Source: Betaproteobacteria bacterium
Lineage (GTDB): Bacteria; Pseudomonadota; Gammaproteobacteria; Burkholderiales; Rhodocyclaceae
Direction of reading: 5' to 3'
Assembly (NCBI GenBank): GCA_020621405.1
Contig: JAHRYN010000004.1
Coordinates: 83,618-147,617, forward strand
DNA length: 64,000 nt
Of this stretch, positions 1 to 64,000 are shown piece after piece. The position numbers and the translations under genes are program-made. The notes beneath the pieces were generated by a model. The model was not told the DNA's origin. It did no database searches and saw only the letters and a program-made list of their open reading frames with translations. Numbering within the stretch: the first letter of the stretch is position 1; each line of letters opens with the position of its first letter.

Positions 1-87
1 GGCATCGCCATCTTCGTCGCGCTGAACATCCTGACCCGGAAATTGCTCGGTCACTGGCACGAAAGCCAGTTGCCGGAACACCGATAG
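1..87 (+). CDS. ABC transporter permease, C-terminal fragment
   Basis: The first 28 codons visible end with TAG at 85-87 and give a hydrophobic stretch followed by the basic tail RKLLGHWHESQLPEHR. This is the usual ending of a SsuC/TauC-type binding-protein-dependent permease, where the last membrane helix is followed by a short cytoplasmic tail. The gene begins outside the window. It lies 33 bases before an NMT1-type substrate-binding protein on the same strand, which supports the permease call. The substrate cannot be told from this fragment. Confidence 0.7.
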   Translation, partial: GIAIFVALNILTRKLLGHWHESQLPEHR

Positions 88-120
88 AATCGGCGTTCCA
101 TCCGCTGCAGGGCCCACGAC

Positions 121-1140
121 ATGCGAACACGCCAGCTGATCACTTCGTCCGCGCTGATACTGCTGGCCGCCGTCAATCCAGCGCAGGCGCTGGAAAAGGT
201 GGTGTTCGCCACCAACTGGAAAGCGCAGGCCGAACATGGCGGCTACTACCAGGCATTGGCCGATGGCAGCTACCGGAAATGCGGTCTCGACGTCGACATC
301 GTGATGGGCGGGCCGTCCGCCAACAACCGTCCCCTGCTGCCGGTCGGCAGGATCGACTTCCTGCTGGGCGGCAACATGCTGCAGGCCTTCGACATGGTCA
401 GGCAGAAGATTCCGACCGTGGTCGTGGCCGCCCACTTCCAGAAGGATCCGCAGGGCATGCTGGCGCATCCCGGACAGGGCTACGAGCGCTTCGAGGATCT
501 CGCCAAGGCACCGGTGCTGTTCATCTCCGCCTACTCGCTGTCGGGCTTCTACCAGTGGATGAAATCGCAGCACGGCTTCCGCGAGGAGCAGGTCAGACCT
601 TACAACTTCTCCCTCGCGCCCTTCCTCGCCAACAAGAAATCGGCACAGCAGGGCCTGCTGACCTCCGAGGTCTACAGCTACGAGAAGGAGACCGGAACGC
701 CGGCCAGATTCTTCCTGCTGGCGGATTACGGCTGGAGCACCTACTCGAACACCATAGAAACCCGACAGGAACTGGTGGAGAAGAAGCCGCAGGTCGTACA
801 GTGCTTCGTCGACGCTTCGGCGCAGGGCTGGGTCAATTACCTGTACGGCGACAACCGCGCCGCCAACGCGCTGATCAGGAAGGCCAACCCGGAAATGACC
901 GACGACCTGCTCGATTTTTCGGTTCGCAAGATGAAGGAGTACGGCATCGTCGATTCCGGCGACGCGCTGACAAAGGGTATCGGCACCATCAGCGAAGCAC
1001 GGGTCCGCGACTTCCACGACAAGATGGTGAAGGCCGGACTGCTCAAACCGGGCGAAGTCGATGTCGCGAAGTCGCTCACAACCCAATTTGTGAATCGCAG
1101 TGCGGGTCTGGACGCGAAGAAGGCACTGACCGGAAAGTAG
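121..1140 (+). CDS. NMT1/THI5-like ABC transporter substrate-binding protein
   Basis: This 339-residue protein starts with a signal peptide (about residues 1-23, ending AQA) and continues as an NMT1/SsuA-type periplasmic binding protein; KVVFATNWKAQAEHGGYYQA is the typical first strand and ligand-cleft helix of that family. It would capture a small ligand in the periplasm and deliver it to the permease whose end lies just upstream. Family members bind pyrimidine precursors of thiamine, sulfonates, nitrate or taurine; nothing here decides the ligand. The ATP start at 121 is an ATG shortly after the permease stop, so the genes are probably cotranscribed. Confidence 0.88.
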   Translation: MRTRQLITSSALILLAAVNPAQALEKVVFATNWKAQAEHGGYYQALADGSYRKCGLDVDIVMGGPSANNRPLLPVGRIDFLLGGNMLQAFDMVRQKIPTVVVAAHFQKDPQGMLAHPGQGYERFEDLAKAPVLFISAYSLSGFYQWMKSQHGFREEQVRPYNFSLAPFLANKKSAQQGLLTSEVYSYEKETGTPARFFLLADYGWSTYSNTIETRQELVEKKPQVVQCFVDASAQGWVNYLYGDNRAANALIRKANPEMTDDLLDFSVRKMKEYGIVDSGDALTKGIGTISEARVRDFHDKMVKAGLLKPGEVDVAKSLTTQFVNRSAGLDAKKALTGK

Positions 1141-1271
1141 GCTGAAAACAAAACCTGGCGGCGAATCCTCGGGGTAACTTCCTCAAGCTCCCGAACGACG
1201 CGCAAGCACCGCATATCGTGAAGACGGCATCAACGATGCCGGCTGTTGCGCTCCCTCCTGCGCAGTACATG

Positions 1272-2960
1272 TCACGCCGTGGATCCTTGGGCCGACGCCT
1301 TGTCACCGGTCGGTCTTTTTGCGTCATCCGCTCCGGAGGTTGCCACGTCCATGAGAAGGCGGGTCGAGGCGAGAGAGTAGCGGTTCTTTCCCTCTCGTTT
1401 GGCGACATACATGGCGGCATCCGCCCTGCGCAGTTCGCCAGCGACGTCCGTTCTGACAGAGTGGCCGGTCATGGAAATCCCTATGCTCGCGCCGAGGTCT
1501 GGGTCAATGCGATTGATCGCGGCAATCAGCCTTTCAGCCAGCGCACACGCTGTTGATTCAATCCCCTGGTCTTGGGCCACGACAGCGACGACAAACTCGT
1601 CTCCACCCAACCGGCCCGCCAGATCGCCTCCTCGAAGGTTATTCCGGATTGCATCGGCCACCCTGGCGAGTACTTCATCGCCTCTTTCATGCCCCTGCCT
1701 GTCGTTGATGGCCTTGAAGTTGTCCAGATCGATGAACAGCAGCGCCACGGAGGTTCCGGATGTCAGTGCTTCGAGCACGCGCGCGAACTCGAACTGGAAA
1801 GCTTCACGCCGGTACAGCTGGGTCAGCAAATCCCGCCGGGCCGCGAGCAGCCTGTCCTCGGCAGCACTCATCTCCGCGGACATGGAAACCAGCGCTGCCT
1901 CGGTCTGGCGCCGCCGCTCGACATGCTCGACAAGATGCCCATGCACCGTACTCAATTCGGCAATGCCAAGTCTGGGTATCCGCCCCGCGGCGTGCTCACC
2001 TGTGGCAGCAGAAACCACGGTCGAAAACTGCTGGGACAGGAGTTGAGCCAGGCGCAAAGCCACCACGATGACAACAAGGAACAGCAGAAGGCCAACGCCA
2101 ACCAGTTGAGTCAGCGACCCCCGCAGCGGTCCGTACAGGGAATCGTTCGGTACGCTGATCGCCACATTCCATCCCCATGATCCGATGGGTCTCACCGCAG
2201 TGGTCACAGGGATGCCTTCGGCGCTCCTTCTTTCAAAAAGATTCTGCCGTTGCTCCTTGATTGCCTCGATCAACTCCTTGGTCGCCGGTTTGCCGACGTA
2301 CTTGTCCGCACTGAATGAGCGGGTGACGACAACACCGTCACGATCCACCGTCGTCGTGATCCAGTCGTCGGGCAATCCCTGATCCTGTATTACTCGCGAC
2401 AGCGAATCCACCAGGAAAATGAGCCGGAGGCAATACACCACCTCCGTTCCACGATGGACGGGAACGCCCAGGGCCACGACATAGCGCCCACTCAGCGGCG
2501 ACTTGAATACACGCGAAAGTACCGGTTTTCCGGTCGTGAAAACCTTCCGTGCCGACTCGATATCGCTGACCGCCGGCGGAGTCAGGCCGAACGGCATGGC
2601 GGTGATGAACGCCATCGATTCGTCGCGATTGACAAGTACAACCGCCTGAAAATCGGAGCTTTCTGCAACCAGACGCTTGGCCAGCCGATAGGCGTTCTCT
2701 GCATCGCCGCTCTGCATCGCGTCATCGGCGGCCAACGCCGTCAGCAGTCCGAGCGCTTGACTGAAGCGGTCATTGAGCGCACGGGCGACCAGTTCCGTTT
2801 GCTGCGTCAGGCTGTTTTTGCTGGCGCTCTGGCTCTTCTGACCAAGCTCGATCAACAGATGCGCCGAAAAAAGCGCAAATGGCAGAACTGCCAGAACCGC
2901 AAATCCAAGCAGCCAGGAACGCAGGCTTGTCTCGAACAGCGGCGTCTTTTGTGAGGTCAT
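1272..2960 (-). CDS. Membrane diguanylate cyclase (Cache sensor + GGDEF)
   Basis: A 562-residue protein that would make cyclic di-GMP in response to an extracytoplasmic signal. An N-terminal membrane helix (about residues 18-42) is followed by a roughly 240-residue periplasmic double-Cache-like region, a second helix (about 285-310), a linker, and a C-terminal GGDEF domain with an intact GGDEF signature. The inhibitory I-site RxxD (RGGD) stands five residues before GGDEF, so product feedback is expected. The ATG at 2960 was chosen; an in-frame GTG at 2993 would add 11 residues without sensor features. It converges on the ABC importer genes and appears to be monocistronic. Confidence 0.9.
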   Translation of the reverse strand: MTSQKTPLFETSLRSWLLGFAVLAVLPFALFSAHLLIELGQKSQSASKNSLTQQTELVARALNDRFSQALGLLTALAADDAMQSGDAENAYRLAKRLVAESSDFQAVVLVNRDESMAFITAMPFGLTPPAVSDIESARKVFTTGKPVLSRVFKSPLSGRYVVALGVPVHRGTEVVYCLRLIFLVDSLSRVIQDQGLPDDWITTTVDRDGVVVTRSFSADKYVGKPATKELIEAIKEQRQNLFERRSAEGIPVTTAVRPIGSWGWNVAISVPNDSLYGPLRGSLTQLVGVGLLLFLVVIVVALRLAQLLSQQFSTVVSAATGEHAAGRIPRLGIAELSTVHGHLVEHVERRRQTEAALVSMSAEMSAAEDRLLAARRDLLTQLYRREAFQFEFARVLEALTSGTSVALLFIDLDNFKAINDRQGHERGDEVLARVADAIRNNLRGGDLAGRLGGDEFVVAVVAQDQGIESTACALAERLIAAINRIDPDLGASIGISMTGHSVRTDVAGELRRADAAMYVAKREGKNRYSLASTRLLMDVATSGADDAKRPTGDKASAQGSTA

Positions 2961-3173
2961 GGTCAGCCTGCACTCTGGTTGTCGTGTCCGCACTCATCGA
3001 CAAGTGAGATGGACGAAGGTGCATCGCATACGCCGAAAGCCTATGCGGCGGCAACACTACAGTATCGCGCTGGCGGTTGTCAGCCCGGCCGGGCCGTGAA
3101 ACATCAAAATGCGGACGCCTTCACAGCGACTGCTGAAGTGCCCTGCTTTTGTAGGAGGGTATGTGGAGGCAAC

Positions 3174-3197
3174 AAAAAAGCGCCCCGGAGGGCGCTT
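3174..3197 (-). terminator. Rho-independent terminator of the tRNA-Ser transcript
   Basis: On the minus strand a 7-bp stem AAGCGCC/GGCGCTT with a 6-base loop is followed directly by a run of T. It lies 15 bases beyond the 3' end of tRNA-Ser and is correctly oriented to end that transcript. Confidence 0.8.
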
Positions 3198-3210
3198 GAT
3201 TGCTTGATGC

Positions 3211-3301
<91 letters not shown>

Positions 3302-3372
3302 GGGTGTCGGTCGTCTGAAGCGGCGCGCAGTGTAGCACAGCCTCGGACGAGCGCGAAACCATAGTCGCCGGA

Positions 3373-4752
<1,380 letters not shown>

Positions 4753-4815
4753 CTAACAGCGGCCGCTGCCGGCGACGGTATAGTGCATGAGCCTTTCCAC
4801 CCAGAATCAAATGTC

Positions 4816-5085
4816 ATGCTTTCACTTCGGGACTGTCTCGACCACAGCAATCTGAGCGAACTGGAAGTCGGCGTGCTCGCCGAATACACCGGTCTGCCCA
4901 CCATGCTGGCCGCCACGCTGGCCGGCGCCATGCTGCAGAGCGACGGCGGTGTCGACCTCCTGCTGCGCATCCTGCGCGACGCGGAAGCCCAGGCGGCACA
5001 GACGCTGGATCTGGAAAGGCGCGAGCGCACACGGGCGGCAATCGAACAGTTCTGCCGCGTGCATCGCGCCGGACAGACCGGCTGA
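4816..5085 (+). CDS. Small protein of unknown function (89 residues)
   Basis: I do not recognise this protein. Read from the ATG at 4816 it is 89 residues, mostly helical in character, with a hydrophobic middle (TMLAATLAGAML) and a charged C-terminal half rich in Arg and Glu. An earlier in-frame ATG at 4738 would add 26 residues of poor quality. It lies between serS and rarA on the opposite strand and ends 9 bases before the rarA stop. Codon use matches the neighbouring high-GC genes, which argues for a real gene. No motif suggests a function. Confidence 0.6.
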   Translation: MLSLRDCLDHSNLSELEVGVLAEYTGLPTMLAATLAGAMLQSDGGVDLLLRILRDAEAQAAQTLDLERRERTRAAIEQFCRVHRAGQTG

Positions 5086-5094
5086 TTCCAGCCC

Positions 5095-6474
5095 CTACTT
5101 TCCCTCGCGCGCCTTGCGATCCTGCTCGCGCAGCCAGTCCAGCTTTTCGGCAATCTTCGCTTCCATGCCCCGGTCGGTCGGCCGGTACCACTGCACATCC
5201 GGCATGCCGTCGGGCAGATAACTTTCACCGGCGGCATAGCCGCCCTGCTCGTTGTGCGCGTAGCGGTATTCGGCGCCGAATCCCATGTTCTTCATCAGTT
5301 TGGTCGGCGCGTTGCGCAGGTGCAGCGGCACCGGCCGCGAACCGTCTTCGGCCACGAAACGCCGCGCCGCGTTGTAGGCCATGTAGACCGCATTCGACTT
5401 GGCCGCGCAGGCGAGGAAAATCACTGCCTGCGCCAGTGCCAGCTCGCCTTCGGGTGAACCGAGCCGTTCGAAGGTCTGGCACGCCTGCAGCGATATTTCC
5501 AGCCCGCGCGGATCGGCCAGACCGATGTCCTCGACCGCCATGCGCACGATGCGCCGGCCCAGATAGAGCGGATCGGCGCCGCCGTCGAGCATGCGCACGA
5601 ACCAGTACAGCGCGGCGTCGGGATTGGAGCCGCGCACCGACTTGTGCAGCGCCGAAATCTGGTCGTAGAAGGCGTCGCCACCCTTGTCGAAGCGGCGCAG
5701 ATTGCGCGACAGCGTGCTGTCGACGAAGGCGGCATCGACCTGATCCACGTGCGCGGTGCGTGCTGCGGTGCCCAGCTGTTCGATCAGGTTCAGCAGCTTG
5801 CGCGCATCGCCGTCGGCAAAGCCGATCAGTCGCGCGCGCGCGTCCTCGTCGAAGCGCAGGCCGGCCAGCGCACTGGCACTGGCGCGGTCGAACAGCATGC
5901 CCATCTCCTCCGGAGACAGGCTCTGCAGCACATAGACGGCGGCCCGGGACAGCAGCGCGGAGTTGACCTCGAAGCTGGGGTTTTCGGTGGTGGCCCCGAT
6001 GAAGGTGATCGTGCCCGACTCGACGTAAGGCAGGAAGGCATCCTGCTGCGCCTTGTTGAAGCGATGCACCTCGTCGACGAACAGTATCGTGCGCCGGCCG
6101 GTATTGGCGGCAACCGTCTCGGCACGCTGCATTGCCTCCCGGATCTCCTTGACGCCGGAAAACACCGCCGACAGGGCGATGAACTCCGCATCGAAGGCGC
6201 CGGCCATCAGCCGGGCCAGCGTGGTCTTGCCGACGCCCGGCGGGCCCCACAGGATCATCGAATGCGGCACGCCGGACTGGAAGGCCAGGCGCAGCGGCTT
6301 GCCGGGTCCGAGCAGATGCTGCTGCCCGATCACCTCGTCCGGCGTGCGCGGACGCAGCAGTTCGGCAAGCGGCGCGTTGGCCTGGCTTTTCGCGTCACCC
6401 GCCGTCGCATTCGCCCGCGCCGGCGGAGTCGGTTCGTCCGGCATGCCGAACAGGTCAGTCAACGGGTCAGTCAC
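5095..6474 (-). CDS. rarA: Replication-associated recombination ATPase RarA (MgsA)
   Basis: A 459-residue AAA+ ATPase of the RarA/MgsA/WRNIP1 family, related to the clamp loader, which acts at stalled replication forks. Walker A GPPGVGKTT lies at about residues 77-86 and Walker B in LFVDEVHRFNKAQQD at about 130; the C-terminal third is the family's tetramerisation region with the conserved RRIVRMAVEDIGLADPR. The start is GTG at 6474, 12 bases after the lolA stop, so translation is probably coupled to the ftsK-lolA transcript. The next ATG is at codon 11, so the exact start is not certain. Confidence 0.95.
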   Translation of the reverse strand: MTDPLTDLFGMPDEPTPPARANATAGDAKSQANAPLAELLRPRTPDEVIGQQHLLGPGKPLRLAFQSGVPHSMILWGPPGVGKTTLARLMAGAFDAEFIALSAVFSGVKEIREAMQRAETVAANTGRRTILFVDEVHRFNKAQQDAFLPYVESGTITFIGATTENPSFEVNSALLSRAAVYVLQSLSPEEMGMLFDRASASALAGLRFDEDARARLIGFADGDARKLLNLIEQLGTAARTAHVDQVDAAFVDSTLSRNLRRFDKGGDAFYDQISALHKSVRGSNPDAALYWFVRMLDGGADPLYLGRRIVRMAVEDIGLADPRGLEISLQACQTFERLGSPEGELALAQAVIFLACAAKSNAVYMAYNAARRFVAEDGSRPVPLHLRNAPTKLMKNMGFGAEYRYAHNEQGGYAAGESYLPDGMPDVQWYRPTDRGMEAKIAEKLDWLREQDRKAREGK

Positions 6475-6486
6475 CGCCAGGGTCGC

Positions 6487-7128
6487 TCACTTCTTCACAT
6501 CGTCGCCGATCACGTCGGCGCCTGCGGGCGGCGTGAAACGGAACTGTGCGGCGTCCAGCACCGGATTGCGTTCGAACTGCGTGAAGCGCAGCAGCGTGGT
6601 CTGGCCGAAGCTGTCGCGCAGCACCATGCCACGCAGCACGCCGTCGGCGAAGCCGATGCGCACCGATTCGAAACCGCCTTCGGCCACCTTGGGCCGGGCA
6701 TCGACCCAGGCCACGCCGTCCTCGGTGCCGCCCTCCTTCAGGTCGAAGTTGCGTTCGAGTTCGTTGCGGCCAGCCAGCAGCGCCGCCGGCGTCGAGGCCA
6801 GCGCGTCGCCGAGTTTCTTGACCGTCACCTGGTTCAGGTCGCGGTCATGCACCCACAGTTTCTCGCCGTCGCCCACCAGCAGCTGGTAGTAAGGCTTGTC
6901 GTAGGTCCAGCGGAACTTGCCCGGACGCGAAAAGGCCATCGTGCCGCTCGCGTTCTGCGTCTTGCGACCCGACTTCGCGGTCACCTTCTGCTCGAAACTG
7001 GCGCGGCCCGACTGGGTGGCATCGATGAAGGCGCGCAGCTGCTCGATGCCGCTGGACGCGCATGCCGGCAGCGTCAGCACCAGCATGCATGTTGCCACCA
7101 TGGAACGCAGCATTGAGGTCATGTTCAT
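6487..7128 (-). CDS. lolA: Outer-membrane lipoprotein carrier protein LolA
   Basis: A 213-residue periplasmic chaperone that takes lipoproteins from the LolCDE transporter and hands them to LolB at the outer membrane. The N-terminal signal peptide covers about residues 1-25 and is followed by the LolA signature region ([40 protein letters not shown]). A Cys in the signal region (LPACASS) could be read as a lipobox, but LolA is normally a soluble periplasmic protein. The ATG overlaps the ftsK stop by four bases (ATGA), a sign of translational coupling in ftsK-lolA-rarA. Confidence 0.94.
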
Positions 7129-9401
7129 TCCTCGCGCGCCGGCGCCAGTACTTCGCGTCCGCCGGTCGCATTCATCGCCGACACCAGGCCGGAACGCTCC
7201 ATCTGTTCGATCAGCCGGGCGGCGCGGTTGTAGCCGATGCGCAGGTGGCGCTGCACCAGCGAGATCGACGGTCGGCGGGTCTTCAGCACCACCTCGACCG
7301 CCTGGTCGTACAGCGGATCGGCCTCGCCGTCGGCACCGCCGCCCGCACCTTCGAGCTGCAGTTCTCCGCCATCGTCATCGCCGGCACCGGTCAGGATGCC
7401 TTCGACGTAGTCGGGCGCGCCGGTGCTCTTCAGGTGGTCGACCACCTTGTGCACCTCGCCGTCGGCGACGAAGGCGCCATGCACGCGCATCGGCAATCCG
7501 GTACCCGGCGACAGGTAGAGCATGTCGCCCTGCCCGAGCAGCGCTTCCGCGCCCATCTGGTCGAGGATGGTGCGCGAATCGATCTTGCTCGACACCTGGA
7601 AGGCAATGCGGGTCGGAATGTTGGCCTTGATCAGGCCGGTGATCACATCGACGCTCGGACGCTGCGTGGCGAGTATCAGGTGGATGCCGGCCGCGCGCGC
7701 CTTCTGCGCCAGCCGGGCGATCAGTTCCTCGATCTTCTTGCCGGCGACCATCATCAGGTCGGCCAGTTCGTCGATCACGACCACGATCATCGGCATGTTC
7801 TGCATCGGTTCCGGCGTCTCGGGCGTGATCGAGAACGGATTGGTCAGCGGCATGCCGGCCTTTTCGGCTTCCTGCAGCTTGGCGTTGAAACCGGCCAGAT
7901 TGCGCACGCCGAGCGTGGACATCAGCTTGTAGCGGCGATCCATTTCCCCGACACACCAGTTCAGCGCGTTGGCGGCGTGGCGCATGTCGGTCACGACCGG
8001 CGCCAGCAGGTGCGGAATGCCCTCATAGACCGACAGCTCGAGCATCTTCGGGTCGATCATGATCAGCCGGACGCGGTTCGGCTCGGCCTTGTACAGCAGC
8101 GACAGGATCATCGCGTTGATCGCGACCGACTTGCCCGACCCGGTCGTGCCGGCGACCAGCACGTGCGGCATGCGCGCCAGGTCGGCCACCACAGGCTGGC
8201 CGCCGATGTCCTTGCCCAGCGCCATGGTCAGCGGGCTGGCCATGTCGTGATAGGCAACCGAACCGAGAATTTCCGACAGCCGCACGATCTGCCGGCGTGC
8301 ATTCGGAATCTCCAGCCCCATGCAGCTCTTGCCGGGTATCGTTTCGACCACGCGGATGCTGATGACCGACAGCGCCCGTGCCAGATCCTTCACCAGACCG
8401 ACGATCTGGCTGCCCTTGACGCCGGTGGCCGGTTCGATCTCGTAGCGCGTGACGACCGGGCCCGGATAGGCCGCCAGCACCTTCACCTCGACATTGAAGT
8501 CGGCCAACTTGCGTTCGATCTGGCGCGAAATGAGTTCCAGCGTCTCCGGGCTGGGCGGTTCGATCTCGGCCTTCGCCTCGTCGAGCAGCGCCAGCGGCGG
8601 CAGCGAGCCCGGCAGGTTGGCGAACAAAGTCTGCTGGCGTTCCAGATCGACCCGCTCGGATTTCTGCACCTCGACTTCCGGCACCTCGATGCGCAGCGGC
8701 TCGCGCCGGCGCGACGGCTTGCGTCGTTCCGCTTCGACCACCGCTTCGCGCTGCTCGGCCACCTGCTGCCCGACCAGCCGGTCGCGTCGACGCGACAGCG
8801 CATTCAGCGCACCGAACCATCCCTGTTCGAGCCAGCGTCCGACATTTTCCGAAGCACTCAGCCAGGTGACGCCCGTCATGCCGCTCAGACCGAGACACAG
8901 CGTCACCAGCAACAGCAGCGTGCCGCCGGTGAATCCGAAGGCCTGGCTGATCAGCCGCCCGAGTTCGATGCCCAGCATGCCGCCCGGGCCGACCGGCAAC
9001 TGCGCCGACAGGCTGTGGAAACGGATCGCTTCGAGCGCACTGCTGGCCAGCAGCACCATGAGGAAGCCGCCGAGCGCCACATACATCGGACGCCGGTCAG
9101 CACGCGTACCGACCTCGCGCGACAACCAGACGCACCCGCCGATCAGCAAGGCCACCCACCACCAGGCGGACAGGCCGAACAGGAAAAGCGCCAGATCGGA
9201 CAGCCACGCGCCGAAGCGTCCGGCCGGATTGGACAGCGAGGCGGCGGACGACGCATGCGACCAGCCGGGGTCGGTGCGGTCGTAACCACCGAGTGCCATG
9301 ACCAGATAGATCGAGACCGCGGCGAGCACCAGCCAGCGCGCCTCGTGCAGCACGGCTGCTATGCGTTCGGGAAGGGGAAGGTTCTGAGCGTCTTTCGCCA
9401 C
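7125..9401 (-). CDS. ftsK: DNA translocase FtsK
   Basis: A 758-residue septal DNA pump that links chromosome-dimer resolution to cell division. Four N-terminal membrane helices (about residues 18-180) are followed by a short linker, the RecA-like motor with Walker A GTTGSGKS near residue 415 and Walker B ([15 protein letters not shown]), and a C-terminal winged-helix gamma domain (about 690-758) that reads KOPS sequences and contacts XerD. The start is GTG at 9401. The linker is much shorter than in E. coli FtsK, as is usual for short-type FtsK/SpoIIIE proteins. It is the first gene of ftsK-lolA-rarA. Confidence 0.96.
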
Positions 9402-9439
9402 AGGGGAGATGGCGCGGGGCCGAAGAGTAACGAGCCCGG

Positions 9440-9445
9440 ATTATA
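9440..9445 (-). promoter_or_regulatory. Perfect -10 hexamer ahead of ftsK (weak candidate promoter)
   Basis: TATAAT is found on the minus strand 39 bases before the ftsK GTG. No acceptable -35 hexamer lies 16-18 bases upstream; that place is occupied by the GC-rich hairpin at 9450-9471. The site may be an activator-dependent promoter or coincidence. Confidence 0.35.
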
Positions 9446-9449
9446 AGGT

Positions 9450-9471
9450 GCGGGCCGCATCAGCGGCCCGC
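9450..9471. repeat. Perfect 9-bp inverted repeat between the Crp/Fnr gene and ftsK
   Basis: GCGGGCCGC and GCGGCCCGC are separated by four bases and could form a strong hairpin. It lies 25 bases after the stop of the Crp/Fnr gene on the minus strand. No T-run follows, so it is not a classical terminator; it could stabilise the upstream mRNA or slow read-through into ftsK. Confidence 0.5.
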
Positions 9472-9495
9472 GTGCAAAACAAAGGCTTACGCGTT

Positions 9496-10167
9496 TCAGA
9501 CCGTTTCGAGGCGTTCGCGCAGATGGATCTTGCCGTTCGTTTCCTCGATCAGGCCCTGCAGATGCAGGTCCTTCATCACGCGGGACACCATTTCGCGCGA
9601 CGCACCGATCATCTTCGCGATGTCCTGCTTGGAAATCTTGCGGTTGACCACCTTCTCGCCATTGACCTCGTCGGCCATCTCGAGCAGCAGGCGCGCAACG
9701 CGACCATAGACGTCCATCAGCGCCAGACTTTCGATCTTGCGGTCGGCGGTACGCAGGCGGGCCACCAGATTGCGCATGATGAACATCGACACTTCGAAGT
9801 TCTCCTGCAGCACGCGCTTGAAGTCGCTCTTGGCAATCACGATCAGGTCGCTCGGCACCACGGTCACCACGGTGGCCGAACGCGGGTTGTCGTCGAGCAC
9901 GCCCATTTCGCCGAACAGTTCGCCCGGGCCGAGCATCGACAGGATGACCTCCCTGCCTTCCTCGTCGCTGACCAGCACCTTCAGGCTTCCGGACAGCACG
10001 AGATACACGAAATCCGTCTTGTCGCCGGCCCGCACGACAATCGAGCCGCGCGGCACACGCCGCATATTGGCCACTTTGGCGACTGGCTCGAGGCAGCTGT
10101 CGGGCAGACCGCTGAACATCGAGAACGTCCGCAGAGCGGTTATTGAAACGGGGTGAGCCGTTACCAT
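9496..10167 (-). CDS. Crp/Fnr-family transcriptional regulator
   Basis: A 223-residue regulator with an N-terminal cyclic-nucleotide-binding-type beta barrel (about residues 15-130; RGSIVVRAGDKTDFVYLVLS, LGPGELFGEMGVLDD) and a C-terminal Crp-type winged helix (about 155-215; SKQDIAKMIGASREMVSRVM). There is no N-terminal Cys cluster, so it is not an Fnr-type iron-sulfur sensor; a nucleotide effector is likely but unproven. The ATG at 10167 is set by a strong ribosome binding site AGGAGGT eight bases upstream. Longer in-frame starts exist but lack this site. The gene is divergent from trxB. Confidence 0.93.
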   Translation of the reverse strand: MVTAHPVSITALRTFSMFSGLPDSCLEPVAKVANMRRVPRGSIVVRAGDKTDFVYLVLSGSLKVLVSDEEGREVILSMLGPGELFGEMGVLDDNPRSATVVTVVPSDLIVIAKSDFKRVLQENFEVSMFIMRNLVARLRTADRKIESLALMDVYGRVARLLLEMADEVNGEKVVNRKISKQDIAKMIGASREMVSRVMKDLHLQGLIEETNGKIHLRERLETV

Positions 10168-11457
<1,290 letters not shown>

Positions 11458-11480
11458 GGCGTCACCCCGGGGTACGTCCA

Positions 11481-12050
11481 ATGTCTTCCGGCAAGAGGCG
11501 CCGCCATCCGGCGCCGGCGACGCTGAATGAGGAAGACATCGCGCTGTTCCGCAAGGCGGTCGAAGGGGTGCAGCTGCTGCACACCGACCGCGTGCTGCTC
11601 GAGACGCCGCCGCCACGTGCCTGGCCACAGCAGCGCGAAGCCGACGACAGGTCGGTGCTGGCGGAAGCCATCCGCGGGCCGCTGTCGGTGGACCTCCGTC
11701 TCGAGGGCGGCGAGGAGCCGTCCTTCCTGCGCGCCGGCCTGACGCGTCAGGTGCTGCGCGACCTGCGCCGCGGGCGCTGGGTATCGCAGGGACAACTCGA
11801 TCTGCATGGCGCGACGCGCGATGCGGCACACGACTTCGTGGTCGAATTCCTGCACGACGCGCACCGCCGCGGCCTGCGCTGCGTACGCGTGATACACGGC
11901 AAGGGACTGGGCTCGCCGGGGCGTGAACCGGTACTCAAGGGGCTGGTGCTGGGCTGGCTGATGCATCGCCAGGAGGTGCTGGCCTTCTGCCAGGCGCGTC
12001 CGCACGAGGGCGGTGCCGGCGCGCTGATGGTGCTGCTCAAACCGGCGTGA
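11481..12050 (+). CDS. Smr/MutS2-domain protein (putative endonuclease)
   Basis: A 189-residue protein with a C-terminal Smr domain (about residues 95-185) bearing the LDLHGATRDAA and RVIHGKGLGS motifs that form the putative nuclease or nucleic-acid-binding site. The N-terminal part is the polar segment found in stand-alone SmrA/YdaL-type proteins (EEDIALFRKAVEGVQLL). Family members are implicated in nicking DNA or in cleaving RNA on stalled ribosomes, but the role of this one is not shown. It sits 23 bases after trxB. Confidence 0.88.
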   Translation: MSSGKRRRHPAPATLNEEDIALFRKAVEGVQLLHTDRVLLETPPPRAWPQQREADDRSVLAEAIRGPLSVDLRLEGGEEPSFLRAGLTRQVLRDLRRGRWVSQGQLDLHGATRDAAHDFVVEFLHDAHRRGLRCVRVIHGKGLGSPGREPVLKGLVLGWLMHRQEVLAFCQARPHEGGAGALMVLLKPA

Positions 12051-12056
12051 GCGACA

Positions 12057-12076
12057 GGCAGGGCGAGCGCCCTGCC
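12057..12076. repeat. Inverted repeat between convergent smr-type gene and glnB
   Basis: GGCAGGGC and GCCCTGCC form a perfect 8-bp stem with a four-base loop just after the Smr-protein stop and 22 bases before the glnB stop. No T-run follows on either strand, so termination is possible but not shown. Confidence 0.4.
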
Positions 12077-12098
12077 TCCGGACCGGATCAGACGGGAA

Positions 12099-12446
<348 letters not shown>

Positions 12447-12634
12447 TCACCGACAGGTCACGAAGTATAAGGGCTCAGCCCGCTGCCGACCCACGCGGGG
12501 GGGCATGAATTTTGGCGTACCGGAGCGCGCTGCGGCGAGACGCTGCCGGCCGTCACCGCTGCAGATGCCGATCGGTGCCACGGCGTGGCTGTCCGGCACC
12601 GCTTCGATGAAGCGCTCCGGTTCAGCGCATCCGG

Positions 12635-14248
12635 TCAGTACTCGTCGACGTAGCGGTTGGTGATCGGGTAGCGCCAGTCCTTGCCGAAACCGCGTTCGGT
12701 CACGCGCACGCCGGGCGGTGCCTGGCGACGCTTGTACTCGTTGCGACGCAGCAGCCCGACCACCCGCCTCACGTCCGCTTCGGCGAAGCCGCCGGCGATG
12801 ATGCGGCGCGGCGACTCGTCGCGTTCCATGTAGGCCTCGATGATGGCATCGAGCACCTCGTAGGGCGGCAGGCTGTCCTGGTCGGTCTGGCCGGGGCGAA
12901 GTTCGGCCGAGGGCGCGCGGGTCAGGATGTTCTGCGGGATGTCGGGCTTCACACCGTTGCGCCAGGCGCACAGGCGATAGACGAAGGTCTTGTAGATGTC
13001 CTTGATCACCGCGAAACCGCCCGCCATGTCGCCGTACAGCGTGGCGTAGCCGACCGCCATCTCGCTCTTGTTGCCGGTGGTCAGCACGATGGCGCCGGTC
13101 TTGTTCGACAGCGCCATCAGCATCAGCCCGCGCGAGCGCGCCTGGATGTTCTCTTCGGTCGCGTCGGCGACGGTGTCGCCGAGCAGCGGCGCGAGCATGT
13201 GTTCGAAGGTATCCATCGCCGGTGCGATCGACACCTCGTCGTAGCGCACGCCGAGATTGGCGATCAGCTGGCGCGAATCGTCCAGGCTCATCTGCGCGGT
13301 ATAGGGCGACGGCATCATGACCGCGCGTACCCGGTCGGCACCGAGCGCGTCGACCGCGATGCACAGCGTCAGCGCCGAATCGACACCGCCGGACAGGCCG
13401 ATCAGCGCCTTGTCGAAGCGGTTCTTGCCCAGGTAGTCGCGCACGCCGAGCACCAGAGCCTCGTAGCAGTCCTGCTCGACCGGTGTCTCCGGCGGCAGCG
13501 TGCCCGCCGCGATGTCGCCGTCGCGCAGCTCGACCACGTGCAGGTGCTCGCGGCAATGTGATGCGCGCCAGGCCAGCCGGCCGCTGCGGTCCAGCGCGAA
13601 GGAGGCGCCGTCGAACACCAGTTCGTCCTGACCGCCGACCAGATTGCAATAGATGGCCGGAATGCCGGTCGCCGCGATGCGCGCCGCCAGCACCTGTTCG
13701 CGCGTAACCGGCTTGTTCAGGTGGAAGGGCGAGGCATTGAGCACTGCCAGCAGCTGCGCACCGGCCTGAGCAGCCGCTTCGGCCGCGCCCGGCTCCCACA
13801 CGTCGGCGCAGATGTTCACGCCGACCCGAACGCCCGCCACCTCGACCACCAGCGGCTCGGTACCCTCGTCGAAATAGCGCTCCTCGTCGAACACCTCGTA
13901 GTTCGGCAGGCGCCGCTTGAAATAGGTCGCCTCGACGCGGCCGCCGCGGATCAGGCTGGCTGCGTTGAACAGCCGGTCGCCGGCCGCATGCGGATGGCCG
14001 ACCAGCAGTGCCAGCGCCGGCGCCTCGGCCGCGATGCGGGCGAGATGGCGCGCACAGGCGCGGTGGAAGTCGGGGCGCAGCAGCAGGTCTTCCGGCGGAT
14101 AGCCGCACAGCGCCAGTTCGGGGGTCAGCAGCAGGTCTGCACCCTGCGCCTGCGCCACACGCGCGGCGTCCAGAATGAGCGCCGCATTGTGGTCGAGGTC
14201 GCCGACCACGCAGTTGATCTGCGCGACCGCGATGCGAAGGTTGCTCAT
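12635..14248 (-). CDS. nadE: Glutamine-dependent NAD+ synthetase
   Basis: A 537-residue enzyme that makes NAD+ from deamido-NAD+, ATP and glutamine. The N-terminal nitrilase-type glutaminase domain (about residues 1-250) has the Glu of LTPELALCGYPPEDLLL and the Cys of VGVNICADVWEPGAAE. The C-terminal synthetase has the PP-loop motif GLSGGVDSALTL near residue 285 and the TTGNKSEMAVGYATLYGDMAGG block. The length is that of the two-domain bacterial form. It is upstream of glnB on the same strand. Confidence 0.96.
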   Translation of the reverse strand: MSNLRIAVAQINCVVGDLDHNAALILDAARVAQAQGADLLLTPELALCGYPPEDLLLRPDFHRACARHLARIAAEAPALALLVGHPHAAGDRLFNAASLIRGGRVEATYFKRRLPNYEVFDEERYFDEGTEPLVVEVAGVRVGVNICADVWEPGAAEAAAQAGAQLLAVLNASPFHLNKPVTREQVLAARIAATGIPAIYCNLVGGQDELVFDGASFALDRSGRLAWRASHCREHLHVVELRDGDIAAGTLPPETPVEQDCYEALVLGVRDYLGKNRFDKALIGLSGGVDSALTLCIAVDALGADRVRAVMMPSPYTAQMSLDDSRQLIANLGVRYDEVSIAPAMDTFEHMLAPLLGDTVADATEENIQARSRGLMLMALSNKTGAIVLTTGNKSEMAVGYATLYGDMAGGFAVIKDIYKTFVYRLCAWRNGVKPDIPQNILTRAPSAELRPGQTDQDSLPPYEVLDAIIEAYMERDESPRRIIAGGFAEADVRRVVGLLRRNEYKRRQAPPGVRVTERGFGKDWRYPITNRYVDEY

Positions 14249-14252
14249 CGCC

Positions 14253-14801
14253 TCACTCCATGCGCAGGAAGTGCTCGCGATAGAACTTCAGTTCGTCGAT
14301 GGATTCGTAGATGTCGGCCAATGCCTCGTGACGCTGCGCCTTCTTGAACTGCGACGCCAGTTCCGGGCGCCAGCGCTTGCACAGCTCCTTCAGCGCCGAA
14401 ACGTCGAGGTTGCGGTAATGGAACCAGGCCTCCAGCTTCGGCATGTGGCGCGCCAGGAAACGGCGGTCCTGGCAGATCGAATTGCCGCAGATCGGGCTGG
14501 TGCGCTCCGGCAGGTACTGGCTCAGGAAGGCGATCATCTGCGCTTCGGCCGCCGCCTCGTCGAGGGTGGATGCGCGCACGCGCTCGGTCAGGCCCGACTT
14601 GCCGTGCGTGCTGGTATTCCATTTGTCCATGCCGCCGAGCACCTCGTCCGACTGATGGACGGCCAGCACCGGACCTTCGGCAACGACCTCGAGGTGAGCG
14701 TCGGTGACCACGCAGGCCAGTTCGATGACGCGGTCGCCGTCCGGATCCAGGCCGGTCATTTCCATGTCCAGCCAAACGAGGTAAGTGGGGTCGTGTGCCA
14801 T
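14253..14801 (-). CDS. orn: Oligoribonuclease
   Basis: A 182-residue DEDDh 3'-5' exoribonuclease that degrades short RNAs, including pGpG from cyclic di-GMP turnover. The first catalytic motif is in [13 protein letters not shown], and the last motif [20 protein letters not shown] carries the catalytic His and Asp. The ATG at 14801 gives the usual length; a TTG six codons upstream is less likely. The gene ends four bases before nadE begins, so orn-nadE is probably one transcript, and it is divergent from the M48 protease gene. Confidence 0.96.
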
Positions 14802-14937
14802 AATCGCGAAAATTTCCAAGCGGGATTAATGCGTTCGTCCGAACGCGGATCGGCCCGATTTTGTCACACTCGCGTGACCTGGACTCAGTCTAAATCCGAG
14901 CCCTGACCGGAACCGCATCCACCCGAGGCCCACCAAC

Positions 14938-16170
14938 ATGCTGACCAAGATCTTCCTCGTCGCACTCGTGCTGACCACCGGCGTGCGCCTGTGGCTGGCC
15001 AGCCGTCACCGCGCCCATGTCGCAGCGCACCGCGGCGACGTGCCAGCCGCATTCCGCGACACCATTCCGCTCGATGCGCACCAGAAGGCCGCCGACTACA
15101 CGGTAGCCCGCGTCGGTCTGGCGCGTACCGACGTGGTGGTGGCGGCACTCTGGCTGCTGCTGCTAACGCTGGGCGGCGGACTGCAGTGGCTGTTCGACGC
15201 GGCCGGCTCGCTGGCCGGCGACGGCATGGTCCGGGATCTGGCCTTCGTCGGACTGCTGGCTGTCGCGTCGAGCCTGATCGACCTGCCCTTCATGCTGTAC
15301 CGGACCTTCGTGGTCGAGGAACGCTTCGGCTTCAACAAGATGACCCTGGGCATGTTTGTCGGCGACCAGCTCAAGCACGCTCTGGTCGGCGCAGCGATCG
15401 GAGCGCCGGTGGTCGCCGCGGTGCTATGGATCATGGACAGCCTGGGCAGCGGCTGGTGGTTCTACGCATGGGCGTTCTGGCTGGTGTTCAGCCTGGCCAT
15501 GATGCTGCTCTACCCGACCTTCATCGCACCGCTGTTCAACAAGTTCGAACCGATGCCCGAGGGCGAGTTGCGCAGCCGCATCGAGAACCTGCTGGCGCGC
15601 TGCGGCTTCCGCGCCGACGGCCTGTTCGTGATGGATGGCTCGCGCCGCTCGGCGCACGGCAACGCCTACTTCACCGGCTTCGGCAAGGGCAAGCGCATCG
15701 TGTTCTTCGACACCCTGCTCAACCGCCTGGGCGGCGACGAGATCGAAGCCGTGCTGGCGCACGAATTGGGCCACTACAAGCACCATCACATCTGGAAGCG
15801 CGTGGCCTGGATCGCCGCCGGCAGCCTGGCCTTCTTCGCGTTGCTGGGCTGGCTGATCGACCAGAGCTGGTTCTACCAGCAGCTGGGGCTGAGCAGTCAG
15901 GGCAAGGTGCTGGCGCTGACGCTGTTCGCGCTGGTCGCACCCGTGTTCAGCTTCCCGCTGTCGCCGCTGATGTCGCTGATGTCGCGCAAGCACGAATTCG
16001 AAGCCGACGCCTACGCCGCCGCGCACACGCAGTCGGGCTGGCTGGTGTCGGCACTGGTCAAGCTTTACCGCGACAATGCATCGACACTGACGCCAGACCC
16101 GCTGTATTCCAGCTTCTACGACTCGCACCCGCCTGCCGCGCTGCGCGTGGCGAAACTGCAGACTCTCTGA
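14938..16170 (+). CDS. M48-family membrane metalloprotease (Ste24/CAAX protease-like)
   Basis: A 410-residue integral membrane zinc protease. Several membrane helices are seen (about residues 1-20, 60-85, 100-120, 145-205), then the zinc motif HELGH in EAVLAHELGHYKHHH near residue 278, two more helices, and the third-ligand Glu in KHEFEADAYA. This arrangement is that of Ste24-like M48A peptidases; in bacteria they probably act in membrane protein quality control, not in prenyl-protein maturation. It is followed one base later by the pterin dehydratase gene and then by rsgA. Confidence 0.92.
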   Translation: MLTKIFLVALVLTTGVRLWLASRHRAHVAAHRGDVPAAFRDTIPLDAHQKAADYTVARVGLARTDVVVAALWLLLLTLGGGLQWLFDAAGSLAGDGMVRDLAFVGLLAVASSLIDLPFMLYRTFVVEERFGFNKMTLGMFVGDQLKHALVGAAIGAPVVAAVLWIMDSLGSGWWFYAWAFWLVFSLAMMLLYPTFIAPLFNKFEPMPEGELRSRIENLLARCGFRADGLFVMDGSRRSAHGNAYFTGFGKGKRIVFFDTLLNRLGGDEIEAVLAHELGHYKHHHIWKRVAWIAAGSLAFFALLGWLIDQSWFYQQLGLSSQGKVLALTLFALVAPVFSFPLSPLMSLMSRKHEFEADAYAAAHTQSGWLVSALVKLYRDNASTLTPDPLYSSFYDSHPPAALRVAKLQTL

Positions 16171-16171
16171 C

Positions 16172-16507
16172 ATGACCGCACAAGAACTCGCACAACTGCA
16201 CTGCACGCCGCTCAAGGGTGCGCACAAGCGCCTGTCCGGCGAAACGCTGGCCGCCCGTCTCGATGACCTCCATGGCTGGATCGAGGCCGACGGCCACATC
16301 GCCAAGGACTTCCAGTTCACCGACTACGCGCAGGTCGTCGCCTTCGTCAATCAGGTCGCCGCGCTGGCGACGGCCGAAGACCATCATCCGGACATCATGT
16401 TCGGCTTCAACCGCGTGCGCGTCGTGTTCACCACGCACAGCGTGCGCGGCGTGTCGCTCAACGACCTGATCTGCGCCGCCCGCATCGAGGCGATGCGCAA
16501 CATTTGA
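16172..16507 (+). CDS. phhB: Pterin-4a-carbinolamine dehydratase
   Basis: A 111-residue protein of the PCD/DCoH family, which dehydrates 4a-hydroxytetrahydropterin. The active-site pattern EDHHPDIMFGFNRVRVVFTT, with the two adjacent His and the Pro, followed by the later His and Asp, is complete. The gene starts one base after the M48 protease stop and its TGA overlaps the TTG start of rsgA. No aromatic amino acid hydroxylase is in the window, so the usual partner is not visible; the cofactor it serves here is unknown. Confidence 0.93.
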   Translation: MTAQELAQLHCTPLKGAHKRLSGETLAARLDDLHGWIEADGHIAKDFQFTDYAQVVAFVNQVAALATAEDHHPDIMFGFNRVRVVFTTHSVRGVSLNDLICAARIEAMRNI

Positions 16508-17376
16508 ATACCGTCGAGGGGCGCGTCGTGTCGGCCCATGGCCGGCACTACATGGTGCGGCTGGACGACGGCCGCGTGCTGCAGGCTTTTCCGCGCGGCA
16601 AGCGTTCCGAGGTCGCGTGCGGCGACCGCGTGGACGTGTCGCTGCAGGCCGATCAGGCGCGCATCGAGAAGCTGCAAGAACGACGCAGCCTGCTCTACCG
16701 CAAGGACGCGTTCAAGGAAAAGACGGTCGCCGCCAACGTCGATCAGGTGGTCATCGTCACCGCCACCGAACCGGGCTTCAGCGGCGACCTGGTCGCCCGC
16801 ATCCTGCTCGCGCTCGAAGCGCAGGACGTCGAGGCGCTGATCGTGCTCAACAAGTGCGACCTCGCCGCCGGACTGCCGGCCGCGCGTGCCCAGCTGGCCG
16901 AATTCGCCGCCATGGGCTACCGCGTGCTCGAACTGTCGGCGCGCGGCGATCCGGCGCCGCTGGCGGAACATCTGAAGGGCCGGCTCAGCGTGCTGATCGG
17001 CCAGTCCGGCATGGGCAAGTCCACGCTGGTCAATGCGCTGATCCCCGGCGCCGCTGCCGCCACGCGCGAAATATCCGCCGCGCTCGATTCCGGCAAGCAC
17101 ACCACCACCTTCGCGCGGCTGTATGAGCTGCCCGGCGGCGGCGAGCTGATCGACAGCCCCGGCCTGCAGGAATTCGGCCTGTCCCATCTGAATGTCGGCG
17201 AACTGGAACAGGCTTTCCGCGACTTCCGCCCATATCTGGGCAAATGCCGTTTCCGCGACTGCGCGCACGACCGCGAACCCGACTGCGCGCTGCGCGGGCA
17301 CGTATCGCCCGGCCGGCTGGCGCTGTACCGGACCTTGCGTCAGGAAATTGCCAGCGCCGCGCGGCTCGACCGCTGA
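16504..17376 (+). CDS. rsgA: Ribosome small-subunit GTPase RsgA
   Basis: A 290-residue circularly permuted GTPase that helps mature the 30S subunit. An OB fold (about residues 1-70; EGRVVSAHGRHYMVRLDDGR) precedes the GTPase domain with G4 VLNKCDL, G1 GQSGMGKSTL and G3 DSPGLQEFG, in the permuted order G4-G5-G1-G3. A C-terminal zinc knuckle follows (CRFRDCAHDREPDCAL). The start is TTG at 16504, overlapping the stop of the preceding gene by four bases, which implies translational coupling. Confidence 0.96.
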   Translation: MNTVEGRVVSAHGRHYMVRLDDGRVLQAFPRGKRSEVACGDRVDVSLQADQARIEKLQERRSLLYRKDAFKEKTVAANVDQVVIVTATEPGFSGDLVARILLALEAQDVEALIVLNKCDLAAGLPAARAQLAEFAAMGYRVLELSARGDPAPLAEHLKGRLSVLIGQSGMGKSTLVNALIPGAAAATREISAALDSGKHTTTFARLYELPGGGELIDSPGLQEFGLSHLNVGELEQAFRDFRPYLGKCRFRDCAHDREPDCALRGHVSPGRLALYRTLRQEIASAARLDR

Positions 17377-17488
17377 CCCCGTTCCTGCGGGCCGCTCACG
17401 CCGGCAGGTAGTCCCCGTCCTACAGCCTCCGTGCCGCGCTGCGCTTAGCATTCGCGCGCATCTTCGCAAGACACCGGGACGGTCTTTC

Positions 17489-18373
17489 ATGATCAGGATG
17501 GGCGTGAACATTTCGCTGAGCTGCAACGTCGGCACGCCGGTCGAACTGGAATTGCGCCTGCTGCCGGCACAGACCTCGCAGCAGCGGATAGGCAGCGAAG
17601 TGTTGCTGGTGCCGGCTGGCGCGCGCGCGCTGCCGGTGCGGATCGGCCGTCACGGGCAGCGTCTGCTGGACGTGCAGGCTGCTGCGGGCACGCTGGAAAT
17701 CGCCTGCTCGGCGCTGGTCGACCTCAGCCCGCATTTCGCGGATCCCGCCTCGCTCGACGAAACGAGCGTCACTGATCTGCCGTTCGAGGTTCTGCCTTAC
17801 CTGCACGAAAGTCCGCTCTGTCCGACCGAGGCGATGACCCGTCTCGCCTACCGCACATTCGGCCGGATGCGGCCGGGCTACGCGCGCGTCGACACGCTCT
17901 GCGCCTGCGTGCGCGACCGCACCCGCTTCGATCCGTCGCTGGCCGGCGCCCCGAAATCGGCGCTCGACACACTGCTGGACAAGCGCGGTGCGAGCGAGCA
18001 TTTCGCGCAGCTGGCAATAGCGCTGTGCCGCGCACTGTTCATTCCGGCGCGTCTGGTCAGCACGGCGCGGCCGGACGACAACGGCCTGCATTACTGCATG
18101 GAAGCCTATGTCGGAGACCGCTGGTTCCTGTTCGATCCGACCGGACTCGCCCCTGCATGGAACCTGATCCGCATCGCCACCGGCCGCGACAGCGCCGACA
18201 TGCCCCCGGTCGGGCTGCACGGACTGAGCTATCACGGTGGATACCGGCTGACCATCACCGCGCTGCACGCCGCCCGCGGCGCACATGAAGCGACGATTCC
18301 CGACGGCGCGGCGGTGTCCATCGCAGCGCCGGAACGCACGGACGACCGGCAGGACCGCGCAAGCGCCGCATGA
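17489..18373 (+). CDS. Transglutaminase-like protein with catalytic Cys replaced by Ser
   Basis: A 294-residue protein with an N-terminal beta-rich region (1-110) and a C-terminal transglutaminase-like core. In related proteins the core reads GVCRDFAH; here it reads GASEHFAQ, so the nucleophile position is Ser169 (codon 17993-17995). The later His (LHYCMEAYV) and Asp (WFLFDPTG) positions are kept, as is the family tail IRIATGRDSADM. It is therefore likely to be a non-classical enzyme or a binding protein. No membrane segment or signal peptide is seen. It converges on the Anbu operon, which has an intact transglutaminase. The ATG at 17489 was chosen; ribosome binding is not obvious. Confidence 0.85.
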   Translation: MIRMGVNISLSCNVGTPVELELRLLPAQTSQQRIGSEVLLVPAGARALPVRIGRHGQRLLDVQAAAGTLEIACSALVDLSPHFADPASLDETSVTDLPFEVLPYLHESPLCPTEAMTRLAYRTFGRMRPGYARVDTLCACVRDRTRFDPSLAGAPKSALDTLLDKRGASEHFAQLAIALCRALFIPARLVSTARPDDNGLHYCMEAYVGDRWFLFDPTGLAPAWNLIRIATGRDSADMPPVGLHGLSYHGGYRLTITALHAARGAHEATIPDGAAVSIAAPERTDDRQDRASAA

Positions 18374-18407
18374 GCTGCGGCACCGGCCCCGACGATACAG
18401 AGTCAGA

Positions 18408-19139
18408 TCAGCCTGGTATCCAGTCCGGCGACGGCAGCGCGTGGAAGGCCTCGCGCAGGCTTTCGCCCCAGCGGGTGCGGATCATTTCGAAGTAGGCATT
18501 CTCGGCATCGATGCGGATGTTCGAGCACACCGCGAGCGCGTCCCGGCGCAGCACCAGCAGATCGAGCGGCAGGCCGACCGACAGGTTGGAGCGGATGGTC
18601 GAATCCATCGAGATCAGTGCGCATTTGGCGGCTTCGTCGAGCGAGGTTTCCGGGCGGATGACGCGATCGACGATGGGCTTGCCGTACTTGGCTTCGCCAA
18701 TCTGGAAATAGGGCGTGTCGCGCGTCGCCTCGATGAAATTGCCAGCCGCATAGATCTGGAACAGCCGCGGCTCCTCACCCAGTATCTGTCCGCCCAGGAT
18801 CAGCGAGGCATTGAACTCGATGCCGAACTCCTTCAGCGCCTCGGCGTCGCGCGCATGCACCTCACGCAGGCAGTCGCCGACATGGCGTGCCGCCTCGAAC
18901 ATGTTCGGTACGGTATGGAGATTGGGGCCCTCGGCCACCAGCCGTTCGCGCAGCAGGCTTACCAGCGTCTGCGTCAGCGCGAGGTTGCCGGCCGTCATCA
19001 GCACCAGCACGCGCTCGCCGGCGCGCTCGAACACGTTCATCTTGCGGAAGGTGTTGATGTGGTCGACACCGGCGTTGGTGCGCGAATCGGACAGGCAGAC
19101 CAGCCCGGCATCGAGCAGCATGCCCACGCAGTAAGTCAT
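18408..19139 (-). CDS. Anbu proteasome-like peptidase
   Basis: A 243-residue N-terminal nucleophile hydrolase of the Anbu family, the bacterial proteasome and HslV relative. After removal of Met1 the chain starts TYCVGMLLDAGLVCLSDSRT, giving Thr1 as nucleophile and Asp17, with a Lys near position 32 in NTFRKMNVF. No ATPase partner is nearby, as is usual for Anbu. It is the last gene of the operon ATP-grasp, alpha-E, transglutaminase, Anbu, with a 94-base gap after the transglutaminase. The ATG at 19139 is fixed by the need for an exposed Thr. The natural substrate of this family is not known. Confidence 0.93.
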   Translation of the reverse strand: MTYCVGMLLDAGLVCLSDSRTNAGVDHINTFRKMNVFERAGERVLVLMTAGNLALTQTLVSLLRERLVAEGPNLHTVPNMFEAARHVGDCLREVHARDAEALKEFGIEFNASLILGGQILGEEPRLFQIYAAGNFIEATRDTPYFQIGEAKYGKPIVDRVIRPETSLDEAAKCALISMDSTIRSNLSVGLPLDLLVLRRDALAVCSNIRIDAENAYFEMIRTRWGESLREAFHALPSPDWIPG

Positions 19140-19233
19140 GGCGGAAGTTCCGGCTTGAAGACAGAAAGGGATGCTGACGCAGCGCGCGCCACCCCCGTGA
19201 TCAGGGAGAAGGCGCGGCGACTGCGCGCGCAGA

Positions 19234-20046
19234 TCAGTGGGTGCGGATCGATACCCGCGTGAGGGTGGCGGCCGCCGATTCGCCGACACCGGCCAGACGC
19301 ACCGGACAGGCATCCATGTGGTCGCGTCCCACCGCGAGCCGGCAATAGCCGGTGCCAGCCAGCGCCCGCTCCAGCACATCGACGCTGACCCAGCCGGCTT
19401 CGCCGCCCGCGGCCGGGCCGCTGGCCAGCCAGACGTCGACCCAGGCGTGCGGCGCCGCCCATTCGCCGGCGGCATCGACCAGATAGCCGCTGACATAGCG
19501 CGCCGGCAGACCGGCGGCACGACAGCAGGCGATGAAGGCGTGCGCGATGTCGGCGCTGCATCCGCGCCCCGCTTCCAGCGCACTGGACGCACCGGCCGGC
19601 GGCAGGCACTCGGGCTGATGGCGGACCGCGCCGCAGACCGCGCCGCTCAGGTCCAGCAGTTCGCCCACGGTATCGCGCCGGGCACGCAGATGGCTGGCCG
19701 CCATCGCACGCGCCTGCTCGTCCGCCTCGGTCAGGTGGCTGGTGGCCAGATAGGACAGCGGCGACAGCGTGCCGGCGTCGCGTGGCATCCACGCCACGTC
19801 GTCGGTCATGCGCACCGTACCGCTGACGACGATGGACACCTCGCGATGCGGACGATCGAGCGTCAGCAGATGGCCGACGTTGCCATGCGCGTCGATGGCA
19901 CGACGGACGCTGCCCGGCGCCTGCACGCGCCAGGCCAGCGCGCGCTGCGTCGAATCCTCGCGCGGCGTCAGACGCAGTTGCTGGATGCTGTAATTGACCG
20001 GGCTGGCGTAGCGCAGCGTGGTTTCGTGATGGATATCGAGCAGCAT
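19234..20046 (-). CDS. Transglutaminase-like cysteine peptidase/amidase
   Basis: A 270-residue protein with an N-terminal bacterial transglutaminase beta domain (LLDIHHETTLRYASPV at the start) and a transglutaminase-like core with an intact triad: Cys163 in GRGCSADIAHAF, His200 in PHAWVDVWL and Asp223 in GWVSVDVLE. The conserved PARYVSGYL is present. Families of this type travel with ATP-grasp and alpha-E proteins, where they are thought to cut or remodel a peptide or amide product. It starts 10 bases after the alpha-E stop in the same operon. Confidence 0.93.
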   Translation of the reverse strand: MLLDIHHETTLRYASPVNYSIQQLRLTPREDSTQRALAWRVQAPGSVRRAIDAHGNVGHLLTLDRPHREVSIVVSGTVRMTDDVAWMPRDAGTLSPLSYLATSHLTEADEQARAMAASHLRARRDTVGELLDLSGAVCGAVRHQPECLPPAGASSALEAGRGCSADIAHAFIACCRAAGLPARYVSGYLVDAAGEWAAPHAWVDVWLASGPAAGGEAGWVSVDVLERALAGTGYCRLAVGRDHMDACPVRLAGVGESAAATLTRVSIRTH

Positions 20047-20056
20047 GGCGATCTCC

Positions 20057-21007
20057 TCAGCTGGATGACATCGGGACCAGGAAGTCGTCCGAAATGCGGT
20101 TGCCCAGATCGTTGGCGCGCACGATGAACTGGGTCAGGTATTCGTGCAGGCCGCGCGCGAACACGTCCTCGATGCGACCGAAGCGGAGATTGGCTTCCAG
20201 TTCCCCGGCACGGCGTTCGGTTTCGGTCGACCGGTAGTTCGACACCGCGAGCAGGTTTTCGTGCACCTCGCCCATGCTGGTGCGCAGCGAACGCGGCATC
20301 TGGTCGTTCAGGATCAGCAGCTCGGCAACCTTCACCGGCGTGATCAGGTCGCGATAGACCTTGCGATACACCTCAAAGGCGGACACCGAACGCAGCAGCG
20401 CGCTCCATTGATAATAGTCGGCGGCTTCGTCGGGCGGTGCCGCGCCATCGACCAGCATGTGGTACTTGACGTCGATGAAGCGCGCAGTGGCGTCGGCGCG
20501 TTCCAGGAAGGTACCCAGCCGGATGAAGTGGAAGGCCTCGTCGCGCAGCATGGTGCCCAGCGTGACGCCGCGCGACAGGTGGGAACGGAACTTCACCCAC
20601 TCGAAGAACTCGCCGATCTCGCTGCCGGCCAGCTTCCAGTGCGGGTAGTCGCGCATCTTCAGCCAGGTGTCGTTGGTGGTTTCCCACATTTCCGACGTGA
20701 TGGTGCCGCGCACGGCATGCGCATTCTCGCGTGCCATGCGCAGGCAGCTCAGGATGGACGATGGATTGGTGCCGTCGAACACCATGAATTCGAGCACGGC
20801 ATCCATCGTGGCCGCCGGGTGCTTGACGCGGAAGGCGTCCTCGAGCCCGGTGATGGACAGCGTGGCGCCCCAGCCGGCATCGACGCCACCGTCGGCCTGC
20901 GGCACCATGGACATGCGGTAATTCACGTCCAGCATGCGGGCGATGTTTTCGGCGCGCTCGATGTAGCGCGACATCCAGAAAAGATGGTCTGCGGTACGGC
21001 TCAGCAT
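20057..21007 (-). CDS. Alpha-E domain protein
   Basis: A 316-residue all-helical protein of the alpha-E family, recognisable by its start MLSRTADHLFWMSRYIERAE and by SEMWETTNDTWLKMRDYPHW. It is the standard companion of the circularly permuted ATP-grasp protein next to it and its biochemical role is not settled. The ATG lies two bases after the ATP-grasp stop; GGAGG inside the end of the ATP-grasp gene serves as its ribosome binding site. It is followed by the transglutaminase gene in the same operon. Confidence 0.94.
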   Translation of the reverse strand: MLSRTADHLFWMSRYIERAENIARMLDVNYRMSMVPQADGGVDAGWGATLSITGLEDAFRVKHPAATMDAVLEFMVFDGTNPSSILSCLRMARENAHAVRGTITSEMWETTNDTWLKMRDYPHWKLAGSEIGEFFEWVKFRSHLSRGVTLGTMLRDEAFHFIRLGTFLERADATARFIDVKYHMLVDGAAPPDEAADYYQWSALLRSVSAFEVYRKVYRDLITPVKVAELLILNDQMPRSLRTSMGEVHENLLAVSNYRSTETERRAGELEANLRFGRIEDVFARGLHEYLTQFIVRANDLGNRISDDFLVPMSSS

Positions 21008-21009
21008 GA

Positions 21010-22431
21010 TCAGACCTCCAGAACCCAGGTGTCCTTGGTGCCGCCGCCCTGCGACGAATTCACCACCAGAGAGCCTTCGCGCAGCGCGACGCGGGTCAGG
21101 CCGCCGGGCACCATATTGATGTCCTTGCCCGACAGCACGAACGGGCGAAGGTCGATGTGACGCGGCGCGATGCCGGCGTCGACGAAAGTCGGGCAGGCAG
21201 AAAGCGCAAGGGTCGGCTGAGCGATGTAGCGCTCGGGCGACTCGATGATGAGCTGCCGGAAGCGCTCGATCTCGTCCTTCGACGCACGCGGACCGATCAG
21301 CATGCCGTAGCCGCCTGCGCCGTGCGTTTCCTTGACCACCAGCTCGTCGAGATGGGCCAGCACATAGGCCAGATCCTCCTTCTTGCGGCACATGAAGGTC
21401 GGCACGTTGTTCAGCAGCGGTTCCTCGCCGAGGTAGAAGCGGATCATGTCCGGGACGTAGGGGTAGATCGACTTGTCGTCCGCCACACCGGTACCGATGG
21501 CGTTGGCCAGCGTGACCCGGCCGGCGCGATAGACCTGCAGCAAGCCGGGCACACCCAGCATCGAATCCGGACGGAAGGCCAGCGGATCGAGGAAATCGTC
21601 GTCGATCCGCCGGTAGATCACATCGACCCGGCGCGGACCCTGCGTGGTGCGCATGAACAGCTGCTCATCGCGCACGAACAGGTCCTGCCCCTCGACCAGC
21701 TCGACGCCCATCTGCTGGGCCAGGAAGGCATGTTCGAAGTAGGCTGAGTTGTAGGCGCCCGGCGTCAGCACCGCCACCGTCGGATCGGTAACACCGATCG
21801 GCGCGACCGCACGCAGGTTGGCCAGCAGCATGTCCGGGTAGTGCTCGACCGGCGCCACGCGATAGCGCGAGAACAGCTCGGGGAACAGCCGCATCATCAT
21901 GCGGCGGTCTTCCAGCATGTAGGACACGCCCGAAGGCACGCGCAGGTTGTCCTCCAGCACGTAGAACTCGCCGGCACCGGCGCGCACCACGTCGACGCCG
22001 GCGATGTGCGCGTAGATGCCGCCCGGCACGTCCACACCCTGCATTTCCGGCCGGTACTGGCTGTTCGACAGTATCTGCTCGGCCGGCACCTTGCCCGCCT
22101 TGATGATCTCGTGGTCGTGATAGACGTCGTGCAGGAACATGTTGAGCGCCTTCACGCGCTGGCGCAGGCCGGCGGCGAGCTGCTTCCATTCCTGTGCGGG
22201 AATGATGCGCGGCACGACGTCAAACGGAATCAGGCGTTCCTTGCCCTCTTCCTCGCCATAGACCGCGAAGGTGATGCCGACCCGGTGGAACACCAGGTCT
22301 GCTTCGGCACGTTTCTGGGCGATACGCTCCGGAGGCGTTTCTGCCAGCCACTTCTTGTAGCCGGCGTAATGACCGCGCACCGAACCGTCGGCGCCGTTCA
22401 TTTCGTCATAGATCGAGGACGGGTTTGCCAT
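21010..22431 (-). CDS. Circularly permuted ATP-grasp protein
   Basis: A 473-residue protein of the circularly permuted ATP-grasp type 2 family, predicted amide- or peptide-bond-forming ligase. Family blocks are clear: YILEDNLRVPSGVSYMLE-like FYVLEDNLRVPSGVSYML, DVIYRRIDDDFLDPLAF, NAIGTGVADDKSIYPYVP and KETHGAGGYGMLIGP. Product and substrate are unknown for the family in vivo. It is the first gene of the Anbu operon and lies downstream of the candidate sigma-54 promoter and NtrC-like site. Confidence 0.94.
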   Translation of the reverse strand: MANPSSIYDEMNGADGSVRGHYAGYKKWLAETPPERIAQKRAEADLVFHRVGITFAVYGEEEGKERLIPFDVVPRIIPAQEWKQLAAGLRQRVKALNMFLHDVYHDHEIIKAGKVPAEQILSNSQYRPEMQGVDVPGGIYAHIAGVDVVRAGAGEFYVLEDNLRVPSGVSYMLEDRRMMMRLFPELFSRYRVAPVEHYPDMLLANLRAVAPIGVTDPTVAVLTPGAYNSAYFEHAFLAQQMGVELVEGQDLFVRDEQLFMRTTQGPRRVDVIYRRIDDDFLDPLAFRPDSMLGVPGLLQVYRAGRVTLANAIGTGVADDKSIYPYVPDMIRFYLGEEPLLNNVPTFMCRKKEDLAYVLAHLDELVVKETHGAGGYGMLIGPRASKDEIERFRQLIIESPERYIAQPTLALSACPTFVDAGIAPRHIDLRPFVLSGKDINMVPGGLTRVALREGSLVVNSSQGGGTKDTWVLEV

Positions 22432-22476
22432 GATCGCGTTGTCTCGAGTGATTGTTTGGCGCTGTAACCCTCCTTC

Positions 22477-22492
22477 AGCGAAAAATGTGCCA
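22477..22492 (-). promoter_or_regulatory. Candidate sigma-54 (-24/-12) promoter of the Anbu operon
   Basis: The minus strand reads TGGCACATTTTTCGCT. The invariant GG and GC are exactly 10 bases apart, the -24 block TGGCAC is perfect, and the -12 block TCGCT has one difference from TTGCT. The predicted start is near 22467, about 35 bases before the ATP-grasp ATG. An NtrC-type palindrome is centred about 84 bases upstream of that start. Confidence 0.65.
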
Positions 22493-22542
22493 TGCAGGAA
22501 ACCCTCACCGGATCGGGAAACCTTGGCATTTGCAGGGGTTTA

Positions 22543-22559
22543 TGCACCATCAGGGTGCG
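22543..22559 (-). promoter_or_regulatory. NtrC-like enhancer site upstream of the Anbu operon
   Basis: GCACC and GGTGC form a perfect inverted repeat with five bases between, matching the known NtrC consensus TGCACC-N5-GGTGCA at all but one outer base. A further half-site GGTGCA lies at 22576-22581, about two helical turns away, so a tandem arrangement is possible. The position relative to the sigma-54 element is suitable for an enhancer. Confidence 0.6.
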
Positions 22560-22591
22560 CAAACCGGGTTCATCTGGTGCAGCCGCCGTAA

Positions 22592-22624
22592 ACGAAAACG
22601 CCCCGCACAAGGCGGGGCGTTTCG
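22592..22624 (-). terminator. Rho-independent terminator of the thiolase gene
   Basis: A 9-bp stem ACGCCCCGC/GCGGGGCGT with a five-base loop is followed on the minus strand by TTTT. It lies 25 bases past the thiolase stop and insulates the Anbu operon from thiolase transcription. Confidence 0.85.
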
Positions 22625-22644
22625 TCAGCGGAAAAGCCTGGGGA

Positions 22645-23832
22645 TCAGATGCGCTCGATGATCCCTGCGATGCCCTGACCACCACCGATACACATGGTGA
22701 TCAGGCCATAGCGGCCGCCGGTGCGCTGCAGCTCGTACAGGCACTTGACGGTCAGGATGGCACCGGTAGCTCCGACCGGGTGACCGAGACCGACGGCACC
22801 GCCGTTCACGTTCACCTTGGCCGGGTTCAGACCCAGCTCGCGGCTGACGCACAGCGCCTGCACGGCGAAGGCTTCGTTCGACTCGATGATGTCCAGATCG
22901 TCCGCCTTCAGGCCGGCGCGCTGCAGCGCCAGACGGACGGCGGGGATCGGACCGGTACCCATGAGACTCGGATCGACACCGGCCACGGCGTAGGACACCA
23001 GGCGGGCCAGCGGCTTGGCGCCGGCACGTGCGGCGGCACCGGCTTCCATCATGACGATGGCGCCAGCGCCGTCGTTGATGCCGGACGCGTTGCCGGCCGT
23101 AACCGAACCGTCCTTCTTGAACACCGGGCGCAGTTTGGCCATGCCTTCGAGCGTGGCGTCACGGCGGAAGTGCTCGTCGGTGTCGATGACCGTCGTGCCC
23201 TTCTTGGTCTGCACTTCGAGCGGCGCGATCTGCGACTTGAAGTGGCCGGCGTCGACGGCTGCAGCGGCGCGGCGGTGCGATTCAACGGCAAACGCATCCT
23301 GGTCTTCGCGGCTGATGCCGTACTGGCTGGCGATGTTCTCGGCCGTAATGCCCATGTGCGTGGCTTCGAACGGATCCGTCAGCGCACCGACCATCATGTC
23401 GATCAGCTTGGTGTCGTTCATGCGGGCGCCCCAGCGGGCTGCCGGCATCAGGTAGCCGCCACGGCTCATCGTTTCGACGCCGCCGCCGACTGCGCAGTCC
23501 GCGTCGCCGAGCTGGATCGCATTGGCGGCCGACACGATGGCCTGGAAGCCCGAACCGCACAGGCGATTGACGCCCATTGCGCAGGATTCCTTGGACATGC
23601 CCGCGGTCAGTGCCACCACGCGCGACACATACATGTCGCGTGCTTCGGTGTGGATCACGTTGCCGAACACCAGGTGCTGCGCTTCCTTGGCGTCGATGCC
23701 TGCACGTGCGAAAGCAGTCTTCACTGCGTGCGCGCCCAGATCACAGGCCGTGAAATCCTTCAGCGAACCGCCGTAAGCACCGATCGGCGTACGCGCTGCA
23801 CCCACGATCACAACTTCTCTCTTCTCAGCCAT
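22645..23832 (-). CDS. Acetyl-CoA acetyltransferase / beta-ketothiolase (BktB-like)
   Basis: A 395-residue biosynthetic-type thiolase that condenses two acyl-CoA units or cleaves 3-ketoacyl-CoA. The nucleophile Cys92 lies in [10 protein letters not shown], the His in [11 protein letters not shown] and the second Cys in MCIGGGQG. The stretch [17 protein letters not shown] resembles BktB more than PhaA, so use in polyhydroxyalkanoate synthesis or in beta-oxidation are both possible. No phaB or phaC is adjacent. The ATG at 23832 has GGGAGG seven bases upstream; an in-frame start three codons earlier lies across the Shine-Dalgarno and is unlikely. Confidence 0.92.
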
Positions 23833-23853
23833 TACAACCACCTCCCGTAAAAA

Positions 23854-24780
23854 TCAGTTTCCGATATAGCCGGCCAGCGTGAGCAGGCCCAGCAACAGAA
23901 GACAAAAGACAAGTGTGCGCCAGACCAGTCCGATCGCGCTTTGCATGAGATCAACGTCGGCGCTGTCTCCCATGCCGAGTTCGGGCCGGTCGGCGACTTC
24001 ACCCAGTTCGAACATTGGCGCACCAAGTTTCACGCCCAGCGCGCCTGCACCGCTTGAGAGCAGGATGCCCGCGGCCTGTTCCGGCCACTTTGCCGCCTGG
24101 GTGCGCCAGCAATGCACAGCATCCTCGAAGTCGCCGACGATGGCGAAGGTGGCGGCAGTCATGCGCACCGGTATCCAGTCCAGCCACTCGTACATGCTTC
24201 GCGCGAAGCGGGCGAATGCACCGAATTCTATATTCTCGCGACGCGCCCAGGCCCACGACAGGCGTTCGGTCAGGCGATAAAGCAAGGGGCCGGTCGGTCC
24301 CGGCAGCAGCGCAAACAGCGCCAACGGCGCGAACACGTGGCGGTGCGCCGCCAGAATGCCCTGCTCGATGGCCAGCCGGGCAATCTCCTCGCGCTTCAGG
24401 CGGTCGGTGTTGCGCGACAGCCAGTTGCCGAGTTCGCGTCGCGCGGTATCGGGGTCGTCCGCCCGCAGCGCGCTGGCAATCGCCTCGAAATTATGGCTGA
24501 ACTGGCGAAAGCCCATGGTCGCATAGAGCACCAGCACATTCAGCAACCAGCCCAGCAGCGGGTGTATCCAGCTCAGCAGCAGATAGATGGCCCAGACCAC
24601 CGCCACCGGCAGCCCGACGGCCAGTACCCACGCGACAACACCATGCCGTGCTTCGCCGGCATTGAGGCGCTGCTCGAACCAGTAGGCATAGCGCGCGAGC
24701 GGACCCGCCACCACGCGTTCATACGAAAGAGGTTTGAACTGCTCGATCAGCAGTGCGACTAAGAGGGACAGCCAGGTCAT
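23854..24780 (-). CDS. CobD/CbiB-family membrane protein
   Basis: A 308-residue membrane protein of the CobD/CbiB/AmpE type with helices at about residues 1-15, 48-72, 78-95, 150-165 and near the C-terminus. True CobD joins an aminopropanol arm to cobyric acid, but no cobalamin genes are nearby and stand-alone betaproteobacterial members of this family have no proven function. An AmpE-like role in cell-wall signalling is an alternative. The ATG at 24780 was preferred to a TTG one codon upstream. It ends 21 bases before the thiolase start. Confidence 0.8.
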   Translation of the reverse strand: MTWLSLLVALLIEQFKPLSYERVVAGPLARYAYWFEQRLNAGEARHGVVAWVLAVGLPVAVVWAIYLLLSWIHPLLGWLLNVLVLYATMGFRQFSHNFEAIASALRADDPDTARRELGNWLSRNTDRLKREEIARLAIEQGILAAHRHVFAPLALFALLPGPTGPLLYRLTERLSWAWARRENIEFGAFARFARSMYEWLDWIPVRMTAATFAIVGDFEDAVHCWRTQAAKWPEQAAGILLSSGAGALGVKLGAPMFELGEVADRPELGMGDSADVDLMQSAIGLVWRTLVFCLLLLGLLTLAGYIGN

Positions 24781-24866
24781 CAAGAAACGTCAGTTGCCGT
24801 GCGAGCCTGCGGACGATAACACACCGCAGATGGCGTCCGCCCGATCAGGGTGCTGTTACCCGGGTA

Positions 24867-25469
24867 CTACCCCTCATCCCCGAGCAGATGTTCGGCGAAG
24901 CTGATGATCATTCCGGCCGTCGCGCCCCAGATGTTGTAGCCCTGCCAGGGCATGGCCCAGAACTCCCGCGTCACGCCCTCGTGGTGGATGCTGCCGCGGC
25001 TGCGGTTGGCCGGATCGAGCAGGAAGGACAGCGGCGTCTCGAACGCTTCCGCCACTTCGAATTCGTCCAGTTTCAGCTGCAGGGGCCTGCGCAGCAGGCC
25101 GACCACCGGCGTCACGCGGAAACCGGTGGCGGTGATGTAGTACTCGGGCAGGCGGCCGATCAGTTCGATCCGGTCCGGCGTCAGGCCGATTTCCTCCTGC
25201 GCCTCGCGCAGCGCGGTGGCTTCCGGCGATTCGTCGTCGGCATCGACGCGTCCGCCGGGAAAGGCAATCTGCCCCGGATGATCGTGCAGGTGATCGGTGC
25301 GGCGGGTCAGCAGCAGGGTAGGCTCGGCACCGCCGATCACGATGGGCACCAGCACCGCCGCCGGCGTGAAGCCGCTGAATCGCTGGTCGGCCGTCGGCTC
25401 CGGCTGCCGGCTCAGCCGGCTGCGCAGCCGCTGCACGTCGAAGCCGGATGTCGCGACATGCCGGTTCAT
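24867..25469 (-). CDS. Nudix hydrolase, CoA pyrophosphatase type
   Basis: A 200-residue Nudix protein. The Nudix box GGRVDADDESPEATALREAQ followed by EEIGL lies at about residues 72-96, and the upstream HDHPGQIAFPGG is the signature of the CoA-pyrophosphatase (NudL/PCD1-like) subgroup, which cleaves CoA to phosphopantetheine and 3',5'-ADP. The start overlaps the retropepsin stop by one base (TGATG), so the two genes are translationally coupled. Confidence 0.9.
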   Translation of the reverse strand: MNRHVATSGFDVQRLRSRLSRQPEPTADQRFSGFTPAAVLVPIVIGGAEPTLLLTRRTDHLHDHPGQIAFPGGRVDADDESPEATALREAQEEIGLTPDRIELIGRLPEYYITATGFRVTPVVGLLRRPLQLKLDEFEVAEAFETPLSFLLDPANRSRGSIHHEGVTREFWAMPWQGYNIWGATAGMIISFAEHLLGDEG

Positions 25470-26125
25470 CAGAAGCGCTGCCTCAGCGTCATGATCTGTC
25501 CGTTGCGCTGCATGTCCATGCGGTTCAGGAAGCTCATGCCCAGCAAGACCTGGGGCATGTCGGTTTCCATTACTGCTGCTTCAACATCGCTCAGCGTGAC
25601 GGATCCCACCTTCACACTGTTGAGCCGCACACGCCATGCACGCACGACGCCATTGGCCGTCTGCACGGTCACCGGTGTCGCCCGCGCAAGATTGACGCTG
25701 GCACGCTTGGCGTCGGTGCGCCCCATGGCGATCACGGTCGCCCCGGTATCGACCAGGAAGCGCACCGGCGCGCCATTTATGCTGCCCTCGGCTGCGAAGT
25801 GACCCTGCGCGTCGGCATTCAGGTTCACGGTGGCCGGCCCGGCATTCGCGCTGCGCGAGGACGCCACGTTTTCACCGATGCGCAGCTTCACACGCCGGTC
25901 ATCGATCTCGACCCAGGCGATGTCGCCCTCGACCGACAGCAGTTTCACGCCTTCCGGGGAGCGTGCGCCGGGCGCCAGCGTGCGCGGCGACCCGCCATCG
26001 ACGACCAGCACCGCCTTGCCACCGAAAACCCCGGCCAGCGAAACGTCGGCCGCCTGCGCCACGAACGCCGGCAGCGCGCAAAGCATCGCTAGAATGCGGG
26101 CAGGAGGTATGTCGATGAAACCCAT
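25469..26125 (-). CDS. Exported retropepsin-like aspartic protease
   Basis: A protein of the clan AA, TIGR02281-like family. The active-site motif is FLVDTGATVIAMG (Asp126 when counted from 26125), followed by typical substrate-cleft strands and the closing VLLGMSFLNRMDMQRNG. The N-terminus is a signal peptide ending VAQA. Two starts are possible: 26125 (218 residues), which overlaps the divergent amidotransferase gene, or 26086 (205 residues), which gives a shorter signal peptide and no overlap. It is upstream of the Nudix gene and coupled to it. The biological substrate is unknown. Confidence 0.87.
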   Translation of the reverse strand: MGFIDIPPARILAMLCALPAFVAQAADVSLAGVFGGKAVLVVDGGSPRTLAPGARSPEGVKLLSVEGDIAWVEIDDRRVKLRIGENVASSRSANAGPATVNLNADAQGHFAAEGSINGAPVRFLVDTGATVIAMGRTDAKRASVNLARATPVTVQTANGVVRAWRVRLNSVKVGSVTLSDVEAAVMETDMPQVLLGMSFLNRMDMQRNGQIMTLRQRF

Positions 26126-26819
26126 TGCAGTTTTCCGTCACAGCCTGACCGAGGGGCCAGGGCATATCGCAACATACATGAAAGGCATAGGCCGCGACAT
26201 CAGGGTTATCGCCATCGATTGCGGTGACGACGTCCCGCGCGACCCGGCCGAGTTCGCCGGACTGTGCTTCATGGGCGGGCCGATGAGCGTCAACGACCCG
26301 CTGCCGTGGATAACTGAGGTGCTGGCGCTGATCCGCGCCGCGATGGACGCCGACATACCGGTCATCGGTCACTGCCTGGGCGGACAGCTGATGTCGAAGG
26401 CGCTCGGCGGCGTCATCACGGCCAACCCGGTCAAGGAGATAGGCTGGCGCGAGGTGCAGCTGCAGGACGGACAGGCACGGAAGTGGTTCGGCGATCGCGC
26501 AGGCTTCCTGTCCTTTCACTGGCACGGAGAAACCTTCTCGCTGCCGGACGGTTGCGAGCTGCTGCTTTCGTCGGACGTCTGCACGAACCAGGCTTGGGTC
26601 AGGGGCAAGCATCTGGCGATGCAGTGCCACGTTGAAATGACCGAAGCCATGGTGCGCGAGTGGTGTGTCGGCGGTGCCGCCGAAATCCGCGCCGCCTCGG
26701 CCCAGCCTACGGTGCAGTCGCCGCAGCAGATGCAGCAGGATCTCGAAGCGCGCGTGGCCGCGCTGCACGCCGTGGCGGATGCCACGTACGCACAGTGGAG
26801 CAAGGGACTGAAGGACTGA
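26115..26819 (+). CDS. Class I glutamine amidotransferase-like protein
   Basis: A 234-residue stand-alone type 1 amidotransferase domain: Cys87 nucleophile in VIGHCLGGQLM, His172 and Glu174 in QCHVEMTE. Such proteins resemble GMP synthase glutaminase or gamma-glutamyl hydrolase (PuuD-like); the partner synthase or the amide substrate is not visible. The ATG at 26115 has GGAGG seven bases upstream (26103-26107). An in-frame ATG at 26109 is too close to that site. It is divergent from the retropepsin gene and overlaps its longest form. Confidence 0.9.
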   Translation: MKPIAVFRHSLTEGPGHIATYMKGIGRDIRVIAIDCGDDVPRDPAEFAGLCFMGGPMSVNDPLPWITEVLALIRAAMDADIPVIGHCLGGQLMSKALGGVITANPVKEIGWREVQLQDGQARKWFGDRAGFLSFHWHGETFSLPDGCELLLSSDVCTNQAWVRGKHLAMQCHVEMTEAMVREWCVGGAAEIRAASAQPTVQSPQQMQQDLEARVAALHAVADATYAQWSKGLKD

Positions 26820-26856
26820 CGACCGCCGCATCGCGCAGCGAGGCAGGCCTGCGTGA

Positions 26857-27342
26857 TCAGTCCCGGAAGTTGCCGAACTGGAGCGGAATGTCGGTGACCG
26901 ACTTGCGGATCAGCGCGATCGCCTCCTGCAGCACGTCGCGCTTGGCGCCGGTCACGCGTACTTCCTCGCCCTGGATGCTGGCCTGCACCTTCATCTTGCT
27001 GTCCTTGAGCAGGCGCACGATCTTCTTGGCCGAGTCGGACTCGATGCCGACCTTGAGCTTGAGCTCCTGCTTGACCTTGTTGCCGCTGACCTTCTGCACG
27101 TCGCCGCGTTCGACCGAACGCACGTCCAGTCCGCGCTTGGCGAACTTGCCGAGCAGCACGTCATAGACCTGATCGAGCTTGAAATCGTCGTCCGCGAACA
27201 GGGTCAGCAGCTTCTCGCCCTGTTCAATGCGCGCGTCGGAATCCTTGAAGTCGAAGCGGTTGGTGATTTCCTTGTTCGACTGGTCGACTGCATTGCGCAG
27301 TTCGACCATGTCGATTTCGGAACTGATGTCGAAGGACGGCAT
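26857..27342 (-). CDS. yajQ: YajQ-family nucleotide-binding protein
   Basis: A 161-residue protein of the YajQ/UPF0234 family, from [20 protein letters not shown] to [14 protein letters not shown], the expected full length. Family members bind cyclic di-GMP or RNA, and one from Xanthomonas acts with a transcription regulator. Two small ferredoxin-like folds are expected. It lies 16 bases after ppnP, and the two are probably cotranscribed with argG upstream. Confidence 0.94.
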
Positions 27343-27358
27343 GTTCGGTTCTCCGGGC

Positions 27359-27673
27359 TCAGCCGAAGTGGCAGACGTAGTGGTAGGGCTCGCCGCTGAC
27401 TTCGATGTCGAACGACGAATTGCCGGGCACGTTGTAGGACTCGCCGGCACCGTAGGTCTTCCACTCCGTCTCGCCCTTGAGGCGCACGCGGCAGCTGCCT
27501 GCCACGCCTTCCATGATTTCCGGCGCGCCGGTGTTGAAGGTCAGCGTGGCCGGCAGGATGACGCCAACCGACTTCTTCGTGCCATCGGCGAACTGGATGC
27601 TGTGGCTGACGCACTTGCCGTCGAAATAGACGTTGGCCTTCTTCACAACGGAAATGTTGTCGAACTGGGACAT
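27359..27673 (-). CDS. ppnP: Pyrimidine/purine nucleoside phosphorylase PpnP
   Basis: A 104-residue cupin-like protein of the DUF1255/YaiE family. The conserved motifs [20 protein letters not shown] and [19 protein letters not shown] are present and the length is standard. PpnP splits several nucleosides with phosphate. It starts 15 bases after the argG stop and is followed by yajQ. Confidence 0.93.
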
Positions 27674-27688
27674 GCGTGACTCCTTTTC

Positions 27689-28921
<1,233 letters not shown>

Positions 28922-28959
28922 CGTGTTTTCCGTCTTTCGATTTCAATCAATGCGTTGGT

Positions 28960-29883
28960 TCAGCTGCCGGCCACGCGGCCGAGCAGCAGGAATTCCATCA
29001 GCGCCTTCTGCGCATGCAAGCGGTTTTCCGCCTCGTCCCACACCACCGAATGCGGACCGTCTATCACGTCGGCACTGACCTCCTCGCCGCGATGCGCCGG
29101 CAGGCAGTGCATGAACAGCGAATCCGGTTTCGCCGCCTTCATCATGTCGGCATCGACCTGCCAGTCGGCGAAGGCGGCGACGCGCGCCTCGTTCTCCGCT
29201 TCCCAGCCCATCGAGGTCCACACGTCGGTGGTGACCAGATCGGCGCCGCGCGCGGCGTCCATCGGGTCGGCAAAGCATTCGTGGTGGCTGCCGCACACAC
29301 CGGCGCGTTCGGCTTCGACCTCATAGCCCGGCGGCGTCGACACGTTGAGCTTGAAGTCGAACACCTCGGCAGCCTGCATCCAGGTGTGGCACATATTGTT
29401 CGAATCACCGATCCACGCCACCGTGCGGCCCTTGATGTCGCCGCGATGCTCGATCCAGGTGTAGATGTCGGCCAGCACCTGGCACGGATGGTATTCGTTG
29501 GTCAGACCGTTGATCACCGGTACGCGCGAATTGGTGGCGAAGCGCTCGATGATGGTCTGCTCGAAGGTGCGGATCATCACCACGTCACACATGCGCGAAA
29601 TCACCTGCGCCGCATCCTCGACCGGTTCGCCGCGGCCAAGCTGGGAGTCACGCGTGTTCAGATAGATTGCGCTGCCGCCCATCTGGTGCATGCCGGCCTC
29701 GAAGGACAGGCGCGTGCGTGTGCTCTGCTTCTCGAAGATCATCACCAGCGTGCGGTCCTGCAGCGGCCAGTACTGTTCGTAACGCTTGAACTTGTCCTTG
29801 ATCCAGCGGGTGCGCGCGAACACGTACTCCAGCTCTTCGCGCGAAAGGTCGGTCAGTTGCAGGAAATGTCTGGGGGCAGTCAT
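28960..29883 (-). CDS. argF: Ornithine carbamoyltransferase
   Basis: A 307-residue enzyme that makes citrulline from ornithine and carbamoyl phosphate. The carbamoyl-phosphate motif STRTRLSFE lies at about residues 52-60, the ornithine loop is DVWTSMGWE and the signature HCLPAHRGEEV is near residue 265. The ATG at 29883 is two bases after the argD stop, so argD and argF are translationally close. Length fits the anabolic type. Confidence 0.97.
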   Translation of the reverse strand: MTAPRHFLQLTDLSREELEYVFARTRWIKDKFKRYEQYWPLQDRTLVMIFEKQSTRTRLSFEAGMHQMGGSAIYLNTRDSQLGRGEPVEDAAQVISRMCDVVMIRTFEQTIIERFATNSRVPVINGLTNEYHPCQVLADIYTWIEHRGDIKGRTVAWIGDSNNMCHTWMQAAEVFDFKLNVSTPPGYEVEAERAGVCGSHHECFADPMDAARGADLVTTDVWTSMGWEAENEARVAAFADWQVDADMMKAAKPDSLFMHCLPAHRGEEVSADVIDGPHSVVWDEAENRLHAQKALMEFLLLGRVAGS

Positions 29884-29885
29884 CT

Positions 29886-31073
29886 TCAGGCAGCGAGCTG
29901 TTCGCCCGCGAGAAAGTTGCGGATGATCGGTGCCAGACGCCGTACCAGCTCCTGGCTGTCGGCGTCCGAATAAACGAGTGAGGGCACGAGCCGTATCGTG
30001 GTGTCGGCGGTCACGTTGATCAGCAGCCCGGCGTCCAGCGCCAGCGCGACCAGCGCGCTGCACGGACGGTCGAGTTCGATGCCGATCATCAGGCCGACGC
30101 CACGGATGTCCACCACGCCGGCAACACCTGCAAGTTCGGCATGGAAGCCGGCACGGATGGCGTTGCCCTGACGCACGGCATTGTCCATCAGGCCATCGCG
30201 CTCGACCACGTCCAGCGTGGTCATCGCCGCCGCGCAGGCCAGCGGATTGCCGCCGAAGGTCGAGCCGTGCGTACCGGGCTTGAACACGCCGGCCGCCGGG
30301 CCTCTTGCCAGGCAGGCGCCGATCGGCACACCGGAACCCAGGCCCTTGGCCAGCGTCATCACATCCGGCTCGATGCCTGCGTGCTGAAAGGCGAACCAGC
30401 TGCCGGTGCGGCCGATGCCGCACTGCACCTCGTCGACCATGAACAGCCATTCGTGCTGATCGCACAGCGCGCGCAGTTCCAGCATGTAGGCCAGGTCCGC
30501 CGGGTGGATGCCGCCTTCGCCCTGTACCGGTTCGAACAGCACCGCGACCACATTGCGGTTGTGTTCGGCGATCGCCCTGACCGCGGCGATGTCGCTGAAC
30601 GGTACGCGGTAGAAACCGGGCGTCAGCGGCTCGAAGCCGGCCTGTACCTTGCGGTTGCCGGTCGCCGACAACGTCGCGAGCGTACGCCCGTGAAACGCGT
30701 GCTCCATCACGACGATGCCCGGCAACTCGACGCCGCGCTGGTGTCCATACAGCCGTGCCAGCTTGATCGCCGCCTCGTTCGCCTCGCAACCGGAATTGCA
30801 GAAGAACACCTCGTCCATGCCCGACAGCTCGGCCAGGCGATCCGACAGCTTTTCCTGCGCGGTCACGCGATACAGATTGGAGCAGTGGATCAACTCCGCC
30901 GCCTGGCGGGAGATCGCCTGCACCAGGTCGGGGTGGCCGTGTCCCAGCGTATTGACCGCCACGCCCGCCATCGCGTCCAGATATTCACGGCCGGCGTCGT
31001 CATACAGCCGCACCCCCTTGCCGTGGGTGAAGGCGACCGGCTGCCGGCCATAGGTATTCATCAGATGCGTCAT
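29886..31073 (-). CDS. argD: Acetylornithine aminotransferase
   Basis: A 395-residue class III PLP aminotransferase that converts N-acetylglutamate semialdehyde to acetylornithine; many also act in lysine synthesis. The PLP Lys is in TLAKGLGSGVPIGA, preceded by the Asp of FMVDEVQCGIGRTG, and FHGRTLATLSATGNRKVQ is a family block. The ATG at 31073 with GGAG nine bases upstream was preferred to a TTG one codon earlier. It heads argD-argF-argG. Confidence 0.96.
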   Translation of the reverse strand: MTHLMNTYGRQPVAFTHGKGVRLYDDAGREYLDAMAGVAVNTLGHGHPDLVQAISRQAAELIHCSNLYRVTAQEKLSDRLAELSGMDEVFFCNSGCEANEAAIKLARLYGHQRGVELPGIVVMEHAFHGRTLATLSATGNRKVQAGFEPLTPGFYRVPFSDIAAVRAIAEHNRNVVAVLFEPVQGEGGIHPADLAYMLELRALCDQHEWLFMVDEVQCGIGRTGSWFAFQHAGIEPDVMTLAKGLGSGVPIGACLARGPAAGVFKPGTHGSTFGGNPLACAAAMTTLDVVERDGLMDNAVRQGNAIRAGFHAELAGVAGVVDIRGVGLMIGIELDRPCSALVALALDAGLLINVTADTTIRLVPSLVYSDADSQELVRRLAPIIRNFLAGEQLAA

Positions 31074-31131
31074 CAAAACAACTCCGCCACCGTGCGCCGA
31101 CCGCGCCGGTCATGGCGCAATGCGGAAAACG

Positions 31132-31163
31132 AAAAAAGCACGGCGGCTCGCGCCGCCGTGCTT
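31132..31163 (-). terminator. Strong rho-independent terminator upstream of argD
   Basis: On the minus strand AGCACGGCGGC and GCCGCCGTGCT form an 11-12 bp stem with a four-base loop, followed by six T. It lies 59 bases before the argD start and about 170 bases after the stop of the small gene at 31331. It either ends that gene's transcript or acts as an attenuator for the arg operon. No convincing promoter was found between it and argD. Confidence 0.8.
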
Positions 31164-31330
31164 GATGAGACCCGGATTTTAGTTCAAAGCCGGGGCGCTG
31201 TGTAGCGACACACGCTCATGTTGCGACGCACACTGCTACGCGACATGCCAGCACCTGCCACTGTCGCAAACCTGCCCGCTGGCGTCACGGCACAATACGC
31301 ATCGCGACAGCGCTGCGCGCCACCGACGAT

Positions 31331-31576
31331 TCAGGCGCCTCGCTGCAGTTCGCCAACATCAGCCCCCGAATCTGGCACGAAGCGTGCTATCACCGAGCAG
31401 CCGATATAGATCTGCCTGAGCTTGCGCTCGGCGTCATCGACCGATGCTCCAGGTATCGAAAGATTCTCGATCAGGGCGCCGCCGCGCGTACGGATGCTGA
31501 AAGCGAACCGTGCGACGGGCGACCGCGCGATGGAAGACATCGGGAGCCTGTTCTTCCGAGCCGCTGAATTAAGCAT
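31331..31576 (-). CDS. Small conserved-looking protein of unknown function
   Basis: About 81 residues when read from the ATG at 31576; in-frame ATGs at 31594 and 31540 are also possible. The C-terminal half, with RFAFSIRTRGGALIENLSIP followed by a DAERKLRQIYIGC helix, looks like a small betaproteobacterial family that I cannot name. It has a strong candidate promoter (TTGTAA-N17-TATACT at 31607-31635) which predicts a leader of only about 24 bases for the 31576 start. Cys in YIGCSV may be of interest. Function unknown. Confidence 0.65.
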   Translation of the reverse strand: MLNSAARKNRLPMSSIARSPVARFAFSIRTRGGALIENLSIPGASVDDAERKLRQIYIGCSVIARFVPDSGADVGELQRGA

Positions 31577-31606
31577 AAATCGCAATCCCGTCATAGAGAT
31601 AGCGAC

Positions 31607-31635
31607 AGTATAGAAACAACTTGATAACATTACAA
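31607..31635 (-). promoter_or_regulatory. Sigma-70 promoter of the small gene at 31331
   Basis: On the minus strand TTGTAA is followed by a 17-base spacer and TATACT, a close match to consensus at optimal spacing. The start is predicted near 31600. Confidence 0.65.
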
Positions 31636-31649
31636 TCAAGTAATATTGT
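31621..31649 (+). promoter_or_regulatory. Candidate promoter of the DUF3579 gene
   Basis: TTGATA, a 17-base spacer and TATTGT lie on the plus strand and overlap the opposite-strand promoter at 31607-31635. The leader to the ATG at 31753 would be about 97 bases. The AT-rich block here stands out from its surroundings. Confidence 0.4.
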
Positions 31650-31752
31650 TTTTAAACGATTTTTTGGTTCCGCACATGTCTTCGCCATCCGCCACCGACC
31701 GTCGGGCGCCAACCGGATCAAGAAATCGACTGTTCGGACCGTATATCAAGTC

Positions 31753-32139
31753 ATGAGCGCGATACCGCATGTCCAGCCAGACCCACACGATGGAAACGCG
31801 CCAGTCGAAGCGCCTGCCAACCAGGTGCTGACACGCAGGAGCAACGATGATCACCGGCGTACGCGCAGCTTCACCATCATCGGAGCCACCAGCAAGGGAA
31901 AGACGTTCAGGCCCAGCGACTGGGCCGATCGCCTGTGCGGCGTGATGTCATCGTTCGGCAGCCAGCGCAAGATGCGCTATTCGCCGTACGTCAGGCCCGG
32001 GTGCTGGATCACCGGCGAGAAATGCGTATTCGTCGATGCCCGCCTGTACGATCTGGAGCCGCTGGCCTACAACTTCCTGATGCATTTCGCCCGCGACAAC
32101 GATCTGAAGGTGGATTACGAAGCCATCGAATCGGAATAG
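31753..32139 (+). CDS. DUF3579 domain protein
   Basis: A 128-residue protein whose middle and end match the DUF3579 family, seen mainly in betaproteobacteria: FTIIGATSKGKTFRPSDWAD, YSPYVRP and VFVDARLYDLEPLAYNFLM. The first 45 residues are polar and low in conservation. The ATG at 31753 was chosen because the earlier codons in frame look non-coding. Function is unknown. It ends just before a two-way terminator shared with rpsT. Confidence 0.88.
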   Translation: MSAIPHVQPDPHDGNAPVEAPANQVLTRRSNDDHRRTRSFTIIGATSKGKTFRPSDWADRLCGVMSSFGSQRKMRYSPYVRPGCWITGEKCVFVDARLYDLEPLAYNFLMHFARDNDLKVDYEAIESE

Positions 32140-32221
32140 CCCCTGTCCGCACGTCCGGATAACGGACGCCGACGTCCGAATCCCGTGCACCTGACGAACC
32201 CGGAGCGTATTCGGCACAAAT

Positions 32222-32250
32222 AAAAAAGCCGACTCGAGGTCGGCTTTTTT
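32222..32250. terminator. Bidirectional terminator between DUF3579 gene and rpsT
   Basis: AAAAAAGCCGAC and GTCGGCTTTTTT form a long stem with a five-base loop, with A-run on one side and T-run on the other, so it can end transcription from both convergent genes. Confidence 0.9.
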
Positions 32251-32294
32251 ATTTGCTGCGCATTTACTGCGCATTTACTGCAATACGGCTGGAC

Positions 32295-32567
32295 TCAGGC
32301 TGCTGCGCCCATCGCCTTGATCGCACCGGACAGGCGACTCTTGTGACGAGCGGCCTTGTTCTTGTGGATGATGTTCTTGTCGGCGATGCTGTCGATCGTC
32401 GTCTGTGCCTGCACGAAAATCGCCTGCGCAGCCTGCTTGTCACCGGCCAGAATCGCCTTGCGGACATTCTTGATGGCGGTGCGCAGCTCCGAGCGCTGGC
32501 TCATGTTGTGGTCACGACGAACGTTTGCCTGACGGGCGCGCTTGCGTGCTTGTGCTGAATTGGCCAT
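32295..32567 (-). CDS. rpsT: 30S ribosomal protein S20
   Basis: A 90-residue basic helical protein that binds 16S rRNA. The start [19 protein letters not shown] and the end [19 protein letters not shown] are typical of S20. Length is standard. It is followed by the terminator at 32222-32250 and preceded by a candidate promoter at 32599-32627; murJ lies upstream on the opposite strand. Confidence 0.97.
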
Positions 32568-32598
32568 GTTGCGAAGTGGTATTCGGGGAAAACGCGGC

Positions 32599-32627
32599 AG
32601 TATACGCAAGCAGGGACTGCGGCGCAA
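32599..32627 (-). promoter_or_regulatory. Candidate sigma-70 promoter of rpsT
   Basis: On the minus strand TTGCGC, a 17-base spacer and TATACT lie about 30 bases before the rpsT ATG. The -35 is only a partial match. Confidence 0.5.
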
Positions 32628-32708
32628 GCCCCGGATGCATTCAGGCAGTTCGCGGCGCTGCCGGTGGCTCTGGTAAGGTGCGCGCTGCCCTGCTCTTCTG
32701 CATCTTCA

Positions 32709-34247
32709 ATGAATCTATTACGTGCCCTCGCGACAGTCAGCAGCATGACATTGCTGTCGCGCATACTCGGATTCGCCCGCGACTTCTTCATCGCACGGGC
32801 TTTCGGTGCCGGCGCCGCCACCGATGCCTTCTTCGTCGCCTTCCGCCTGCCCAATCTGCTGCGTCGCATGTTTGCCGAAGGCGCGTTCTCGCAGGCCTTC
32901 GTTCCAATACTCGGCGAATACCGCAACCGCCGCGGCAGCGACGACACGCGTGCACTGGTGGACCGGGTTGCCACCCTGCTCACGCTGGTGGTGTTCGGCG
33001 TCACCCTGATAGGCATCATCGGCTCGCCGGTACTGATCTATCTCACCGCTCCGGGCTTCACCGCCGATGCCGACAAGTTCGCCCTGACAGTCACGCTGAC
33101 CCGCATCACCTTTCCCTACATCCTGTTCATGTCGCTGGTCGCGATGGCCGGCGGCGTGCTGAATACCTTCAGCCGCTTCGCCATTCCGGCATTCACGCCG
33201 GTCCTGCTCAACCTGAGCTTCATCGGCATGTGTCTGTTCGCAGCACCCTGGTTCGATCCGCCGGTGCTGGCACTGGCCTGGGCGGTGTTCCTCGGCGGCG
33301 CGCTGCAGCTGGGTCTGCAGGTGCCGGCACTGATGCGCATCGGCATGATGCCGCGCATCAATCTCGACCTGAACGACCCCGGCGTGCGCAGGATATTCAA
33401 GCTGATGCTGCCGGCGATACTCGGTGTGTCGGTGTCGCAGATTTCGCTGCTGATCAACACGGTGTTCGCGTCGTATCTGGAAAGCGGCTCGGTATCGTGG
33501 CTGTACTACGCCGACCGGTTGATGGAATTTCCGTCCGGTCTGCTCGGCGTCGCGCTCGGCACCATCCTGCTGCCCTCGCTGTCGCGCAGCCATGCAGATG
33601 GCGACGGTCACGAATTTTCCAGCCTGCTCGACTGGGGCCTGCGGCTGACCCTGATGCTGACGCTTCCGGCCGCGCTGGCGCTGGGAATGCTCGCCACGCC
33701 GCTGATCGCGACCCTGTTCCACCACGGCCAGTTCACCGCACATGACGTGCTGCAGACGCGCGCCGCACTGATCGCCTACAGCTTCGGCCTGACCGGCCTC
33801 ATCCTGGTCAAGATACTGGCGCCCGGCTTCTATTCGAGACAGGACATCCGCACGCCGGTCAAGATCGCGCTCGGCGTGCTGGTGCTGACCCAGCTGATGA
33901 ATCTGGTTTTCATCAGAATGTTCGCCCACGCGGGCCTCGCGCTGTCGATCGGGCTGGCGTCGCTGGTCAACGCCGGATTCCTGTACCGCGGCCTGCGGCG
34001 CATCGGCGCCTACACGCCGGCGCCCGGATGGCGCCCGTTCTGGCTGAAACTGGCGGCTGCGCTTGCTGTGATGGGTGGCGTGCTGCAGGCCGGCGTGACG
34101 CTGACCGGCGACTGGCTGACCATGGGCACGGCGTTGCGCATGGCGCACCTGGCCTGGCTGGTGCCACTTGCCGCGGGCGCCTACTTCGCCACACTGTTCG
34201 CCTTCGGATTCCGGCTGCGCGATTTTTCCCGTCGTGCGGCATCCTGA
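32709..34247 (+). CDS. murJ: Lipid II flippase MurJ (MviN)
   Basis: A 512-residue inner-membrane transporter of the MOP superfamily that flips lipid II for peptidoglycan synthesis. It starts [20 protein letters not shown] and has [19 protein letters not shown]-like segments ([20 protein letters not shown]), the conserved [20 protein letters not shown] and about 14 hydrophobic helices over its full length. The ATG at 32709 gives the normal N-terminus; an earlier in-frame start would add 15 residues with no match. Confidence 0.96.
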
Positions 34248-34272
34248 ACCTGATCTAGGAGGAAGCATCGCA

Positions 34273-34899
34273 ATGAAACTGAGCAGCAGGAACTTCGCCG
34301 ACGGCAGCCGCATTCCCGGCGACAACGCATTCTGCGTTCCGGCCGACGACGGGCACGTCGCACTCGCCGCCAACCGCAATCCGCATCTCGCCTGGTCGGA
34401 CCTGCCGGCCGGCACGCGTTCCCTGGTGCTGATCTGCAACGACCCCGACGCACCGACGAAAGGTGATGACGTCAATCAGGAAGGGCGCACCGTGCCGGCC
34501 AGCCTGCCGCGCGCCGACTTCACGCACTGGGTGCTGATCGATCTGGCACCGGCCGGCGAAATCGCCGAGGGCGAGTTCTCGTCCGGCGTGACCGCCGGCG
34601 GCAAACCGGGCCCGGACGGTCCGCGCGGCACGCGCCAGGGCATCAACGACTACACCGCGTGGTTTGCCGGCGACGCCCAGATGAAGGGCGACTATCACGG
34701 CTATGACGGCCCCTGTCCGCCGTGGAACGACGAAATCCCGCACCGCTATGTTTTCACGCTGTACGCGCTGAACATCGCACGACTGCCACTCGAAGGCCGC
34801 TTCACCGTGGCACAGGCAAAGCGAGCAATGTCCGGACATGTACTCGGTGAAGCCAGCCTGACCGGCGTCTATACGCTGAATCCTGCAGTCGCACTCTGA
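34273..34899 (+). CDS. YbhB/YbcL-family PEBP-like protein
   Basis: A 208-residue protein of the phosphatidylethanolamine-binding-protein family. The anion-binding blocks LICNDPDAPT and FTHWVLIDLAP, and GPCPPWNDEIPHRYVFTLYA near the C-terminus, are clear. Bacterial members have no settled function; some bind small ligands or act as protease or kinase inhibitors. AGGAGG lies 10 bases before the ATG. It is 25 bases after murJ and may share its transcript. No signal peptide is seen. Confidence 0.92.
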   Translation: MKLSSRNFADGSRIPGDNAFCVPADDGHVALAANRNPHLAWSDLPAGTRSLVLICNDPDAPTKGDDVNQEGRTVPASLPRADFTHWVLIDLAPAGEIAEGEFSSGVTAGGKPGPDGPRGTRQGINDYTAWFAGDAQMKGDYHGYDGPCPPWNDEIPHRYVFTLYALNIARLPLEGRFTVAQAKRAMSGHVLGEASLTGVYTLNPAVAL

Positions 34900-34942
34900 C
34901 GCGGAAACGGCTGCAACGCCGTTCCCGCATCGCAGGGCGCGC

Positions 34943-36112
34943 TCAGGCTTCGTCCGGCTCCGGATTGTCGACCGCGGCGTCGCGCTGCGCGCGCAGCCGC
35001 TCGACCACCTCGGCCGGCGCAGCCGCCGGAATGCGCGGCGTCGCGCATTCGACATCGGCACACTGCGCGCGATGACGCAGCGCATGGTCGATCAGCACCA
35101 GCGCCAGCATCGCTTCGGCGATCGGCGTGGCGCGGATGCCGACGCAGGGGTCGTGCCGGCCGTGGGTATTCACGATGACCGGATTGCCCGCCTTGTCGAT
35201 CGAGTGACGGTCGAGCCGGATGCTTGACGTCGGCTTGATCGCGATCGACACGCGCACGTCCTGGCCGGTGGAAATGCCGCCGAGCACGCCGCCGGCGTTG
35301 TTCGACAGATAGCCCTGCGGCGACATTTCGTCCGAATGCACGGTGCCGCGCTGTTCGACGCTGGCAAAGCCGGCGCCGATCTCGACGCCCTTGACCGCAT
35401 TGATGCCCATCATCGCGTGCGCGATATCGGCATCCAGCCTGTCGTACACCGGCTCGCCCCAGCCGACCGGCACGCCGGAGGCCACGACCTCGATGCGCGC
35501 ACCGCACGAGTCACCCGACTTGCGCAGCGCGTCCATGAAGGCTTCTAGTTCCGGCACGATGGCTGCGTCCGGCGCAAAGAAGGGGTTCTCGGCGATGACC
35601 GCGCGGTCGCGGTACTCGATGCGGACCGTGCCGATCTGACTCATCCAGCCATGGATGTCGATGCCGTAGCGCTCGCGCAGCCACTTGCGCGCGATCGCGC
35701 CGGCCGCCACGCGCACCGCCGTCTCGCGCGCCGACGACCGACCGCCGCCGCGGTGGTCGCGGATGCCGTACTTCTGCCAGTAGGCGTAGTCGGCATGGCC
35801 GGGGCGGAAGGTTTCGGCGATGTTGCCGTAGTCCTTCGAACGCTGGTCCTGATTGCGGATCAGCAGGCCGATCGGCGTACCGGTGGTCACGCCCTCGAAC
35901 ACGCCGGACAGGATTTCCACCTCGTCCGGCTCGCGCCGCTGCGTCACGTGACGCGATGTACCCGGCTTGCGCCGGTCGAGTTCGGCCTGGATGTCGGCCG
36001 CCGTCAGCGCCAGCCCGGGCGGGCAGCCGTCGACCACGCAACCGATGGCCGGGCCATGCGATTCACCGAAGGATGTGACACGGAACAACGTGCCCAGAGT
36101 ATTGCCGGACAT
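34943..36112 (-). CDS. aroC: Chorismate synthase
   Basis: A 389-residue FMN-dependent enzyme that makes chorismate from EPSP, the last shared step of aromatic synthesis. The motif [18 protein letters not shown] starts at residue 16 and [36 protein letters not shown] and [18 protein letters not shown] are present. The C-terminus is about 20 residues longer than usual and ends in an acidic stretch (DNPEPDEA). The ATG at 36112 is preceded by an intergenic gap of 69 bases shared with a divergent membrane-protein gene. Confidence 0.96.
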
Positions 36113-36181
36113 GGGAAACCCGCGATTTTTCAAGGCGCCGAGTCTAGCACGCAGGCCCGTTGCGGCCGTCGGCCTGCGCTC

Positions 36182-37132
36182 ATGACGGGCACCGCGCCGA
36201 CCGCCGCCATGGATAATGCAGTGCCACTCCCCGGCACCGCCCCGCATTTCCCGTTCATGACCCCGGTATTCGCCTGCCTGACCGTATTCACCATCGTTGC
36301 CGGCCTGTGGCTGGACAGCCATGTCGGCGCGTGGGGACAGGCCGTGGTCAATGTCTGGACCTGGGCCCTGCTGTGCGCGATGTTCCTGTGTGCCGCGCGC
36401 AGGCAGCGCGCGCTGTGGCTGGCCTGCCTGGCCTGGGCCTGGTTCGGGGAAATCGTGCTGTCGCAGGTGTGGGGCCTGTACGACTACTGGCTGGGCGGAC
36501 TGCCGCTGTTCGTGCCGCCGGGCCATGTGCTGCTGTTCGCGCTCGGCATGTGGCTGGCGGAACGCCTGCCGGCTGCGCTGACGGATGCCGTTCCCCCTTT
36601 CGCGACCGGCCTGGTGCTGTCGTTCGCACTGCTCGCCGGCGACACGCTGAGCCTGCCGCTGCTGGCGGTCTTCCTGCTGAGTACCCGCTTCGGCCCGTCA
36701 CCGCGCCTCTACAGCACGATGTTCCTGCTCGCACTCGCGATGGAGTTCTACGGCACGGCACTGGGCAACTGGGCCTGGCGCGCCCCGGTACCCGGCCTGC
36801 CGCTGGACGCGGCCAACCCGCCACTGGCGGCCGGTGCGGTCTATTGCCTGCTGGACTGGCTGGTCGGCGTCAGCGTCCAACACGTGAGTGCGTCGGCCGA
36901 CCGCTGGCACAGGCTGCGCGCGCGGCGTCGCGCACATGACCGGAATACCGCTCGGCTGCCTGGCGAGAGCCATCGTCGGGACGACGAGTTCATCGAATCC
37001 ACCCGGCAGGTTCCACGCCTTCAACGCGCGAGCGCAGCCTCGATCGCCCCCACCAGTGCATCCGACTCGGGCGTGACGTTGCTGGCGAAGGGCGTGATCG
37101 ACACGCCGTCGCGGCCAATCAGGTACTTGTAG
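36182..37132 (+). CDS. Membrane protein of unknown function
   Basis: I do not recognise this 316-residue protein. About six hydrophobic helices occupy residues 25-240, the first around [15 protein letters not shown]; the loops are rich in Trp and Tyr. The last 80 residues are polar and Arg-rich, and the final 37 codons run antisense to the end of the glutathione peroxidase gene, so the true end or a frameshift deserves a check. Starts at 36209 and 36257 are alternatives. It is divergent from aroC and convergent with the peroxidase. Confidence 0.6.
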
Positions 37133-37653
37133 AAATTCCAGCTGGGTTCGACGCCAGTCAGCCGGACCAGATCGACGTAGAAAGGATGGCGCTGCGGCCC
37201 CTTGAGCACGGTCTTGGCGAACATCGGAAACTTCACGCCATAGGTCATGCTGCAGAACTCGGCGATTTCCTTGTCACTGCCGGGCTCCTGATTGCCGAAG
37301 TCGTTCGACGGGAAACCGAGCACGGTCAAGCCACGCGCACCGTACTTCTGCTGCAGTTTCTCCAGACCGTCGTACTGCTTCGTGAAACCGCAGCGGCTCG
37401 CCGTGTTGACCACCAGCAGCACACGCCCCCTGTAGTCGCACAGCGAGCGCGGCTTGCCGTCGAGCAGGCCGGGAATGCTCCGGTCCAGCAGGGCCGGGCA
37501 GGCATCGGCAGCCATCACGCCTCCCGAAACGATCAGAGCGGCCAGCGCCGCTGTCAGTCTGGCGCACCGCATGACCAGGTTCGCGGCTGCGCTGCGCCGT
37601 GGCCGCATGAGACGTGCCGCGTGCGCTCCGTTGATCCGGTCCATGATCCTCAT
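37021..37653 (-). CDS. Exported glutathione peroxidase (Cys type)
   Basis: A 210-residue peroxidase of the GPX family with Cys in place of selenocysteine: Cys88 in NTASRCGFTKQYDGLE, Gln122 in FPSNDFGNQEPG and Trp172 in [11 protein letters not shown]. The N-terminal 48 residues hold a basic segment and a hydrophobic stretch ending VMA, so the protein is probably exported; it then reads ADACPALL. Bacterial GPX-type enzymes usually take electrons from thioredoxin, which is unlikely in the periplasm, so the reductant is open. AGGAGG stands just before the ATG at 37653. Confidence 0.92.
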   Translation of the reverse strand: MRIMDRINGAHAARLMRPRRSAAANLVMRCARLTAALAALIVSGGVMAADACPALLDRSIPGLLDGKPRSLCDYRGRVLLVVNTASRCGFTKQYDGLEKLQQKYGARGLTVLGFPSNDFGNQEPGSDKEIAEFCSMTYGVKFPMFAKTVLKGPQRHPFYVDLVRLTGVEPSWNFYKYLIGRDGVSITPFASNVTPESDALVGAIEAALAR

Positions 37654-37965
37654 ACTCCCTCCTTCGTTGCGTACCCGACGATCGGCGCCAGACTTTATCA
37701 GGGCATCCGGCACCGGACATTGACACGTCGATCGCCCGGCGGTTCGCACTGCCGACGCGCCGCACACATGGCGATGCTTCCGCCGCGCGGCGGCCTGGCC
37801 GGCAGGCGTTTCACACCCGGACACAGGCTCCATTCTCCACCCTCCGTACAATCCGTCCGGCAACAGCAAACCCGGACCCTGCATAATCCGGGCACCCACC
37901 CGTTCGGGCTTGTCATCAAGCTGTCTCAAGCTCGCGTAAAATGATCTTTTGTCCAGGGGCCACGC
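37654..37965. other. Intergenic region between divergent peroxidase and ferritin-like genes
   Basis: This 312-base region has no gene that I can support. A -10-like TAAAAT lies at 37937-37942 on the plus strand, 24 bases before the ferritin-like gene, but no well-spaced -35 was found (a TTGTCA is 21 bases away). CATAAT at about 37882 is another possible -10. Confidence 0.6.
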
Positions 37966-38802
37966 ATGCTTTATCCCGAACTGTTCAGGTCGCTCGAATC
38001 CGCCCGCTGGGACATGGCGAAGGACGTGCCCTGGGACAGTTTCGACGCCTCGCTGCTGTCCGACGAACAGGCGATGACGATCAAGATGAACGCCATCACC
38101 GAGTGGTCGGCGCTGCCTGCGACCGAAATGTTCCTGCGCGACAACCATGACGATTCCGACTTCTCGGCCTTCATGTCGATCTGGTTCTATGAGGAACAGA
38201 AGCACGCGCTGGTGCTGATGGAATACCTGCGCCGCTTCCGGCCGGAACTGACGCCGACCGAAGAGGAACTGCACGAAGTGCGCTTCACATTCGATCCCGC
38301 GCCGGCACTGGAAACGCTGATGCTGCATTTCTGTGGCGAAGTGAGGCTGACCCAGTGGTATCGCCGTGCGTCCGAGTGGCACACCGAACCGGTCATCAAG
38401 CAGATCTATGACCTGCTGTCGCGCGACGAGGCACGCCATGGCGGCGCCTACCTGAAGTACATGAAGCGGGCGATCGAGAACACCGGCGACACGGCGCGTG
38501 CCGCCTTCTCGAAGATCGGCATGCTGATGGCCGCCAGCGGCCGGGCGGGCAAGCCGCTGCATCCGACCAATCTGCACGTCAGCAAGGATCTGTATCCGCG
38601 CGACACCATACAGTCCCGGCTGCCCGATCCGGATTGGCTGGAACACTGGCTGGACGAGCAGATCCGCTTCGACAAGGAGTGCGAGTCGCGCGTGATCGGC
38701 GGCATCCTGCGCAACCTGGGTTCGCTGTTCGGCGAAACCTTCAAGACGGCCAGCGACCTGAGCCGCTTCCGCAAGCAGCTCGCCGGCACCGGCGCCGCCT
38801 GA
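37966..38802 (+). CDS. Ferritin-like diiron protein
   Basis: A 278-residue helical protein with two ExxH pairs, Glu77-His80 (YEEQKHA) and Glu155-His158 (RDEARHG), plus Glu residues at about 46 and 125 (TEWSALP, CGEVRL). This is the metal-ligand pattern of ferritin-like diiron proteins of the acyl-ACP desaturase/ribonucleotide reductase class, so an oxygenase or oxidase activity is possible. The substrate is unknown. Its TGA overlaps the ATG of the heptose-phosphate adenylyltransferase (TGATG), so the two are translationally coupled. No membrane segment is seen. Confidence 0.82.
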   Translation: MLYPELFRSLESARWDMAKDVPWDSFDASLLSDEQAMTIKMNAITEWSALPATEMFLRDNHDDSDFSAFMSIWFYEEQKHALVLMEYLRRFRPELTPTEEELHEVRFTFDPAPALETLMLHFCGEVRLTQWYRRASEWHTEPVIKQIYDLLSRDEARHGGAYLKYMKRAIENTGDTARAAFSKIGMLMAASGRAGKPLHPTNLHVSKDLYPRDTIQSRLPDPDWLEHWLDEQIRFDKECESRVIGGILRNLGSLFGETFKTASDLSRFRKQLAGTGAA

Positions 38803-39290
38803 TGCGCGGCGGCACGCCGCGCTTCGAAGCCAAGCTGTGCCCGCCGGAAGAGGTCGCCGGCCGGGCAGCGCAGCTGGCCGGGCCGGTCGTGTTCACCAAC
38901 GGCTGTTTCGACATCCTGCACCGCGGTCACGTCACCTGCCTGGCGCAGGCCCGCGCGCTGGGCGGCGCACTGATCGTGGCACTGAACACCGACGCCTCGG
39001 TGAAGCGCCAGGGCAAGGGCGACGACCGGCCGGTCAACACGCTGGAAGACCGCGCCGCGGTGATCGCTGCACTCGAGTCGGTCAGCCTGGTGACCTGGTT
39101 CGACGCCGACACGCCGCTCGACCTGATCATCGCCTGCCGGCCCGACGTGCTGGTCAAGGGCGGCGACTGGCCGGTCGAGCGCATCGTCGGCGCACGCGAG
39201 GTGCTGGCGCGCGGCGGACGCGTCGAATCCATCGCCTTCGAGCATGAACGCTCGACCACCGCATTGCTGTGCAAGATCAGGGCGCTGTAG
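38802..39290 (+). CDS. rfaE2: D-glycero-beta-D-manno-heptose 1-phosphate adenylyltransferase
   Basis: A 162-residue cytidylyltransferase-like enzyme that activates heptose 1-phosphate with ATP for lipopolysaccharide core synthesis. The signature NGCFDILHRGH is at residues 33-43 and VLVKGGDWPVERIVGAREV is the typical C-terminal block. It is the stand-alone second half of the HldE/RfaE enzyme; the kinase half is not in this window. Translation is coupled to the ferritin-like gene. Confidence 0.94.
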   Translation: MRGGTPRFEAKLCPPEEVAGRAAQLAGPVVFTNGCFDILHRGHVTCLAQARALGGALIVALNTDASVKRQGKGDDRPVNTLEDRAAVIAALESVSLVTWFDADTPLDLIIACRPDVLVKGGDWPVERIVGAREVLARGGRVESIAFEHERSTTALLCKIRAL

Positions 39291-39393
39291 CGTTCCCCGC
39301 ATTCCGGTGATTGCCCCATAACCGGGCGCCAATCGCACGAGCGCTTATCATGCGCAGAGATCGTCACATTCCCGCCGGCACGGCCCCGTTCCA

Positions 39394-40152
39394 ATGAGCA
39401 AGTCCTCCACCCCGTCGTCCCGCTGGCTGCCGAGTCTGGCCGCCCGTGCGGCACTCGCCGTACTTTCACTGAGCACGGCAATCGCCGAGGCAGCACCCAT
39501 CGTCGAGGACAGCATCGCCCAGCGCGTGCAGGCCTGTACCGGCTGCCATGGCGCCGAAGGCCGCGCCGCGGCCGACGGCTACTACCCGCGCATCGCCGGC
39601 AAGCCGGCCGGCTACCTGCACAACCAGCTGCTGAATTTCCGCGACGGCCGCCGCCAGTACCCGCTGATGTCCGAACTGCTGCAGCCGCTGAGCGACGACT
39701 ACCTGCTGGAGATCGCACGCCACTTCTCGACTCTCGAGCTGCCCTACCCGGCCCCCGCGCGCCCGGCCGCACCGCAGGCCGTGCTCGCGCGCGGCGAACA
39801 GCTGGTGCGCAAGGGCGACGATTCGAAAAAGATACCGGCCTGCACCGGCTGCCACGGCGACCGGCTGACGGGTGTCGCACCGGCGATTCCTGGTCTGGCC
39901 GGACTGCCGCGCGACTATGTGGCGGCGCAGCTGAGCGGCTGGAAGAGCGGCATCCGCCATGCCGATGCACCGGACTGCATGGCGCAGATCGCACAGCGCA
40001 TGGCGCCGGACGACATCAATGCCGTGGCGCACTGGCTGTCGGTTCAGGCGGTACCCGCCGGTGGCAAGCCTGCCCTGGCGCCCGACCGGCCGCTGACGAT
40101 ACGCTGCGGCGGCGTACCGGCGACGCAGATGGCACCGGAGGGCGCGCGATGA
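39394..40152 (+). CDS. Dihaem cytochrome c (c4-like)
   Basis: A 252-residue exported protein with two CTGCHG haem-binding motifs at about residues 48 and 149, each in a class I cytochrome c domain. The N-terminal 34 residues are a signal peptide ending IAEA. Tandem c4-type cytochromes carry electrons to terminal oxidases. Its TGA overlaps the ATG of the next cytochrome gene by four bases. No dehydrogenase is nearby. Confidence 0.92.
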   Translation: MSKSSTPSSRWLPSLAARAALAVLSLSTAIAEAAPIVEDSIAQRVQACTGCHGAEGRAAADGYYPRIAGKPAGYLHNQLLNFRDGRRQYPLMSELLQPLSDDYLLEIARHFSTLELPYPAPARPAAPQAVLARGEQLVRKGDDSKKIPACTGCHGDRLTGVAPAIPGLAGLPRDYVAAQLSGWKSGIRHADAPDCMAQIAQRMAPDDINAVAHWLSVQAVPAGGKPALAPDRPLTIRCGGVPATQMAPEGAR

Positions 40153-41423
40153 AACGCGGACTGTTCGCGCTGCTGGCAGCCGCCATCATCGGTGCCGTGC
40201 TCTACATTTTCCTGCCCGCTGCGCACGATCCTGGCTCGACTGCCGCCGGTGCAGACCGCACCGCTGCCGACGCCGGACTGGTCGCACGCGGCGAGTACCT
40301 CGCACGCGCGGGCAACTGCATGGGCTGCCACAGCGAGCGCGGTGGCAAGCCCTGGGCCGGCGGGCGGGCGATCGACACTTCGTTCGGCACCGTCTACACC
40401 AGCAACCTGACACCGGACCCGCGCACCGGTCTCGGTCAATGGACGGCCGACGACTTCTGGAACGCGCTGCACGAGGGCCGCTCGCGCGACGGTCACCTGC
40501 TCTACCCGGCCTTCCCCTACACCAGCTACACGCGCGTCACCCGTGAAGACGCGGACGCGCTGTGGGCCTATCTGCGCAGCCTGCCGGCCGTCGAGCAGGC
40601 CAACCGCCCGCATGCGCTGCGCTTTCCGTACGACACGCAGGCCGCACTGGCTGCCTGGCGCGCGCTTTACTTCAAGGCCGGCGTGTTCGAACCGGATGCC
40701 ACGAAGCCGGCCGACTGGAATCGCGGCGCGTATCTGGTACAGGGGCTGGGCCATTGCAGCGCCTGCCACGCATCGCGCAACGCCTTCGGTGCAAGCGAGG
40801 ACGCAGACCGGCTGGCCGGCGGACTGATGCCGGTGCAGAACTGGTACGCGCCGTCGCTCACGTCGGCGCACGAAGCGGGCGTCGCCGGCTGGCCGCGCGA
40901 GGATGTCGTCGCATTGCTGCGCGACGGCACGTCCGCGCGCGGTTCGGTCGTCGGACCGATGGCCGAAGTGGTGCTCGGCAGCACGCAGCACCTTTCGGCA
41001 GCGGATCTGGACGCAATGGCCGTCTATCTGCAGTCGCTGCCGGTCACCGACGACCTTGCGCTCGAAGCGGCCGCCCCCCAGGATGAGGACGTGCGCGCAC
41101 GCGCCGCCCGGCTCTATGCCGATCACTGCAGCGACTGCCACGGCGAACACGGCGAAGGCGTCAAGGGCATCTATCCGGCGCTGGCCGGCAACCGCACGGT
41201 GACCATGAACCCGCCGGCCAATCCGCTGCGAATCGTGCTCGGCGGTGGCTTCGCACCGGCCACGGCCGGCAATCCGCGCCCGTTCGGCATGCCGCCGTTC
41301 GCAACCCGCCTGAGCGACGAGGAAATCGCACTGGTGGTGTCGCACATTCGCAGCAGCTGGGGCAATGCGGCAACACCGGTCAGCACGCTGGACGTGCAGC
41401 GCTATCGCGGCAACCTGCGCTAG
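40149..41423 (+). CDS. Trihaem cytochrome c (alcohol/gluconate dehydrogenase type)
   Basis: A 424-residue protein with three haem motifs, CMGCH (about residue 58), CSACH (about 205) and CSDCH (about 329). An uncleaved-looking N-terminal helix (residues 3-20) may anchor it. Its organisation is that of the membrane cytochrome subunit of periplasmic alcohol or gluconate dehydrogenases (GADLE-like ADDFWNALHEGRSRDGHLLY and the later SEEIALVVSHIRSSWGN-like segment). With no dehydrogenase subunit next to it, the electron donor is unknown; the adjacent c4-like cytochrome may be donor or acceptor. Confidence 0.92.
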   Translation: MKRGLFALLAAAIIGAVLYIFLPAAHDPGSTAAGADRTAADAGLVARGEYLARAGNCMGCHSERGGKPWAGGRAIDTSFGTVYTSNLTPDPRTGLGQWTADDFWNALHEGRSRDGHLLYPAFPYTSYTRVTREDADALWAYLRSLPAVEQANRPHALRFPYDTQAALAAWRALYFKAGVFEPDATKPADWNRGAYLVQGLGHCSACHASRNAFGASEDADRLAGGLMPVQNWYAPSLTSAHEAGVAGWPREDVVALLRDGTSARGSVVGPMAEVVLGSTQHLSAADLDAMAVYLQSLPVTDDLALEAAAPQDEDVRARAARLYADHCSDCHGEHGEGVKGIYPALAGNRTVTMNPPANPLRIVLGGGFAPATAGNPRPFGMPPFATRLSDEEIALVVSHIRSSWGNAATPVSTLDVQRYRGNLR

Positions 41424-41745
41424 GCGGGACAGTGTCGTTTGCTGAAGATGCAGCCCGTGATCGCCGAAGTGGTTCGGGTCAGGAAGGCCGCCGGATCAAA
41501 AGGCGTTTCGCGAGCATGGCTCGCTCCTACGACACCGCCAGCCCTCGGACCCGCGCCAACATCCCTCTCCTCGCTGCAGGAGCGAGCCATGCTCGCGATC
41601 CGGTCGTCGAACAACGAGGGCCGATGATCAACGCGCGTTTCGCGCGCAATGCCCGCTGCCGATTCACGGCAAGGCGGAGGCTTGACGGGGGAAGCCCGCG
41701 CAACGGCTCGGCGCCTTCCGTCACGAAACGGAAGGCGCGCGCCGG
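41424..41745. other. Gene-free region with a REP/BIME-like element
   Basis: This 322-base stretch between the cytochrome and isocitrate dehydrogenase genes holds no credible gene. Its main content is the inverted pair of REP-like palindromes at 41508-41530 and 41576-41598. The cytochrome and isocitrate dehydrogenase genes converge here. Confidence 0.75.
41508..41598. repeat. REP-like palindromic pair in inverted orientation (BIME-like)
   Basis: TCGCGAGCATGGCTCGCTCC at 41508 is repeated in reverse orientation at 41576-41598. Each copy contains the perfect palindrome GCGAGC-ATG-GCTCGC. Between them lie 45 bases. The unit resembles the well-known REP sequences of Pseudomonas and relatives. Such elements are spread by RayT-type transposases and can stop transcription or stabilise mRNA ends. 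Confidence 0.75.
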
Positions 41746-42780
41746 TCAGGCGTTGCGGATGCGTGCAACCAGTGCGTTCGTGTATTCCTTGGTCGAAGCC
41801 TTGCCGCCGAGGTCGCCGGTGCGGATATTGTCGATGTTCAGCGTCTCCGACACCGCACGGCGCAGTACATCGCCCTTTTCCTGCAGCTTCACGTGGTCGA
41901 GCATCAGTGCGGCAGCCAGGATCAGCGCGGTCGGATTGGCGATGCCCTTGCCCGCGATGTCCGGTGCCGAGCCATGCACCGCCTCGAAGATCGCCGCATC
42001 GGCACCGATGTTCGAACCGGGTGCCATGCCCAGGCCGCCGACCAGACCGGCAGTCAGGTCGGACAGGATGTCGCCGAACAGATTGGTCGTGACCAGCACG
42101 TCGAACTGCCAGGGATTCATCACCAGCTTCATGCAGCAGGCGTCGACGATGACCTGCTCGAACTGGATCCTGCCCTTGTAGCGCTCCTGGTACATCTGCT
42201 CGGCAGTTTCCAAGAAGATGCCGGTCAGCGCCTTCATGATGTTGGCCTTGTGCACCACCGTCACCTTCTTGCGGCCGAGCGCGATCGCGTGCTCGAAGGC
42301 GTATTCGAGGATGTGGCGTGCGCCCTGGCGGGTATTCACGCCGGTCGACATCGCCACCGCATGCGGATCGCCCTCGATCGGGATGAAGTGCTCGTAGCCC
42401 ATGTACAGGCCTTCGAGGTTCTCGCGGCAGACGATGAGGTCGATGTTGTCGTAGCGGCCACCCGGAATCAGCGTGCGCGCCGGACGGATGTTGGCGTACA
42501 GCTTGAATTCTTCGCGCAGGCGCACGTTGATCGAGCGGAAGCCGCCACCGACCGGCGTCTCCAGCGGGCCCTTCAGCGCCAGGCGGGTGCGCTTGATGCT
42601 GTCCAGCGTGGCCGCCGGCAGCGGATCGCCGTGACTCTTCAGTGCGCCCATGCCGGCCGGCTGGGAATCCCACTCGAACGGCGCGCCGACCGCGTCGAGC
42701 GCGGCCAGTGCGGCATCCATGATTTCGGGGCCGATGCCGTCACCGGGAATCAGTGTGGCGGGAATTTTCTGGGCGCTCAT
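41746..42780 (-). CDS. Isocitrate dehydrogenase (NAD-dependent type)
   Basis: A 344-residue member of the isocitrate/isopropylmalate dehydrogenase family. It begins IPATLIPGDGIGPEIMDAAL and shows the substrate loop RPARTLIPGGRYDNIDLIVCREN-type block (VCRENLEGLYMG), the Lys of VVHKANIMK and the metal Asp in TTNLFGDILSDL. The GSNIGADAAIFEAVHGSAPD stretch is typical of the NAD-type short isocitrate dehydrogenases rather than LeuB. It stands alone between the REP element and dnaQ. GGAG lies eight bases before the ATG. Confidence 0.9.
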   Translation of the reverse strand: MSAQKIPATLIPGDGIGPEIMDAALAALDAVGAPFEWDSQPAGMGALKSHGDPLPAATLDSIKRTRLALKGPLETPVGGGFRSINVRLREEFKLYANIRPARTLIPGGRYDNIDLIVCRENLEGLYMGYEHFIPIEGDPHAVAMSTGVNTRQGARHILEYAFEHAIALGRKKVTVVHKANIMKALTGIFLETAEQMYQERYKGRIQFEQVIVDACCMKLVMNPWQFDVLVTTNLFGDILSDLTAGLVGGLGMAPGSNIGADAAIFEAVHGSAPDIAGKGIANPTALILAAALMLDHVKLQEKGDVLRRAVSETLNIDNIRTGDLGGKASTKEYTNALVARIRNA

Positions 42781-42886
42781 TCGGGGTCTCCTTTGATGTT
42801 TTATTCATCGCCGGACCACGGCGCCGGGTTGGCGCCGCGTCCGGAAATGTCCGGCCACTGAAGCAAGAAACCTGCCTCAGAATTGT

Positions 42887-43606
42887 TCAATCCGCTTGTA
42901 CCGGTTCGAGCTTGCGCCACACCGTGGCGCCGCCGCTTGCCTTGTCGATCTCCGCCAGCACACGCTCGTGCTCGGCTCGCTCCGCTTCGCTGACGCGCAC
43001 GCTGCGCAATGCACCAGGTGCGCGCATCACCGCCGCCGCACGCACCGCCGCCGAATCCGGTTCGAGGTCGATGATCAGGCTTTCCTGACCGCGCGTCATC
43101 GCCAGATACACCTCGACCAGCAACTCGGCGTCACGCAGCGCGCCATGCAGTTCGCGGTGCGCGTTGTCGATGCCGAAGCGCTCGCACAAGGCATCCAGGT
43201 TGGCGCGCTTGCCGGGGAACATGTCGCGCGCCATGCGCACGGTGTCGATCGGCGGGCCGCTGGTGATGTCGCGCAGCGGCGGCAGGCCGATGATGTTCAG
43301 CTCGTTGTCGAGGAAGCCGACGTCGAACGCGGCGTTGTGGATCACCAGTTCGGCGTCGCGCACGAAATCGACGAATTCGGCCGCGACGTCGCGGAATTTC
43401 GGCTTGTCGGCCAGGAATTCGGTGGTGATGCCGTGAATCGCGACCGCGCCTTCCGGCACCTCGCGTTCCGGATTCACGAAGCGGTGCAACTGGCGGCCGG
43501 TGCGTTTGCGGCCGACCATTTCGACGCAGCCGACTTCAATGAGCCGGTCGCCGTTCTGCCATTCCAGGCCGGTGGTTTCGGTGTCGAGGATGATCTGGCG
43601 TTTCAT
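42887..43606 (-). CDS. dnaQ: DNA polymerase III epsilon subunit (proofreading exonuclease)
   Basis: A 239-residue DEDDh exonuclease. Catalytic residues are in LDTETTGLEWQNGDR, VIHNAAFDVGFLDNEL and the closing HRELHGALRDAELLVEVY; the C-terminal tail contacts the alpha subunit. It proofreads during chromosomal replication. It follows rnhA on the same strand with a gap of 94 bases. Confidence 0.96.
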   Translation of the reverse strand: MKRQIILDTETTGLEWQNGDRLIEVGCVEMVGRKRTGRQLHRFVNPEREVPEGAVAIHGITTEFLADKPKFRDVAAEFVDFVRDAELVIHNAAFDVGFLDNELNIIGLPPLRDITSGPPIDTVRMARDMFPGKRANLDALCERFGIDNAHRELHGALRDAELLVEVYLAMTRGQESLIIDLEPDSAAVRAAAVMRAPGALRSVRVSEAERAEHERVLAEIDKASGGATVWRKLEPVQAD

Positions 43607-43700
43607 TCGCGTGCTGGGATGGCCCGGGACGGCTCAGTTGCCTCTTTTGTTTTTGCCGGCCGCATTCTACAGGCGAGCGATTGCGGTTCGCTGACGCCGA

Positions 43701-44150
43701 TCAAGCCTTGCGTGCCGGAATGGCGTCACGCGCCAAGCGGTCGACGCGTTCGTTCTCGGGATGGCCGGCATGCCCCTTCACCCACTTCCACTGGATTTCG
43801 TGCACGCGCGCCGCCTCATCCAGCGCCTTCCACAGATCGACGTTCTTGACCGGATCGCCGCCGGCCGTCTTCCAGCCCTTGCGCTTCCAGCCGTGTATCC
43901 ACTCGCTGATGCCCTTCTGCACATACTGCGAGTCGGTGTGCACGACCGCGCGCACCGGCTTTTTCAGAGCATTCAACGCCTCGATGACTGCCATCATTTC
44001 CATGCGGTTGTTGGTGGTCGCGGGGTCGCCACCGGACAGCTCGCGCTCCCGGCCGTCGCACACCAGCAGTGCCCCCCAGCCGCCCGGACCGGGATTGCCG
44101 CTGCACGCACCGTCGGTATAGATGATCACTTCGTCCACGTGTTGCTCCAT
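43701..44150 (-). CDS. rnhA: Ribonuclease HI
   Basis: A 149-residue enzyme that cuts RNA in RNA-DNA hybrids. Catalytic carboxylates sit in [36 protein letters not shown] and near the end in NERVDRLAR. Length is standard. The ATG at 44150 is one base after the methyltransferase stop, so the three genes methyltransferase, rnhA and dnaQ are likely one operon. Confidence 0.96.
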
Positions 44151-44151
44151 G

Positions 44152-44901
44152 TCAGGCGCCGATCTGTTCGTCGGACGCACTGTGTTTCTGGGTACGCGTG
44201 CTGACCGTCGCCAGCGCGCGCGCCGCTGCGCTGCGGTCGCGCCAGGTCGGCATGATGAGCCGCATGCCATGCACGCGCTTGATGCCCTGCAAAACGTAAG
44301 TGCCGCCGAGGAAAGGCCACCAGCGGTCACCCGCCGCCTCCATGAAATGCCAGCGGGCCAGCCATTTCTCGCTGCGCACCGGCGGGCAGTAGCAGCCAAA
44401 GCAGCCGGCCTGCGTATCCAGGCTCAGCAGCTTGAACCAGTCGCGCAGACGGGGCACCGACAGCCAGTCGCCGTTCCACGGAAACGGCTCGCGTTCGCTC
44501 AGGCGCCGGCAGGCCCCCCACAGGCTGAACGGATTGAAGCCGGTCACCAGCACGTGCCCCTCCGGCACCAGCACGCGTTCGACCTCGCGCAGCACCGCGT
44601 GCGGGTCAGCGGCGAATTCGAGCACGTGCGGCAGCACGACCAGATCGACGCTGGTCGCCGGAAACGGCAGCTGCACCGGATCGCAGATCAGCGCCCGCGG
44701 CGGTCCCGGCCGCGCGTCCTCGCAGTAGAGCTTGAACGGCATCCGGTTGGCACGCAGGTAATCGTGTTCCAGCAGACCGATCTGGACCGCGTTGTAGCCG
44801 AACACGTCGGCCACGATCTGATCCACGCGTTCATGCTCCCAGCGCTGGACGTACTGCCCCTGCGGCGTATCCAACCATTCGTGAAGACCGGGAATCGACA
44901 T
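44152..44901 (-). CDS. SAM-dependent methyltransferase (type 11-like)
   Basis: A 249-residue protein with a class I methyltransferase core. The stretch [20 protein letters not shown] followed by [20 protein letters not shown] is the usual strand 4 and post-motif region; motif I is weak ([17 protein letters not shown]), as in many type 11 proteins that sit next to rnhA. The substrate is unknown. It is divergent from gloB with 94 bases between starts, and the ATG at 44901 gives the conserved start [10 protein letters not shown]. Confidence 0.85.
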
Positions 44902-44995
44902 GTATGACGGGTCAGAGCGGGTTCGCAGTCGGATTCGGGCCGGCGCCGGGAATGCGTGATTGTCAACGCGCCGGCGTACCGCCAGAATCGGGCGC

Positions 44996-45757
44996 ATGAA
45001 GATATATCCGATCCCCGCTTTTGGCGACAACTATCTTTGGCTCGCCGTTCATGAAGGCCATGCGCTGGCGGTCGACCCCGGCGACGCGGCCCCGATCGCC
45101 GCGATGCTGGAACGGCACGCGCTGAAGCTGGATGCGATTCTGGTGACCCACCACCACTCGGACCACATCGACGGCATCGGCGAACTGGCAGAGCGCTACG
45201 GCGCCCGCGTGTTCGGTCCGGCCGACGAGCGGATCGCCCTGATCGACGAACACGTCACGGAAGGTTCGCGCATCGAGCTGCCGCAACTCGGCTGCAGCTT
45301 CCGCGTGCTGGAGGTGCCCGGCCACACGCGCAGCCACATCGCCTGGTACGGCAGCGACACGCTGTTCTGCGGCGACACGCTGTTTGCCGCCGGCTGCGGC
45401 CGGCTGTTCGAAGGCAGCCCCGAACAGATGTGGCACTCGCTGTCGCGCATCGCCTCGCTGCCGCTGCATACGCAGATCTACTGCGCCCACGAGTACACCG
45501 AAGGCAACCTGCGCTTCGCGCTTGCGGTCGAACCGGACAACCAGGCACTGATCGCACGCATCCGGCGGGTTGCGCAACTGCGGGCGGCCGGGCGGCCGAG
45601 CGTGCCGTTCGCGCTGGCCGACGAACTGGCGACCAACCCCTTCCTGCGCGTGCGTGAGCCGGCGATCATCCGGCGCGCGTCCGAACACGCCGGACGCGCG
45701 CTGCCGGGCGCGGTAGACGTATTCGCCGCACTGCGCGAATGGAAGAACAGCTTCTGA
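44996..45757 (+). CDS. gloB: Hydroxyacylglutathione hydrolase (glyoxalase II)
   Basis: A 253-residue metallo-beta-lactamase-fold enzyme that hydrolyses S-D-lactoylglutathione. The metal-binding motif THHHSDHIDG lies at about residues 51-60; the later ligands are in GHTRSHIAWY, FCGDTLFAAGCGRLFEG and YCAHEYTEGNLRFA. Length fits the GloB family. It is divergent from the methyltransferase-rnhA-dnaQ cluster. Confidence 0.95.
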   Translation: MKIYPIPAFGDNYLWLAVHEGHALAVDPGDAAPIAAMLERHALKLDAILVTHHHSDHIDGIGELAERYGARVFGPADERIALIDEHVTEGSRIELPQLGCSFRVLEVPGHTRSHIAWYGSDTLFCGDTLFAAGCGRLFEGSPEQMWHSLSRIASLPLHTQIYCAHEYTEGNLRFALAVEPDNQALIARIRRVAQLRAAGRPSVPFALADELATNPFLRVREPAIIRRASEHAGRALPGAVDVFAALREWKNSF

Positions 45758-45769
45758 GGGAAAGGCGCG

Positions 45770-46726
45770 TCAGCCGGCGACCGGTTCGATCTGCTTGAAA
45801 CCGACGCGGTCGCGCCCGCCGGCCTTGGCGGCGTAGAGGGCGAGATCGGCTTCGGCGATCAGACTCTGCGGACCGGTGCCGTCCTGACCCGGCATCATGC
45901 TGGCCACGCCGACGCTGATCGACACATAGCCCGGAGCGGTGGCCCGGTGTTCGACGCGCAGCGCGCGTATCGCATCGCACAGCCCTTCCCCGACCCGTTT
46001 CGCACCGGCAAGATCGGTTTCCGGCAGCACCAGCGCGAATTCCTCGCCGCCGTAGCGCGCCACCAGATCGCTCGGACGGCGCGACACCGCATGCAGCGCG
46101 CCGGCCACTCCTTTCAGGCATTCGTCGCCGGCCAGATGTCCGTAGGTGTCGTTGAACTGCTTGAAGTTGTCTACGTCGACCAGCGCCAGTGCGAGCGGCC
46201 GCTTGTAGCGTGCCGCGCGCCGCCATTCGCGCTGCATGGTTTCGTCGAAATGACGACGGTTGGCCAGCCCGGTCAATCCGTCCAGCGAGGTCAGCCGGGT
46301 CAGTTCCTGGTTCGCGGCATCGAGCTTGCGCGTCAGCACCACCAGCGAATAGCGCATCTGCAGGATGCGCTGCATCGCGCGCACCTTGGCCGCCAGCACC
46401 ACTTCGCTGACCGGCTTGAACAGGTAGTCGTCGCCACCGGCCGTGATGCCCTGTACCAGATCGGAGTCGGCGGTACGTGCGGTCAGGAAGATGATCGGCG
46501 TCCATTCGCCGGACTGCTCGATCGCCCGGATGCGACGCGCCACCTCGTAGCCGTCCATGCCGGGCAGCACCACGTCGAGCAGCACGATGTCGGGATTGTG
46601 CTGGCGGAACGCCGCCACGCCTGCTTCGCCGTCCGTCGCCGCAATCGGCAGTATCCCCATGCGTTCAAGATGCTGGCTGATCACCGCAAGCCCGGTCTGG
46701 GAATCTTCTATTACCAGCGCTTTCAT
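45770..46726 (-). CDS. Response regulator with GGDEF domain (diguanylate cyclase)
   Basis: A 318-residue PleD-like protein. The N-terminal receiver domain (1-120) has the phospho-acceptor Asp51 in LLDVVLPGMDG and Lys in LFKPVSE; the C-terminal domain has an intact GGEEF signature with the I-site RPSD five residues before it. Phosphorylation by an unknown kinase would switch cyclic di-GMP synthesis. AAAGGTG stands before the ATG at 46726. It is an orphan regulator placed between gloB and mltD, which are often adjacent in related genomes. Confidence 0.93.
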   Translation of the reverse strand: MKALVIEDSQTGLAVISQHLERMGILPIAATDGEAGVAAFRQHNPDIVLLDVVLPGMDGYEVARRIRAIEQSGEWTPIIFLTARTADSDLVQGITAGGDDYLFKPVSEVVLAAKVRAMQRILQMRYSLVVLTRKLDAANQELTRLTSLDGLTGLANRRHFDETMQREWRRAARYKRPLALALVDVDNFKQFNDTYGHLAGDECLKGVAGALHAVSRRPSDLVARYGGEEFALVLPETDLAGAKRVGEGLCDAIRALRVEHRATAPGYVSISVGVASMMPGQDGTGPQSLIAEADLALYAAKAGGRDRVGFKQIEPVAG

Positions 46727-46921
46727 GGACACACCTTTTTTTTGTTGCATGATAATGCCACGTGCCGCGACCCCGAATGAAACGAAACGAAACACTGGCA
46801 CGCCATTCCGCTCTTCCGGCTGTCTCTTCGGAACACATCCCCCGCCCGCCGCAACTGCACGCAGGTTTGACGCTGCATGCCTCGGGTGGCTAGCATTGAG
46901 GGTTTGGCTCCTCCCGCCGCA

Positions 46922-48487
46922 ATGCCCTTCTTCATCGACCACTTCATGCGCCTGGCGATCATTGCACTGGCGAGCGCCCTGCTCGCCGGCTGCGCCGCGA
47001 CGGGCGGCGTGGCCGACCATCCGCCGGGCATCCCCGACGTGGGGCCGGTACCCCGGTCGACCGACCGGATACCGCTGCGGCGCCTGCCGGAACCGGTCAG
47101 CCGCACGCCGGGCATCAAGCCGGGCAAGGCCGACCCCATTCCATTTCCGCGTCCGACCGAGGTCGTGCAGACGGCGGACGACGAGATCAAGCCGGTCGAC
47201 CTGACGATTCCGCCCGACGATCTGTGGGGCCGGATACGCAAGGGCTTCGGCATGCCCGACCTCGACAGCCCGCTGGTGGCCGAGCATCAGGCCTGGTACC
47301 TGAACCGCCCCGACTACTTCCGGCGCATGACCGAACGCGGCCGGCGCTACATGTTCCACATCGTCGAGGAAATCGAGAAACGCGGCCTGCCGACCGAACT
47401 GGCGCTGCTGCCCATGGTGGAGAGCGCCTACAACCCGGAGGCGCTGTCGGTGGCCAAGGCGTCCGGCCTGTGGCAGTTCATTCCGTCGACCGGCAAGCTG
47501 TACGGCCTGGAGCAGAACTCGCTGCGCGACGACCGGCGCGACATCATCGCCTCCACCCAGGCGGCGCTCGACTACCTGCAGAAGATCTACGAAATGCACG
47601 GCGACTGGCACCTTGCTCTGGCGTCGTACAACTGGGGCGAAGGCGCGGTGGGACGCGCGGTCATGCGCAATCAGGCGGCCGGTCTGCCGACCGACTTCGC
47701 GTCGCTGAGCATGCCGCCGGAAACGCGGCACTACGTGCCCAAGCTGCAGGCACTGAAAAACATCATCGCGCAGCCCGAGCTGTTCGGCATTGAGCTGGAA
47801 CCGGTGGCCAACAAGCCCTACTTCACGCAGGTGGCCGAGGCACCGTCGATGGACCTGGCGACCGCGGCACGACTGGCCGATGTGCCGGTATCGGAAATCC
47901 GGGCGCTGAATCCGCAGCACAAGCGGCCGGTGATCCGCGCCGGCGAGGGCGGCGCGCAGCTGGTACTGCCGGCACACGCGGTCGATACCTTCATGGCCAA
48001 CCTGGACAACCAGGACACGCGTCCGAATTCGTCCTGGCGCACCTATACCCTGGGTGCGAAGGAAACGCTGGCCACGGTGGCACGGCGCTTCGGCGTGACC
48101 GAATGGCGCCTGCGCCAGTTCAACAGCCTGCCGCCGGCGACCCGTGTCGGCCCCGGCAGCACGCTGCTGGTGCCGGACGGCGGCGCGGCCGCTGGCGCCG
48201 ATGCCGGCCTCAACGCCGAAGACACGCCACGCCTGGGCGTCGATACGCCGCGCTACCGGATGGTCAAGGACCGCCGCGGCCGCTGGGTACGCGTGCCGGT
48301 GACGCCGCCAAAACAGGCGGTAACGCCCGCGGGGCGCAAGACCGTGGTGATCGAACCGAAGAAGGCGGTTGCCGCACCGCCGAAGAAGCCGGTTGCGCCA
48401 GCGCAGCAGAAAGCCGCGATAGCACCGAAAAAGACGCCCGTCCGGACACCGCCGACCAAACCCGCTGCAGGCGCGAAGAAGAACTGA
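46922..48487 (+). CDS. mltD: Membrane-bound lytic transglycosylase D
   Basis: A 521-residue lipoprotein that cuts peptidoglycan glycan strands. The lipobox ALLAGC follows a short hydrophobic signal; the transglycosylase domain (about residues 130-270) has the catalytic Glu in VESAYNPEALS and GLWQFIPSTGKLYGL; a LysM domain lies near residues 375-425 (YTLGAKETLATVARRFGV). The C-terminal tail is long, low in complexity and rich in Lys, Pro and Ala (about residues 450-521). Another start at 46946 is possible. The stop lies inside a short direct-repeat cluster. Confidence 0.92.
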   Translation: MPFFIDHFMRLAIIALASALLAGCAATGGVADHPPGIPDVGPVPRSTDRIPLRRLPEPVSRTPGIKPGKADPIPFPRPTEVVQTADDEIKPVDLTIPPDDLWGRIRKGFGMPDLDSPLVAEHQAWYLNRPDYFRRMTERGRRYMFHIVEEIEKRGLPTELALLPMVESAYNPEALSVAKASGLWQFIPSTGKLYGLEQNSLRDDRRDIIASTQAALDYLQKIYEMHGDWHLALASYNWGEGAVGRAVMRNQAAGLPTDFASLSMPPETRHYVPKLQALKNIIAQPELFGIELEPVANKPYFTQVAEAPSMDLATAARLADVPVSEIRALNPQHKRPVIRAGEGGAQLVLPAHAVDTFMANLDNQDTRPNSSWRTYTLGAKETLATVARRFGVTEWRLRQFNSLPPATRVGPGSTLLVPDGGAAAGADAGLNAEDTPRLGVDTPRYRMVKDRRGRWVRVPVTPPKQAVTPAGRKTVVIEPKKAVAAPPKKPVAPAQQKAAIAPKKTPVRTPPTKPAAGAKKN

Positions 48488-48527
48488 ACGTCGAGAACTG
48501 AACGCCGGGGAACTGAACGTCGTTCAG
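48481..48527. repeat. Three direct repeats of GAACTGAACG at the end of mltD
   Basis: GAACTGAACG starts at 48481, 48495 and 48510. The first copy contains the mltD stop codon TGA; the third is part of a hairpin CTGAAC-GTC-GTTCAG that reaches the stop of the ABC ATPase gene from the other strand. Spacing is 14 and 15 bases. Confidence 0.7.
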
Positions 48528-50575
48528 CCGGTGCGCAGCCAGCAGGCGACGCGCCGGCCGTCCGCCGTGCCGGACAGCGTCGGCGCCTGTTCGCTGCAGC
48601 GGCGCTCGGCGACCGGACAGCGCGGATGGAAGTGGCATCCCGAAGGCGGATTCGCCGGCGACGGCAGATCGCCGGCCAGCTTCTGCGGCAGCGATGCCGC
48701 CGCCGGATCGGCGCGCGGCACCGCCGACAGCAGCGCCTGCGTATACGGGTGCTGCGGCGCCGCCAGCACCTGTTCGACCGTGCCGGTCTCGACGATGCGC
48801 CCCAGATACATCACCGCCACGTCGTGCGCGAGGTGCTCGACCACCGCGATGTTGTGCGTGATGAACAGATAGGCCAGGCCCAGCTCGCGCTGCAGCCGGC
48901 CGAGCAGGTTCAGTATCTGCGCCTGCACCGACACGTCGAGCGCCGAGGTCGGCTCGTCGCAGACGATCAGCGACGGCCGAACCGCCAGCGCGCGGGCGAT
49001 CGCGATGCGCTGCCGCTGGCCGCCGGAAAACTCGTGCGGATAGCGGTCCGCCATGTCGGCGCGCAGTCCGACCTGTTCGAGCAGCCTGACCAGTTCGCCG
49101 TCATCCTTATCCCGGCGCAGCGCCGTCATGCCTTCGCCGATGATTTCGCCGACCCGCATGCGCGGATTGAGCGAACCGTAGGGATCCTGGAACACCATCT
49201 GCATGCGCGCGCGCAGGCTGCGCAGCGCGTCGCGCGACAGGCTGCCGACGTCCTGCCCGTCCAGGCTGACCGCACCGGCGGTCGGCTCGATCAGCCGCAG
49301 GATGGCCTTGCCCACCGTGGTCTTGCCGCAGCCCGACTCGCCGACCAGCGCCAGCGTGCGGCCAGCCCGGATGTCCAGCGACACGCCGTCGACCGCGCAC
49401 ACGTGGCCGACCACCCGCTGCAGCACACCGCGGCGTATCGGGAAATGCACCTTCAGATCGCGCACCGACAGCAGCCTGCCATCGCGTTCCGCCGGCGCAG
49501 CCTGCAGCGCGCCCGGCCGCGCCGCGCGCGGTTCGGCCAGCCGCAATGACTCGGCCGGGTCGTGCAGATGACAGCGCACCTGCTGCGGCCCGCCCCGATC
49601 ATCGCCGCCCACCGCATGCCAGTCGGGCGCTTCGTCGCGGCAGCGCGACCAGGCGCGCGGACAGCGGTCGGCGAAGCGGCAGCCGGCAAACGCCGTGGTC
49701 AGCGGCGGCACCGAACCGGGGATGGTGGCCAGTTCGGTAGCCCGTCCGTCCGGGCCGCGGCGCGACGCGTCGGGCAGCGCATCGAACAGCAGCTGCGAGT
49801 ACGGATGCGCCGGCCGGCTGAAGAAGGCATCCCGCGGCGCGCGCTCGATCAGCTGGCCGGCGTACATCACGCCGACCTGATGCGCCATGCGCGCCACCAC
49901 GCCCAGATCGTGCGTGATCAGCAGCACCGCCATGCCGCGCTCGCGCTGCAGCGTGGCGAGCAGGTCGAGCACCTGCGCCTGTATGGTCACGTCGAGCGCG
50001 GTGGTCGGTTCGTCGGCGAGCAGCAGTTTCGGCTCACCGGCCAGCGCCATCGCGATCATCACGCGCTGCTTCATGCCGCCGGAGAACTGGAAGGGATATT
50101 CGTCGAGCCGGCGCGCGGCATCCGGAATGCCGACCGCGTTCAGCAGTTCGAGCGCTCGTGCCCGGGCGGCACTGCCATCGAGCCCGCGATGGGTGCGCAG
50201 CACCTCGGCGATCTGCTGCAGCACGGTGAGTACCGGGTTCAGGCTGGTCGCCGGCTCCTGGAAAATCATCGCCATGTCGCTGCCGCGGCTGGCGCGCATC
50301 TGCGCCTCGGTCAGCGCGGTCAGTTCGCGCCCGGCCAGCCGGACCGAACCGGCGGCGATGTAGCCGACGTCGGGCAGCAGCCGCATCAGCGCACCGGCGG
50401 TCATCGACTTGCCGCAACCGGATTCGCCGAGCAGCGCCATCGTTTCGCCGGCGCTCACGTCGAAGTCCAGCCCGTCGACCGCGCGCGCGATGCCGGCCGG
50501 CGTATCCAGTTCTGCGGTCAGGCCGCGCACCTGCAGCAGGGGCTCGGTCGCGCCCCTCACGTCCGGCCCGCTCAT
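48524..50575 (-). CDS. Peptide ABC transporter, dual ATP-binding protein
   Basis: A 683-residue protein of two fused ATPase domains, as in YejF/GsiA. Domain 1 (about 15-270) has Walker A GESGCGKSM and signature FSGGMKQRV; domain 2 (about 340-600) has Walker A GESGCGKTTVGK and signature FSGGQRQRI. Both end in a Cys-rich oligopeptide-type tail (CRFADRCPRAWSRC; CHFHPRCPVAERRC). In domain 1 the residue after the P-loop Lys-Ser is Met where Thr is more common, without loss of the core. It is the last gene of the importer operon; ATGA overlap couples it to the permease. Confidence 0.94.
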   Translation of the reverse strand: MSGPDVRGATEPLLQVRGLTAELDTPAGIARAVDGLDFDVSAGETMALLGESGCGKSMTAGALMRLLPDVGYIAAGSVRLAGRELTALTEAQMRASRGSDMAMIFQEPATSLNPVLTVLQQIAEVLRTHRGLDGSAARARALELLNAVGIPDAARRLDEYPFQFSGGMKQRVMIAMALAGEPKLLLADEPTTALDVTIQAQVLDLLATLQRERGMAVLLITHDLGVVARMAHQVGVMYAGQLIERAPRDAFFSRPAHPYSQLLFDALPDASRRGPDGRATELATIPGSVPPLTTAFAGCRFADRCPRAWSRCRDEAPDWHAVGGDDRGGPQQVRCHLHDPAESLRLAEPRAARPGALQAAPAERDGRLLSVRDLKVHFPIRRGVLQRVVGHVCAVDGVSLDIRAGRTLALVGESGCGKTTVGKAILRLIEPTAGAVSLDGQDVGSLSRDALRSLRARMQMVFQDPYGSLNPRMRVGEIIGEGMTALRRDKDDGELVRLLEQVGLRADMADRYPHEFSGGQRQRIAIARALAVRPSLIVCDEPTSALDVSVQAQILNLLGRLQRELGLAYLFITHNIAVVEHLAHDVAVMYLGRIVETGTVEQVLAAPQHPYTQALLSAVPRADPAAASLPQKLAGDLPSPANPPSGCHFHPRCPVAERRCSEQAPTLSGTADGRRVACWLRTG

Positions 50576-52020
50576 GCCGCAGCCCTCTTGTGTATCCGCC
50601 GCGCCCGCCACTGGAAGCGCGGATCGAAGGCGTCGCGCACCGCGTCGGCGAACAGGTTGGCCGCCAGCACCATGGCCAGCATCAGCACGAAGGCGGCGGC
50701 CAGCGACCACCACACCACCGGCTCGCGCGACAGTTCGAGCCGCGCCGCGTTGATCAGGGTGCCGAAGCTGTTCATCGTGGTATCGACACCGATGCCGATG
50801 TAGGACAGCACCGCCTCCGACAGCACCAGTCCAGAAAAATCCATCACCAGCGAAATGAGCACGATGTGCATCAGGTTGGGCAGGATGTGGCGCGCCATGA
50901 TGCGGGCGTCGCCGACGCCGAACGCGCGCGCCGCCTGCACGTAGTCGAGTTCGCGCAGCTTCAGCGTCTCGGCGCGCAGCAGCCGGCACAGGCCGGTCCA
51001 CGAGGTCAGGCCGAGGATGAAGCACAGCGCCAGCAGCCGCGCGTCGGCGCGCTCGGCGGCGGTTTCGAACCAGTCCGGGTGGGTGTCGATGATGACCTGC
51101 ATCATCAGCACCATGGCGGCGATCAGCAGCACGCCGGGGATGGAGTTCAGCACGGTATAGACGTACTGGATCGCGTCGTCCCACCAGCCGCCGCGCAGAC
51201 CGGCGATCAGGCCGAGTGCGACCGCCAGCGGCAGCGTCACCAGCGTGGTCAGCGTGCCGATCAGCAGCGCGGTGCGCACGCTTTTCAGCGACAGGTAGAG
51301 CACGTCCTGCCCCACCTTGTCGGTGCCGAACACGTGATAACCGCCGGCCCAGCCGGCCGCGACACCGCCGAGCAGGCACAGCACCAGTGCGGTCAGCAGC
51401 GCTGCCCGCCAGGCGACCGGCCGCTCACCCTCCGGATCGGGGCGCCACACCGCCCGGCACGCGGCGCCGTAACGGGTGCGCCCGGCAAGCGCGATCAGAC
51501 CGACCACGACGCCGACCAGCAGTACCCAGACCAGCAGGCCGCCGAAGGCCCCGGTCGCCGCGCGCCGGCACAGATCGGCGGCGTAGTGCGACGGCTCGGC
51601 CAGATGTGCGCCGCCGGCATGCAGCCGCGGAAAGTCGCGCACCTGCACGCCATCGCGTTCCATCGTTTCCTTCGCGAAACCGTGGGTCGCCAGCGGCGCC
51701 GAATAGGTCTTTTCTCGGTTCAGGCGCAGCGGCGCCAGCAGCGCATCGAGCGCCGACAGCACCTCGGGCGCGTACTGCACCGCGGTGCGCCCGTCCTGCG
51801 CCGGCAGTCGCGGCTGGTAGTGCAGCGAGTCGAGCATGCCGACCAGCACGAAGCCGGCCAGCACGGTGACCGACGCCATCGCCACCGCCGACTCGCCGAC
51901 CCGCCGCCAGGCGCGGCGCAGGTAGTCCTGGCTGCGGCAATAGACGGCAAGCACGACGCAGCCGGCGACCAGCGCCCACAGCAGGATGTCGGACCACAGC
52001 AGTACCGGTTTGAAATCCAT
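50572..52020 (-). CDS. Peptide ABC transporter permease (YejE-like)
   Basis: A 482-residue inner-membrane permease. An N-terminal helix and a large periplasmic region (about 60-160) precede another helix at about 160-185 and the five or six helices of the BPD_transp_1 domain (about 270-465). The EAA loop is in YVQAARAFGVGDARIMARHI. It pairs with the permease at 52155 and with the ATPase at 48524, whose ATG overlaps its stop. It is longer than DppC-type proteins and resembles YejE of the microcin C/peptide importer. Confidence 0.93.
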   Translation of the reverse strand: MDFKPVLLWSDILLWALVAGCVVLAVYCRSQDYLRRAWRRVGESAVAMASVTVLAGFVLVGMLDSLHYQPRLPAQDGRTAVQYAPEVLSALDALLAPLRLNREKTYSAPLATHGFAKETMERDGVQVRDFPRLHAGGAHLAEPSHYAADLCRRAATGAFGGLLVWVLLVGVVVGLIALAGRTRYGAACRAVWRPDPEGERPVAWRAALLTALVLCLLGGVAAGWAGGYHVFGTDKVGQDVLYLSLKSVRTALLIGTLTTLVTLPLAVALGLIAGLRGGWWDDAIQYVYTVLNSIPGVLLIAAMVLMMQVIIDTHPDWFETAAERADARLLALCFILGLTSWTGLCRLLRAETLKLRELDYVQAARAFGVGDARIMARHILPNLMHIVLISLVMDFSGLVLSEAVLSYIGIGVDTTMNSFGTLINAARLELSREPVVWWSLAAAFVLMLAMVLAANLFADAVRDAFDPRFQWRARRIHKRAAA

Positions 52021-52049
52021 ATGTCAGCAATGCCCTCCCGCCAGCGCGA

Positions 52050-52156
52050 CGGAGAGAGAACGAAGCAAACGTGGGGGCAGCGCCAGCCGCCGGGCCGCCC
52101 CAAGGCTAAGCGACGCCCCCTCGGGGGGCAGCGAACGAAGTGAGCGTGGGGGCGTC
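52050..52156. repeat. GC-rich intergenic repeat inside the peptide importer operon
   Basis: Between the two permease genes two related segments occur: GAACGAAGCAAACGTGGGGG near 52056 and GAACGAAGTGAGCGTGGGGG near 52132. The second lies inside a hairpin whose arms GACGCCCCC (52112-52120) and GGGGGCGTC (52148-52156) are perfect 9-bp complements; the right arm overlaps the stop of the YejB-like gene. The sequence CCCCTCGGGGGGCAGCGAAC looks like a repeat that I associate with betaproteobacterial intergenic regions. Confidence 0.65.
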
Positions 52157-53132
52157 AATTCAGCCTCACCCGCGGATCGACCAGCGTGTATGAAATGTCG
52201 GTCAGCAGCAGACCCGCGATGTAGAGCACCGAGCCGATGAACACCATCGAGCGCACCACCGCGAAATCCTGCGAACCGATGGCATCTATCGTGTAGCTGC
52301 CCAGGCCGGGAATGCCGAAGAAGCTCTCGAGCAGCAGCGAACCCATGAACAGCAGCGGAATGACGACCACCACGCCGGTCAGGATGGGGATCATTGCGTT
52401 CTTCAGCACATGGCGGAACAGCACTGCCAGTTCGGAGAGCCCCTTGGCACGCGCGGTGCGCACGTAGTCCTTGTTGATCTCTTCGAGGAACAGCGTGCGG
52501 TACCAGCGCGCCGACGAACCGATGCCGCCGACCACGCTGATCAGCACCGGCAGTATCAGGAAGCGACCGGCGTCCAGCCCGCCGGCGTAACCGGAAATCG
52601 GCACCAGATTCCATACCTTGCTGACCAGATACTGGCCGCCGATGATGTAGAACAGGCCGGAGATCGACATCGCCGCCACGCACAGCACGACCCCGCCGAC
52701 GTCGAGCGCGGTGTTGCGGAAGAACACCAGCAGCAGCGCGAAGCTGACTGTCACGAACAGCCCGAGGATGAAGGTCGGCACCGCGATGGCCAGACTCGGG
52801 CCCATGCGGCTGCGGATTTCCAGCGCGATGTCGCGGCCGTCGTCGGCGCGGCCGAAATCGAAGGCGAACATGCGCACCGATTTGTCGAACAGGATGGTGT
52901 CGGTCGCCTTGTCCAGCCCGGGCGCTTCCGCGTTCCACACCAGCGGCTTGTCGTAGCCGCGCTCGGCCTTCCACTTGGCGATGGCTTCCGGCGTCACGCG
53001 CTTCATGCCCAGCTGCATGCGCGCCATGTCGTCCGGCGTATTGACCACGAAAAACAGCAGGAAAGTCAGCAGGTTGACCCCGATCAGGATGGGGATGGCG
53101 TAGAACAGCCGGCGGATGATGTAGGCGATCAT
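52155..53132 (-). CDS. Peptide ABC transporter permease (YejB-like)
   Basis: A 325-residue inner-membrane permease starting MIAYIIRRLFYAIPILIGVN, as in DppB/YejB. Six helices and the EAA loop (DYVRTARAKGLSELAVLFRH) are visible. A region of about 70 residues between helix 1 and 2 is periplasmic. The ATG at 53132 overlaps the stop of the binding-protein gene by four bases. It is separated from the second permease by 134 bases that hold the repeat at 52050-52156. Confidence 0.93.
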   Translation of the reverse strand: MIAYIIRRLFYAIPILIGVNLLTFLLFFVVNTPDDMARMQLGMKRVTPEAIAKWKAERGYDKPLVWNAEAPGLDKATDTILFDKSVRMFAFDFGRADDGRDIALEIRSRMGPSLAIAVPTFILGLFVTVSFALLLVFFRNTALDVGGVVLCVAAMSISGLFYIIGGQYLVSKVWNLVPISGYAGGLDAGRFLILPVLISVVGGIGSSARWYRTLFLEEINKDYVRTARAKGLSELAVLFRHVLKNAMIPILTGVVVVIPLLFMGSLLLESFFGIPGLGSYTIDAIGSQDFAVVRSMVFIGSVLYIAGLLLTDISYTLVDPRVRLN

Positions 53133-55321
53133 GTCGGCGTTCCCACGGCGCGCGCCTGTTCGGTGCGCTTCCAGTGCCGCCAGGCCGGCCAGACCAGTGC
53201 GAGCAGCAGTGCCGCAGCGGCGAACAGCGGCCAGCGCACCGGCCGGTTCCACTGCTGCCGCTTCGCCTCGCGCAGTACCGGGTCGATGCGGGTGTATTTC
53301 ATCGTGTTGTTGGCGACGTTCGACGGCTTGCGGTTGAACACCCAGCTGTGTTCCAGGCCATAGCTCTTCGGGTGGTAGCCCCAGACCCAGGGCGCGTCGT
53401 GACGCAGGATGGCCAGCATGCGGTCGAGTACGGCCTGGCGCGGCGCGCCGTTGTCCATCGCCTTCATCTGCTCGAACAGGCGGTCGAATTCCGGGTTGGC
53501 GTAGTTGGCCGCGTTCTCGCCCTGCGTCTTCACCTTCGACTGCGGTCCGTACAGCAGGAACAGAAAGTTTTCCGGGTCGGGGTAGTCGGCGTTCCAGCCC
53601 CAGAAGAAGAGCTGGGCTGCGCCCTTGCGGATCTTTTCCTGAAAGCGGTTGTAGTCGGTGCTGCGTACCACCAGCTGCACGCCGAGCTGCTCGAACTGCT
53701 TGGTCAGCCAGTCGATGCGCGCCTTGCCGCCCAGGCCGCCACCGGTGGTGTCGAGATTCACCACCAGCGCCTCGCCGGTCTTGGCGTCGCGGCCATCCGG
53801 CCAGCCGGCCTCGGCCAGCAGACGCTTCGCCTCGGCCAGCGGCTTGCGCTGCGGCTTGCCGTCCACCCAGTCGTACATGTCCGGATTCATGCCTTCGCGC
53901 CCCTCGCGATGGCCGAAGATGCCGGGCGGCAGCGGCGACTGCGCCGGAACGCCACGACCATTCTGGAAGATCGAAATGAACTCTTCCTGGTCGAGCGCGA
54001 TGCCGATCGCCTGCCGCAGCTTGCGTCCACGTTCGTCCAGTCCGCCAACCACCGGATCGAGCATGTTGAAGCCCATGTACATGGTCGAGGTCGACACCGA
54101 GGTCTGCAGCGCGATGCCCTGTTCCTTCATGTCGTCGCTCAGGCTGACCTCGCCGGTCTGGCCGAACTGCACCGCCTGGTCGAACGAGTCGGAACTGATG
54201 CCCGAGGCGTCGTAATAGCCCTGCAGAAACTTGTTCCAGTACGGGATCTGCTCCTTCTCGCGCGTGAACACCACCTGATCGACCAGCGGCAGCCGCTTGC
54301 CGCAATCGGCCAGCAACCCGGCCTCGCGATCGCCTGCTTCGCCTTCGCACGGATAGGTCTCGTCGCGGAAGTTCGGATTGCGCGTCAGCACCATGCGCGC
54401 ATTCGGGTTGTTCTGGCTGAGCATGTAGGGACCGGTGCCGACCGGGTACCAGTCCAGCGTCAGGTTGCGTTCGGCCATGCCCGGCTGCGCGTGGAACAGA
54501 TCGGCTTCCCACGGCACCGGCGCGAAGAAGGGCATGGCCAGCCAGTACAGGAACTGCGGGTACTTGCCCTTCAGGCGGATGCGGTAGGTGTGGCGGTCGA
54601 CCACCTCGGCGCCAGCCAGCGCGTGCTTGCGCAAGTCCAGCCATTCGCCCGGCGGCGCGGCCTTCGCGGCGGCCTTCAGTTCGTCGCCCAGTTCCTTCAG
54701 GCCGACGATGTATTCGCTCATCAGCCCGAAGATCGGCGAATGCAGGCCGGGGTGGGCCAGCCGCTTGATCTGGTAGACATAGTCGGCCGCCTCCAGCTCG
54801 CGCGTGCCGGTCTGTTCGAAGTCGTACAGCGTGAGCCGCGCGCCCGGCCCACCGCGGTGATACAGGTAGTTGCCGGCCGCATCGCGCGCCAGTGCCGGAT
54901 GCGGCTGATAACGCAGGCCCGGCCTGATGCGGATGTCGTATACCGATTCGGCGATGTCGGCCGCCGGCGCATCCCCCGGCAGTTCGTGCCCGTCGCGGTC
55001 CAGATAGCGCGCCTGCGGCATTTCGGCGGCAGTCGCCGTGGTCAGTTCGAACGGACGCTTGAGATAGTGGTACTGCAGCGGCGGCTCGTAGATCTGCGCC
55101 GTGAAGGTGATCTCGTTCTCGCTGTAGGACTGCACCGGATCCAGGTGCTTGGGCCGGTCGGTGAAGGCGGTGTACAGGATGTTGGCGCCGGTTTCCGCTG
55201 CCGGATAGGGGTTGTTCCAGACGTCGCCGCAGCCGCTCAGCGCCAGGGTCGCCAACGACAGTGCCAGCAGTCGGCGCAACGGACTGAGCGGCGGTCGGTG
55301 CAGCGGGCGCGTTCGGATCAT
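53129..55321 (-). CDS. Family 5 peptide-binding lipoprotein with C-terminal membrane anchor
   Basis: A 730-residue extracellular solute-binding protein of family 5. The signal peptide ends in the lipobox LALSGC near residue 31, and the family pattern is clear in YPVGTGPYMLSQNNPNARMV, LRQAIGIALDQEEFI and FFWGWNADYPDPENFLFLLY. Unusually, residues about 695-715 (WPLFAAAALLLALVWPAW) form a hydrophobic helix followed by a basic tail. It heads the importer operon binding protein, permease, permease, ATPase. The ligand is probably a peptide or a peptide-like compound. Confidence 0.92.
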   Translation of the reverse strand: MIRTRPLHRPPLSPLRRLLALSLATLALSGCGDVWNNPYPAAETGANILYTAFTDRPKHLDPVQSYSENEITFTAQIYEPPLQYHYLKRPFELTTATAAEMPQARYLDRDGHELPGDAPAADIAESVYDIRIRPGLRYQPHPALARDAAGNYLYHRGGPGARLTLYDFEQTGTRELEAADYVYQIKRLAHPGLHSPIFGLMSEYIVGLKELGDELKAAAKAAPPGEWLDLRKHALAGAEVVDRHTYRIRLKGKYPQFLYWLAMPFFAPVPWEADLFHAQPGMAERNLTLDWYPVGTGPYMLSQNNPNARMVLTRNPNFRDETYPCEGEAGDREAGLLADCGKRLPLVDQVVFTREKEQIPYWNKFLQGYYDASGISSDSFDQAVQFGQTGEVSLSDDMKEQGIALQTSVSTSTMYMGFNMLDPVVGGLDERGRKLRQAIGIALDQEEFISIFQNGRGVPAQSPLPPGIFGHREGREGMNPDMYDWVDGKPQRKPLAEAKRLLAEAGWPDGRDAKTGEALVVNLDTTGGGLGGKARIDWLTKQFEQLGVQLVVRSTDYNRFQEKIRKGAAQLFFWGWNADYPDPENFLFLLYGPQSKVKTQGENAANYANPEFDRLFEQMKAMDNGAPRQAVLDRMLAILRHDAPWVWGYHPKSYGLEHSWVFNRKPSNVANNTMKYTRIDPVLREAKRQQWNRPVRWPLFAAAALLLALVWPAWRHWKRTEQARAVGTPT

Positions 55322-55490
55322 GGGCAGCGATTGTAGGGTGCGACGTCCGTTCCGTGAGCAGGCGGATGGAAAAAGGTTTCGCGCGAACCGATTCCGCCGC
55401 ATTCGGTCTAGCATGCTGCAAGCTTGTGCAGCACAAGAGCACCACACAGCACCACATGCCGTCGTCGCGAAACCGCATACGGGCCCGCTC

Positions 55491-56126
55491 ATGACTACAT
55501 CGCTGACCAAGGACGCCATTCCGCTGTTTCCGCTGGGCGTCGTGCTGTTTCCCGACGGCATGCTGCCGCTGCGCATCTTCGAGGTGCGCTACCTGTCGAT
55601 GGTCAGGCACTGCCACCGGACCGGACAGCCGTTCGGCGTGGTGTCGCTGATGGAAGGCGACGAAGTGCAGCGACCGGGCAGCACGGTCCGCGAGCGCTTC
55701 CACGCGGTCGGCACGATGGCGCAGATCCTCGAATACGACACCCCGCAGCCGGGACTGATCGAAGTCATCACGCGCGGCACGCAGCGCTTCCGCATCACCG
55801 CGACCGAACAGACGCCGCACGGGCTGTGGATGGGCGACGTCGTGCCGCTGCCACCCGATCCGCCGATGGACGTGCCGTCCGATCTGACCTATGTTGCCGC
55901 CAGCCTGGTGCGCATGACCGACGTGTTCAACCTGGCCGAGGTGTCGCCGATACTCGAACCGAAACGCTTCGACGAAGCCGGCTGGGTCGCCAACCGCTGG
56001 TGCGAACTGCTGCCGCTCGGACACGAGGACCGGCAGCGGCTGATGGAAATGGGCAATCCGCTGCTGCGGCTGGAACTGGTCAGCGACGTGCTCGACCTGA
56101 CCGAGTTCGGCCGCCAGAGCATGTAA
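55491..56126 (+). CDS. LON substrate-binding-domain protein
   Basis: A 211-residue protein consisting of the N-terminal domain of Lon protease alone: IPLFPLGVVLFPDGMLPLRI followed by FEVRYLSMV and the later ITRGTQRFRI. There is no ATPase or peptidase part. Stand-alone members may bind unfolded proteins, but no function is proven. The ATG at 55491 gives a short leader; the rhomboid protease and dinB follow on the same strand. Confidence 0.92.
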   Translation: MTTSLTKDAIPLFPLGVVLFPDGMLPLRIFEVRYLSMVRHCHRTGQPFGVVSLMEGDEVQRPGSTVRERFHAVGTMAQILEYDTPQPGLIEVITRGTQRFRITATEQTPHGLWMGDVVPLPPDPPMDVPSDLTYVAASLVRMTDVFNLAEVSPILEPKRFDEAGWVANRWCELLPLGHEDRQRLMEMGNPLLRLELVSDVLDLTEFGRQSM

Positions 56127-56144
56127 CGCACGATCCGGTCACGG

Positions 56145-57383
56145 ATGCGCCGGTACGGACCGGCAACGCAGGGCACTGCGGGTGCTACCCTCGCGACACC
56201 CACGCATGAAGCTCCGTCCAGCGCACCACCGTCCGTGACCTTCGCACCGCTTCCACTGCTCGACCAGCTGATCGAACGCCGCGCCGGCATACCGGTGACC
56301 TATGCGCTGATCGCCGCCAATGTCGCGGTGTTCGCCGCCATGCTGCTGTTCGGCGCCGGCCTGTGGCATTCGTCCAACGGCGTGCAGTTCGCGTGGGGCG
56401 CCAATTTCGGGCCGGCCACCAAGGACGGTCAGTGGTGGCGGCTGGGCAGCGCGCTGTTCCTGCATTTCGGCCTGTTCCACCTGGCGATGAACATGGCTTC
56501 GCTGCTCGACGGCGGCCGGCTGGTCGAACGCATGTTCGGTCCGGTGCGCTTCGTGTTCATCTATTTCGTCAGCGGACTGGCCGGCAACCTGCTGTCGCTG
56601 ATCGTGCAGGGCGACCGCGCGGTCTCGGGTGGCGCGTCGGGCGCCATCTTCGGCGTCTATGGCGCGCTGCTGAGCTTCCTGTGGCAACAGCGCGAAACGC
56701 TGGATCGGCGCGAATTCACCCGCCTGTTCTGGGGCGCCGGCGTGTTCGCGGCCATCACCATCTTCCTCGGCTTCCAGATCCCCGGCATCGACAACGGCGC
56801 CCACATCGGCGGCTTCGTCGCCGGGCTGCTGGCCGGCGCCACGCTGGTCCGGCCGCTGAAGGCGTCCGACGCCGGGCTGCTGGGCCGCTACCGCGGCGGC
56901 ACTGCGTCGACCGGACAGTGGCTGGCCGGCATCGCGCTGCTTGCCGGCATCGCCGTACTGGTGTTCGCGATACCGGCACCACGCTACCGCTGGAGCGAGG
57001 AACTGATGGCGCGTTCGGAAATCCGCGACTTCATCGGCGCGGACCAGCGCCTGTCGCAGCGCTGGAACACCCTGCTCGACACGGCACAGCGCAAGGGCGG
57101 CTCGTTCGACGACCTGGCCGGTCGCATAGAGACCGAAGTGGCGCTGCCGTATCAGCAGAGCTTCGAAGACCTGTCGGACATCCGGCTCAGCGCCGAAGCG
57201 CCGTCCGCCGCCACGCTGGCGGCGCTGCGCCAGTACGCCGAAGTGCGGCGCGACGCCTCGCGTGCGCTGGTCGAAGGCCTGCGTGCGCACGACATCGGGC
57301 GCGTGCGCGACGCGCTGGAGCAGGCGCGCAAGGCACCGCCGCCTGCGCCCGGTCCGGCGGCACAAGGCAAGGCACCGCGCTGA
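56145..57383 (+). CDS. Rhomboid-family intramembrane serine protease
   Basis: A 412-residue protein with six hydrophobic helices at about residues 50-250. The catalytic Ser165 is in SGGASGAIFG and His220 in DNGAHIGGF; the HFGLFHLAMNM block on helix 2 is also conserved. The C-terminal 160 residues are soluble and contain a further helix at about 262-280 (LLAGIAVLVFAI), then a helical region of no known type. It starts 18 bases after the LON-domain gene and ends 11 bases before dinB. Confidence 0.92.
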   Translation: MRRYGPATQGTAGATLATPTHEAPSSAPPSVTFAPLPLLDQLIERRAGIPVTYALIAANVAVFAAMLLFGAGLWHSSNGVQFAWGANFGPATKDGQWWRLGSALFLHFGLFHLAMNMASLLDGGRLVERMFGPVRFVFIYFVSGLAGNLLSLIVQGDRAVSGGASGAIFGVYGALLSFLWQQRETLDRREFTRLFWGAGVFAAITIFLGFQIPGIDNGAHIGGFVAGLLAGATLVRPLKASDAGLLGRYRGGTASTGQWLAGIALLAGIAVLVFAIPAPRYRWSEELMARSEIRDFIGADQRLSQRWNTLLDTAQRKGGSFDDLAGRIETEVALPYQQSFEDLSDIRLSAEAPSAATLAALRQYAEVRRDASRALVEGLRAHDIGRVRDALEQARKAPPPAPGPAAQGKAPR

Positions 57384-57394
57384 GCAGGACCATC

Positions 57395-58591
57395 GTGAGC
57401 CGCCGCTGGATCGCCCACCTCGACATGGATGCCTTCTTCGCATCGGTCGAACTGCTGCGCTACCCCGAGCTGCGCGGCCAGCCCATGGTGGTGGGCGGCG
57501 GCACCCGCCATCAGCCGGAACGGCAGCCCGATGGCACGCATCGCTTCGCCCGACTGCGCGACTACGTCGGCCGCGGCGTCGCCACCACCGCCACCTACGA
57601 AGCCCGCGCGTTCGGCGTGCATTCGGGCAGCGGATTGATGAAGGCCGCCGCACTGGCGCCGGACGCCATCCTGCTGCCGGTCGATTTCGACGCCTACCGC
57701 CGGCTGTCGCGCCTGTTCAAGCAGGCCGTGCTGCAGCACGTGCCGGTGATCGAGGACCGCGGCATCGACGAAATCTACATGGACCTCACTGACCTGCCGG
57801 GCGCGCAGGACGCCATCGGTGACGACCCGCACGGCGGCGTGCGCGCACTGGCCTTGCGCATCCAGTCGGCAGTGCATGAGGCCACCGGCCTCAGCTGCTC
57901 GATCGGCCTGTCGCCGAACAAGCTGCTGTCCAAGATCTGTTCCGACCTCGACAAGCCGCACGGCCTCACGCTGATCACCGAAGCCGACATCGCGGCGCGC
58001 ATCTGGCCGCTGCCGGCGCGGCGCATCAACGGCATCGGCCCGAAGGCCAACGCGAAACTCGAAGCGCTGGGCATACGCACCATCGGCGAACTGGCGGCCG
58101 CCGAGCCGCACTGGCTGGTCGAACAGTTCGGCCACAGCTACGGGCTGTGGCTGCTCGCCGCCGCCCACGGCCGCGACGACCGGCCGCTCGCACTCGAGCG
58201 CGATCCGAAATCGATCAGCCGCGAAACCACCTTCGAGCGCGACCTGCATGCGAAGCACGACCGTGCCGAACTGGGCGCCATCTTCACCCGGCTGTGCGAG
58301 CGGCTGGCCGACGACCTCAAGCGCAAGGGTCTGGTCGCGAAATCGATCGGCGTCAAGCTGCGCCAGGACGACTTCCGCATCCTCACGCGCGAACTCACCC
58401 TGCATATGTATACAGCGGATGCTGCGGTGATCCGCCATCAGGCCGGCCTGTGCGTCAAGCGCATGCCGCTGGAACGCCGCTTCCGCCTGCTCGGCGTGCG
58501 CGCCAGCCACCTTCTGCCGGCCAGTGCCGCCGAAGTGCGGGACGCTGCCGCCGGCGTGCAGGAAGAAGGGCAGCTCGCGCTGCCGTTCTGA
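57395..58591 (+). CDS. dinB: DNA polymerase IV (Y family)
   Basis: A 398-residue error-prone polymerase. It starts with GTG (SRRWIAHLDMDAFFASVEL); catalytic carboxylates are in HLDMDAFF and in IDEIYMDL. The second motif reads GIDE where most Pol IV have SIDE. An insertion of about 16 residues with HQPERQPDGTH sits after VVGGG, in the fingers region. The thumb and little-finger domains are present, and the C-terminus QLALPF is a beta-clamp binding motif. It follows the rhomboid gene closely. Confidence 0.93.
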   Translation: MSRRWIAHLDMDAFFASVELLRYPELRGQPMVVGGGTRHQPERQPDGTHRFARLRDYVGRGVATTATYEARAFGVHSGSGLMKAAALAPDAILLPVDFDAYRRLSRLFKQAVLQHVPVIEDRGIDEIYMDLTDLPGAQDAIGDDPHGGVRALALRIQSAVHEATGLSCSIGLSPNKLLSKICSDLDKPHGLTLITEADIAARIWPLPARRINGIGPKANAKLEALGIRTIGELAAAEPHWLVEQFGHSYGLWLLAAAHGRDDRPLALERDPKSISRETTFERDLHAKHDRAELGAIFTRLCERLADDLKRKGLVAKSIGVKLRQDDFRILTRELTLHMYTADAAVIRHQAGLCVKRMPLERRFRLLGVRASHLLPASAAEVRDAAAGVQEEGQLALPF

Positions 58592-58600
58592 CTATCCGTA

Positions 58601-61600
58601 TCACCGCGCTAAATTAGACGTCGAAGACATCAAAACGTCTTTCAGTGGCACTGCAAACTCGCAGGCGAACTCGAACATGATGTCTATCCGACCCGCGACT
58701 TCGTTTTCAGCACAAACCGAGAGTCCAGTATCCGTTTTCTGCTGCTGATATCGCAGCGTCTTCAGCCACTCTTTGGGTAGCACCAAGTATCTGTTGGAAC
58801 TCATTGATACGACATAAACCTCCACGCAATTGACTGTAGCGTGCAAGCCCCGCCCTGGTTTCTCGGGGGGGCAGATGACGAAGCCTGCAGGTACGTTACC
58901 ATCCTCTGGTAGACGGTACGGAGACAGATAGTCCGTACGCAAGCCCGAGGCGACCAGTATGACCGGAGTCCAACCCTCGGCAAGGACGGCAGCAATCTTT
59001 GCCTCAAGATCTGCATAAAACGCATCTACGTGGTCATCGCGAACAGGTTCTATGCCGAACTTGCGCTGCAGTCTTGCCAAGGCAACTGCGAACGCATGGA
59101 GCGCGGTGTACTGACTGAACCAACGCACAAGATGGTCATCCAGCGTCTCGAGCGGCGGATTCGTGAAGGGCAACTTCGAGACTCCCGTGAAACTTTGACT
59201 GGCGGTCTCAAGTGCGTCGTCAGTTGAGATGAAGTCCGTGGTCGCCGCGATGGGGAACTCCGTCTGCTCCTCGTTGCTGAAAACACGGGAGTGGACATGC
59301 TGTGCCAGTTCGACCAAGCGTGCCAGGTCAAGCGGTGCATCGTTGACGGTTGTCTCGTGCGCTTCTGACGCCGTCTTCGCTGCCTCCTCGCAGACAGCAG
59401 CAGCCCACGTCACCGCTTCTTCAATCGGATCAGTGCGGTCAAGGGTCGCTCGCAACTTCTCGATAGTCGTCGAGTACTTCTTGAAGTCATCTCGCCGAAG
59501 CTCAGTTGCGAGTACGTCAAAGTGCCGCGAGACACGCCGGAGTTGCTGAAGATTCTCGTGCCATGCCTCGACGAGGCGCGTGAATGCGTGAAGGTCGTCA
59601 TGACGTCCCGCCACCAAGGCTGTCAAGTACATGGCTTGTCCACGTGTTAACGTGTCCACATCTTCGGAACCGGACCACGAATACATGCGCCCTGAGGTCA
59701 TGGGCTCCCGAGTGTCCGAGCGGAATCGCTCGACAATCTTGTCCAGCCGCTGCGAATAGGCGCGGTCAGCGAACTGGGAGCGGGTGAGTCGAGCCACCGC
59801 GGCACCGGCATCTAGGTACCGGTCGACATCTGCCGTGCCCCCCTTGTCGTAGCCTCGTCCCCCCATGAGAGCACCTGCGATTTCAATACACAACGATGTC
59901 TCAGCGTGTTCGATGCCAGCGGCGTGCTCGAGCAGAACAAGAGCGGTCACCATGCATGCGTCGGACCAGTACCTTTTTAGGACTACTGCGAGGAGTCGAG
60001 CGGCCGCCTCTTCTGCCTGAGCCCCCTCCGGCAAGTCCGGAATCTGCGACCGAGCTTGGTCCCAGCTTAGGTCGGCGAAGGCCAGAGTGAGCAGGTTCCA
60101 TCCGGGTTGCGGCGCACTGCGGTTCGCACCGAACTGATGCTGGCGTCCCCCCCACCACTTGACCAACGAGTCCTCCAGACGCCTCGCCGCCTCGGCATCG
60201 CCTCGCGCCACAGCGGCAAGAAGCAGTCGCGCTGTCTCGTCGATGTGTACTGCGTAAACCTTGACCCGCGTGACATGAGCACTCCAAAAGTCAGCGCCAT
60301 GCAGACTCGCGTCCTTATCGAGGTCAACGTCGATGGCCTCCCACGAACCGACCCAGCCCCGTACCGTATCGCGATAAGCGTTGCGCAGAGGAGGCGATAG
60401 AAGTCGGGGGCACTGCACCTCCGGCACTGGCTCCGACTCTGCACGGCGACTCCACCACAGACCCAGGTGGTACATCAGCAGAGTCGATGACAGCACCAAG
60501 TCAACCAGCACGCCCTGTGGCTGCTCACCGGCCCGGTATATCAGCCGCCCGGAGAGCGCTGCTGTACGCAGGAAGAAGCGTCCATCGTCCTCCAGTGCCG
60601 CAACCGCAGCCTCGGCAATGGCCCGATATGGCTCCATCCATTCGCGACCCATGGGTCGCGAGCCCCAGCCGTAAGGGTCTGGAAGGAGACAAACGCTGCC
60701 CAACGTGCCGTCGCTCTCCCGAAATCTGGCCGCACGCAGCAGTCCCGTGTGAACGTCCACCAAGTCATCGAGGGCTTGCCGAAAGCTTGGCTCGCGTCGG
60801 AGCTGAATCTGCGCCGCAGCTTCCTGGCCCAGTTCATCCATGACCTCGAGGGACGTGAATGGCATGGCGAATGCAGCCGGTCGGGCGAATTGGTACGACG
60901 CGCGAATGGCTGCGGCCGCAAACCGACCCGGTGGTTCCGCGTCGCGCACGCGGCACAGCACGTGTTTTTCAGCGGCTTCCCCGGGCGTGCACGGCAACTC
61001 GAGCAATGGATAGCCGCCCACAACCGCTCGGCACGCCTGCACCCACCGGCCGATGGCCCACCCAAGGGGTCTGAAGTGAACGTCTCGAAGCTCTTTCGGC
61101 GTCGAGAAGTGCAGCTGCAGCACTGCGCGCCCTTCGCCCATCGGGAACAAATAGACCTTCGGCTTGGAGCTCTCTTCCGACGTACTTTCACCTGGTACCC
61201 AACCCCGCTCCTGGGCGTTCTGTAACAGTAGTCCCATCGCGTAGGTCCGTACCTCCCGTGGCAGCGTGATGCACTGCGTCAGCCACTGCAAGGTCTGCAC
61301 TCGACGTTCATCCTGCAAATAGTGCGCTGTGCGGGCCAGAAACCAACCCGTGAGGAACAAGTTGATGGCCAGCCAAGCAACATTGGCGACCATCACCGCC
61401 TGCACCTGCTGTATCGACATCCAAGGCAAAACCAAGTACTGGAGCGTCATCAACACCAACAGAGCAAACGAACTGGCCCCCGATGGCTTGACACCGGTCT
61501 CGAGCAAGTAGGCCGTCAGCGCCACTCGCGCCGTGGCGCGTCGTTGGAGCAGGAAGGTTACGAACGAGATGACCAGCGGATAAACAAGGGCCACGACAGT

Positions 61601-61936
61601 TGCCTGAACCGACCATGCAGTGCCGAAATAGGTCGGCAGGTCGGGACGGTTCCAAATCTTCAGCGGCAGGCAACAGCAGTTGGCCAAGGCCAGCAAGGAC
61701 GTCGCGATGCATGCCCAGATGAACGCGGCTGCCCCCAAAAACATCCACGGGTGTGCAGTCGCACCAAGCAAGATGCGCTCGAACCAGGTGTTTTTCCTAA
61801 GGTCGGAGGCCGATTCCTGCCACTGACGCACGAACTGCCCGACGTGCCAGGAGAGCGAACCCAGCAGGCGGCGCGGCGCGATCGCCACCACCCCCTTCAG
61901 TGCGGCGTCAAATATCCGGTCAATTTTTCTTGTCAT
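58601..61936 (-). CDS. Large membrane protein of unknown function (1111 residues)
   Basis: I do not recognise this protein. Four hydrophobic helices lie at about residues 63-87, 108-130, 155-172 and 178-200; the first ends in the unusual NCCCLPLKIW. The remaining 900 residues are predicted soluble and mixed alpha/beta, with Trp-rich stretches and no nucleotide-binding, nuclease, kinase or protease motif that I can see. By eye its base composition is less GC-rich than the neighbours, which suggests transfer. The ATG at 61936 was chosen; an in-frame start 20 codons upstream (61996) is less likely. It lies tail-to-tail with dinB and 171 bases from hipA on the same strand. Confidence 0.75.
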   Translation of the reverse strand: MTRKIDRIFDAALKGVVAIAPRRLLGSLSWHVGQFVRQWQESASDLRKNTWFERILLGATAHPWMFLGAAAFIWACIATSLLALANCCCLPLKIWNRPDLPTYFGTAWSVQATVVALVYPLVISFVTFLLQRRATARVALTAYLLETGVKPSGASSFALLVLMTLQYLVLPWMSIQQVQAVMVANVAWLAINLFLTGWFLARTAHYLQDERRVQTLQWLTQCITLPREVRTYAMGLLLQNAQERGWVPGESTSEESSKPKVYLFPMGEGRAVLQLHFSTPKELRDVHFRPLGWAIGRWVQACRAVVGGYPLLELPCTPGEAAEKHVLCRVRDAEPPGRFAAAAIRASYQFARPAAFAMPFTSLEVMDELGQEAAAQIQLRREPSFRQALDDLVDVHTGLLRAARFRESDGTLGSVCLLPDPYGWGSRPMGREWMEPYRAIAEAAVAALEDDGRFFLRTAALSGRLIYRAGEQPQGVLVDLVLSSTLLMYHLGLWWSRRAESEPVPEVQCPRLLSPPLRNAYRDTVRGWVGSWEAIDVDLDKDASLHGADFWSAHVTRVKVYAVHIDETARLLLAAVARGDAEAARRLEDSLVKWWGGRQHQFGANRSAPQPGWNLLTLAFADLSWDQARSQIPDLPEGAQAEEAAARLLAVVLKRYWSDACMVTALVLLEHAAGIEHAETSLCIEIAGALMGGRGYDKGGTADVDRYLDAGAAVARLTRSQFADRAYSQRLDKIVERFRSDTREPMTSGRMYSWSGSEDVDTLTRGQAMYLTALVAGRHDDLHAFTRLVEAWHENLQQLRRVSRHFDVLATELRRDDFKKYSTTIEKLRATLDRTDPIEEAVTWAAAVCEEAAKTASEAHETTVNDAPLDLARLVELAQHVHSRVFSNEEQTEFPIAATTDFISTDDALETASQSFTGVSKLPFTNPPLETLDDHLVRWFSQYTALHAFAVALARLQRKFGIEPVRDDHVDAFYADLEAKIAAVLAEGWTPVILVASGLRTDYLSPYRLPEDGNVPAGFVICPPEKPGRGLHATVNCVEVYVVSMSSNRYLVLPKEWLKTLRYQQQKTDTGLSVCAENEVAGRIDIMFEFACEFAVPLKDVLMSSTSNLAR

Positions 61937-62107
61937 ATTCGCTCTCGAATTGGCAGAGTAATCGAATCGTTGGCGTACACCCTCGCGACGAAACACATCG
62001 GCAACTATTGGAGACGTCTCAACGATATCTAAACTCTTACGCCGACTGCCTCATGCATATCCCGCCGAACCGGTCACGCATGAGTAGCATATTTTTCGGG
62101 CTCGTCC

Positions 62108-63415
62108 TCAACCAAGCCTGACCGCCATATCCTTGACCACCCCATGCACGATGGCCCTCAGACAGCGCATTTCGCCTGCCAGCGTGGCTGCCAGTCCGGG
62201 ACGCGCTGCGACCAGGCCGGCGTTCTCCGCCTCCACGTCCTGATAGAGCACTTCCGCGAGTTGCACGATGCGTTTGATCTGCTGATCGAGCAACCGATCG
62301 GCAGTAGCGCGAGCAATGTTCAACGCATGCCCCGCTTCACGCAGCAGCGCGCGATCAATGTCCGAAAAATGCCGTATGCCCAGAATGGGCCAGGCAAGCG
62401 CTGTCTGCGCGGGCCAGCCTGCCTTGTCGTAGGCCGGCGAGTCGTAGCAGGCGGTACTGAGCAGGTCGTAGTGCGGCGCGAGCTGTATGCCTTCGTGCGA
62501 CACGATGAAGCTAAGGTTCTTGAGGTGTGCGTCGCCATTGCCGGTGAGCGCGTTGAATGCCAGCCAGCTGAAGAGCCGCGTACGCGCAACGGCCGGGCTG
62601 CGGCAGCCGTTGGCGAGCGCGGCCAGATTTTCGACGCTGCCGCTGGCGTACTTGAAACTTCGGTCCAGACCCAGCAACTGGCAGGCGTCGATGACATGAC
62701 GGCGACGAATGCCATCCGGTGTGCTCAGGCGGTCGAAACGGTCAATCAGGTAGACCGGTTCGGGTACATAGCGGCGATGTACGGCAGGCACGTCGAGCCC
62801 GAGACGGCGGGCCAGACGCATGACAAACCACTCATTCGCGACCGAGTGCGGGTAGTCGGGATCGGGATGATCGGGCTTGAGGATGTGGGTCGAAGGCTGC
62901 GCACCCATGGGCTCGAACAGCTCACTCTTGTCGAGCACGACTGCAAGTTTGTGCTGCGCCCCTGCCAGCGACATGCGTTTGACCGCAGCGTGAGTGAGCG
63001 GCACTTTCGGCATCTGGCGGATGCGTGCCGACAGGTCTGCATCCGGCAACGGACGCAAGCCGCCAACATCCGGAGCAGGTGCGTCGGGCAGACGCAACGT
63101 CAGCGAACCGGCGGATTCCGCGCCGTACCAGCCCAGCAGACCAAAGGCGTCGGCCGCTTCGATCTTCGCGTCGCCAGCCAGCAATACCCGCTGCCCTTCT
63201 TCCGGCAACAGGTTGTCGAAGTACCACTGCGCCGGACGCAGGCTCGCGCCGTCCGGCAACGCATCAAGCTGTAACGGCAGATGCGGACTGAGGGCGAAGC
63301 GTTGCGGGTTGTTCAGCCAGGCGGTCGAGTATTGGAAGGTCCACAGGCCGCTATCCTCGCGCAGCGTGCCAACAACCTCATCGTTGATCAGTACGTTCAG
63401 CGAGCGGGCGCTCAT
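62108..63415 (-). CDS. hipA: HipA-type serine/threonine kinase toxin
   Basis: A 435-residue kinase toxin of the HipA family; E. coli HipA phosphorylates glutamyl-tRNA synthetase. The N-terminal region has the typical FALSPHLPLQLD and WYFDNLLPEEGQR, then the ATP loop SLAGAQHKLAV, the catalytic Asp near residue 295 in GNGDAHLKNLSF and the metal Asp in PHYDLLSTA. The ATG overlaps the hipB stop by four bases. No autophosphorylation-loop truncation is seen, so the kinase looks intact. Confidence 0.93.
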   Translation of the reverse strand: MSARSLNVLINDEVVGTLREDSGLWTFQYSTAWLNNPQRFALSPHLPLQLDALPDGASLRPAQWYFDNLLPEEGQRVLLAGDAKIEAADAFGLLGWYGAESAGSLTLRLPDAPAPDVGGLRPLPDADLSARIRQMPKVPLTHAAVKRMSLAGAQHKLAVVLDKSELFEPMGAQPSTHILKPDHPDPDYPHSVANEWFVMRLARRLGLDVPAVHRRYVPEPVYLIDRFDRLSTPDGIRRRHVIDACQLLGLDRSFKYASGSVENLAALANGCRSPAVARTRLFSWLAFNALTGNGDAHLKNLSFIVSHEGIQLAPHYDLLSTACYDSPAYDKAGWPAQTALAWPILGIRHFSDIDRALLREAGHALNIARATADRLLDQQIKRIVQLAEVLYQDVEAENAGLVAARPGLAATLAGEMRCLRAIVHGVVKDMAVRLG

Positions 63416-63690
63416 GGACGCTTGCTCTTGGGCGCCTGTGTCGGAGCCTGCGCTTCGAGCAGACCCGCAGCATCGTCCGGGACGTCCAGCGTGACCCGCA
63501 CGCCCAGCCCGGCGAGCACGTGGAACAGCTTGCCCCAATGAACCGATTCGCTTCCGCGCTCGATCTTGCCCAGAAAGTTTTCGCTGACGCCCATGCTGCC
63601 GGCGGCATCGTCCTGGCGCATGCGCTGCGCCTTGCGTACGGCACGTACGACAGGGCCGACCCCGGATGCATGTGCAATATCTATTTTCAT
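63412..63690 (-). CDS. hipB: HipB-type antitoxin
   Basis: A 92-residue antitoxin and repressor. Residues 12-65 form a Cro/CI-type helix-turn-helix domain (VRAVRKAQRMRQDDAAGSMG, then VSENFLGKIERGSES). The C-terminal tail is polar and ends KSKRP. The ribosome binding site GAGG lies inside operator 1, seven bases before the ATG. It should bind the three operators at 63694-63818 and hold HipA inactive. hipB-hipA is one operon with ATGA overlap. Confidence 0.92.
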   Translation of the reverse strand: MKIDIAHASGVGPVVRAVRKAQRMRQDDAAGSMGVSENFLGKIERGSESVHWGKLFHVLAGLGVRVTLDVPDDAAGLLEAQAPTQAPKSKRP

Positions 63691-63693
63691 TTT

Positions 63694-63717
63694 AAATCCT
63701 CACAATCGTGTGGATTT
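63694..63717. promoter_or_regulatory. hipBA operator 1
   Basis: A 24-bp palindrome AAATCC-N12-GGATTT begins four bases upstream of the hipB ATG and covers its ribosome binding site. It is the first of three sites of the same form. Confidence 0.8.
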
Positions 63718-63744
63718 ATAACACAAGATTCACGATGTCACTCT

Positions 63745-63768
63745 AAATCCTTTCGATCGTGAGGATTT
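63745..63768. promoter_or_regulatory. hipBA operator 2
   Basis: Second AAATCC-N12-GGATTT palindrome, 51 bases from operator 1. Its inner bases (CGATCG core) are the most symmetric of the three. The half-site consensus from all six arms is close to AAATCCTCACGATC. Confidence 0.8.
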
Positions 63769-63794
63769 CATTCTTCAACCCCGGATTATTACAA

Positions 63795-63818
63795 AAATCC
63801 TCATGAACGCAAGGATTT
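63795..63818. promoter_or_regulatory. hipBA operator 3
   Basis: Third AAATCC-N12-GGATTT palindrome, 50 bases from operator 2, so all three lie on about the same face of the helix at five-turn spacing. Nothing gene-like is seen from here to 63944. Confidence 0.75.
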
Positions 63819-63944
63819 TAGACGTCCGTCGCCATCTGCAGCGCGGGGTTTCCGTACGGCGGCGGAAATCATCCACGTCTTACTGCGGACAAGCATGCAG
63901 ATGCGGCAGGACATGCGGCACGCAGTCAGCGCCGCTCGCCCGCT

Positions 63945-64000
63945 TCAGCCAAAGACCGGGACCGGTGCGAAACGCCCCTTGAGCACCTTGTCGGCGGCGC
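63945..64000 (-). CDS. C-terminal end of an unidentified gene (cut by window edge)
   Basis: The minus strand reads AADKVLKGRFAPVPVFG and then TGA at 63945-63947. The codon use and the sequence look like a protein C-terminus, but with only about 18 residues visible the product cannot be named. Confidence 0.45.
   Translation of the reverse strand, partial: AADKVLKGRFAPVPVFG

Follow-up and report, generated by a model that had tools for sequence, protein, structure and literature searches.

We found that four genes on the minus strand of the window, the 64-kb stretch of DNA that was analyzed, lie in the order ATP-grasp, alpha-E, transglutaminase, Anbu, with gaps of 2, 10 and 94 bases, consistent with the single operon proposed in a first-pass annotation of this DNA. 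The first gene (21010..22431) encodes a circularly permuted ATP-grasp ligase of 473 aa (PF14403, 572 bits; PF04174, 529 bits) that matches PDB 3n6x (E 1.8e-233). The second (20057..21007) encodes an alpha-E helical protein of 316 aa, with a predicted model of pLDDT 89.6 and a match to PF04168 (342 bits, obtained on the sequence with an upstream extension). The third (19234..20046) encodes a transglutaminase-like protein of 270 aa (PF08379 and PF01841). The last (18408..19139) encodes an Anbu proteasome-like subunit of 243 aa with a Met-Thr N-terminus. Five PDB sequences matched this protein, the best being a designed Anbu (E 1.1e-103) and the remaining four having E values from 1.8e-82 to 2.5e-74. 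Its translation has T1, D17 and K32, numbered for Anbu as in excerpts of PMC6376114. Anbu is directly 3' of the transglutaminase gene in all 13 members of the genus to which this DNA belongs, Methyloversatilis.

Upstream of the ATP-grasp gene there is a sigma-54 -24/-12 element, TGGCACATTTTTCGCT (22477..22492, minus strand), 45 bases ahead of the start codon. As had been claimed, exactly ten bases separate its GG (22491-22490) from its GC (22479-22478). The element has one mismatch, in TTGC, to TGGCAC-N5-TTGCW, and the window has two sites of such quality. From this element, a transcript start is predicted near 22467. Farther upstream on the same strand is an NtrC-type enhancer palindrome, GCACC-CTGAT-GGTGC. 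The palindrome had been placed at 22559-22543; the GCACC-N5-GGTGC pattern is real, and the exact 15-mer is at 22558-22544, one base shorter on each side. It is the sole exact match to this pattern in the window, in which 12 matches with at most one mismatch were observed vs 7.0 expected, and it is close to the NtrC consensus TGCACCAnnnTGGTGCA (PMC8743547). The further half-site said to lie two turns away is also present: TGCACCA (22575..22581, minus strand) is 22 bases upstream of the palindrome. A terminator-like hairpin (22599..22614, minus strand), with a like sequence in the genus alignment, sits 3' of the upstream thiolase gene and probably insulates the operon from it. A search of 18250-22800 gave no sigma-70-type site, a weak result given that shuffled sequences averaged only 0.7. 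Either the sigma-54 element or the palindrome by itself is weak evidence, so the weight rests on the pair and on conservation of the pair.

We found that the pair is conserved throughout Methyloversatilis. Both the sigma-54 element and the exact palindrome are kept in 13/13 species, and their spacing, start to start, is exactly 66 bases in 12 of them, whereas the distance from the sigma-54 element to the start codon ranges from 54 to 70. We aligned the promoters of these 12 species; the thirteenth, with longer spacing, was excluded. In the alignment, 15 of 16 positions of the sigma-54 element and all 10 positions of the palindrome arms are invariant, compared to 1 of the 5 core positions. The half-site is invariant in 12/12. 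The composite pattern of palindrome plus sigma-54 element was detected in the sense orientation in 13/13 species, and not in the antisense orientation, in 40 shuffles or in other windows (0/390). It occurs once in the 3.8-Mb genome, at the Anbu operon. A scan of the whole genus gave 16 matches in 12/13 genomes, 12 of them at the Anbu-operon promoter, and a reversed control gave 1.

We also compared upstream regions more widely. With a post hoc matrix (background 3%), the sigma-54 element was present in 93/115 upstream regions. An NtrC site with at most one mismatch joined it in a minority of non-genus species (29/102 in the sense orientation vs 2 antisense; 0 in 40 shuffles; 9/7885 other windows). 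None of 19 promoters of a fused paralogue had the composite pattern. Among 61 genomes of the family, 9 had the composite pattern, with 10 matches in total, and the reversed control had none. Four were upstream of the ATP-grasp gene of this operon, three of a molybdopterin oxidoreductase gene, one of a NirB-like reductase gene and two of other genes. The molybdopterin oxidoreductases are nitrate-reductase-like. Among 29 more distant orthologues, taken from across the class, none had the pair and only 6 had a sigma-54-like site (background 2.1%). Among sigma-54-bearing operons with at least 6 kb of downstream sequence, no Anbu was seen downstream in 20 of 49. Since the element is also found on operons without Anbu, it goes with the ATP-grasp/alpha-E core. 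This core, often joined by transglutaminase, is the regulated unit that is conserved, and Anbu is an optional partner.

Other genes in the same genome are consistent with control by NtrC. There is an ntrC (700 bits) and one match over the cut-off to TIGR02395, indicating rpoN. glnA, a classical NtrC target, has a sigma-54 element and an NtrC-type palindrome arranged alike, 90 bases apart. From the observed elements and their conservation, we infer NtrC binding, use of sigma-54 and nitrogen induction in this organism. A sigma-54 promoter and NtrC, acting as a low-ammonium switch of the four-gene operon, is very likely the explanation and is the best one that we have. The promoter at 22492-22477 would drive all four genes. 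When ammonium is short, phosphorylated NtrC would bind the palindrome (22558-22544) and would probably also occupy the half-site. It would then reach over the 66 bases from a fixed face of the helix (the pair is apparently helically phased) and switch on sigma-54 RNA polymerase, the same mechanism that is expected at glnA.

Published work on Pseudomonas putida and Burkholderia cenocepacia already describes clusters of this kind that are induced by nitrogen shortage; the operon described here agrees and would be a further case, not the first. The link between Anbu clusters and nitrogen limitation that the first-pass annotation mentioned is thus right. PP_2685-PP_2688 of P. putida KT2440, compared by published gene names, is alike in encoding a proteasome beta-type subunit, a transglutaminase and a circularly permuted ATP-grasp type 2 protein. 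It is induced by nitrogen limitation, with NtrB/NtrC named as putative regulator. A promoter piece of PP_2688 is nitrogen-responsive (3.7-fold up on nitrogen depletion), as expected for the operon here. P. putida differs in that induction of PP_2686-2688 persists in an rpoN mutant (14- to 20-fold on nitrogen limitation); urtA-D, assigned in the same paper to NtrB/NtrC, are likewise still up. In B. cenocepacia H111, I35_5080-5083 (BCAM1233-1236) encode similar DUF404/DUF407 and DUF403 proteins with transglutaminases and belong to the NtrC and sigma-54 regulon. Unlike the set here, the four listed genes lack Anbu and code for two transglutaminases, the second a large one. In excerpts of PMC12316311, a predicted sigma-54 regulon includes a COG3484 proteasome-type protease; there an NtrC site is not named and the protein is treated as a degrader of misfolded proteins. 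Excerpts of two structural studies of Anbu (PMC5666114, PMC6376114) describe a four-gene operon identical in make-up and cite the induction in nitrogen-limited P. putida, but contain no promoter analysis.

It is possible, though we consider it unlikely, that a weak constitutive promoter within the 94-base gap serves Anbu alone, which would leave chiefly the three enzyme genes under NtrC. There is room for a promoter in the gap, and in P. putida a reporter with 200-300 bp of DNA from upstream of PP_2685 (Anbu) was constitutive, as was one for glnK. In addition, PP_2685 rose only 1.1-fold in wild type in the table with the rpoN mutant data. By eye, TAACAT recurs in the gap in 8/13 species, but not in that of the window. 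In contrast, the gap is poorly conserved across the genus, the stretch searched in the window had no sigma-70-type site, and in another study PP_2685 mRNA rose together with that of PP_2688 (log2 4.44 and 3.99, nitrate vs ammonium).

An activator other than NtrC that reads the GCACC palindrome at a sigma-54-dependent promoter seems improbable to us. Besides ntrC itself, 16 other sites of the genome match the ntrC model over its central domain. However, the palindrome fits the published NtrC consensus, the same pair is present at glnA and at the oxidoreductase and NirB-like genes in the family, and expression of the related B. cenocepacia cluster is lost in an ntrC mutant (DUF404/407, -8.2; DUF403, -9.4; two transglutaminase genes, -9.4 and -6.0). 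We regard it as highly improbable that the elements are chance look-alikes in front of an operon that is constitutive or read through from the thiolase gene: taken singly, each element is about as frequent in the window as chance would give, and excerpts of PMC5666114 call Anbu expression constitutive at a moderate level and unchanged, with its operon, across various other conditions, but the pair is conserved, the arms are invariant around a variable core, the controls are near zero, and there is the upstream hairpin and no sigma-70-type site in the stretch searched, though few were expected.

The earlier interpretation is therefore partly supported: the conserved pair, glnA, ntrC and rpoN, the family targets and the published relatives support regulation by nitrogen shortage, but its functional half is not supported. 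That half took the product of ATP-grasp/alpha-E to be a nitrogen store or a modified peptide, to be broken down later by Anbu and transglutaminase. ATP-grasp ligases do make amide bonds, the Yersinia bercovieri enzyme frees phosphate from ATP (excerpts of PMC6376114), and one operon holds genes for both synthesis and hydrolysis. Nonetheless, we find a store doubtful. The relatives raise expression in nitrogen shortage, when stores would be consumed, not built; Anbu peptidase activity was not detected according to the same excerpts; and the 20/49 operons with no Anbu in the downstream stretch indicate that a fixed pair that makes and then degrades a store is not the conserved unit.

Salvage is the most likely role, and we propose it tentatively. 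ATP-grasp/alpha-E would ligate an amine- or carboxyl-bearing substrate to form an amide. From that product or from damaged peptides, Anbu (Ntn-hydrolase fold) and the transglutaminase-like enzyme would then free usable nitrogen. Discussions of Anbu treat it as an ancestor-like proteasome and, to our knowledge, it has no known substrate. The conserved NtrC/sigma-54 switch, absent from the fused paralogue, would tell when the Anbu system is needed, and ammonium depletion is the condition in which to seek the substrate. With the sigma-54 element also present where Anbu is absent, it is the ATP-grasp/alpha-E pair, and no longer Anbu, that calls for explanation. Perhaps, and again tentatively, this core and not Anbu is the nitrogen-controlled unit, an unrecognised Ntr salvage system, spread across beta-proteobacteria, that would make an amide-ligated intermediate and have it opened by exchangeable hydrolases (Anbu, small or large transglutaminase). 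In such a system, alpha-E would serve as a duplicated scaffold for substrate binding, with two E-R-A-(E/D)-x3-R motifs; the two halves of alpha-E are homologous to each other.

We found the sigma-54 element, the NtrC-type palindrome and the half-site that the first-pass annotation had placed upstream of the operon, and their composite pattern matches once in the genome. The four genes are on the minus strand, in the order ATP-grasp (22431-21010), alpha-E (21007-20057), transglutaminase (20046-19234) and Anbu (19139-18408). Upstream, a thiolase gene ends at 22645, followed by a terminator-like hairpin (22614-22599). The spacer between this hairpin and the ATP-grasp gene contains, on the minus strand, the half-site TGCACCA (22581-22575), the palindrome GCACC-CTGAT-GGTGC (22558-22544) and the sigma-54 element TGGCACATTTTTCGCT (22492-22477). 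Singly, either element is hardly above chance. The 64-kb window has 26 sigma-54-like sites with up to two mismatches (36 expected) and 12 palindromes with up to one mismatch (7 expected). Paired, they are more than chance: the operon promoter is the single match to the composite pattern in the whole 3.8-Mb genome. There was no sigma-70-type site in 18250-22800, where shuffles give just 0.7 expected.

The pair was conserved throughout the genus, taken here to be Methyloversatilis. A scan of the orthologous operons, as had been proposed, found the sigma-54 element in 13 of 13 species, each time with an exact palindrome. In 12 of these, the palindrome starts 66 bases from the start of the element, and the distance from there to the start codon varies from 54 to 70 bases. 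The 13th species (locus L015, genome G002) has kept both elements 250 bases apart, with ~184 extra bases between them (about 2977-3227), a longer spacing that is a natural test of enhancer distance. Across the 12 promoters other than L015, all 10 positions of the palindrome arms, 15 of 16 in the sigma-54 element and every position of the TGCACCA half-site were invariant, compared to 1 of 5 in the palindrome core and 11 of 48 between the elements. This is what selection on a binding site with two-fold symmetry would produce. A looser composite had 16 matches in 12 of the 13 genus genomes, 12 of them at the operon promoter; the reversed pattern had 1.

Conservation extended beyond the genus, in part. 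We collected 121 loci (41 plus a named set of 80) and removed 2 with short upstream sequence and 4 duplicates, leaving 115. The strict criterion (10 of 12 sigma-54 positions with GG-N10-GC, and a palindrome with at most one mismatch 45-260 bases upstream) was satisfied by all 13 genus loci and by 29 of the remaining 102. Controls for the non-genus loci gave 2 (antisense), 0 in 40 shuffles, and 9 of 7885 other windows. In 10 of 11 loci whose genera we take to be Oxalobacteraceae, TTGA or TTGT replaces TTGC at -12 (typically TGGCACG-N4-TTGAT), an unusual lineage-wide departure. With the -12 TTGC base freed and the element placed within -130 to +30, a relaxed criterion chosen post hoc, the element was found in 93 of 115 loci versus 386 of 12246 control windows (3.2%). 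The TTGA/TTGT variant accounts for 15 of these 93 elements (L100-L104, L107-L109, L111, L113, L129 and other loci, upstream of ATP-grasp). After clustering at 85% protein identity, 50 of 65 clusters had the relaxed element, and 25 of 65 had both an element and a palindrome with at most one mismatch. The relaxed element was not found in 22 of the 115 loci, Polynucleobacter among them. Two Polynucleobacter loci (L120 and L121) have NtrC-like repeats, GCACTAATTCGGTGC and GCACCAATAAAGTGC, upstream of ATP-grasp and no scored sigma-54 element; a degenerate one of the form GG-N10-GT may lie close to the start. Among 29 further, distant orthologues (49-57% identity, apart from L167 at 70%), 6 had an element (background 2.1%), and reading through the listing we found the sigma-54/NtrC pair in none of the 29. 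The arrangement is a trait of one clade, not of every such operon.

Outside the genus, enhancer-to-promoter distances cluster near 66-68, 75-79, 85-89 and 98-100. A Rayleigh test at a period of 10.5, for which each locus contributed a single distance no longer than 160, gave 0.003 for the non-genus loci (n=31), in phase with the 66 of the genus, and 0.0005 after 85% identity clustering with a genus representative included (n=24). We take helical phasing as supporting evidence because the test was conceived after the distances had been seen, periods from 10 to 11.5 perform about equally, and relatedness was removed only in part.

The window's genome has a complete ntrC (700 bits) adjoining glnA, and one rpoN. 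TGCACC-N5-GGTGC occurs at 12 sites (reversed control, 0), and 4 of these are 30-250 bases upstream of a sigma-54-like site (score at least 9). The two shortest distances are those of the Anbu operon (66) and glnA (90). The gene set before amtB, in which the PII gene was named by reading its translation, has a palindrome with one mismatch, and TGGCATGGTCTGTGCA lies 120 bases from it. The other two of the four palindromes, at loci L078 (contig C5 of this genome, G000) and L082 (C12), are 122 and 175 bases upstream of their sigma-54-like sites and are possible further members of the nitrogen regulon. In 61 Rhodocyclaceae genomes, a stricter composite had 10 matches in 9 genomes (control, 0). Four precede the ATP-grasp gene of this operon, one each a NirB-like reductase, a DctP-type binding protein and a TonB-type receptor, and three a molybdopterin oxidoreductase, a family that includes assimilatory nitrate reductase and others such as formate dehydrogenase, here not separated. 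A second cluster in the window's genome encodes an ATP-grasp/alpha-E fusion and then a transglutaminase (L044 9129-12571; G000:C5, about 47.1-50.6 kb). The composite was absent from all 19 loci of this paralogous type examined; 3 of 19 had a lone sigma-54-like match in the range -450 to +150, and 1 of 19 had a lone palindrome.

The elements, their conservation, the regulators' genes and the operon were all observed. From what is established about how NtrC and sigma-54 work, we infer that phosphorylated NtrC on the palindrome and half-site would loop to the sigma-54 closed complex. Among the papers listed, largely from the open literature, we recognized none that describes the NtrC site of Anbu operons, how it is spaced or how far it is conserved. 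An NtrC site for P. putida may well be described in Hervas 2009.

The link between Anbu clusters and nitrogen limitation in the first-pass annotation is borne out by published work on the P. putida and B. cenocepacia clusters (PMC7801951, PMC8050072 and PMC5491218). Hervas 2008, as cited in PMC5666114 and PMC6376114, found P. putida Anbu induced under nitrogen limitation. PMC7801951, which names NtrB/NtrC as the putative regulator, gives the induction of PP_2686-2688 as 11- to 15-fold in wild type; a relA/spoT mutant shows a 17- to 37-fold rise, an rpoN mutant retains a 14- to 20-fold rise, and Anbu (PP_2685) changes 1.1-fold in wild type. PMC8050072 describes promoter pieces of which that of PP_2688 was 3.7-fold induced and those of PP_2685 and glnK were constitutive; mRNA of both PP_2685 and PP_2688 was higher on nitrate. 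Three other papers list PP2685-2687 among raised genes in nitrogen-related comparisons (PMC3325844), place the B. cenocepacia cluster within the NtrC/sigma-54 regulon (PMC5491218) and predict COG3484 in the sigma-54 regulon (PMC12316311).

On the whole, control follows the ATP-grasp/alpha-E core. In the named set, 61 loci have 6 kb or more of downstream sequence. Of these, 29 had the relaxed element with Anbu and 20 had it without (the count overlooks any Anbu that is divergent or encoded elsewhere in the genome); 7 had Anbu without the element and 5 had neither. Five Anbu-less loci (L132, L134, L135, L156, L159) encode a second, large protein (1139-1212 residues) that coarse clustering groups with alpha-E and transglutaminase, and in this they resemble the cluster published for B. 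cenocepacia. Of the five, L135 alone has the element within -130; those of L156 and L159 are at -260 and -271.

ATP-grasp enzymes form amide bonds. According to PMC6376114, the Y. bercovieri enzyme liberates phosphate from ATP and peptidase activity of Anbu was not seen. The first-pass annotation suggested a nitrogen store or a modified peptide as the product; we infer that the timing, at starvation, favors scavenging over storage.

The alpha-E protein (20057-21007) is an internal duplication, its N- and C-terminal halves being homologous (hhalign probability 98.8, E 5.4e-17). Each half has one E-R-A-(E/D)-x3-R motif (E17, R18, A19, E20, R24 and E169, R170, A171, D172, R176), each residue conserved in 92-100% of 61 sequences. 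The predicted model from these 61 aligned sequences is confident (pLDDT 89.6, pTM 0.89) and had no significant match in a PDB fold search.

Between ATP-grasp and alpha-E, L015 has repeats with inverted-repeat arms (1090-1520), REP-like by look. In the transglutaminase-Anbu gap (19139-19234 in the window; L196-L206), TAACAT recurs by eye in 8 of 13 species and is absent from the window's own gap; it is a possible weak constitutive promoter for Anbu. A transglutaminase-core gene (PF01841; 17192-18373, plus strand), whose true start is probably further in, is convergent with Anbu, their stop codons 34 bases apart.
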